Shown: positions 1-34,628 of the stretch, in pieces
How positions within the stretch are numbered: the first letter of the stretch is position 1
Layout: every line of letters starts with the position of its first letter
Position numbers and translations under genes: made by a program
Source of the DNA: Holophagaceae bacterium
GTDB lineage: Bacteria > Acidobacteriota > Holophagae > Holophagales > Holophagaceae
DNA length: 34,628 bases
Assembly: GCA_025358435.1 (NCBI GenBank)
Contig: JANYJQ010000154.1
Span: 1 to 34,628, forward strand
Direction: 5' to 3'
Notes under the pieces: generated by a model
What the model was told of the DNA's origin: nothing
Database searches by the model: none
Seen by the model: the letters and a program-made list of their open reading frames with translations, nothing else

Positions 1-58
1 CTCCACCCCTCCCTGCTGGAAGGCGCGCCCCGCCTGGATCTGGTGGCCCACGAAGTCG
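1..58. repeat. 58-bp perfect inverted copy of 270-327 at the window edge
   Basis: Bases 1-58 are the exact reverse complement of 270-327. Identity stops sharply at 58/59 versus 270/269. Both copies lie in the permease gene, and the copy at the edge replaces what should be its C-terminal coding sequence. A fold-back (hairpin) chimera at a contig end is the simplest explanation; a genuine small inversion-duplication is the alternative. Confidence 0.9.
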
Positions 59-2337
59 CGCTGGCGGTCCAGGCGGCCGGCCAGAAGACTCGCTGCAAGC
101 ACCAGCAAACTGGAAGCCAGCATGAGTGTGGCCAAGGCCCGGCCGACCGTTGCGATGAGGTCCAGGATCCGCCCCACCTTCCGGGCCACTTCGGTGATAT
201 CGATGACCGTGATGTTGGGAAAGGACCGGGTCACTTCTGTCTGGATGCGGTTGCGGGTGCCTTCGCCTTCGACTTCGTGGGCCACCAGATCCAGGCGGGG
301 CGCGCCTTCCAGCAGGGAGGGGTGGAGCACGATGAAGAAATTGGGGCGCATTGTCTGCCACACGACCTTGCGCAGGGACGTCACCTTGCCACTGACCTCC
401 CGGCCTTGCACATCAAACGTGAGTTCGTCTCCGACCTTGGCCTGGATGCCCTGCGCGAAGGATTCCTCCAACGAGATCTCCGCGAGGGGCGACTTTGGAT
501 CGGTCCAGAAGCGCCCCGCCACAAGGGTTTCGCCTTCCTCCAGCGCCGCGCGGTAGGTGAGGTTCTGCTCCCGCGTCCGAAAGCCTTCACGGTGGGCACG
601 TTCCTCGTTGCCGTCCGCCGGCGAAGGCGCTTCACGGAGGACCAGGCCATTGATGGCCTTAAGTCGAGCCCGCACCAGGGGCGCCACCAGGGGATCGCGC
701 CCTGAAAGGCGCTTGAGCTGGGCCTGCAGAGCCGTGCTTTGGTCCGGTTGGACGTCGATGAAGAAGAGATTGGGCCGATTGCCCGCGCCACGCTGTTTCA
801 AGATCGGGCCCACCAGGTCGTCCTTGATGAAAGAGGTGGCGAGCGTCAGGAAGATAGCCAACCCCATCACCGCCATCATGAGTGACGTCAGGCCCGGCTT
901 GGCGCCCAGCTGTGCGAAGCCCAGTTTCATGGCAAGGGGCATGCGGACGGCGAAGCGGCCGTATAGCCAGAGCAGAGACCGCGTTGCACCCATGAGCAGT
1001 CCGAAGAGCAGGGCCAACCCAGCCAGAGTGGCAAGTCCCGCCTTCAAGCTCGGCGCGTTGCGCAGCACCAGCCAGGATGCCACCAGCAACGCCAAGCTGC
1101 CACAGAGCCAGGACAGGAGCCGGTCTCCTTTTGGGAGGGAGGATTCACGGAGCAGTTCCAGGGGTCTCACCTTTCCAAGACGCAAGAGGGGCGGCAGCGA
1201 GGGGAGCAGCACCATCACAAGCGCCGCCAAGGTTTCTACCATTGGCGGCCATTGGGCCGAGGCATGCTGTGCCGCAGTGGGGATGATGTCGCCAAGAAGC
1301 CGGGGGATGAAGGCCGAAGCCGCCGAGCCCCCAGCGAAACCCAGAGCCAGGGCCGTACCCAGCAGGATCAGGGTCAGTCCGCCGAAGATCATCACGGGTG
1401 CGTTTGGCGGCGCGCCGAGGCAGCGAAGAATGGCCGCTTCCCGCCGCCGCCCATCCAGAAAGGCGGCGAGTATGGCCCAGGCACCCAACAAGGCCAGCAG
1501 TAGGGTGAACAGACCCAGCTGCTGGATGAAGCGGTTGAGATTGCGGATGGGGCGGGCCAGGGCCCCGCTGGCCTCCTCGTGGCTCTGGGCCCGCACCGCC
1601 GGACCTGCCTTCCCAGCCAGGCTTCTCAGCTTCAGCATGAGGCTTTCGATCTGCACGCCGGGCTTCAGTGTCATCAGCAGGCGTCCCGTCATTCGTGAGC
1701 GCTGGGTCAGCAGGCCCAAGGATCGCGCGGTATCCAGCTCCATGTGCACCCGCGGTCCCAAGGTGAAAGCTGAAGCCTGGCGGGCTTCATCCTTCGCAAT
1801 GATTCCCCGGATGGGCAGGTCGCCGGTGCCTATCCGCAGCGATGTGCGCTGAGTGGGCGGCTGGGTTTCCGCGACTGTGAGATTGAAATTCTGCGCCAGG
1901 AGCCCTTCCACAAATACACCGTGGTCCAGGGCAGGACGGCCTGCGGTGATCCGGCCTGGCCCGCCTGCGATATCCAAGGCTCCCGCCAATGGATAGCCAT
2001 CACCCGCTGCGCGCACCTCGACGAGCTTGGGTGGCAGGCCCTCAACCGAGGCCATGGTCGCAAAGTCATACACCGCGCAGACGCGATCCACTTCAGGAAA
2101 GGCACGGATCTTGGCCTCTAGATCATCTGGCATCAGGCCAGTGGAATTCAGGGCTGCGTCGCCACCCAGGATGGCCCGGCTCTCGGAATGGATGGCCCCC
2201 AGCACCCGGGCGGAAAATCCGTAGGTGGCGGCGAAGGCGGCAAACCCCAAGGAGAGGCAGACGGCGATCAGCAGCAGCCTCCCTTTCTGGCGGCCCAGCT
2301 CCCTGCCCACCATGCGCAGAAGAAAGCCCTGCCTCAT
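1..2337 (-). CDS. ABC transporter permease, FtsX/YbbP (MacB-like) family, partial
   Basis: Reading the reverse strand from the ATG at 2335-2337 gives an open frame that runs off the window without a stop, about 760 residues down to position 59. The first membrane segment is near residues 20-42. A long extracytoplasmic domain follows, then clusters of hydrophobic segments at roughly 270-340, 370-460 and 485-505, and another near 735-755 that ends in the sequence LDRQRD, which begins the last FtsX domain. This is the architecture of YbbP-type permeases of about 800 residues, which work with a YbbA ATPase on envelope lipids or lipoproteins; the substrate is unknown. The start codon overlaps the ATPase stop (ATGA, 2334-2337), so translation is probably coupled. 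The last 58 bases (1-58) are an inverted copy of 270-327 and do not continue the family sequence, so the true C-terminus is missing. Confidence 0.85.
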   Translation of the reverse strand, partial: MRQGFLLRMVGRELGRQKGRLLLIAVCLSLGFAAFAATYGFSARVLGAIHSESRAILGGDAALNSTGLMPDDLEAKIRAFPEVDRVCAVYDFATMASVEGLPPKLVEVRAAGDGYPLAGALDIAGGPGRITAGRPALDHGVFVEGLLAQNFNLTVAETQPPTQRTSLRIGTGDLPIRGIIAKDEARQASAFTLGPRVHMELDTARSLGLLTQRSRMTGRLLMTLKPGVQIESLMLKLRSLAGKAGPAVRAQSHEEASGALARPIRNLNRFIQQLGLFTLLLALLGAWAILAAFLDGRRREAAILRCLGAPPNAPVMIFGGLTLILLGTALALGFAGGSAASAFIPRLLGDIIPTAAQHASAQWPPMVETLAALVMVLLPSLPPLLRLGKVRPLELLRESSLPKGDRLLSWLCGSLALLVASWLVLRNAPSLKAGLATLAGLALLFGLLMGATRSLLWLYGRFAVRMPLAMKLGFAQLGAKPGLTSLMMAVMGLAIFLTLATSFIKDDLVGPILKQRGAGNRPNLFFIDVQPDQSTALQAQLKRLSGRDPLVAPLVRARLKAINGLVLREAPSPADGNEERAHREGFRTREQNLTYRAALEEGETLVAGRFWTDPKSPLAEISLEESFAQGIQAKVGDELTFDVQGREVSGKVTSLRKVVWQTMRPNFFIVLHPSLLEGAPRLDLVAHEVEGEGTRNRIQTEVTRSFPNITVIDITEVARKVGRILDLIATVGRALATLMLASSLLVLAASLLAGRLDRQRDFVGHQIQAGRAFQQGGVE

Positions 2338-3005
2338 GCGGCGCCGTTCACGAAGCGTCCGCCCTCGAGGAAGACCTGACGGTCCAGCCGGTCCGCCAGA
2401 TGGGGGTCATGGGTCACCAGCACCAGCGTGGTCCCCAGGTCCTTGTGCAGTGCCAGCAGGAGTTCAAACACCTTAGATGAGTTCACCCGGTCCAAACTTC
2501 CAGTGGGTTCATCGCAAAGCAGGATCTTGGGGCGGGTCACGATGGCCCGGGCGATGGCCACCCTCTGGCATTCGCCCCCGCTGAGCTGGCCCGGCACATG
2601 GTCGGTGCGGTGCTCAAGGCCCACACGCGCCAGCGCCTCCTGCGCGGCTTTCAATGGAGCTGGCAGCCCGGCGATCTCTCCCGCGATGACTACGTTTTGC
2701 AAAGCGGAGAAATGCTGGAGCAAGTGGAAAGACTGGAAGACAAAGCCAAGGTTCTGGGCTCTGAAGCGAGAAAGCCCTGCTTCACTTAGATTCCCCAGGT
2801 TGTGGCCCGCGACGACCACCTCGCCAGACGTAGGCTGGTCCAGTCCTGCCAACAGCCCCAGCAGGGTGCTCTTGCCGCTGCCTGAGGGCCCTTCGATAGC
2901 CACCGAAAGGCCCGCCTTGAAGGAACAGGACAGGTTTTCGAGCACCGTCAGGGATTCACCGGAGGGGGATTCGAAGACCCGGGACACTTCGCGCAGTTCA
3001 ATCAC
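2334..3005 (-). CDS. ABC transporter ATP-binding protein, YbbA/LolD type
   Basis: A 223-residue ATPase with Walker [10 protein letters not shown] at residues 39-47, a Q-loop (FVFQSFHLL), an LSGGE signature near 141, Walker B ILLCDEP near 160 and the switch histidine in VTHDPH. Length and sequence fit the MacB/LolD/YbbA group, which energises FtsX-type permeases that act as mechanotransmitters or extract lipids and lipoproteins rather than classic importers. It overlaps the permease downstream by 4 bases (ATGA) and so forms a two-gene operon with it. It is transcribed divergently from the TesA-like esterase; the 62-base gap must hold both promoters. This layout matches the E. coli ybbAP/tesA locus. 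Confidence 0.93.
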   Translation of the reverse strand: MIELREVSRVFESPSGESLTVLENLSCSFKAGLSVAIEGPSGSGKSTLLGLLAGLDQPTSGEVVVAGHNLGNLSEAGLSRFRAQNLGFVFQSFHLLQHFSALQNVVIAGEIAGLPAPLKAAQEALARVGLEHRTDHVPGQLSGGECQRVAIARAIVTRPKILLCDEPTGSLDRVNSSKVFELLLALHKDLGTTLVLVTHDPHLADRLDRQVFLEGGRFVNGAA

Positions 3006-3067
3006 GAATCAAGGGTACCTGAAGGGGCTCTGTGAATCCTGCAGAGCAACCATGAGATTCTTAAGGT

Positions 3068-3700
3068 ATGCATCTCTGGCCGATCCCCGCCTTGCTATTG
3101 CCGCTGCTCGCAAGCCCTGGCCATGCACCCATCCCTTCCGAGGCCGGACGCACCATCGTCTTCCTGGGGGATAGTCTGACGGCGGGGCTGGGGTTGCCGT
3201 TGGAGCAGGCCTACCCGTCCCTCATCGAGGCACGGCTGAAGGCGGAGCGAAGGCCCTGGAAGGTCGTGAATGCGGGCATCTCCGGCGATACCACCGCCGG
3301 TGGCCTCGCAAGGCTCGACTGGATCTACAAACAAAAAGTGGATGTGCTGGTGGTGGCCCTGGGAGCCAATGACGGCCTGCGCGGGATTCCCGTCGAGCAG
3401 ACCGAAAAGAACCTGCGCGCAATCCTCCGGCGGGCCCGGAAGGAAGGCTCCCGAGTGCTTCTTACGGGCCTTCGCCTGCCTGACAATTTCGGGCCCCAGG
3501 CTCAGGCACGCTTTGCGGCCCTTTATCCACGCCTCGCCGCGGAATTCCACGTTCCGCTGGTGCCCTTCCTGCTCGAAGGCGTGGCCATGGAGCCGGGGTT
3601 GAACCAGGCGGACGGGATCCATCCCAACGCGAAGGGAGCCCGCAAGGTGGCGGATCTCCTCTGGGTGAAGCTGGGTCCGATGCTCTCCGGTCCTCGCTGA
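3068..3700 (+). CDS. tesA: TesA-type SGNH/GDSL esterase (arylesterase, acyl-CoA thioesterase I family)
   Basis: A 210-residue SGNH hydrolase with every block visible: GDSL with nucleophile Ser36, the oxyanion Gly73 in GISGDTT, Asn101 in GAND, and Asp182-x-x-His185 in DGIHPN. Family members hydrolyse acyl-CoA thioesters, aryl esters and lysophospholipids, usually in the periplasm. Residues 1-20 are hydrophobic and end in Gly-His-Ala, consistent with an export signal. A stop codon lies in frame just upstream (3062), so ATG 3068 is the first possible start; its AAGG is only one base away, so the ribosome site is poor and the start could be slightly later. Gene order next to the divergent YbbA/YbbP-like pair is the same as in E. 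coli. Confidence 0.92.
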   Translation: MHLWPIPALLLPLLASPGHAPIPSEAGRTIVFLGDSLTAGLGLPLEQAYPSLIEARLKAERRPWKVVNAGISGDTTAGGLARLDWIYKQKVDVLVVALGANDGLRGIPVEQTEKNLRAILRRARKEGSRVLLTGLRLPDNFGPQAQARFAALYPRLAAEFHVPLVPFLLEGVAMEPGLNQADGIHPNAKGARKVADLLWVKLGPMLSGPR

Positions 3701-3749
3701 GGCGATACAATACAGCAAAGCACTCGTAGCGATCGGAATTGGAGCATTC

Positions 3750-6017
3750 ATGAAGTGGGCGAAACGGATCGTACTGATCCTCGGTGTGGCCGTGGGGCTT
3801 GGAGCTCTCTGGGCCTGGTGGACGGTCCAGCGCCAACTTCCGGATGTCGCAGTACCCGTGATCCATGGACTCGCCAACCGCGTGCAGGTGTCGTTCGATG
3901 GGCGCGGTGTCCCCACGATCCGGGCCGGTTCATACCAGGACGCTTTTCGTGTCCAAGGGTATCTGGCTGCGCGGGAACGTCTATTCCAGATGGAATTGCA
4001 GCGTCGCGCGGCAGATGGCCTGCTCTCGGAACTTCTTGGTCCTGCGGCCTTGCCGATGGATCGGACCCATCGCGTTTACGGTTTCCATCAGACAGCCGAC
4101 GCAGCCCTTCCAAAATTGCCAGAGGATGAACGGGAAGCCCTCGAGGCTTTTTCCGATGGGGTCAACGCATTCATCCAAAGCCATCCAGATCGCTGGGGTC
4201 TTGAATTCCAATTGCTCGGCATCAAGCCCAGGCCTTGGACATCCGCGGATTGTCTGAAAGGCCTGCTGATCATGCACGAGGACCTTTCGAGCACGTGGCG
4301 GGCTGAGCTGCGCAATGAGGCACTCAAGGTGCTGCCGGAAAACCTGCGGCGGGGCATTCAGCCCGTGGTGACGGATTGGGACCAGCTCATCATTCCTGAT
4401 GCCGAAACCCCCAGACTGGACGCAGAGCTGCTTTTCCAGGCTCAACCGCTGTTGAAAATTGCGAAACTGCCAGGATTGCCGAAGGATGTTCTGGGCCTCG
4501 GCGCGATGGCCGGAGAGCGCGATCCGTCCACTGGATCCAACGCCTGGGTGGTGAGCGGAAGCCGCACGGCGAGCGGCAAGCCGATGCTGGTGAACGATCC
4601 CCATCTCGGTCTGGCAAGTCCTGGCATCTGGCTGCCGCTGCGCATTGAAATCGGCGAGCGATTCGTCGAGGGTGTGGCGCTTCCGTTTCTCCCTGGGATC
4701 ACGCTGGGCCGCAACCAGGCCATCGCCTGGGGCTTCACGAACCTGGGGACCGACGTCCAGGATCTCTACCGCGAAAATCCCAAGGGAGAACGCATCGAGG
4801 ACATCCCTGTGAAAGGCCGCCCTGCGGAACGGTTTCGGGTGCCTCTGGGCGCCCATGGGCCCCAGGTCCGGCCGGGGTATAGCCTCAAGTGGGCGGCCTT
4901 GGACCCGGCGAATCTGCGGTCGCCCATGACGAAACTCATCCGCGCGACGGACTGGGACAGCTTCAATGTTGCCTGCGATGGGTTTTTGGGCCCCGCGCAA
5001 AATATTGTCTATGCCGATGCAGAAGGCCACATTGGATACCGCGCCACGGGCTTGGTGCCCATCCGGAAAAAAGGTGATGATGGCTCCCTTCCCGTGGATG
5101 GCAACGACCCCAGCAACGATTGGCAGGGGTTCGTGAGCCAGGCGGAAATGCCACGGGTGCTCGATCCGGCGAAGGGTTACCTGGTGACCGCCAATCAGAG
5201 GATTCTGGGCAGCGGTTTTCCGTATCCAGTCGCCACGCGCTGGGCCAGTCCCGTGAGAGCCAAGCGCATCGCGGAACTGATCGAAACCGCCGGCAAGCTT
5301 GATCACAAGGGTGCCGAGCGCATCCAACTGGACGTCACCTCTCTTGAACATCGCGAATTCATGAATCTTGCCACACCGTTTCTGGGTGCCGCCTGGCAGT
5401 CCCGCTTCCAGGGCTGGAATGGCGCGGCGGATGCGGATTCAAGGAAATTTCTAGAAGCCGAGTTGCTGAAGAAAAATTTCCGCGCGCAATTGCTGAATCG
5501 CGTTCTCAGGGGAACGGGTTGGGAGGCAGATAGTTTCAACTCAGACACGGATGATTCGGTGATCAGGGAAGCCCTCAAGGTGGATCAGGATGCCTGGACC
5601 CGCGGGGGCCTGGGCGACAAACAGGAAGCGTTGTCGGAAGCCGCGCGCCAGACCAGGATGCAGATGGAGAAGGGCCCCAAGACCTGGGGGGAATATGATC
5701 GACTGGACATCCAGCATCCCATCGGTCGCGCCGGTGGCTTGCTGGGTTGGCTGTTCAATCCGCCGCGCATCATGCAGAGCGGCGCCAACCACACTATCCG
5801 AGTGGCCAAGCCCGACTTCGGCCAGAGCATGCGCTTCATCGTGGATTGGGGCGATCCCGACGCCACCACGCTTGTGGTCCCACTCGGAGTTAGCGGCCAC
5901 ATAGGTTCCGGCCATCGCCACGATCAATTGAAGAACTGGCGCCAGGGCGACCCTTTCGGCCAGATCACGAGGATCAAACAGGATTCGCGCGGATCCGGAC
6001 TCGCGTTCCCGAATTGA
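3750..6017 (+). CDS. Penicillin acylase family protein (Ntn hydrolase precursor)
   Basis: A 755-residue precursor of the penicillin G acylase/acyl-homoserine-lactone acylase family. These proteins cut themselves between an alpha and a beta chain to expose an N-terminal Ser nucleophile, then hydrolyse amide bonds of acylated amines. The processing site is clear: Gly262-Ser263 in STGSNAWVVSG, followed by the family block PMLVNDPHL. Residues 7-25 form a single hydrophobic stretch, so the protein is exported or anchored on the periplasmic side. The start is well placed, with GGAG at 3741-3744 and a 5-base spacer. Length is typical of the family (about 700-850). The substrate cannot be read from sequence; AHL quorum quenching or cleavage of N-acyl amino acids are both possible. 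Confidence 0.92.
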   Translation: MKWAKRIVLILGVAVGLGALWAWWTVQRQLPDVAVPVIHGLANRVQVSFDGRGVPTIRAGSYQDAFRVQGYLAARERLFQMELQRRAADGLLSELLGPAALPMDRTHRVYGFHQTADAALPKLPEDEREALEAFSDGVNAFIQSHPDRWGLEFQLLGIKPRPWTSADCLKGLLIMHEDLSSTWRAELRNEALKVLPENLRRGIQPVVTDWDQLIIPDAETPRLDAELLFQAQPLLKIAKLPGLPKDVLGLGAMAGERDPSTGSNAWVVSGSRTASGKPMLVNDPHLGLASPGIWLPLRIEIGERFVEGVALPFLPGITLGRNQAIAWGFTNLGTDVQDLYRENPKGERIEDIPVKGRPAERFRVPLGAHGPQVRPGYSLKWAALDPANLRSPMTKLIRATDWDSFNVACDGFLGPAQNIVYADAEGHIGYRATGLVPIRKKGDDGSLPVDGNDPSNDWQGFVSQAEMPRVLDPAKGYLVTANQRILGSGFPYPVATRWASPVRAKRIAELIETAGKLDHKGAERIQLDVTSLEHREFMNLATPFLGAAWQSRFQGWNGAADADSRKFLEAELLKKNFRAQLLNRVLRGTGWEADSFNSDTDDSVIREALKVDQDAWTRGGLGDKQEALSEAARQTRMQMEKGPKTWGEYDRLDIQHPIGRAGGLLGWLFNPPRIMQSGANHTIRVAKPDFGQSMRFIVDWGDPDATTLVVPLGVSGHIGSGHRHDQLKNWRQGDPFGQITRIKQDSRGSGLAFPN

Positions 6018-6064
6018 TCCGAAGTGGAAGCCGGAACTCGATATCGTAGAAACGAATATTTGGA

Positions 6065-6961
6065 CTACAGTGAGCCCGGCTCCATTCGCTGCTCACCTTC
6101 CCACCGATAAAAACCCAAGCCGCTCTTGCGGCCGAGACGCCCCGCCGCCACAAGCTGTCTAAGCAGTGATGGAGCCTTGAACCGAGGCTCGCCAAAGGCT
6201 TCGAACATGACTTTCGCCACATTCTCGATGGTGTCCAGGCCGATGAAATCCGACAGATGGAGAGGTCCCATGGGGTGGCCGCAACCCAGCTTCATGCCCG
6301 CATCTATGTCTGCGGTGCCCGCGAGATCCTGCTCTCGGCAGCGGATGGCGTCCAGCAGAAAAGGCAACAGGAGTCGATTGACGATGAAGCCCGGGGCATC
6401 CGGGGCCAGCACCGGGGTCTTCCCTACTTTCTTGACGAAGTCTTGGAGGGTATCGATGGTATCGGCGGAGCTGAGCACCGTCCGGATGACCTCCACCAGA
6501 GGCATGGCGGGAACAGGGTTGAAGAAATGGAGGCCGGCCGTGAATGGCTGTCGATCGGGCCCCAGCGAGGCGACCAGTTCGGTGATGGATATGGAGGATG
6601 TGTTGGAGCAGAGCAACGTGGATGGTGCGAGGACACGGTCCAGCTCTGCGAAGGTTTTCAGTTTCAATGAAGTGATTTCGGGCACCGCCTCGATCACCAG
6701 TTCGCAATCCCCGAGCGCGCTCCATTGGAGCGTGCCCTGGAGTTTCGAGCTGAAGATATCGGCCTCCTGCTGGCTTCGCTTGCCTTTTAAAACCGCCTTG
6801 TCCCACTGGGCCTGGATGCGAACGAGCCCGCGATCCAGCGAAGGCATGTCAATTTCCTTCACGACCACACTAAAGCCCGCCTCGGTGGCAATCTGTGCGA
6901 TGCCAGCGCCCATGAGCCCGCATCCCACGATGCCCACCGTATTGATCGCGTTGATGTCCAT
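6065..6961 (-). CDS. 3-hydroxyacyl-CoA (3-hydroxybutyryl-CoA) dehydrogenase
   Basis: A 298-residue NAD-dependent dehydrogenase of the PaaH/Hbd family, which interconverts 3-hydroxyacyl-CoA and 3-ketoacyl-CoA in fatty-acid beta-oxidation or butyrate metabolism. The Rossmann motif GxGxxG is at Gly13-Gly15-Gly18. The catalytic dyad is His145 (GLHFFNP) and Glu157, at the family's 12-residue spacing, and Ser119-Asn120 sit in the expected position. The C-terminal helical dimerisation domain is complete (MGPLHLSDFIGLD). A GGAGG lies 5 bases before the ATG. The gene stands alone on the reverse strand between two forward genes; its likely pathway partner, a dienoyl-CoA isomerase, is 12 kb away. Confidence 0.93.
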   Translation of the reverse strand: MDINAINTVGIVGCGLMGAGIAQIATEAGFSVVVKEIDMPSLDRGLVRIQAQWDKAVLKGKRSQQEADIFSSKLQGTLQWSALGDCELVIEAVPEITSLKLKTFAELDRVLAPSTLLCSNTSSISITELVASLGPDRQPFTAGLHFFNPVPAMPLVEVIRTVLSSADTIDTLQDFVKKVGKTPVLAPDAPGFIVNRLLLPFLLDAIRCREQDLAGTADIDAGMKLGCGHPMGPLHLSDFIGLDTIENVAKVMFEAFGEPRFKAPSLLRQLVAAGRLGRKSGLGFYRWEGEQRMEPGSL

Positions 6962-7031
6962 GGGGGCCTCCAGAATGAAAACAGCTTAGCGGCAAGCTAA
7001 GCGATGAGCGAAACTCTGAGGTGGAGACTTC

Positions 7032-7457
7032 ATGATCCTCGCCCAGCACACGCTTGAAACGACAGCCCTTCCTGAAAACATCTGGACCTTGTGGGCGGAT
7101 GTATCCGGCTACAAGGAATGGGACGATGGAATCGAGTGGGCCAAGTTGAACGGTGAGTTCAAGGTAGGCGCCAGCGGTGAATTGAAACCCACTAGAGGCC
7201 GCAGCGCAGTCTTCACCATCACCGAACTGGTCGTAGGCCGCTCTTTTTCCTACTTCACACCATTGCCCTTCGCACGGCTGCGATTTCAACATTGGATGGT
7301 GCCCACGAACATGGGCACGAGGCTGACTCATTCTATCGAGGTGGAGGGTCCCTTCGCCTGGATTTGGGCAGGCATGCTGCGGCCGATATTTCGACCGAAC
7401 ATCGCTGCCGCCACGCGGAAACTAGCCCGTCTCGCCGAGCGGCCTGGCGATCGGTGA
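7032..7457 (+). CDS. SRPBCC family protein (START-like hydrophobic-ligand fold)
   Basis: A 141-residue protein with the small-domain SRPBCC pattern: an N-terminal strand with TTALPENIWTLWADVSGYKEWDDGIEWAKL, a central beta region including a GASGELKP segment, and a C-terminal amphipathic helix. Such proteins bind hydrophobic ligands or act as polyketide-cyclase/AHSA1-like factors, and no specific function can be assigned. The start is supported by GGAG with a 5-base spacer. It is divergent from the 3-hydroxyacyl-CoA dehydrogenase with a 70-base gap, and convergent with the aldehyde dehydrogenase downstream. Confidence 0.75.
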   Translation: MILAQHTLETTALPENIWTLWADVSGYKEWDDGIEWAKLNGEFKVGASGELKPTRGRSAVFTITELVVGRSFSYFTPLPFARLRFQHWMVPTNMGTRLTHSIEVEGPFAWIWAGMLRPIFRPNIAAATRKLARLAERPGDR

Positions 7458-7554
7458 GCCACGCAGCCAAAAAGAAATCAGGATGAGCAAGCGCACGAAA
7501 CTCGAACCCACGAGAATCAGTGGGACGATGCCTCGTCTGGAATGAAGTGGCCTG

Positions 7555-9162
7555 TTAGAGCGCGGCCCAATCCGTCGGCACGGCCGCAGCGCCGCCGTAG
7601 TTGGTTTCGATTTGCGCGAGCTGCAGCTTGCCGCTGGCATCGTCGTTCACGGCGTGCCACTTGGTGTAGGAATCGATGACCCAGATGCCGCTTTCGCGGG
7701 TGCCGTTGCCGCTCCAGCCGTTGCCGCCGAAGGGCATGTGGGCCTCGGCGCCGGACGTGGTGTTGTTGATGGAGCTCATGCCTGCCTTGATCTCGCGCTT
7801 GAAGCGTTCCACCCAATGCCGGTTCTCGGTGTAGAGCGAGCTGGACAACCCGTAGGGCGTTCCATTGGCGTAATCCATCGCCTGATCAAAGTCTTTGACC
7901 GTGGAGATGTTCACCGTGGGGCCGAAGACCTCGGTTTGGAACAGCCAGGTGTCCATGGCGACGTCATCCCAAACGGTGGGCTGCATGTAAATGCCGTGGC
8001 TGATGTCGCCCTTCACGATGGCGGTGCGGTTGGCCTCGGTCCACTGCGCGCCACCGCTCAGCAGCTTCACACCCTTGTCCTTTGCGCCCATGGCCCAGTG
8101 CTCCTCGAAGCCCTTGGCGAAGCGCGCGTTGATCATGGGGCCGTAGGTCACTTCCGGGTGGGTGATGGGGTTGCCGATCTCTAGCTTGGCGAGGCCGTCC
8201 ATGAAGGCCTGTTTGAATTCCTTGGCGCAGGCTTCGTGCACGATGATGTTCGCCAGGCTGGTGCAGCGCTGGCCAGCGGTGCCGTAGGCGGCCCAGAGCG
8301 CGCCACGCACGGCGTTGTCCATGTCGCAGTCCGGCATGATGATCATGGGATTCTTCCCGCCCAGTTCCAGGCTCGGGATCATCAGGTTGCGCCCACACAT
8401 CTCGCCAATCGTTCGGCCCACCTCGGTGGAGCCCGTGAAGCTGAACTTCTGGTAGTAGCCCTTGTCGATGCCCGCCAGGAAATGCTTGCCGCAACCGGCG
8501 CGGCCCTTGCCGTTCACGGTGTTCACCACGCCTTCTGGAACGCCCGCGTCCTGCATGGCTTTCAAGAAGAGATAGGCGATGGTCGGCGCGTCGTCGCTGG
8601 GCTTCCACACCACCGTATTGCCGCAGAGGATCGCGGGAATGATCTTCCAGGAAGGCACGGCCATGGGAAAATTGTTGGCGGCCAGGATGCCGCAAACGCC
8701 GATGGGCCGACGATAGGTGTAAAGCTCCTTGTGGGCCATCTCGGAAGGCACCGTCTGGCCGTAAAGCCGACGGCCTTCAGAGGTGAAGAAGGTGCAGGTG
8801 TCGATGGCTTCCTGAACTTCGCCCATCGCTTCCCGCGGGGTCTTGCCGATCTCGCGGGTGATGACATGCGCGAGCTTGTCCTTCTGCTCGGTGAGGATCT
8901 GGCCGATGCGCTGGATCACGGCGCCCCGGATCGGCGAAGGCGTGGCGGACCAGGTCTTGAAGGCCTTCGCAGCAGCCTTGGCGGCGTTTTCAACATCCTG
9001 CTCGCCACTATCGGGGAATACACCTACGAGATCGCGATCATCCACGGCGGAGCGGGATTCGATGTGGCCGACGCCCTCGACCTCTTTCCCATTTATATAG
9101 TTGAAGCCCTGGATCGTTTTCCCGGCATGGGCTGCTTCGGGGGCGTTGGGTTTGAGAATCAT
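7555..9162 (-). CDS. NAD(P)-dependent aldehyde dehydrogenase family protein
   Basis: A 535-residue aldehyde dehydrogenase that oxidises an aldehyde to the acid. The general base Glu266 lies in LELGGKNP and the nucleophile Cys300 in GTAGQRCTS, with the family's 34-residue spacing. The FTGSTEVG cofactor motif and PFGGNGWSGNGTRESG near the C-terminus are also present. The C-terminal block and overall layout are closest to the ALDH7/aminoadipate or piperideine-6-carboxylate semialdehyde dehydrogenase side of the superfamily, with a distinctive tail of about 40 residues. That points towards lysine or amino-acid semialdehyde oxidation, but the substrate is inferred only. The gene is monocistronic; the 155-base gap upstream separates it from the divergent site-2 protease gene. 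Confidence 0.9.
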   Translation of the reverse strand: MILKPNAPEAAHAGKTIQGFNYINGKEVEGVGHIESRSAVDDRDLVGVFPDSGEQDVENAAKAAAKAFKTWSATPSPIRGAVIQRIGQILTEQKDKLAHVITREIGKTPREAMGEVQEAIDTCTFFTSEGRRLYGQTVPSEMAHKELYTYRRPIGVCGILAANNFPMAVPSWKIIPAILCGNTVVWKPSDDAPTIAYLFLKAMQDAGVPEGVVNTVNGKGRAGCGKHFLAGIDKGYYQKFSFTGSTEVGRTIGEMCGRNLMIPSLELGGKNPMIIMPDCDMDNAVRGALWAAYGTAGQRCTSLANIIVHEACAKEFKQAFMDGLAKLEIGNPITHPEVTYGPMINARFAKGFEEHWAMGAKDKGVKLLSGGAQWTEANRTAIVKGDISHGIYMQPTVWDDVAMDTWLFQTEVFGPTVNISTVKDFDQAMDYANGTPYGLSSSLYTENRHWVERFKREIKAGMSSINNTTSGAEAHMPFGGNGWSGNGTRESGIWVIDSYTKWHAVNDDASGKLQLAQIETNYGGAAAVPTDWAAL

Positions 9163-9317
9163 GTGGGTCGCTCCATATCAAACCCTCAAGGATAACGCAG
9201 CATTCCCAACTTGTCTCGAGTCGTTCTATGAAACGCTCTGGGGATTGGAGAAGCGCCCTTCGACGGGTTAGGCTGGTTCTTTGATGACCTGAACATATAA
9301 CCCTGCATGGAGTTGAA

Positions 9318-10070
9318 TTGTCCGGAAGCTTTTCACTATCTACGGTTCTGGTCACCTATGTGGCCCTGCTGTTCGCGCTCAGTGTCCACGAGGCTTCCCA
9401 CGCCGCCATGGCCTACTACCTGGGGGATGACACCGCCAAACGGATGGGCCGCCTGACCCTGAATCCCATCGCCCACATGGACCCGTTGGGGACTCTCATC
9501 CTTCCCTTGCTGGGCATGCTCACGGGCTGGCGGGTGCTGGGCTGGGCCAAGCCTGTACCAGTGGATCCCCGCAACCTCACGCGTCACTTCAGGGCCAGGG
9601 TGGGGATGGCCGTGGTGGCCTCTGCAGGGCCTTTATCGAACCTACTGCAGTCCCTGCTTTTCATCCCAATCCTTGCGATCATGATCCGGAATCTTCCCGG
9701 CGCGGTCGAAGCACAGCGCATGAATATTTTTGAAACGGCCATGTACTTGCCGGTGGACGCGCTAAGTAACGCAGGCTTGAGCAATTTTCAGGTTTTCGCC
9801 CTGACCCTTCTGGGCCGCCTAGTGATCATCAATGTGGCCCTGGCTTTGTTCAACCTGTTGCCGGTGGGGCCGCTGGATGGCTCCAACATCATCCGTGGAT
9901 TCCTGCCGGTTGAATGGCTGGCCAAGTACGATCGGGCCCAGCCAGCCATCTCCATCGCGCTCTTGGTGATGTTCCTCTTTGGTTTCATCGGGATCATCCT
10001 GGGGCCGCTTTTCTACCTGGCCCAAACCTTCTACCTGAATCCTGTGGCACGGTTCTTCCTCGGAGTCTGA
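9318..10070 (+). CDS. Site-2 protease family membrane protein (peptidase M50)
   Basis: A 250-residue polytopic membrane metalloprotease. The zinc motif HEASH (His24-His28) sits in the first membrane segment and the third ligand, Asp187, in NLLPVGPLDGS; a GWAKPVPVDPRN loop is typical of the compact M50 subgroup without PDZ domains. Such proteases cut membrane-embedded substrates, often in signalling. The start is TTG at 9318, chosen because GGAG (9309-9312) lies 5 bases upstream; the ATG at 9307 is in a different frame. The stop is one base before trpS, so the two genes form an operon, a pairing seen in many bacteria. Confidence 0.9.
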   Translation: MSGSFSLSTVLVTYVALLFALSVHEASHAAMAYYLGDDTAKRMGRLTLNPIAHMDPLGTLILPLLGMLTGWRVLGWAKPVPVDPRNLTRHFRARVGMAVVASAGPLSNLLQSLLFIPILAIMIRNLPGAVEAQRMNIFETAMYLPVDALSNAGLSNFQVFALTLLGRLVIINVALALFNLLPVGPLDGSNIIRGFLPVEWLAKYDRAQPAISIALLVMFLFGFIGIILGPLFYLAQTFYLNPVARFFLGV

Positions 10071-10071
10071 C

Positions 10072-11061
10072 ATGCAGCGCGTTCTTTCCGGCATCCAGCC
10101 TTCGGGATCCCAGCACATCGGCCATCTGGTCGGCGCCATGGACAATTTCGAGAAGCTCCAGCACGACCACGAGGCCTTCTACATGATCGTGGACTGGCAT
10201 GCGCTTACGTCGAAGTACGAGGCCGTGGAAGAGATCTGGCCCGCCACCGAGGAACTTACAGCCTGCTTCCTGGCCACGGGGCTGGACCCGGAAAAAGCGA
10301 CGATCTTCATCCAGAGCCAAGTGAAAGAACATGCGGAGCTGCACTTGCTGCTGAGCATGATCACGCCGCTTTCCTGGCTGGAGCGCGTGCCCACCTACAA
10401 GGAAAAACTGCAGAATTCGGTGGCCGACCTCAGCAGTTACGGCTTCCTCGGATATCCCTTGCTCCAGACCGCGGACATCATCATCTACAAAGCTGACAAA
10501 GTCCCAGTGGGAGAGGATCAGCTCTTCCATCTGGAGTTGGCCCGCGAGGTTGTGCGCCGTTTCAACTTCCTCTACAGGAAAGAAGTCTTCCCCGAGCCCG
10601 CCGCCGTGCTCACCAAGACGCCGAAAGTGCCCGGCCTCGATGGCAAGAAGATGTCGAAAAGCTATGAGAACTGCATCTACCTGCGGGATACCGATCCGGA
10701 AATCCTAGAGAAATGCACGCGTCAGATGGCCAGCGATCCATCCCGTGTGAAACGCACGGACCCAGGCAACCCCGACATCTGCCCGGTCTTCGAATTTCAT
10801 AAGCTATTCAGCGATGACGAGACCATTGGGATGGTGAATACGGAGTGCCGCCGCGCGGGCATCGGCTGCTTCGACTGCAAGAAAAAAGTCGCCGAAGCCA
10901 TGATCCGCCGCATCGCACCAGTCCGCGAAAAGATCGAGGACAATCTCCTGCACAGGGACCATCTCCGTGACGTCCTGCGCACCGGGAGCGCCAAAGCCCG
11001 CCAAGTCGCCCAGGCCACCATGGCCGAAGTACGCGAAGCCATGCAGTTGCCCACTCTGTAG
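10072..11061 (+). CDS. trpS: Tryptophan--tRNA ligase
   Basis: A 329-residue class I aminoacyl-tRNA synthetase that charges tRNA-Trp. The N-terminal SGIQPSGSQHIGHL contains the HIGH signature (residues 15-18), GEDQLFHLELAREV is the tryptophan-binding block, and KMSKS is at residues 193-197. Length is the usual 325-340 residues. GGAG at 10062-10065, inside the end of the protease gene, is 6 bases from the ATG, and the gap to the upstream stop is one base, so expression is coupled. It is followed by the tRNA-Lys gene, which has its own promoter. Confidence 0.97.
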   Translation: MQRVLSGIQPSGSQHIGHLVGAMDNFEKLQHDHEAFYMIVDWHALTSKYEAVEEIWPATEELTACFLATGLDPEKATIFIQSQVKEHAELHLLLSMITPLSWLERVPTYKEKLQNSVADLSSYGFLGYPLLQTADIIIYKADKVPVGEDQLFHLELAREVVRRFNFLYRKEVFPEPAAVLTKTPKVPGLDGKKMSKSYENCIYLRDTDPEILEKCTRQMASDPSRVKRTDPGNPDICPVFEFHKLFSDDETIGMVNTECRRAGIGCFDCKKKVAEAMIRRIAPVREKIEDNLLHRDHLRDVLRTGSAKARQVAQATMAEVREAMQLPTL

Positions 11062-11083
11062 CTTTTCCGATTGAATCTCCACC

Positions 11084-11111
11084 TTGCGAAAAGTCCATCC
11101 CTTGCTACACT
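11084..11111 (+). promoter_or_regulatory. Sigma-70-like promoter of tRNA-Lys
   Basis: A -35 TTGCGA at 11084-11089 and a -10 TACACT at 11106-11111, 16 bases apart, lie 8 bases before the first base of the tRNA. Both hexamers match the consensus at 4 of 6 positions. Confidence 0.55.
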
Positions 11112-11119
11112 GGACTGTC

Positions 11120-11196
11120 GGTTCCTTAGCTCAGTTGGTTAGAGCAGCTGACTCTTAATCAGCGGGTCCAGGGTTCGAGTCCCTGAGGAACCACCA
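11120..11196 (+). tRNA. tRNA-Lys(CUU), also the integration target
   Basis: A 77-base cloverleaf: acceptor GGTTCCT/AGGAACC, D arm with AGTTGGTTAGA, anticodon stem GCTGA/TCAGC around the loop CTCTTAA (anticodon CTT), T arm CAGGG/CCCTG with loop TTCGAGT, and an encoded CCA. The 3' 46 bases are repeated at 16776-16822, which shows that an element has integrated here and kept the tRNA intact on the left side. Confidence 0.96.
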
Positions 11197-11197
11197 A
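11151..11197 (+). other. attL core: 47-bp direct repeat, left copy
   Basis: Positions 11151-11197, from the anticodon loop of tRNA-Lys to one base after CCA, match 16776-16822 at 46 of 47 positions. The one difference is C11181 versus T16806. It marks the left boundary of an integrated element of about 5.6 kb. Target duplication over the tRNA 3' half is the usual outcome of tyrosine-integrase insertion. Confidence 0.92.
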
Positions 11198-11213
11198 ACG
11201 ATGCAAGACTTAG

Positions 11214-11237
11214 GGCCACCCTCAAAGGTGGCCTTTT
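11214..11237 (+). terminator. Rho-independent terminator behind tRNA-Lys, supplied by the element
   Basis: GGCCACC (11214-11220), a 6-base loop and GGTGGCC (11227-11233) are followed by TTTT. It lies inside the element side of attL, so integration replaced the chromosomal terminator with this one. Confidence 0.8.
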
Positions 11238-11244
11238 GCGTTCA

Positions 11245-11262
11245 AGCTACTTCCCAGCTACC
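11245..11262 (+). repeat. Putative integrase arm-type sites, left end (AGCTAC x2)
   Basis: AGCTAC starts at 11245 and 11256, 11 bases apart, which is one helical turn. The same word recurs with similar phasing inside the right end (16638-16672). Repeats shared by both inner ends of an integrated element are typical of arm-type binding sites of tyrosine integrases or of excisionase sites; this is inference. Confidence 0.45.
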
Positions 11263-11359
11263 GATTCGGAATTCGTTAGGTGACGTAGAGCCAACGAGAA
11301 CCGGGATTTTTTGGGTCAACTAATTTACGGGCCAGATCGGATCGAATCCTTCATTTGGT

Positions 11360-11490
11360 TTTCCGAACATTTTCCGCTTCGTTCGGATTTCCGGTTTTTC
11401 CGGTATTTCCCACTTTGTTCGAACAATTGGTTTTTCCGGTTTTTCCCACTTTGTTTGAATCACCGTTTTTTCCGTTTTTTCAGGTTTTCG
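11360..11490 (+). repeat. T-rich repeat cluster with two 30-bp direct repeats
   Basis: This AT-rich stretch contrasts with its surroundings. Two 30-base units, 11395-11424 and 11431-11460, agree at 27 of 30 positions, each built as TTTTTCCGG, then TTTCCC, then ACTTTGTT. Several further TTTCCG words flank them, and TTGTTCGAACAA at 11415-11426 is a perfect 12-bp palindrome. Repeats of this kind upstream of an excisionase/rep cluster fit regulatory sites or replication iterons. No convincing gene lies here: the 85-codon frame at 11311-11568 is a low-complexity Phe/Arg translation of the repeats. Confidence 0.65.
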
Positions 11491-11496
11491 ATGTTT

Positions 11497-11525
11497 TTAA
11501 GTTTTATGAATACAATAATTATACT
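11497..11525 (+). promoter_or_regulatory. Candidate promoter of the element's xis-rep cluster
   Basis: A weak -35 TTAAGT (11497-11502), 17 bases, then a good -10 TATACT (11520-11525, 5 of 6 to TATAAT) in the AT-rich zone before the first element gene. It would leave a leader of about 235 bases that includes the hairpin at 11598-11636. Confidence 0.4.
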
Positions 11526-11597
11526 TGCATCAGCTCACCCTGAGACGTACCTTAAAATGCGTTATTAATTGATCTTTGAAACCCAAAAAACAACCCC

Positions 11598-11636
11598 GTC
11601 GTGATGGTGGCCTTGCGAACCAACATCCATCACGAC
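11598..11636 (+). repeat. Hairpin with 10-bp stem (GTCGTGATGG / CCATCACGAC)
   Basis: Perfect arms at 11598-11607 and 11627-11636 enclose a 19-base loop, in the leader of the excisionase-like gene. The GTCGTGA/TCACGAC core is shared with the larger hairpin downstream of rep (13650-13693) and with 12007-12013, which suggests one protein recognises all of them. Confidence 0.6.
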
Positions 11637-11767
11637 AGGGCGCCCACGCTGCCAAACGGCGGCGGGATAAGCCATTGTGTGGCCGATTCCCCCTCGCCGC
11701 AAGAACTGTGGGGAACCCCACGCGTCCGTTCATGGGCAGGGACGCGAATATTTTTTGGAGCGCCGTA

Positions 11768-11989
11768 ATGGAGGCCTCTTCCTCGGTACTACTAAACACT
11801 CGCCAAGCTGCGGAGATGTTGAACATCAGCCCTCAGACCCTCATGTACCTTCGCGTACAGGGAAACGGGCCCCTCTACGTGCGCCTCGGGCGCCGCATGA
11901 TCCGCTATCGCGATGAAGATCTTCTTGCCTGGATCGCCGCATCAGCCAGGAAGTCCACCTCTGATCCTGGCCCCGGTCTGCGTCCTTGA
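11768..11989 (+). CDS. Helix-turn-helix protein, AlpA/excisionase-like
   Basis: A 73-residue protein with the small MerR/AlpA-type winged-helix pattern: LLNTRQAAEMLNISPQTL for the helix-turn-helix, then a wing region (PLYVRLGRRMIRYRDEDL) and a closing helix. Such proteins bend DNA as excisionases or control integrase and replication genes on integrated elements. The open frame extends upstream to 11576, but those residues translate the hairpin and have no family character. ATG 11768 has GGAG at 11757-11760, 7 bases before it, and gives the normal size, so I chose it. It is the first gene of the element and probably shares a transcript with rep, 68 bases downstream. Confidence 0.82.
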   Translation: MEASSSVLLNTRQAAEMLNISPQTLMYLRVQGNGPLYVRLGRRMIRYRDEDLLAWIAASARKSTSDPGPGLRP

Positions 11990-12057
11990 CAGCTCGCTGA
12001 CGCGGTTCACGACTCTCTGAATCCTGGATTTTCGCCGGGACGCGTCGCCGTGCATTC

Positions 12058-13545
12058 ATGGCGCAATGCATAATCCATCCTTGTGTCGAGGGTGCCGCAA
12101 TCGATCCCAGAAATGGGTCTGATTTTGGCGGCCCCTCCGCTCCGCAATGTGAAAACAAGATCGGGTCTTGGACACTATTTGAAACGTCCGGAGGCCCTTT
12201 GGTTTTGGATTCCAGCACGGGGGAAGTGCTGGAAGCGCAGACTGCGGCCGTCAGTGCCTCTCGGGCTCGGGCTCATATGGCGAAGCGCCAAGCATCTGCA
12301 ATCGCCGAAGCTCTGGCGGGTGGAAAGATCCGGTTGGGGCACGATGATCAGGGCGAAGTCATTCTCTTGAACGCTGAAGGTGAGGAACTCCACGCAGCGC
12401 CTGGTGAAGGTGTTTTCATTCGGATGGCGGCCCTTCTTCTCCTTGAATCCGAGAGCACGTACAGCGCCGTTGGGAGCAAGGATGGGCGGGTCTTCGGGGT
12501 GGGTGGGTCAGGGTATGGCGCATCCATGAGATATGCCCCTGCCTACCAACGCCGCCTGAGCCGAAGGTCCCGCAAAGTTGCTCGGACAAATCTCCGAATT
12601 CTTCGCTGGCGCCTGAGTGCAGTCTGGTACGACTGGAAAGAGGCGGGCAAGGTGATGCCCGTCTTCTGGACCCTCACAACCCCAACGCTGGATCCTGGAA
12701 TCGTTGTTGGTGTGTGCGAGACGAAGGAGGAAGAACGCGCGTTCATGGCCTGGGAGTTGTTTCGTAAGCGGGATATCTTCGAAGATGCAGTCTTCGCGGG
12801 CTTTCGGGGATTCGAAGTCACTCGGAAGGTGTTATGGAATGGTGTGGTCTTGCATCACCCCCATTTCCATCTTCTGCTTTGGGCGCGATTCGCGATGCAG
12901 GCGAAATTAGCCAACGAATGGTGGGATTGCCTAAGGATTGCGACACTCAAAACCTACGCATTCGAACTGGCGGACCTCTATCCCGACCCGTGGCAGTTGG
13001 AGAACGCTGTGACGGCCTGCCTTCACGTTCAGGCCGTCAATGTGAATCCACGGAAAGGTGAGAATTCCATTTCTTTGGAAGACGCGATCCAGGAAACCCT
13101 GAAGTACACCACCAAGCCTGATGACATCGCCTGCTATGTGCCGGACCCAGACCGACCCGGTGAATGGATCGTAACCGGGCTCCCTCAGGCTTATCTGCAA
13201 GCGGGGATATCGGAGAGGAGCCCTCGGGTCTTCGAGTGCCTGGGGGCTGCCAGGAAGCACTGGAAGGCCCCGAAATGGTGCAAGGCGAAGGAAGGTGTCA
13301 CGGCGGATCTTCTGGCCGAAATGAGAGGTCTGTTTGTGCTACTCGCTATGAAGGAAAAGGGAGCACAAAAAAGGGCTGCTTGGGTATCGTCTTGGACCTC
13401 GGTTTGGGTGTCCATTGGGGTGCCTCATGAGAGCGAAATGGTGGTAATTGAGGCCCGCCTTTGGGGCTGCTTTTTAGCCCATGTTCGGATGGCCTTGTGG
13501 GTGCATGTTGAGGTCACAACATGGGCGATTGAGTTTCTTTCATAG
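12058..13545 (+). CDS. Rolling-circle replication initiator (HUH endonuclease, Rep_1/pUB110-like)
   Basis: A 495-residue protein carrying the three motifs of plasmid rolling-circle Rep proteins in order: motif 1 FWTLTTPT (203-210), motif 2 HHPHFHLLLW with the metal-binding His269-x-His271 (HUH), and motif 3 ETLKYTTK with the single catalytic Tyr350 and a conserved Lys353. Such enzymes nick a double-strand origin, attach covalently to the 5' end and drive rolling-circle synthesis. Residues 1-150 have no recognised domain, and the last 60 residues are Trp-rich and unlike the rest, so the C-terminus may have drifted after a frameshift. No clear ribosome site precedes ATG 12058; ATG 12277 (residue 74) is an alternative start. 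Carriage inside an integrated element implies an excised circle that can replicate. Confidence 0.85.
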   Translation: MAQCIIHPCVEGAAIDPRNGSDFGGPSAPQCENKIGSWTLFETSGGPLVLDSSTGEVLEAQTAAVSASRARAHMAKRQASAIAEALAGGKIRLGHDDQGEVILLNAEGEELHAAPGEGVFIRMAALLLLESESTYSAVGSKDGRVFGVGGSGYGASMRYAPAYQRRLSRRSRKVARTNLRILRWRLSAVWYDWKEAGKVMPVFWTLTTPTLDPGIVVGVCETKEEERAFMAWELFRKRDIFEDAVFAGFRGFEVTRKVLWNGVVLHHPHFHLLLWARFAMQAKLANEWWDCLRIATLKTYAFELADLYPDPWQLENAVTACLHVQAVNVNPRKGENSISLEDAIQETLKYTTKPDDIACYVPDPDRPGEWIVTGLPQAYLQAGISERSPRVFECLGAARKHWKAPKWCKAKEGVTADLLAEMRGLFVLLAMKEKGAQKRAAWVSSWTSVWVSIGVPHESEMVVIEARLWGCFLAHVRMALWVHVEVTTWAIEFLS

Positions 13546-13891
13546 GGCTTTTTTCTTCCTATCCCTGTCGGTGTTCGGGAGAAGACCTTCCCCTTTTTTT
13601 GGCAGTTCCAAGAGGGCTTGTCCCTCTTGAATTCATCCCTGCCGTCTGTCCCGGTCGTGAGCCTCCCCGAAGGAAAGGAGGTTCACGACCGGGCGAAGCG
13701 AGCGGCTTAATCTCTGCTTGCTTGTCCCAAGTGTGGGTCGGAATCTCCCACGGGCCAGGTGCTTTACAGAAGGCCGAAGGCCCTTGCCGTGACAGGCCCG
13801 CTTTTAGCCTGGCGCGGTTCTGGAACCTGGAGCCGAGGCGCATCCTCGGGATTTAGGGGCCGATGAATGGGCGCTTAAGAAAGCCGTTCCC
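13546..13891. other. 346-bp non-coding stretch between rep and fic
   Basis: Rep and fic converge here. The main content is the strong hairpin at 13650-13693. Smaller GC-rich inverted words occur near 13735-13800. An 85-codon frame (13599-13856) crosses the hairpin and shows no protein character, so I do not call it a gene. The stretch is a candidate for a single-strand or double-strand replication origin. Confidence 0.5.
13650..13693 (+). repeat. Strong hairpin downstream of rep, 17-bp stem, candidate replication origin
   Basis: Arms 13650-13666 (CCCGGTCGTGAGCCTCC) and 13677-13693 pair at 16 of 17 positions plus one G-T, around a 10-base loop. No T-run follows, so it is not a standard terminator. 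The right arm contains GGTTCACGAC, which also occurs at 12004-12013 just before rep. A structure of this strength next to a rolling-circle rep suggests an origin; whether dso or sso cannot be told. Confidence 0.6.
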
Positions 13892-15286
13892 TCAATCGCC
13901 CTTGATGAGCCGGGCTTGGGTTTCCCTCCATCGCTCGAATTCCGAGGGCCTGAGGCCGTAACGGGCGAAAGTGCCCTCGTTCAGGTTCTTCAATTCCTGT
14001 AGGACAACGGCGTGGAAACGGGACTGGTCGCTTGCGGGAATGTGCTTCGCAATGTCGAGTGCTATGCGCTCAAGCATTGGCCCTCCCGGACGCACCTTCG
14101 ATTTCACCAGCTCGCGGACCAACTCCCTGATCGCGTTTCTGTACTGGAGGCGGAAGGGATCGGGTTCGCCCAGGGACTGACGAATTGCTTGGTAGTGCTC
14201 AGCGGAACGCTGGTAGGCCCAAAGAAAAACATCCCGCAGAGCCTCGATCCGGCGCAGTTCATAGACCCCCAAAATCGCCATGGTGTAGGTCTCCTGGGGG
14301 AGATCCTTGAAGGATAGGGGCTGGAGATTGTGCTTCATCAAGGGCAGGTTCGCCGCCAACCGAGAGGTGCGCTTATTCGCATCTGCGAAGGGTTGGAGAT
14401 AGGGGATGTGGACGAGCAGGAAGAAAGCCTGCTCAAAGGGATCTTGGATGGCCGAGGCGGTCACCAATAGCTGCTCGAAGATTTCTTCGATGAGGGATGG
14501 GACGGCAAGTGGGATGTACGTGCTTTCGTGGATTCCCACTCCGAATTGCCGGAGGCGGCCTTCGTCCGCGGGATTCGAGAGAAGGTTTTCCGACAGCATC
14601 CCGTGAAGGGTTCGAACCATTCCTGGTGAGAGAGTCAGTTCGCCCGCGCCTTCCACCAGGTACTCGATGGTCTGCTTGTGGTTCAGGATCATCTGGGTTT
14701 CGCGGGCGTTCCGCCCTTCCGCCGCCGCGCCTTCTTTGAATAGCCGCTCGGTGTCCAGCAGGGAATAAGTGTTGCCTTCCAACCGGCTGGAATTCCAAGA
14801 GAGGTCAATGAGCAGGCGCTCCAGGATCTGCCGCGCGTAGGTTCCTGCTGGCGCCTGGGCGTCGGGTGTGCCTCCTAGGTTTTGCAAGGATGCCCGGTCC
14901 TTCTCCCGAAGATAGAACGTTTGATTGGGGCGATAGGCATCAAGAAATTCTCGTTCGTAGCTGCATGGCTTACGCATGGCTATGGGGCGATTGACCTGCC
15001 CGATGACCTCCGTGGCTTCAGGAGAGAAATCCCACTCCCAGATCCTTAGGGACACGTTGGACACGCCCGGCAAGCCGGGGAAGTAGCGCTTAGCCCGGGT
15101 GATCCCCTCCCCGCGAATCTGGCCTTTGGCTTCCATGGCTTTCAGGACCCGGCGAAAACGGAAGGGCTCCTCCTTCGCTCGTCCGACACCCACCTGGAGG
15201 TCTTCCCTGGACAGCCCTTCTGGATGCTTGGCCAGGACCGCGAGGATCTCCACATTGGGGTCTTTCACTGGGGTCCTTTTGGGCAC
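13892..15286 (-). CDS. Fic-family protein with N-terminal winged-helix-like region and altered active site
   Basis: A 464-residue protein. Residues about 1-70 look like a winged helix (ILAVLAKHPEGLSREDLQVG). The Fic core spans about 145-345 and has the inhibitory motif SSRLEGN (Ser166 to Glu170-Gly171), which in Fic proteins blocks ATP binding. The Fic loop reads LQPFADANKRTSRL instead of HPFxxGNxRxxR: Gln298 stands where the catalytic His should be. Most Fic enzymes AMPylate protein hydroxyls, so this one is probably inactive for that or does another reaction; related sequences with QPF loops exist as a family. The start is GTG 15286 with AGGTGA 4-5 bases before it. Five 11-bp repeats lie directly upstream and suggest self-regulation through the winged helix. 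It is the element's only obvious cargo. Confidence 0.85.
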   Translation of the reverse strand: MPKRTPVKDPNVEILAVLAKHPEGLSREDLQVGVGRAKEEPFRFRRVLKAMEAKGQIRGEGITRAKRYFPGLPGVSNVSLRIWEWDFSPEATEVIGQVNRPIAMRKPCSYEREFLDAYRPNQTFYLREKDRASLQNLGGTPDAQAPAGTYARQILERLLIDLSWNSSRLEGNTYSLLDTERLFKEGAAAEGRNARETQMILNHKQTIEYLVEGAGELTLSPGMVRTLHGMLSENLLSNPADEGRLRQFGVGIHESTYIPLAVPSLIEEIFEQLLVTASAIQDPFEQAFFLLVHIPYLQPFADANKRTSRLAANLPLMKHNLQPLSFKDLPQETYTMAILGVYELRRIEALRDVFLWAYQRSAEHYQAIRQSLGEPDPFRLQYRNAIRELVRELVKSKVRPGGPMLERIALDIAKHIPASDQSRFHAVVLQELKNLNEGTFARYGLRPSEFERWRETQARLIKGD

Positions 15287-15324
15287 GGTTCACCTGAGGG
15301 AGGAGCGTTTGAATCATTCTAATT

Positions 15325-15382
15325 CAGTTTCAAACTGTTTCAAACAGATTTCAAACATATTTCAAGCAGATTTCGAGCATAA
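15325..15382 (-). repeat. Five tandem 11-bp repeats (TTTCAAACAKA) upstream of fic
   Basis: Units start at 15328, 15338, 15349, 15360 and 15371, i.e. 10-11 bases apart, so all face the same side of the helix. The first two form overlapping 13-bp palindromes, CAGTTTCAAACTG (15325-15337) and CTGTTTCAAACAG (15335-15347). Later units diverge (TTTCAAGCAGA, TTTCGAGCATA). They sit 40-95 bases before the fic start and behind the integrase stop, which is the place for an operator or an iteron cluster. Spacers are absent, so this is not a CRISPR array. Confidence 0.8.
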
Positions 15383-15411
15383 TTCAAATATTTCGATCCC
15401 TCCTGCGATTC

Positions 15412-16611
15412 CTATTTCTCCTCGTCATCCGTGGATTGGAGGGCGGTTTCCAGTGCCTTCCCAATCGTATTATTGGCATCGTGAAGTGCCCCCTGTGAGA
15501 GGTGGGCATATCGCTGGGTTGTGCTCGATTGGGTGTGCCCCAAGAGGCCACCTACCGCTGGAAGATTCAATCCATTGAGCACTCCGACACTGGCAAAGGT
15601 ATGGCGCAAATCATGGACACGCAAATCAGGGAGTTTGGCTTTGGTGCGGATGATTTCCCAGGGGTCTTTGAGATTTCCAAGCTGTTTTCCTTCGAGTGAA
15701 CCAGTGATGACGTGGGGGTTCCCTTTGGACCGGGGCAGGTGGCGCAGGACCTCCAACGCGAGGTCGTTCAAAAGGATGTTTTTGGCCCCGGTCTTGGATG
15801 CCGCTTCGGGGAGACGAATCACCCCTCGATCAAGGTCAACCCATGCCCATTTGAGGTTCAATATCTCTTGATGACGTGCGCCGGTGAACAGCAAGAGACG
15901 GATTGCGGCAATGACGAATGGGGATTCTTCGTTATCACGTTCAAGTTGCTCCAACACTTTTCCAAGACGGGCGATTTCCTTGGGGTTTAGGAAGCGTTCA
16001 CGTTTGTTTTCTTTGAAGCCCCGGAACCGGAAACAGGGGTTTGATTGAAGAGGGCGGAACCCCCATTCCTCCGCAAGGCTGAGGATTTTAGAAAGCACCC
16101 GAATCATGAGATTGGCTTGACGCGGTGTGCGGGCCATGGAGTGGTGAAGCTTTGAAATAGCGGCCCGGTCCACGTCTTGCACAAGGATGTCCCCAAGGGC
16201 TGGAACGATGAATTTTTCCGTAAGGCTCTTGTACATGCGGGCCGTGCTGGCGCGAACGTGGGTGGCGACGTATTCCTCTATGAATTGGTCTGCTAGTTTC
16301 TGCATGGTCGGTGCGGTTTTGCGGGCGTGGAGGATAGCCATGGGGTCTTGGCCCTCGGCCACGACGCCTCTGAATCGGTAGGCCTTCAGGCGGGCCTCGT
16401 CCACGGTGATTTCACCGAATCGGCCCAGAGTGGCCCAGCGCTGGCGGCCATGGAATCGGTATTTCAAGGTGAAGACTTTGAGACCGGATGGCCACACGCG
16501 CATTCCGAAACCTGGGATTTCTTCGTCCCACAAGGAGTACTCTCGGTCCCGTGGTTCCAGCATGTCGATGAGTTTCTTGGTGATCTTCACGACGCCGGTT
16601 CTTTGCACCAT
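15412..16611 (-). CDS. Tyrosine recombinase/integrase of the element (P4-like)
   Basis: A 399-residue integrase with an N-terminal DUF4102-like arm-binding domain (SLWDEEIPGFGMRVWPSG), a SAM-like core-binding domain at about 100-185, and a complete catalytic domain. The residues are Arg246 (TGARHQEI), a Lys in SKTGAKN (273/277), His333-x-x-Arg336 (HDLRHTFAS), His359 (LLGHTQSS) and nucleophile Tyr368 (TTQRYAHL). Enzymes of this group insert elements into tRNA 3' ends, exactly what is seen here: the gene starts 165 bases inside attR. The ATG at 16611 has a G-rich ribosome site 2-3 bases before it. It is intact, so the element should be able to excise, given an excisionase. Confidence 0.95.
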   Translation of the reverse strand: MVQRTGVVKITKKLIDMLEPRDREYSLWDEEIPGFGMRVWPSGLKVFTLKYRFHGRQRWATLGRFGEITVDEARLKAYRFRGVVAEGQDPMAILHARKTAPTMQKLADQFIEEYVATHVRASTARMYKSLTEKFIVPALGDILVQDVDRAAISKLHHSMARTPRQANLMIRVLSKILSLAEEWGFRPLQSNPCFRFRGFKENKRERFLNPKEIARLGKVLEQLERDNEESPFVIAAIRLLLFTGARHQEILNLKWAWVDLDRGVIRLPEAASKTGAKNILLNDLALEVLRHLPRSKGNPHVITGSLEGKQLGNLKDPWEIIRTKAKLPDLRVHDLRHTFASVGVLNGLNLPAVGGLLGHTQSSTTQRYAHLSQGALHDANNTIGKALETALQSTDDEEK

Positions 16612-16634
16612 ATCCCCCTTGCGAAACTGGCCAA

Positions 16635-16673
16635 GATAGCTACCATGAAGCTATTGATAGCTACCAGCTACCA
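16635..16673 (+). repeat. Putative integrase arm-type sites, right end (AGCTAC/T x4)
   Basis: AGCTAC words start at 16638, 16659 and 16666, and AGCTAT at 16649, giving 11-, 10- and 7-base steps. GATAGCTACCA occurs twice (16635 and 16656). The cluster lies between the integrase start and attR, matches the words at 11245-11262 inside attL, and could also act as the integrase operator. Confidence 0.5.
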
Positions 16674-16775
16674 TAATCTTGCCAGGTTCACCTTCCAAGA
16701 TAGAATCATTGAAAAGCCTCATCAATACTGGTATCTAACGATTGCATCGCTAGGCACGCCCCTGATCAAATATTA

Positions 16776-16822
16776 ACTCTTAATCAGCGGGTCCAGGGTT
16801 CGAGTTCCTGAGGAACCACCAA
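16776..16822 (+). other. attR core: 47-bp direct repeat, right copy
   Basis: A 3' copy of tRNA-Lys from the anticodon loop to CCA, 46/47 identical to 11151-11197. It lacks the 5' half, so it is not a tRNA gene. It marks the right end of the element; the chromosome resumes behind it with the original tRNA terminator. Confidence 0.92.
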
Positions 16823-16859
16823 TAACAGACGGCGCCATGGCGCCGTTTGTTATTGGTGG
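16816..16859 (+). terminator. 44-bp palindrome, original chromosomal terminator of tRNA-Lys
   Basis: Arms 16816-16837 and 16838-16859 are complementary at 21 of 22 positions with no spacer, centred on GGCGCCATGGCGCC. It starts inside the CCA end of the attR copy. A structure like this directly after a tRNA end fits a terminator usable in both directions, now cut off from its promoter by the inserted element. Confidence 0.6.
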
Positions 16860-17200
16860 TTAAGGATGGCGCGTAGGTAGCGGTAGGCGGAGGGCGCGCG
16901 AGCGACCGGAGCAGGTTCCGCGCAGCGGAAACCGCGTGCGCAGCCAGCCGCGTGCAAGCTATGGGACGGAGGATGGCCTTTCATGGTGGTTACAGTTGAC
17001 TCGGGCTTACGGCCCTCTCCCTTCAGGCGGCAACCGGCTTCGCCGATTCCGTCATATCCTTCCTTCGCTTTCGGAAAGCTGGCATTGCCGCTCCTTCGGA
17101 AAGGAGCAAAGCCAGGGCTTTTGACCGATGATTTGAGCCCAACAGCTACATCAGAACTACAACACCGGCTGACAGTGGAGGCACATCCCACCAACATGCT
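16860..17200. other. Hairpin-rich intergenic stretch without a supported gene
   Basis: About 340 bases between the old tRNA-Lys terminator and tRNA-Leu. It contains many short hairpins, several with TTCG-type loops: TTCCGC/GCGGAA at about 16917-16931, GCTTTCGGAAAGC at about 17067-17079, and GCTCCTT/AAGGAGC around CGGA at 17090-17107, the last nested inside CTGGC/GCCAG. A 128-codon reverse frame (16850-17236) is open but low in protein character. A structured RNA or a degraded intergenic repeat is possible. Confidence 0.4.
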
Positions 17201-17228
17201 TTGAAAACCCCCGCCAGCCCGGTATCCT
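17201..17228 (+). promoter_or_regulatory. Sigma-70-like promoter of tRNA-Leu
   Basis: TTGAAA (17201-17206), a 16-base spacer and TATCCT (17223-17228) end 8 bases before the tRNA. The spacer and distance equal those found at tRNA-Lys. Confidence 0.6.
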
Positions 17229-17236
17229 AGCCTCAT

Positions 17237-17324
17237 GCCGGTGTGGCGAAATTGGTAGACGCGCTAGACTCAAAATCTTGTTAGGCGACCCCTAGTGCCG
17301 GTTCGAGTCCGGCCACCGGCACCA
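17237..17324 (+). tRNA. tRNA-Leu(CAA)
   Basis: An 88-base class II tRNA: acceptor GCCGGTG/CACCGGC, D loop AAATTGGTAGA, anticodon loop CTCAAAA (anticodon CAA, reads UUG), long variable arm (TTAGGCGACCCCTAG), T arm GCCGG/CCGGC and encoded CCA. The anticodon stem CTAGA/TCTTG carries a T-T mismatch at positions 28-42. Confidence 0.95.
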
Positions 17325-17332
17325 AGAAAGAA

Positions 17333-17351
17333 GGCCCCAGTTGGGGCCTTT
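17333..17351 (+). terminator. Rho-independent terminator behind tRNA-Leu
   Basis: GGCCCC (17333-17338), loop AGTT, GGGGCC (17343-17348), then TTT; it lies 8 bases after the CCA end. Confidence 0.75.
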
Positions 17352-17426
17352 AAAATAAGTAGTCGGACTCGAATCGCCTTTGGCGCTTAGTCAACCTTAT
17401 TTCTACCTATGCCAGATGCGGACGCG

Positions 17427-18239
17427 CTACTTCATCACCAGCCCGCCATTCACGGTGCTCAGGTGAATGGTCTGCTTGCGGCCGGGGAAGGTGGCTTCCA
17501 CCTGGTGCTTCGTGGCGGTCACTTGTTCGGCGCCCTTGGTGTCGACCGAAATCTGGCCGTTCACGGTGGTGGCCATCAAGGATCCTTCCAGCTTGGCCAT
17601 GGTCACGTTCAGAGCGCCGTTGACGGTGGACAGATCGACGCCCTGACCCATGCCGTCCAGCTCCTTCGCCGAGATGGCGCCGTTGGTGGTGGAGGCGTGG
17701 ATGGCGCCGCGCACCTGTCTCAGGGCGATGGCGCCATTCACCGTTTCAGCGGTCAGGCCCTGGCTCAAACCCTCGGCTTCGATCGCGCCGTTGACCGTCC
17801 GGCAATCCGCTTTGGCTTCCAGCCCGGTCAGTGTGATGCGGCCATTGACAGTATCGATGTGAGCCAGCACGTTGCGGGGCACCTTGAGTTCCATCTCGCA
17901 GACGGCACCGCGGTAGCTTCCCCAACCAGATTGATTTTTCGGATATTCGCCGCGGATCTCAAGGCCCTTGGGGCTTGATTCAAACACGACCTTCACTTGC
18001 TCATCTTTGCTGCTGGGCTTGAACTGGCCCGTGAAGGCCACTTCGGCCCGGTCCCAGGTCTGCACCTTGATATGCCCGTTCGTGTTCTTGATGGCGAGGT
18101 TCGAGCCGTTGGCCAAGGCCACCGTATGGCTCTCGGTGACAGTCGCGGCCTGGGTAGGTTGGAGGATGAATGTCTGGGCGCCAAGGGTCATGGACGCAAG
18201 GGCCATGATCAGGGAAGCGATGGGACGGGATGAATGCAT
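17427..18239 (-). CDS. Exported DUF4097-type beta-repeat protein
   Basis: A 270-residue protein with a signal peptide at about 1-21 (ending LGAQ). Most of the mature part is a ladder of short beta repeats, each containing a T-x-N-G turn: NTNG, DTVNG, RTVNG, ETVNG, TTNG, STVNG, TTVNG and STVNG, eight copies about 17-30 residues apart. This is the hallmark of the DUF4097/putative adhesin family, predicted to fold as a right-handed beta-solenoid on the cell surface or in the periplasm. No enzymatic role is known for the family; it often sits with envelope-stress or anti-sigma genes. No such partner is adjacent here. Confidence 0.85.
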   Translation of the reverse strand: MHSSRPIASLIMALASMTLGAQTFILQPTQAATVTESHTVALANGSNLAIKNTNGHIKVQTWDRAEVAFTGQFKPSSKDEQVKVVFESSPKGLEIRGEYPKNQSGWGSYRGAVCEMELKVPRNVLAHIDTVNGRITLTGLEAKADCRTVNGAIEAEGLSQGLTAETVNGAIALRQVRGAIHASTTNGAISAKELDGMGQGVDLSTVNGALNVTMAKLEGSLMATTVNGQISVDTKGAEQVTATKHQVEATFPGRKQTIHLSTVNGGLVMK

Positions 18240-18412
18240 AGCCGGCTCCTGGTTGGTGATTCAAGGAGGCAATACGGCAACTTTCGTATAGGGTTTAGGG
18301 GATGTGGCGCAATCCGCCCTCACTTCAACAGGGGAGCGCTTTCGACCCAGCGGAGCTGGAAGGGGGACAGAGGTAGAACAACCAGATTCAAGCTTGTTCG
18401 CCGTCAATCTTT

Positions 18413-19072
18413 TCAGGGTCCCAGGATCGGTTTCCATTCGACCCATTCAGCCACTTCCTGCATGGGGAAGAACCTCGCGACGTCGATGAAAATTCCCACA
18501 CCATGGAATGGAATGAAGAGCCCTCGTCCGAGATAGGGGATCTGGTCCAGGCCTATACCAGACATGGTGCGTTTGCCGATGTCGTTGATGACTGTCGTGG
18601 TCCCAAGGGGACTCTTGATCTGGAGGGTTTGGAAATCCAAGGTCACTGTCACCAGACCTTTAGCGCCTTTGATGCTGAACGTGTTCGCATTCCGTTCGAA
18701 TACCATGGTGTCCCTGGGGGAGGAGGAGGCCAAGGTGTACTTTCCATTAATTGAATGGAGGGTCCAAGTCTTGCCATTGCCGCGGATATCCAGGTCCAGG
18801 CCATTCTGGTTGATCGTGAGGGTTTCCTTCCCCCAAATGAGCCGGTAACCGTTGACATCTGTGCCCTGGATCGCTACTTCCCCCTGATTCGACCTGAGCC
18901 GGAATCCATCGTTGGTGGATTCGAATTGGTAGGGTCCGATCAATCCCGGTTCGTAGTAGAGACTTCCCCACGGAAATCTCAGGATGGTAGAGCGATTGGG
19001 ACCTGAAGTCTCGTCCGCCAGGCACCACTGGTTCACAGACAAAAGCGCGCAGACGAGGAATATCGTTTTCAT
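18413..19072 (-). CDS. Small exported protein of unknown function
   Basis: A 219-residue product starting at the ATG at 19070-19072, with a signal peptide (KTIFLVCALLSVNQWCLA, about residues 2-19). The mature part is beta-rich with repeating short strands (FRLRSNQGEVAIQG, YRLIWGKETLTINQ, LDLDIRGNGKTWTL), reminiscent of the DUF4097-like gene next to it but without TVNG turns. The C-terminal 60 residues contain a hydrophobic segment (GLFIPFHGVGIFIDVARFF). I recognise no family. The open frame extends upstream to 19351, but that part is antisense to the downstream crotonase gene. AAGGG sits 7-8 bases before ATG 19072, and another ATG two codons earlier (19078) is nearly as likely. Confidence 0.65.
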   Translation of the reverse strand: MKTIFLVCALLSVNQWCLADETSGPNRSTILRFPWGSLYYEPGLIGPYQFESTNDGFRLRSNQGEVAIQGTDVNGYRLIWGKETLTINQNGLDLDIRGNGKTWTLHSINGKYTLASSSPRDTMVFERNANTFSIKGAKGLVTVTLDFQTLQIKSPLGTTTVINDIGKRTMSGIGLDQIPYLGRGLFIPFHGVGIFIDVARFFPMQEVAEWVEWKPILGP

Positions 19073-19168
19073 GGTCATTCCCTTCTTGGAGAGCTTAACG
19101 GTATGGCCGCCGCACCGTAGTTGGGAATCACAGGCACAATGAAGGTTGAATCCCTTCCAGGAGCCCCC

Positions 19169-19984
19169 ATGCCTGACTTCACGACGCTGATCGTTGAACT
19201 GCAGCAAGGCATCGCTTCGATCCGGCTCAACCGGCCGGACAAGGCCAATTCCATGAACGAAGCCATGTGGCGGGAGGTCGGCGAGGCCTTCCAGTGGGCC
19301 GATGCGACTCCGGAAGTGCGTGTGGTGGCGCTTTCGGGCAATGGGCGCCATTTCTGTTCAGGCATCGATCTGACCATGCTCATGGGCGTTCAGCAGGCCA
19401 TTAAGGATGATTGCCAGGGCCGTGCCGCGGAGAAGTTGCGTGGGATGATCCTGCAATTGCAGGATTGCCTCAGCAGCCTGGAACGCTGCCGGAAGCCGGT
19501 GCTGGCAGCCATCCACGGAGCCTGTGTTGGGGCCGGATTGGACATGGTGGCCGCCGCGGACATGCGTTACTGCACCTCAAGCACCCACTTTTCCATCAAG
19601 GAAATCGACATCGGCATGGTGGCCGACGTGGGCTCCCTTCAGCGCCTTCCCAAACTGGTGGCGCCAGGCCTGGTGCGGGAATGGGCTTATACAGGACGGA
19701 AGATCAAAGCTCCGGAGGCAGTCGCCTGCGGCCTGGTCAATCAGGTATTTGAATCCGATGAAGCCATGGAGGCCGGCGTCCTTGAACTGGCCCGGCAGAT
19801 CGCCGGGAAATCGCCCCTCTCCATCCGCGGCACCAAGGAGATGCTCAATTACACCCGTGATCACAGCGTGGCCGATGGGCTGACCCATATCGCCACCTGG
19901 AACGCCGGCATGCTTATCTCCCAGGACATCCAAGCGGCCATGATGGCCGCCATGAGCAAGCAGACGCCCGTTTTCAGGGATTGA
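19169..19984 (+). CDS. Crotonase-family dienoyl-CoA isomerase (ECH1-like)
   Basis: A 271-residue crotonase. The acidic residues that define delta(3,5)-delta(2,4)-dienoyl-CoA isomerase are present at the exact spacing known from rat ECH1 (176/196/204): Asp125, Glu145 and Asp153, in GAGLDMV, IKEIDIG and VADVGSLQRLPK. The oxyanion-hole segments are CSGIDL and HGACVGAGLD. The enzyme shifts double bonds so that unsaturated fatty acids with odd-numbered double bonds can enter beta-oxidation. ATG 19169 follows AGGAG (19159-19163) by 5 bases; the frame is open from 19121 but that start has no ribosome site. The gene is on the same strand as the two hydrolases downstream, 66 bases away. Confidence 0.9.
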   Translation: MPDFTTLIVELQQGIASIRLNRPDKANSMNEAMWREVGEAFQWADATPEVRVVALSGNGRHFCSGIDLTMLMGVQQAIKDDCQGRAAEKLRGMILQLQDCLSSLERCRKPVLAAIHGACVGAGLDMVAAADMRYCTSSTHFSIKEIDIGMVADVGSLQRLPKLVAPGLVREWAYTGRKIKAPEAVACGLVNQVFESDEAMEAGVLELARQIAGKSPLSIRGTKEMLNYTRDHSVADGLTHIATWNAGMLISQDIQAAMMAAMSKQTPVFRD

Positions 19985-20050
19985 AGCGGACCACCATCGC
20001 ATCACGAGGCTTCTCCCTGCTATTCTCGTTCCATTCCTTCTGGAGCCTCC

Positions 20051-21940
20051 ATGAACTTGTCCTCGCGTGTGGGTTTGCGTCTTCCCTTTTTGTTGCTTCC
20101 CCTTCTATCCCTGGCCCTGCCGGCTCAGGGGCTGGATTACGTGAAAGAGCACTACACCAAGCGTGAAGTGATGGTGCCCATGCGGGATGGAACGTCGCTT
20201 TTCACGTCCATCTACACACCCAAGGACACATCGAAAACCTATCCGGTCATGATGCAGCGCACGCCTTATAGCGTGGCCCCTTACGGCGATGACAAATTCA
20301 AGGCCGACCTCGGTCCCACGGCGCTCTTCGGCAAGGAGGGCTTCGTCTTCGTCTACCAGGACGTGCGCGGCCGGATGATGAGCGAGGGCACCTTCAATAA
20401 CATGACGCCGCACCTGGATAACAAAACGAAGCCCAGCGACATTGATGAAAGCAGCGATACCTACGACACCATTGAATGGCTGCTGAAGAACGTGCCTGGC
20501 AACAACGGTCGCGTGGGCCAGTGGGGCATCAGCTATCCAGGCTTCTACACCGCTGCCGGCATGATCGGCGCGCATCCGGCGCTGAAGGCCAGTTCGCCGC
20601 AAGCGCCGGTGACGGACTGGTTCACCGGGGACGATTTCCACCGCAATGGCACGGTCTGGTTGCCCCATGGATTCAATTTTCTGGCGACGTTCGGGTTGCC
20701 TCGCTCCAAGCCGACGACCGAATGGGGCAAACGCTTCGAGCACGGAACGCCGGATGGCTACGACTTCTTCCTGAACAAGATGGGCGCGTTAGCAAACGCG
20801 GATTCCCGCTTCCTGCACGGGCAGGTGGCCTTTTGGAACGACATGATGGCGCACCCGGATTTCGACGACTTCTGGCAGGCGCGGAACCTGCGGCCCCACC
20901 TGAAAGACATCAAACCCGCGGTGCTGACGGTGGGTGGCTGGTTCGACGCGGAAAACCTGTTCGGCGCGCTGCAGGTGCATGAATACGTGGGGAAGCAAAG
21001 CCCCGCCACTGCCAATTTCCTGGTGATGGGTCCCTGGGTCCACGGAGGCTGGAATCGCACGCCCGGAGACAAACTCGGTGATGTGAAATTCGGCGCGAAA
21101 ACCTCCGAGTATTTCCAGAAAGAGGTCGAGTTTCCCTTCTTCATGCACTACCTGAAGGACGCGCAGAAACCAGATCTGACGGCGGCCACTGTCTTCGAGA
21201 CGGGGCGGAATGTCTGGCATCACCTGGATCAGTGGCCACCTAAAAACCTGAAGGCCACGAAGGTCTACTTTCAACCCGGCGGAGGGCTTGGGTTCGCGGT
21301 GCCCTCCCAGGGCGGTGCTTTTGATGAATACATCAGCGATCCTGCTCGCCCAGTGCCTTTCTGGCCTGGGATAGACACTGGAATGGTGAGGGAATACATG
21401 GTGGCCGATCAACGCTTCGTGTCCACTCGGCCGGATGTGCTCGTTTTCGAAACGCCGGTGCTGGATAAGGATCTGACGGTTGCCGGCCCGATCCAGGTGC
21501 ATCTCCGCGTTTCCGTAAGCGGGACGGATGCGGATTTCGTGGTGAAGGTTATTGATGTGTGGCCGAACGACTACAAGGATCCGGATGAAAAACTGCCACC
21601 CAGGGCCAAGTACAGTCCGCTGGGCGGCATGGAGCAGATGGTGCGCGGCGAAGTCATGCGCGGCAAGTTCCGACATTCGCTCTCGAAGCCGGAACCTTTC
21701 GAACCCGGTGTTCCCTCGGCAGTGGATTACAAACTCAACGACATCTTCCATACCTTCAGGAAAGGCCATCGGCTCATGGTGCAGGTCCACAGCACCTGGT
21801 TCCCCTTGATGGATCGTAATCCCCAAGAATTCATGGACATCAACAAAGCCAAGGATTCGGATTTCAGGAAAGCCACTATCCGCCTCTTCCACAGCCCCGC
21901 CCAGGCATCAAACCTGGAACTGCCGGTATTGGTGCAGTAA
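20051..21940 (+). CDS. CocE/NonD family hydrolase (alpha-amino-acid ester hydrolase/X-Pro peptidase-like), first copy
   Basis: A 629-residue secreted alpha/beta hydrolase with signal peptide (about 1-27, LALPAQG). The nucleophile Ser161 lies in WGISYPG, the acid Asp299 in VGGWFDAEN and His331 in GPWVHGGW; spacings of 138 and 32 residues are close to those of Xanthomonas alpha-amino acid ester hydrolase. The C-terminal part is the jelly-roll (XPD_C) domain. Known relatives cut amino-acid esters, beta-lactam side chains, cocaine or N-terminal X-Pro dipeptides; the substrate here is unknown. GGAG 5 bases before the ATG supports the start. The stop overlaps the start of a paralogue, so both come from one transcript. 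Confidence 0.92.
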   Translation: MNLSSRVGLRLPFLLLPLLSLALPAQGLDYVKEHYTKREVMVPMRDGTSLFTSIYTPKDTSKTYPVMMQRTPYSVAPYGDDKFKADLGPTALFGKEGFVFVYQDVRGRMMSEGTFNNMTPHLDNKTKPSDIDESSDTYDTIEWLLKNVPGNNGRVGQWGISYPGFYTAAGMIGAHPALKASSPQAPVTDWFTGDDFHRNGTVWLPHGFNFLATFGLPRSKPTTEWGKRFEHGTPDGYDFFLNKMGALANADSRFLHGQVAFWNDMMAHPDFDDFWQARNLRPHLKDIKPAVLTVGGWFDAENLFGALQVHEYVGKQSPATANFLVMGPWVHGGWNRTPGDKLGDVKFGAKTSEYFQKEVEFPFFMHYLKDAQKPDLTAATVFETGRNVWHHLDQWPPKNLKATKVYFQPGGGLGFAVPSQGGAFDEYISDPARPVPFWPGIDTGMVREYMVADQRFVSTRPDVLVFETPVLDKDLTVAGPIQVHLRVSVSGTDADFVVKVIDVWPNDYKDPDEKLPPRAKYSPLGGMEQMVRGEVMRGKFRHSLSKPEPFEPGVPSAVDYKLNDIFHTFRKGHRLMVQVHSTWFPLMDRNPQEFMDINKAKDSDFRKATIRLFHSPAQASNLELPVLVQ

Positions 21941-23826
21941 TGAATGTTTGGCCTTTCCTGTTGCCGATGACCTCTGTGGCTCTGATCGCCCAGGCCCCTG
22001 TGCCCGCGACCAACTATGTCCAGGAGCACTACGCCAAGCGTGAAGTGCTCATCCAGATGCGCGATGGGGTGAAACTCTTCACCTCCATCTATACGCCAAA
22101 GGACACTTCGAGAAGCTACCCGGTGATGATGCAGCGGACGCCCTACAGCGTGGCGCCCTATGGACCGGACAAGTTCAAGTGGGGACTGGGCCCATCCAGG
22201 CTCTTCATGGAGGAGGGTTTCATCTTCGTCTTCCAGGATGTGCGGGGACGCATGATGAGCGAAGGCGCCTTTCTGGAAGTGACACCCCACCGCGACCTCA
22301 AGGGGCCACGGGACGTGGACGAAAGCACCGACACCTTTGATACAGTTGACTGGCTGGCGAAGAACCTCAACACCAACGGCAAGGTCGGGATGTGGGGCGT
22401 CAGCTACCCGGGTTTCTACGCCGCGGCGGGCATGATCGATGCCCATCCGGCTCTGGTTGCTGTGTCGCCACAGGCCCCCGTGACCGATATTTTCGTGGGG
22501 GATGATGACCATCACTACGGTGCGCTGTTCCTCAGCCAAGCCTTTGGATTTCAGACATTTTTCGGTTGGGCCCGCCCTGAACCCACCGCAGTCTGGCCAC
22601 CCAGGGACCGGAAATTCGATCCAGGCACCGAAGACGGCTATCGCTTTTTCCTTCGCGCCGGTTCTCCAGACGACCTCGATAAGAAATTCTTCAAGGGCGA
22701 GGTCAAGAGTTGGAGCGATGTCATCGCGCATCCCAATCTTGATGAATATTGGAAAGCGCGGAATCTGAGGCCGCACCTCAAGGACATCAAGCCCGCGGTG
22801 CTCACCGTGGGCGGGTTTTTCGACGACGAAGATCCCTTCGGGCCGCTGCAAGTCAACTTGTCCCTGGATCGTTTGAGCCCGAATACCGAGCGCCATCTGG
22901 TGATGGGCCCATGGTTCCACGGTGGATGGGGGGTGCCCAATTACCACCGTCTGGGCAACGTGGATTTCGGCTCGAATGTGTCCAAGCACTACCAGGAAAC
23001 CATTGAATTCCCTTTCTTCATGCATCACCTGAAAGGCGCGCCGGACCCTCATCTGCCTAAGGCGATGGTGTTCGAGACCGGTTCCAACCGCTGGGAGAGC
23101 TTTGACGTTTGGCCGCCGAAAGAAGCTGTGGAGAGAACGCTTTTCTTTCGGGAGGGGGGGGCGCTGAGCTTGGATACTGCCGCGCCAGCTCCCGGCTCGG
23201 AATCCTGGATCAGCGATCCAAGCCGGCCTGTGCCTTACACACAGGCCGTGGAGCTGGATGTGTCAAGGGAATATGTGGTGGAGGACCAGCGCTTCGCCTC
23301 GCGGAGGCCCGACGTGGTGGTGTTCCAGACTGAACTCCTCAAGGAAGACCTGCGATTGGCGGGACCCATAAAAGTGCATCTCAAGGTCTCCACCAGTGGA
23401 ACCGACAGCGATTGGATCGTGAAAGTGGTGGATGTCTACCCAGACAATGCGCCAGATCTCGAAATCCAAGAGAAGAACGCAACCGGTGAACCGAAACACG
23501 TGCAGCTTGGTGGCACCCAGCAACTCTTGCGTGCCGAAGTTATGCGCGGCAAATTCAGGAATTCACTTGCAAAGCCCGAACCGTTCATTCCCGGCCAGCC
23601 CACGCCCGTGGACTTTTCCCTGAATGACGTGTGCCACACCTTCAAGGCCGGACACCGCTTGATGGTCCAGGTTCAATGCACCTGGTTCCCGCTGGTGGAC
23701 CGCAATCCTCAAACCTTCATTGACAACATAGGCCGCGTCAAACCAAGCGATTACCGCAACGCCACGCAGAATATCCACTGGGGAGGTGATGATGGGTCGA
23801 GGATTGTCCTGGGCGTGATGAAGTAG
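21940..23826 (+). CDS. CocE/NonD family hydrolase, second tandem copy
   Basis: A 628-residue paralogue of the preceding gene, similar along its entire length (for example YTPKDTSRSYPVMMQRTPYS), with the same signal-peptide, hydrolase and jelly-roll layout. The triad is Ser155 (WGVSYPG), Asp295 (VGGFFDDED) and His327 (GPWFHGGW). The ATG shares its A with the upstream TAA (TAATG, 21938-21942), indicating translational coupling. Differences concentrate in the cap region (about 185-250), where DDDHHYGALFLSQ replaces DDFHRNGTVWLPH, so substrate choice may differ. This is a tandem duplication that has diverged. Confidence 0.92.
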   Translation: MNVWPFLLPMTSVALIAQAPVPATNYVQEHYAKREVLIQMRDGVKLFTSIYTPKDTSRSYPVMMQRTPYSVAPYGPDKFKWGLGPSRLFMEEGFIFVFQDVRGRMMSEGAFLEVTPHRDLKGPRDVDESTDTFDTVDWLAKNLNTNGKVGMWGVSYPGFYAAAGMIDAHPALVAVSPQAPVTDIFVGDDDHHYGALFLSQAFGFQTFFGWARPEPTAVWPPRDRKFDPGTEDGYRFFLRAGSPDDLDKKFFKGEVKSWSDVIAHPNLDEYWKARNLRPHLKDIKPAVLTVGGFFDDEDPFGPLQVNLSLDRLSPNTERHLVMGPWFHGGWGVPNYHRLGNVDFGSNVSKHYQETIEFPFFMHHLKGAPDPHLPKAMVFETGSNRWESFDVWPPKEAVERTLFFREGGALSLDTAAPAPGSESWISDPSRPVPYTQAVELDVSREYVVEDQRFASRRPDVVVFQTELLKEDLRLAGPIKVHLKVSTSGTDSDWIVKVVDVYPDNAPDLEIQEKNATGEPKHVQLGGTQQLLRAEVMRGKFRNSLAKPEPFIPGQPTPVDFSLNDVCHTFKAGHRLMVQVQCTWFPLVDRNPQTFIDNIGRVKPSDYRNATQNIHWGGDDGSRIVLGVMK

Positions 23827-23904
23827 GCGGTGGCTCCAGTCGTTTTGAAACGGCCGGGGTGGCCCGTCTACAGCGCCCAGCGCCTACAGCCCACGGCCTA
23901 GCGC

Positions 23905-24636
23905 CTACAGGCTTAAGTGCGCCAGATGCTCCGCGCTCGTGATGGGTTCATTGGGCTCGTCGTGGATGATCTTGCCATCGCGCAGCTTCACAATCCTATG
24001 GGCATGGCGGGCGATATCTTCTTCGTGGGTGACGATGATGATTGTGTTGCCCTTTTGGTAGAGTTCTTCGAACAGCGCCATGATCTCGATGCTGGTCTTG
24101 GAATCCAGAGCGCCGGTGGGCTCATCAGCGAGAAGAATGGAGGGATTGTTCACCAAGGCCCGCGCGATGGCCACGCGCTGGCGCTGGCCGCCGGACAGCT
24201 GGTTGGGCATATGTTCCCCGCGGGTACCAAGGCCCACGTTTTCCAAGGCCTTGCGCGCCGCGATATGGCGGTCTGCCGGGCCCATGCCTGCGTAGATCAG
24301 CGGCAATTCCACGTTCTGCATGGCGGTGGTGCGGGCCAGCAGGTTGAAGGTCTGGAACACGAAACCGATTTCCTCGTTGCGGATTTGAGCAAGGTCATCG
24401 TCGCTCATGGCCGAAGCCAATTTCCCGTTGAGCTCATAGGTTCCTTGCGTGGGGGAGTCCAGGCAGCCGATGACGTTCATCATCGTTGATTTGCCAGACC
24501 CCGAAGGCCCCATGATGGCCACATACTCCCCCCGGCCGATGGAAAGTGAAACACCGTCTAGGGCGCGTACTTCCATATCGCCCATCACATAAACCTTGGT
24601 GATGTCTTTGAATACGATCAGCGCTGAGTCGGTCAT
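23905..24636 (-). CDS. ABC transporter ATP-binding protein, MacB/LolD type, without adjacent permease
   Basis: A 243-residue ATPase with Walker [10 protein letters not shown] (43-51), a Q-loop (FVFQTFNLL), signature [15 protein letters not shown], Walker [14 protein letters not shown] and switch His in VTHEED. It is of the MacB/LolD group that powers FtsX-like permeases for peptide, lipoprotein or drug transport across the envelope. GAGGG six bases before ATG 24636 supports that start over the upstream ATG at 24657. Unlike its relative at 2334-3005 it has no permease next to it: neighbours are a hydrolase and an MFS exporter on either side, so its partner must be encoded elsewhere. Confidence 0.92.
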
Positions 24637-24781
24637 GTCATTCCCTCGGTCATACATGTGTCTAGAGTGAGGCCAAGGTGCCTCATTTGGCTAGGATGGC
24701 TTCGTCTGCACGGGTGATTGGTTTAGGGAGCCTGCGATTTTGGCACTAGTTCTCGATCGCAGGTCCCATCGGACTGCCCTA

Positions 24782-26095
24782 TTATGCCTCTTCACGGTGG
24801 CGGTGTGGGCTCCGTGCCCGTTGGAGGAAGAGAGCCAGCCAAAGTGCTGAAACCAGAAGAATCAGCCCGTCCGCCAGGATGACGATCCGGGGGCCTTGGG
24901 CGCCAAAACGCTGGGCGGCTTCACCTGCCAGCAAAGTGCCGAAGGGTGTGATGCCTATGACGGCGGTCAGGTAGATGGCATTGGCACGGCCTCGCAGGCC
25001 CGGTGCGATTTTCCGTTGGATCGTGCCGCTCATGAGCGACAGGCCAGTGGCCTGGAAAACACCCATGATGAACATTGCGGGGAAGGCTACCCCCGGGTGT
25101 GGCAACCCGCCCAGCAGCCCGAGCCCACAGCCGAATCCTCCGAAGGCCAGAAGGATGCGCGGGAAGCGGTCCTGTCCCGAGACATCCCGCGCCACGACCA
25201 GCGATCCCAACACCGCGCCCAGACCAAAACAGGAGAGCAGGCCCGCCACCCCCCGTTCGGTGAGCCCTAGGGTTTTGGCGCCGAAGACGGGAAGAAGGGG
25301 GAAGTAGCTCCAGGCAAAGAACCCCCAAATGGCGGCAATGACGAGCAGAGCTGAAAGCTGCCGATCGGCCCTGAAAGCGCGGAAGCTCTGGACATAGGAA
25401 CCTCCGGAAGCTGCGTGTTGATGGGCTGTGGGCAGGCGAAGGCGGAGGCAGACCACCACCAATCCTACAAAGGAGAGGGCATTGAGGCCGAAATTTCCCG
25501 CCACTCCCAGGATTGGGAAAAGAAAAGCGGCGAGTGCGGGACCGATGATGCGGCTGAGGTTGAACTGGGCTGACATCAGGCCGAAGGCGGCGGGGATCTT
25601 TTCCGGAGGGACCAGATCGCCCATAAGGCTCTGGCCCATGGGCATGCTCATGGAGGCTCCCAATCCGCTGGCCATGGCAAAGAAAAGCAGCCGCGGCAGG
25701 GTGAGTTGATGGAGCGCCGCAAGCAAACACATGGTGAGCGCAAGCAGCATCAGGAACACTTGTGCCGAGGCGAGGGCTTTTCTGCGATCCAGACGGTCGG
25801 CCAGGCTTCCACCCAAGGGTGTGAAGATCAGCACCGCGAGCCCGGAAGCAAATCCCAGACGGCCCGCCCAGCGGGCGGCCAGCGGGCCTGCCAACAAGAA
25901 CACGAGCCATTGTTCCGAAAAGATCTGCACCCAATTCCCGATGTTGGAGGCCAGTGCTGCCAGCAGGAAATGTCGCAGCGAGCGCTCCTTCCAGACTGGA
26001 GAAAGTGGTGCACGGCTCACCCCTGGCCTCGCTGCGCACCCGACATCGGGCCCACTGCCACTCCGCGATCGCCGAAGCGGGCTCGGGGCTGCCAT
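24782..26095 (-). CDS. MFS transporter, EntS/MFS_3-like
   Basis: A 437-residue major facilitator protein with about 12 hydrophobic segments. The signature loop between segments 2 and 3 is GGSLADRLDRRKAL, and the segment 5 region is RIIGPALAAFLFP. This pattern fits the MFS_3 branch (EntS-type exporters of siderophores and hydrophobic compounds). The first 30 residues are charged and not typical, so the true start may be later, although no better start codon with a ribosome site stands out. It follows the SanA-like gene by 31 bases on the same strand and is likely co-transcribed with it. Confidence 0.85.
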   Translation of the reverse strand: MAAPSPLRRSRSGSGPDVGCAARPGVSRAPLSPVWKERSLRHFLLAALASNIGNWVQIFSEQWLVFLLAGPLAARWAGRLGFASGLAVLIFTPLGGSLADRLDRRKALASAQVFLMLLALTMCLLAALHQLTLPRLLFFAMASGLGASMSMPMGQSLMGDLVPPEKIPAAFGLMSAQFNLSRIIGPALAAFLFPILGVAGNFGLNALSFVGLVVVCLRLRLPTAHQHAASGGSYVQSFRAFRADRQLSALLVIAAIWGFFAWSYFPLLPVFGAKTLGLTERGVAGLLSCFGLGAVLGSLVVARDVSGQDRFPRILLAFGGFGCGLGLLGGLPHPGVAFPAMFIMGVFQATGLSLMSGTIQRKIAPGLRGRANAIYLTAVIGITPFGTLLAGEAAQRFGAQGPRIVILADGLILLVSALWLALFLQRARSPHRHREEA

Positions 26096-26126
26096 CGAGC
26101 GGTGGCCATGAAGGCATCCCCGGCCT

Positions 26127-26867
26127 TCACGGTGTGGCCTTTTGCAGGGCCGGTAGCGCTTGTTCAGGATTCGGGAGCTCGCCAGGAGTGTGTTCGCGTG
26201 GGCCTAGCCGTGTTGAAGGGGGAAACCATGTATCGAGCAAAGCCTTGTGACGAGCCCCGTACTCCCGAAACCAGAATGAAATCCGGGCCGCCAGGGTGTG
26301 TTCTCGCGTGCTGTCCTGCACGCCGTATATATCCAGGCCCTGATTTCGGCCAACATAGATGGCCCGGGCCATGTGGAAATCTGAAGTGACGACCACTAGG
26401 TGTCGGAGCCCAAATACCACGTCTGCGCGTTTTAAGCTGTCGTAGGTGCGGCGGCCGGCATAGTCCGCGATTACCAGATCGGGCGGCACGCCTTGTTTCA
26501 GGAGCCACCTGCGCATGGCTTGAGGCTCATTATAATTGGCGGCACGATTGTCCCCGCTCACAAGGAACCAGGTCACCTTTCCGGCGCGGTAGAGATCCAA
26601 CGCGGCGCGAAGCCGTCCTTCCAGCACCGCGGTAGGTTCGCCATCGGAATAAATCCCGGCCCCAAGCACCAGCACAGGAGCGTTGAACGTCGGGGCCTGG
26701 AGCGGTGAAAAAACCCGACCATGGCTGTGAGACGGGAACTTTTCGATGGTCCAGAACAGATCGCCCAAGAAGAGCAACGTGAAAATCACCCAGACCCATC
26801 GGGCAAGTCGCCCGGGTCGAGCGATCCGGGGTATAAAGCGGGAACGAGCTGATTCAGAAGAAGCCAT
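26127..26867 (-). CDS. sanA: SanA/YdcF-family (DUF218) envelope protein
   Basis: A 246-residue protein with one N-terminal membrane segment (about 23-41, ARWVWVIFTLLFLGDLFW) and a periplasmic DUF218 domain. Blocks typical of SanA are clear: VLVLGAGIYSDG, SGDNRAANYNEPQAM, GVPPDLVIADYAGRRTYDSL, VVTSDFHMARAIYVG and FREYGARHKAL. In E. coli SanA affects the outer-membrane barrier against vancomycin at high temperature; the biochemical activity is unknown. The tail of about 30 residues is Pro-rich and not conserved. No clear ribosome site precedes the ATG. It is divergent from the large lipoprotein gene and lies upstream of the MFS gene. Confidence 0.85.
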   Translation of the reverse strand: MASSESARSRFIPRIARPGRLARWVWVIFTLLFLGDLFWTIEKFPSHSHGRVFSPLQAPTFNAPVLVLGAGIYSDGEPTAVLEGRLRAALDLYRAGKVTWFLVSGDNRAANYNEPQAMRRWLLKQGVPPDLVIADYAGRRTYDSLKRADVVFGLRHLVVVTSDFHMARAIYVGRNQGLDIYGVQDSTREHTLAARISFWFREYGARHKALLDTWFPPSTRLGPREHTPGELPNPEQALPALQKATP

Positions 26868-26911
26868 CGTGGGTTAGCATAGAACCTTCGCCCTATATCA
26901 AGACCCGAGCC

Positions 26912-29900
26912 TTGCCCCTGACCCGAATGCATCACCTGATCCCCAGCCGGGATCCTGAAGTGAACGGAAGCCGAATGAATCAAAATAATCGAGCCACGAA
27001 TGCCCTTAGCCGCCGTTACGAAATTGACTGTGCCTCTCGGGTTGTATTGTTACGGCCCCCAATGCCTGCCCGCCATCGAAATGGCCAAGTGATTCTTTCG
27101 CAACGGTCCGGTTTCCGGCGCCCTGGGATGCTGTTCCCTTTCACTCTCCTTGCGCTGCTTCTGGGCAGCGGCATCGGTTGCTACCGGGCAACAGGAATCC
27201 AGCGGAGTTCCCTGGCGGCTGTGGAAATCCCAGTAATCGGTGGAGACCGGCCTGCTGGCATGAAGGCCGAGGCTGCACCTGGGGATTATTATCTGGGTAA
27301 CGATTTCGTGGAATTGGCTGTCGATGGCGCACCTTTCGGGGCAGGGCAAGCGGTGGCTGGAGCAGCCAGCGGCGGCAGCATTATTGATCTCAGCTACATC
27401 GGCCTGGATACAAGCTTCAAGCGTGTTTCGATCCCTGGCGACATGATCGACCGCCTTACGCCAGTGGCAAACCAGGATCCAGAACTGCCCTTTGTGTTCG
27501 ATCATTTTGCCCCAGTGACTGGCAATGATGTTTCCAGCATCCAGATGACAGGTTTTCTGCTGGATACCAAACACAAGCTCAGCGGTGCCTCATGGGATGC
27601 CGCGGGCCGTGTGCAAGGCCTGACGGTTTCCCATAAAGTCACACTCGGAAAGACGGATCGTTTTTTCACCTTGGAAACCACGATCACGAATGGCGGCAGC
27701 GGAGCAGTTCCCGTGCAGAATCTCGGTGACTTTTTGTACCAGCTTGGAGGCGGCTTGCGGATTGTCGTGCCCGCCGATGCCGATGCTACCGGTAACCCCT
27801 TGTCTTCGGATGCATGGGGCGTGCAGATTCCTGGCAGCGATTTCGCGCACCCGCTCACCGCGAGCGTGCGCGCCGGGATGGTCGGATTCATCGGCGTGGA
27901 GCCTGCGGCAGAGACCCTGGATTCCCACTCCAGCCTGGGCATCCTGCCGCTGGATGCGGATCACCTGCTCGTGGCCTGCGATCCACAAAACTCACTTTCC
28001 GAAAATCGGCCCGTCCTTCCGCAGCGAGTGGTGGTTGGAAGCATTCCCACTGGAATCCTTGCCACAGGCAAGTCCCTGGCCTATCGGCGCAAACTATTTA
28101 TCGTTGGCGGAACAAGCACGAGTTCCGCATTGCCGAATCGCACGACGGGTATCTTCAACGCCATGATCTCAAACCGGGCGACCGTTGCGGCTCAGGATCT
28201 GGGTGCGGTCATTTACGCCACCTTCGGCACGGCTACAACCGGTGGAGAACTTCAAACGGAAATCCGGTTCGAGCGCAATCAGGGAAGCGATTCGGCCCCC
28301 GTCTGGCATCTAGAGCGCGTGGACTGGCTCGAATCTCCAGACAATACCCTGTCTGCTGTGGGCCAAGTGCCTACCACGCTGCCTGTTGGCAGCTATAGGG
28401 TGATCATCCGAAATCGGCACCAAAGCTACACTCAGACTTTGTTCAACAACAGTTTGGACTCCACCATACGGCCCGATCTGATGACACCTCTCATCATCGA
28501 GAAGAACGCTTTTTTCAGCATCAACCAGGTTCTCGCGCCGGAACGGGGTGAAGTTGTCATCTCCAATGGTTCGCGGGTGGATTCCTTCATCGACTCCAAG
28601 GTGGTCGCACATACTTTCTCCACCCTGACGAAAGACATTCCAACTGGCAGCTTCCAGCCCTTGCGTTTCACTTTTGCAGGTCAAGGAAGCACACCCGATC
28701 CGGCACTCCAGAGAGTTCGGAATCTCGCAGGGTCGTTTGATCCGGTCACTAAAGGGAAACTGGATACGAACGCCAATATTGGAAGCTACCACTTCCTGGC
28801 CGGAAACCAACTCTTTGGCTCTGCGTTTGTTCCTAGCTCGTTGCCAGCCGCCAGCACTTCGGTTGTGTCGTTGCCATTGGGGAACTTTCTTGCCTATGCT
28901 ACCTGGGGTCCTCTCGGTTATCTGGATTCACAGGTGGTCGAAGCTTCGACATTTCCCGGATCGGGAAACGCCTCCGCCCATGCCTTCATCATCGTCCCCT
29001 CACCCATGCCGAGTGGTTGGACCGCCTTCGATGTGCCCGGGCCTTCCCAGGCTACCGGTGGTGGCATGTTGCCATGCGAAATGCTCTCTTCGGCCTTGGC
29101 TGAGCATGTAAGCATCGTCGGGCTTCTGGAAGTCGATCGCTTCGTGGATGCTAGCCAGGTTTACAAGGATTTCGTTTCGGAATTCAACCCCATAGGTTTG
29201 GATCCTTCCTACCGTACGGCGATCGGAACAGATCCCCTCACCTTTGGTGCCAGAAGCACCACGCTGACCCAGGATGGTGTGGCCACGGCATTCTTCACCC
29301 CGGTCCCGCGGGTGGAACGCAATCGCGGCGCGAAGTCATCCCAGGGTTGGAATTTGGCGGATTTCATCAAGCAATCCGAAGGCTCTTACATCGTGGTGCA
29401 GCGCCCCCGCGGCCCTCAAGGGGTTTTCACCCTCCATAATTTCAATCCCGCCGTGCCCCTTGGATCTGGCGTGAATGCCTGGTGGAATGCTACGGGACCT
29501 GTGTCGCAGGGCGCCACCTCTGGTAGTTTCAATGCTCTTGAATTGCTCCGTGCCGAAGGGTTCAGCGGCTCCAATCCGGACCCTTGGTTCACTGAATTCA
29601 AAGCCGTGCGCCGCGACTGGTTTGCTTTGTTGAACCAGCAGGCACCGGCGAATTTCACCAAGGGGCTAGGTCTTTCTTCGGGCATCTACAGCCTTGACAC
29701 GCCAGTAGGGTTGTCGCGGACCTATCTTAAACTTGGGTCGGTAATTCCCGCGGAAAGCGATCTGAGCGCAGTTCTGAATGCACTAAAAAGTGGTGCTGCT
29801 GTGGCATCCACGGGACCTCTTCTGGATGTGAGCATCAACGGAACGGGCCCCGGTGGAACAGTGAGCGGGGCCTCGCTGAATATATCGATCATTGTCTACT

Positions 29901-30208
29901 CGCCGGACTGGGTCCCAGTGGATGAAGTTCGCATCGTCGTCAATGGCCAAGTGGTCCAAACGATTGATCCGGGAACTCTCAGTCAAGGCAGCGATTTCCG
30001 TCAACGCATTATTTCAGTGCCCCTGAATCTGCCCGTGGCCAAGGATGCCTGGATCATCGTGGAAGCTGGGGTCCCTCTCGGCCAGACGGGGCCATACCGA
30101 GCTGGCACACCCTGGTCGAAGATCCAGAAAGGCATGTACCCGATAGCCATAACGAACCCGATATTCGTGGACGTGAATGGTGGGGGCTACGTTCCTCCAG
30201 GTATTTGA
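26912..30208 (+). CDS. Large putative lipoprotein with degenerate PHP (CehA/McbA-like) domain
   Basis: The frame is 1,098 codons long. The real start is uncertain: ATG 26975 has GGAAG 4 bases before it, while ATG 27062 or 27128 would place a normal signal before the lipobox-like GSGIGC, with lipidated Cys at codon 90. Residues about 100-700 form beta-rich extracellular domains. The part from about 820 resembles the PHP domain of CehA/McbA metallohydrolases (YIVVQRPRGPQGVFTLHNF, DWFALLNQ, VGLSRTYLKLGS, SGAAVASTGPLLDVSING), but the metal ligands expected in positions such as NSDSH are replaced (GLGLSSG) and the N-terminal HxH is not visible. It is therefore probably a surface-bound, non-catalytic or altered protein. 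It overlaps the dnaB start (TGATG). Confidence 0.7.
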   Translation: MPLTRMHHLIPSRDPEVNGSRMNQNNRATNALSRRYEIDCASRVVLLRPPMPARHRNGQVILSQRSGFRRPGMLFPFTLLALLLGSGIGCYRATGIQRSSLAAVEIPVIGGDRPAGMKAEAAPGDYYLGNDFVELAVDGAPFGAGQAVAGAASGGSIIDLSYIGLDTSFKRVSIPGDMIDRLTPVANQDPELPFVFDHFAPVTGNDVSSIQMTGFLLDTKHKLSGASWDAAGRVQGLTVSHKVTLGKTDRFFTLETTITNGGSGAVPVQNLGDFLYQLGGGLRIVVPADADATGNPLSSDAWGVQIPGSDFAHPLTASVRAGMVGFIGVEPAAETLDSHSSLGILPLDADHLLVACDPQNSLSENRPVLPQRVVVGSIPTGILATGKSLAYRRKLFIVGGTSTSSALPNRTTGIFNAMISNRATVAAQDLGAVIYATFGTATTGGELQTEIRFERNQGSDSAPVWHLERVDWLESPDNTLSAVGQVPTTLPVGSYRVIIRNRHQSYTQTLFNNSLDSTIRPDLMTPLIIEKNAFFSINQVLAPERGEVVISNGSRVDSFIDSKVVAHTFSTLTKDIPTGSFQPLRFTFAGQGSTPDPALQRVRNLAGSFDPVTKGKLDTNANIGSYHFLAGNQLFGSAFVPSSLPAASTSVVSLPLGNFLAYATWGPLGYLDSQVVEASTFPGSGNASAHAFIIVPSPMPSGWTAFDVPGPSQATGGGMLPCEMLSSALAEHVSIVGLLEVDRFVDASQVYKDFVSEFNPIGLDPSYRTAIGTDPLTFGARSTTLTQDGVATAFFTPVPRVERNRGAKSSQGWNLADFIKQSEGSYIVVQRPRGPQGVFTLHNFNPAVPLGSGVNAWWNATGPVSQGATSGSFNALELLRAEGFSGSNPDPWFTEFKAVRRDWFALLNQQAPANFTKGLGLSSGIYSLDTPVGLSRTYLKLGSVIPAESDLSAVLNALKSGAAVASTGPLLDVSINGTGPGGTVSGASLNISIIVYSPDWVPVDEVRIVVNGQVVQTIDPGTLSQGSDFRQRIISVPLNLPVAKDAWIIVEAGVPLGQTGPYRAGTPWSKIQKGMYPIAITNPIFVDVNGGGYVPPGI

Positions 30209-31578
30209 TGGCCATGGATTGGATTCCGGACCAGCTTCCGGAGGATGTGGACGCGGAGCGCTCGCTCTTGGCCACTTGCTGTGCGCCAGGCGCCGAAAAA
30301 GAAGCGGCAGATATTGTATTTCAGCTCCATGAAGAGGACTTCGTCCACCCTGCCCATCGCGCGCTCTTCCGAGGCCTACGCTCACTTATCGAAGCCCGCT
30401 TGGAGGTCAATGCCCTCACGCTGAAAGACGCGTTGGACCAGGACGATACCCTCTCGAAGGTGGGTGGATTTCCTGGTCTGGTGGAGTTGTTAAGTGCTGA
30501 GGAGGTTAGCCGGCCTCAGATCCTTGCGGAATTGCTGCAGCGAAAGCGCAAACTGCGGGACCTGATCCGGATCGGGGCCGGACTCGCACGCCAGGCCGCT
30601 GCAGAAGACGCGCCTCCCGAAACCCTTATTGAACAATCAGCGCAGGATCTCTTTCGGCTTGCGCAGGGCGATCAGCGCAGGAAGGGCTTGGAGCACATAG
30701 CCAACGTAGAAGCCGAGGCAATGCCTGCTCTGCTGGAGCGGCTGGAAGGCCGAGGCTCGGCTGGGCTCCGCATGGGCTTCGAACGGTTTGATGATCTGAC
30801 TCAAGGCCTGCGTCCAGGCAATCTGGTGATCCTTGCCGCCAGACCGGGAGTCGGGAAGACGGCTCTCGCCCTGAACTGGATGCTTCGATCCGCCATGAAG
30901 CAGAACGCCCATGTGGCGTTCTTCTCCCTTGAGATGTCTGCGGAAGAAGTTTTCCTCCGGCTTCTTGCTGCGAAAGCGCGTGTGAATATGAAGCGCGTCG
31001 AAGCCGGAAGCTTCAGTGATCAGGACCGTCACCACCTTGAAGAGGCACGCAAAGAGCTCCTTGCACTGCCCGTTTTCATCAATGATTACGCCAGCATCAC
31101 CGTGCCCCAGATCATTGCGATGGTGGATCGGCACCTCAGCCAGGCGAATCAGAAATTGGATCTGGTCATCATCGACTATCTGCAGCTATTGAGCAGTCCT
31201 GATAGTTCCCGGGCCGCCAAACAAAACGAGGCGGTGCGAATCGGTGAGATTTCTCGTGGGCTCAAATTGCTGGCCAAAGACCATGGCTTGCCTGTGGTGG
31301 TGCTTTCCCAGCTCAATCGGGAAGTGGAACATCGGACCGGCGGTCGGCCGCAGCTTTCTGACTTGCGTGACTCAGGCGCCCTGGAACAGGACGCAGACAT
31401 GGTTGCGTTCATCCATCGGCGGACAAATCCAGGTCCGGCAAATGAAGAGCCCGAAAATGAGGCGGAGCTGATCATCGCTAAGCACCGCAACGGACCGACC
31501 GGCAGCATCCCCCTGTATTTCGAGGGCGAATACGCCACGTTCCGGGAGCGAATCCGTGAGAGCGGGCCTACCTATTGA
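30208..31578 (+). CDS. dnaB: Replicative DNA helicase
   Basis: A 456-residue DnaB-type hexameric helicase that unwinds DNA at the replication fork. The N-terminal DnaB domain spans about 1-110 (DVDAERSLLATCC, FVHPAHRALFRGL). The RecA-like C-terminal domain has Walker A ARPGVGKT with Lys217, the H1a motif FFSLEMS, Walker B LVIIDYLQLL, and SQLNREVEHR with DLRDSGALEQDAD. Length fits the family. The start is placed at ATG 30208, which shares its A with the stop of the upstream lipoprotein gene; TTG 30205 and ATG 30214 are alternatives. Coupling to an envelope lipoprotein is unusual, because dnaB normally sits near rplI or alr. It ends 6 bases from the convergent E2 gene. Confidence 0.95.
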   Translation: MAMDWIPDQLPEDVDAERSLLATCCAPGAEKEAADIVFQLHEEDFVHPAHRALFRGLRSLIEARLEVNALTLKDALDQDDTLSKVGGFPGLVELLSAEEVSRPQILAELLQRKRKLRDLIRIGAGLARQAAAEDAPPETLIEQSAQDLFRLAQGDQRRKGLEHIANVEAEAMPALLERLEGRGSAGLRMGFERFDDLTQGLRPGNLVILAARPGVGKTALALNWMLRSAMKQNAHVAFFSLEMSAEEVFLRLLAAKARVNMKRVEAGSFSDQDRHHLEEARKELLALPVFINDYASITVPQIIAMVDRHLSQANQKLDLVIIDYLQLLSSPDSSRAAKQNEAVRIGEISRGLKLLAKDHGLPVVVLSQLNREVEHRTGGRPQLSDLRDSGALEQDADMVAFIHRRTNPGPANEEPENEAELIIAKHRNGPTGSIPLYFEGEYATFRERIRESGPTY

Positions 31579-31584
31579 ATCGTC

Positions 31585-32949
31585 TTATTCGAGGCCGAAG
31601 GCGCCGGTCTCCAGTTCCTTTTTAACTACACTCATGAACTGATCAGCCACGGCCCCATCTACAATGCGGTGGTCGAAACTGAGGCCTGAATACATCATTT
31701 GCCGGATGGCGATGGCGTCATTGCCATTCTCATCCGTCACAACCACGGGCCTCTTCACGATGCCCCCGATGGATTGGATGGCGACCTGGGGCTGGTTGAT
31801 GATGGGCAGGCCGAAGATGTCGCCAAAGACGCCTGGGTTCGTGATCGTGAAGGTGCCGCCAGAAATTTCGTCCGGGATGAGTTTCTTGGTGCGGGCACGC
31901 TCCGCCAAGTCATTAAGTGACCGCGCCAGGCCACCTAGATTTAGGCTGTCCGCATGCTTGATCACTGGCACGATGAGGCCCCAGTCCAGTGAGACGGCTA
32001 TGCCCAGGTTGATATCTTGCCGATAGATGATGTTGTCGCCATCCACCGAGGCGTTCACCACAGGGAAGGATTGAAGGCCTTTTATGACAGCCTTCATGAT
32101 GAAGGGCATGAAGCTGAGTTTGGTTCCGTAGGATTCTTCAAAGGCACCGCGATGTTTGGCCCTGAGCCGCGCGATATTGCTCATGTCGATTTCAAAGACG
32201 GTGTAGACGTGGGGGCTCACCCGCAGTTTCGAGTTCACCATGTTGTCCGCGATGAGTTTCCGCATGCGGCTCATGGGTTCCACCTTCACGCGTTCCCCAG
32301 CGTTAAAAGCAGGGACGTGGGGTGTGGGTGGCACTGCGAGACCTGGGACGGCGCCCATTGTGGGGGCGCTAGGATCGTGGGCGGCAGCCATCCTGGGCAT
32401 CTGCCCGGAAACAGGTGCTGGGGCGGCTGTCGGCGTACCGGAGCCGCCTCCGGCGAGGTAGGTTTCCATGTCTTCTTTGGTCACCCGCCCCTGCTGCCCG
32501 GTGCCGAGCACCTGGGATAAATCCACGCCATGCTGTTTGGCCATCTCGCGGACCAGCGGCGACGACTTGGCACGCAGCCGGCTTTCAAGGCTGTTGTCAT
32601 CATCGTCAGTGCTCATGGGATGGACCGGAATCGCCGCTGGAATGGTGGCTGAAGGCGCAGGCGTTGCTGCCTTGGCGGCCTCTTTGGAGGAACCGCCCTG
32701 GCCCAGTTCTGACGCATCGCCAAGGCGCGCCACCACACTGCCTACGGGCACGGTGACGTTCACGTCCACAAGGATTTCAAGCAGCGTGCCGTGAATAGGC
32801 GAGGGGATTTCCGCGTCCACCTTGTCGGTGCTGATTTCGTAGAGCGTTTCATCCTTTCCGATCTGTTCGCCAACCTTGCGGTGCCATTTCAGGATGGTGG
32901 CTTCAGCGATGGATTCGCCCATCTGGGGCATGACGACGTCAAAAGCCAT
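31585..32949 (-). CDS. 2-oxo-acid dehydrogenase complex E2 (dihydrolipoamide acyltransferase)
   Basis: A 454-residue E2 subunit. The lipoyl domain (1-77) carries Lys43 in STDKVDAE, the peripheral-subunit-binding domain is at about 128-167 (SPLVREMAKQHGVDLSQV), and Ala/Pro-rich linkers separate them. The catalytic domain ends with DHRIVDG (His427, Asp431). It transfers acyl groups from E1 to CoA in a 2-oxoglutarate, branched-chain or pyruvate dehydrogenase complex; the single lipoyl domain fits the first two better. The matching E1 and E3 genes are not in the window. GAGGAG before the ATG lies in the 10-base gap after gatA, so it is the second gene of a gatA-E2 transcript. Confidence 0.93.
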   Translation of the reverse strand: MAFDVVMPQMGESIAEATILKWHRKVGEQIGKDETLYEISTDKVDAEIPSPIHGTLLEILVDVNVTVPVGSVVARLGDASELGQGGSSKEAAKAATPAPSATIPAAIPVHPMSTDDDDNSLESRLRAKSSPLVREMAKQHGVDLSQVLGTGQQGRVTKEDMETYLAGGGSGTPTAAPAPVSGQMPRMAAAHDPSAPTMGAVPGLAVPPTPHVPAFNAGERVKVEPMSRMRKLIADNMVNSKLRVSPHVYTVFEIDMSNIARLRAKHRGAFEESYGTKLSFMPFIMKAVIKGLQSFPVVNASVDGDNIIYRQDINLGIAVSLDWGLIVPVIKHADSLNLGGLARSLNDLAERARTKKLIPDEISGGTFTITNPGVFGDIFGLPIINQPQVAIQSIGGIVKRPVVVTDENGNDAIAIRQMMYSGLSFDHRIVDGAVADQFMSVVKKELETGAFGLE

Positions 32950-32959
32950 GGTTCACTCC

Positions 32960-34459
32960 TCAGTTCCAATTCGGCGGGGTTTGATGGTGGTGGTCCGTGA
33001 TCTGTTGGAAAGCGTGGGCTGTTTCCAATAGGTGAACGTCTGAAAGGGAGGATCCGATGAGTTGAATGCCCACTGGAAGTCCGTTTGCGAAGCCACCGGG
33101 CATGGAGAGGCAGGGCAGGGCTGCAAGTGGTGTGGTCACCGTGTAGGCATCAGCCAAGTACATGGCCATGGGATCCACGGTCTTGTCGCCGATGGAGAAA
33201 GCCACGCCTGGGCTCACGGGGGTGGCGATGATGTCCACTTTTTCAAAGGCATCCGTGAAATCTTTGGTGATCAGCGTGCGGGCCTTCAGCGCCTTCAGGT
33301 AGAAGGCATCGTAATAACCCTTGGAAAGACAGAACGCCCCGAGCAGGATGCGGCGTTTCACTTCAGGACCAAAGCCCTGTTCCCGGGTTTCAGATATCAT
33401 CCCGGCAAGGTCGTCGGCGGGTATTCTCGCCCCGTAGCGAACGCCGTCGAACCGGCTCATGTTGCTGCTCACTTCGGAGGTGCAGATCAGGTAGTAGGTG
33501 TCTATGGCATAGGATGTGTGTGGCAAAGAGACTTCGATCATGGATGCGCCATCGCGCTCAAAGGCTCGCAACGCGTTTTCTATTACGATCCTGACTGCCG
33601 GGTCCAGACCAGCGCCAAAATATTCCTTTGGCAACCCCACGCGCAGGCCCCTGAGCGATGCGGGTTTCAGTTCGGCCAGCCGTGAGGAGCCCGGTAGCTC
33701 AACGCTGGTGGAATCGAGCAGATCTCTTCCGGTCATCACACTGAATCCTGCCGCGACACCCGAGGCTGTTCTCGCCACGGGACCCACCTGGTCCAAGCTT
33801 GATGCCATCGCTGTGACGCCATAGCGGCTGAGCACACCGTAGGTGGGGCGCAGAGCCGTAACGCTGCAGAACCCTGCTGGAAGTCTGACGGAGCCGCCGG
33901 TATCGGTGCCAAGCGCGAATGGCGCGTAGCCTGCGGCCACACTTACGATGGAACCGCTGCTGGAGCCTCCCGGCACGCGGCTGGCGTCCCAGGGGTTCCT
34001 GCTGGGCCCAAATGCGCTGTATTCGCCACTAGACCCCATGGCGAATTCGTCCATGTTGGCCTTGGCGATGGGCACGGCACCCGCCTCCAGCAAGCGTCTG
34101 ACAACTGTGGCGTCATAGGGCGCGATGTAGCCTTTGGCGATTCTGGAGCCATTGCTCACCGGAAGGCCTGCCCAGTGGAAGTTGTCTTTCAATACGACAG
34201 GGATGCCGAGCATGGCTCCCCGTTCACCTTGCCGAAGCCTTAGGTCTGCAGCCTTCGCAAGGCCGAGGCTCCGCTCTGGATCGGTGAAAGTGATGGCGTT
34301 GAGGGAAGGCTCCTGGTGTTGAATCGTGTCCAGGCAGACCCTGACAAGGCTTTCTGAGGAAAGGTCGCCTGCTCTAAGCCCCTCACGGATGTTTTCCAGC
34401 GAACCTGTCCCAAGCGTGGCAGCCAATGCGCGTCTCCGAGCCATCCAGTGTGCCATCAA
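32960..34459 (-). CDS. gatA: Aspartyl/glutamyl-tRNA amidotransferase subunit A
   Basis: A 499-residue amidase-signature enzyme. The triad is Lys91 (VVLKDNF), cis-Ser166 (GGSSSGS) and nucleophile Ser190 (TDTGGSVR), at the same spacings as S. aureus GatA (79/154/178). GatA liberates ammonia from glutamine to convert Glu-tRNA-Gln or Asp-tRNA-Asn. Family blocks GEYSAFGPSRNPWD, RPTYGVLSRYGV and MASSLDQVGPVAR are present. The start is uncertain: ATG 34459 and 34456 are close to an in-frame ATG at 34444. Neither gatC nor gatB is adjacent, which is common outside Firmicutes. Only 169 bases remain upstream, with no feature I can support. Confidence 0.92.
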   Translation of the reverse strand: MMAHWMARRRALAATLGTGSLENIREGLRAGDLSSESLVRVCLDTIQHQEPSLNAITFTDPERSLGLAKAADLRLRQGERGAMLGIPVVLKDNFHWAGLPVSNGSRIAKGYIAPYDATVVRRLLEAGAVPIAKANMDEFAMGSSGEYSAFGPSRNPWDASRVPGGSSSGSIVSVAAGYAPFALGTDTGGSVRLPAGFCSVTALRPTYGVLSRYGVTAMASSLDQVGPVARTASGVAAGFSVMTGRDLLDSTSVELPGSSRLAELKPASLRGLRVGLPKEYFGAGLDPAVRIVIENALRAFERDGASMIEVSLPHTSYAIDTYYLICTSEVSSNMSRFDGVRYGARIPADDLAGMISETREQGFGPEVKRRILLGAFCLSKGYYDAFYLKALKARTLITKDFTDAFEKVDIIATPVSPGVAFSIGDKTVDPMAMYLADAYTVTTPLAALPCLSMPGGFANGLPVGIQLIGSSLSDVHLLETAHAFQQITDHHHQTPPNWN

Positions 34460-34628
34460 ACTTGAATCGCATTAAGTCTGATCGCGGACCCGCTACCTTG
34501 GGGGGTGGGCGCCATAGTCCATGAAATGTCGGTGATTTGGTTGAAGGCAAAGCATCAGAGTCTTCCATCCTGCTTGGAGATTGATGCTGCAAACAGCTAT
34601 GATTGGGTTTGCACTCTATCTTCCAACA

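What the first reader, a model, noticed from the sequence alone, without database searches (positions are those of the whole stretch)
11151..16822. A 5.6-kb self-contained integrative element in tRNA-Lys with a rolling-circle Rep and a Fic cargo
The tRNA 3' end is repeated as a 47-bp direct repeat (46/47) that encloses an intact tyrosine integrase, an excisionase-like HTH gene, an HUH Rep with all three motifs, and a Fic-family protein. No capsid, relaxase or conjugation gene is present. Actinobacterial AICEs combine Int, Xis and Rep at tRNA genes but also carry an FtsK-like transfer protein. A minimal Int-Xis-Rep-Fic unit in a non-actinobacterial genome would be a distinct class of element, possibly a plasmid/satellite hybrid moved by a helper.
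Basis: partly seen in the sequence, partly recalled or inferred. Interest (0 to 1): 0.8.

Follow-up and report, generated by a model that had tools for sequence, protein, structure and literature searches.

The report
Small tRNA-inserted mobile element with Rep
A bacterium of the family Holophagaceae carries a complete 5.6-kb mobile DNA element in a tRNA-lysine gene that has its own integrase, excision-type regulator, rolling-circle replication protein and a Fic-like cargo gene; the same compact plan recurs with other cargo in related bacteria, so it is a real element but a variant of a known kind rather than a new class.

Summary
The 3' part of tRNA-Lys(CTT) is repeated 46/47 at 11151-11197 and 16776-16822 around an HTH_17/Xis-like gene, a Rep_1-type rolling-circle Rep with HUH and Tyr motifs, a Fic-family gene and a tyrosine integrase. 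A same-genus genome holds the empty site (84% identity across the junction); another holds a different, phage-like element at the same tRNA.

The plan recurs: six delimited elements in two Acidobacteriota families combine Int, a small HTH gene and Rep_1 at the 3' ends of tRNA-Lys, -Thr, -Glu, -Pro, -Met and -Ser. They are 5.6-12.6 kb with cargo mostly R-M or candidate defence genes, and no conjugation gene was seen. The closest Rep homologue (53%) sits instead in a 23-kb element with a coupling protein.

It is not an AICE (no FtsK-type Tra). But tRNA-inserted 5-18 kb elements with an RCR initiator and no coupling protein are described in streptococci, so this is a new variant of a known kind.

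Most likely: Int/Xis excise a 5,625-bp circle and Rep replicates it; spread needs a helper. Helper and transfer route are unproven; VirB4-type genes are nearly absent in 77 relatives.

By-product: a covarying ~270-nt structured noncoding module (13563-13861).

The parts
11120..11196 (+). tRNA-Lys (CTT), the insertion target; its 3' part is attL
   Evidence: ARAGORN; Rfam
11151..11197 (+). attL, 47-bp direct repeat
   Evidence: junction confirmed by empty attB in G004
11214..11237 (+). hairpin plus T-run just inside attL, likely a new terminator for the tRNA supplied by the element; similar hairpins at the same place in the tRNA-Thr elements of G034 and G013
   Evidence: sequence
11245..11261 (+). 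two AGCTAC motifs 11 bp apart, candidate integrase arm-type sites; the same pair 92-106 nt from the att start in G034 and G013 elements
11768..11989 (+). HTH_17 / excisionase-like gene (start codon inferred)
12058..13545 (+). Rep_1-like rolling-circle initiator, 495 aa; HUH H267/H269, Tyr350
   Evidence: relatives
13563..13861 (+). conserved structured noncoding module (core 13636-13825; main hairpin 13644-13693), function unknown
13892..15286 (-). Fic-family cargo gene, 464 aa; motif QPFADANKRTSR, Gln where catalytic His is usual
15412..16611 (-). tyrosine integrase, 399 aa, Arm-DNA-bind_3 + Phage_integrase
16638..16671 (+). three AGCTAC motifs between int and attR, candidate arm-type sites
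16776..16822 (+). attR, 46/47 identical to attL

Best explanation
A small integrative element that lives in the chromosome at the 3' end of tRNA-Lys. Int with the Xis-like HTH protein excises a 5,625-bp circle (inferred from anatomy), in which int and xis-rep are divergently arranged about attP. Rep nicks a double-strand origin and drives rolling-circle replication of the excised circle (inferred from family). Horizontal spread depends on another element; the likeliest route is conjugative mobilisation with Rep acting as the relaxase at its own nick site, as shown for pC194/pUB110-type Reps with ICEBs1 (inferred, helper unknown). Cargo (here a Fic-like protein) is swapped between relatives and is mostly restriction or candidate defence genes.
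For: Direct repeat and gene set. Empty attB in G004. Same layout at tRNA-Thr in complete genome G034 with a perfect 47-bp repeat, Int 51% identical, HTH_17 and Rep_1 at 53.6 bits. Same Int/HTH/Rep_1 set at tRNA-Glu, -Pro, -Met, -Ser in other Acidobacteriota, three of them with a serine resolvase gene by reading, which suits a circular replicating state. Shared AGCTAC sites at both ends of three elements. Rep_1 proteins of plasmids lacking mob genes act as relaxases for ICEBs1 (PMC5714925).
Against: Excision, replication and transfer were not observed; no attP junction was found in the viral collection. Rep scores just under the Pfam cut-off, and an AlphaFold model was poor (mean pLDDT 48.8) with no HUH match in Foldseek. 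VirB4-type genes are nearly absent in 77 Holophagaceae genomes: PF03135 in 0, P-loop_TraG over cut-off in 1, so a conjugative helper is not evident. The C-terminal part of Rep after residue ~425 aligns poorly with its relatives.
Confidence: 0.62

Rival explanations
1. Phage satellite: the circle is replicated by Rep and packaged in a helper phage's capsids.
For: Compact size; the same tRNA-Lys in G003 carries a phage-like element with its own integrase (gene functions by reading); almost no VirB4-type gene in the family.
Against: No packaging, capsid-remodelling or helper-interference gene among the four genes; no relative of the Rep among 50,697 phage records or IMG/VR; 5.6 kb is at the lower edge of the usual 6-18 kb for satellites (PMC11389934).
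Confidence: 0.15
2. Decayed remnant of a larger conjugative element like the 23-kb one in G053, stripped of its transfer genes and now immobile.
For: Closest Rep homologue (53%) lies beside a coupling protein in G053; attR has one mismatch to attL.
Against: The G053 element has a different integrase and target; Int, Xis, Rep and Fic frames are open; relatives that share the integrase are equally compact, one with perfect repeats.
Confidence: 0.15
3. An integrated RCR plasmid maintained mainly vertically, moved by transformation or other general routes with no dedicated helper.
For: No transfer gene or recognised oriT; scattered distribution (2 of 100 relatives with this Rep).
Against: Recurrence of the same plan at many tRNA genes in two families suggests efficient spread.
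Confidence: 0.08

Closest known systems
Streptococcal non-canonical IMEs with RCR-initiator-type relaxases (PMC5357655, PMC5704250)
   Same: 5-18 kb, tyrosine integrase, 3' end of tRNA genes including tRNA-Lys, RCR initiator, often no coupling protein, no T4SS
   Different: Those use Rep_trans/MobT, Rep_2, PHA00330 or Viral_Rep; here Rep_1 (PF01446); host is Acidobacteriota; no helper ICE known
AICEs such as pSAM2 (PMC3218068)
   Same: Int, Xis, RCR Rep at a tRNA gene
   Different: No FtsK/SpoIIIE-type Tra; not actinobacterial; smaller
Cryptic integrated element NitAQ6f-E2 of Thaumarchaeota (PMC6563490)
   Same: integrated element with an RCR endonuclease and no capsid or conjugation genes
   Different: Archaeal host; Rep homologous to SNJ1 and euryarchaeal plasmid proteins, not Rep_1
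23-kb element at ubiA of genome G053 (this work)
   Same: Rep 53% identical, HTH gene upstream of rep
   Different: Different integrase and target; coupling protein and a relaxase-like gene present

Membership tests
Integrative element (tyrosine-recombinase type) | Integrase next to one of two att repeats and an empty site in a relative | tested here: met
AICE | Int, Rep and an FtsK/SpoIIIE-type Tra protein together | tested here: not met
   No FtsK-like gene between the repeats; definition from PMC3218068
IME (non-canonical, RCR-initiator type) | Own integrase, no T4SS genes | tested here: met
IME (non-canonical, RCR-initiator type) | Relaxase or RCR initiator able to start transfer at an oriT | tested here: inconclusive
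   Rep_1-like HUH protein present; transfer activity and oriT not shown
IME (non-canonical, RCR-initiator type) | Mobilised by a conjugative helper | not testable with these tools
   Helper genes scarce in the family; the own genome is only 76% complete
Rep_1 (PF01446) RCR initiators | Match at or above the curated cut-off | tested here: not met
   29.7 bits against 33.2; the G034 counterpart reaches 53.6
Rep_1 (PF01446) RCR initiators | HUH motif and catalytic Tyr conserved | tested here: met
   H267, H269, Y350 invariant in 4 sequences
Phage satellite (PICI, P4-like) | Packaging or helper-hijacking genes | tested here: not met
   None by Pfam or PHROGs

The most novel reading that the evidence does not exclude
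A phylum-wide family of tRNA-inserted Int-Xis-Rep_1 defence-carrying elements in Acidobacteriota that spreads although its host family almost lacks conjugation ATPases, perhaps through a non-conjugative helper, and that shares a covarying ~270-nt folded module with unrelated mobile loci as a common single-strand origin or recombination site.
Probability: 0.15. Interest if true: 0.72.

Novelty: new variant of a known kind. Interest (0 to 1): 0.45.

Why it matters
It shows that compact integrative elements with rolling-circle Reps, known mainly from Firmicutes, actinobacteria and archaea, also serve as carriers of restriction and candidate defence genes in Acidobacteriota, whose mobilome is hardly described. 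Because VirB4-type genes are scarce there, how such elements spread becomes a testable question. The accompanying structured noncoding module has no Rfam match.

Tried and rejected
Relatives of the Rep in plasmids, phages and IMG/VR: none. Single-protein scan of genome contigs: none; an alignment scan gave three Acidobacteriota loci. PDB sequence search with the Rep: none. AlphaFold model of Rep with a 4-row alignment: poor, and the Foldseek hits (CutA1, HMG-CoA reductase) are not meaningful. Search for the excised attP junction in viral contigs: none. The hairpin downstream of rep was first taken for this element's own origin; rejected as element-specific because a covariance model finds the module in many other loci. 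Literature searches for Acidobacteria elements of this type: no paper found.

Full report
What is there. The window is contig C180 of a 2.4-Mb, 211-contig genome estimated 76% complete. Its family is Holophagaceae: relative G112 contains a contig of the same length (43,878) as the GenBank record titled 'uncultured Holophagaceae bacterium' that matched the Rep. tRNA-Lys(CTT) lies at 11120-11196, and its 3' 47 bp recur 46/47 at 16776-16822. Between the copies lie an HTH_17/Xis-like gene, a 495-aa Rep, a convergent Fic-family gene and a tyrosine integrase next to attR.

The boundaries are real. In same-genus genome G004 the same trpS-tRNA-Lys segment runs directly into sequence matching the window beyond 16822, 533/631 identical over the joined flanks. 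In G003 the same tRNA is occupied by a different element whose genes read like a tailed prophage and which has its own integrase, so the tRNA is a shared target. The Rep gene is single copy in the own genome.

The Rep. It matches Rep_1 at E 5.5e-7, slightly under the curated cut-off. Homologues were found only in Acidobacteriota: G053 (53% over 411 aa), G112 (41%), and G102/G192 (about 31%). Across four of them HUH residues H267/H269 and Y350 are invariant. A structure model was too poor to add support. None was found in the plasmid, phage or IMG/VR collections.

The same plan elsewhere. The best integrase homologue (51%, G034, complete genome) lies in a 6.9-kb element with a perfect 47-bp repeat at tRNA-Thr(CGT): HTH_17, Rep_1 (53.6 bits), response regulator, histidine kinase, Mrr-type nuclease, Int. 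In G013 an integrase of the same family (49%) bounds an 8.9-kb element with a tRNA-Thr-type repeat and an HTH gene, but a different gene in place of Rep_1. All three elements have paired AGCTAC motifs 11 bp apart at 90-106 nt from the left att start and one to three more between int and attR, plus a hairpin that can act as a new terminator right after the tRNA. AGCTAC is enriched in the window as a whole (16 found, 4.4 expected), so the argument rests on the conserved positions.

A Pfam Rep_1 search over the family and phylum with flanks gave four more delimited elements: G100 tRNA-Glu, ~12.6 kb, type III R-M; G411 tRNA-Pro, 47-bp repeat, ~11.4 kb, Mrr/nSTAND protein; G211 tRNA-Met, 45-bp repeat, ~7 kb, methyltransferase and type II REase; G287 tRNA-Ser, 21-bp repeat, ~7.7 kb, candidate defence gene. 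Each has a tyrosine integrase and a small HTH gene near rep; the HTH assignment for these four, and the integrase assignment for G411, G211 and G287, rest on reading and weak BLAST matches. G411, G211 and G287 also carry a gene that reads as a serine resolvase. No conjugation gene was recognised in them, by reading and by the domains tested. G411, G211 and G287 belong to another family (f10) of the phylum.

Larger kin. The closest Rep homologue, in G053, lies in a ~23-kb element bounded by an exact 21-bp repeat at the start of a ubiA-like gene, with a different integrase, a LexA-like regulator, a VirD4/TrwB-type coupling protein (E 1.3e-15) and a protein that looks like a relaxase by reading but has no Pfam match. 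So this Rep type serves larger, probably mobilisable elements too, and integrase, rep and cargo modules are reshuffled.

How it likely works. Shown: the anatomy, the empty site, and recurrence with varied cargo. Inferred: Int/Xis excision to a 5,625-bp circle; rolling-circle replication by Rep; helper-dependent transfer. Rep_1 Reps of pC194, pUB110 and pTA1060-type plasmids act as relaxases when ICEBs1 supplies coupling protein and T4SS (PMC5714925), which makes Rep the natural candidate for transfer initiation. Against easy conjugation, VirB4-type proteins are nearly missing from 77 Holophagaceae genomes, although a coupling protein exists in G053. A phage helper is possible but has no positive evidence.

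Cargo. The Fic-family protein belongs to a subfamily found on alphaproteobacterial and other plasmids (listed matches 41-58% identity) in which the usual catalytic His of the Fic motif is Gln in all four sequences compared, so AMPylation cannot be assumed. PADLOC lists matches to PDC-S04 (E 2.7e-16) and SoFic (E 1.4e-10).

A conserved structured module. Downstream of rep, window 13563-13861 shares hairpins and flanks with the G034 and G013 elements and with two further loci. A covariance model built from five copies finds about 33 places at E<1e-8 in about 24 of 77 genomes. On an independent MAFFT alignment of 24 copies the main stem shows 5-12 both-sided changes at each of pairs 184/218 to 188/214 with few breaks. 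Neighbours include genes that read as RHS-repeat proteins, XerC-like recombinases, a primase-like CHC2/Toprim protein and a Rep. Rfam has no match above its gathering score. It is not specific to this element; a single-strand origin, recombination site or RNA all remain open.

Verdict. Real, well delimited, and one of a recurring set in Acidobacteriota; a new variant of RCR-initiator integrative mobilisable elements rather than a distinct class.

Noticed in passing
window 13563-13861; L018 4310-4620; L098 7415-7715; L099 9690-9985; L132-L151: Covarying ~270-nt structured noncoding module present in about a third of Holophagaceae genomes, often 3' of RHS-like genes or near recombinases; not in Rfam.
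   Followed up: partly
window 13892-15286: Fic-family subfamily with Gln in place of the catalytic His (LQPF.D.NKR..R), conserved in plasmid-borne homologues.
   Followed up: partly
L064 and L065 (G003 contigs C88 and C3): The same tRNA-Lys is occupied by a different, prophage-like element whose left end resembles that of the window element (CAAGACTTAGG.CCACCCTCAAA.GTGG).
   Followed up: partly
L037, L038, L040, L075, L086, L087: Rep_1 genes in groups of many short genes without PHROG matches apart from one terminase-like ATPase in L087; possibly unknown tailless proviruses.
   Followed up: partly
L044, L047, L098, L099: Recurring pair of XerC-like recombinase and large CHC2/Toprim primase-like protein, in L044 and L047 with a serine recombinase and a nearby Rep_1; a possible separate element type.
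   Followed up: no
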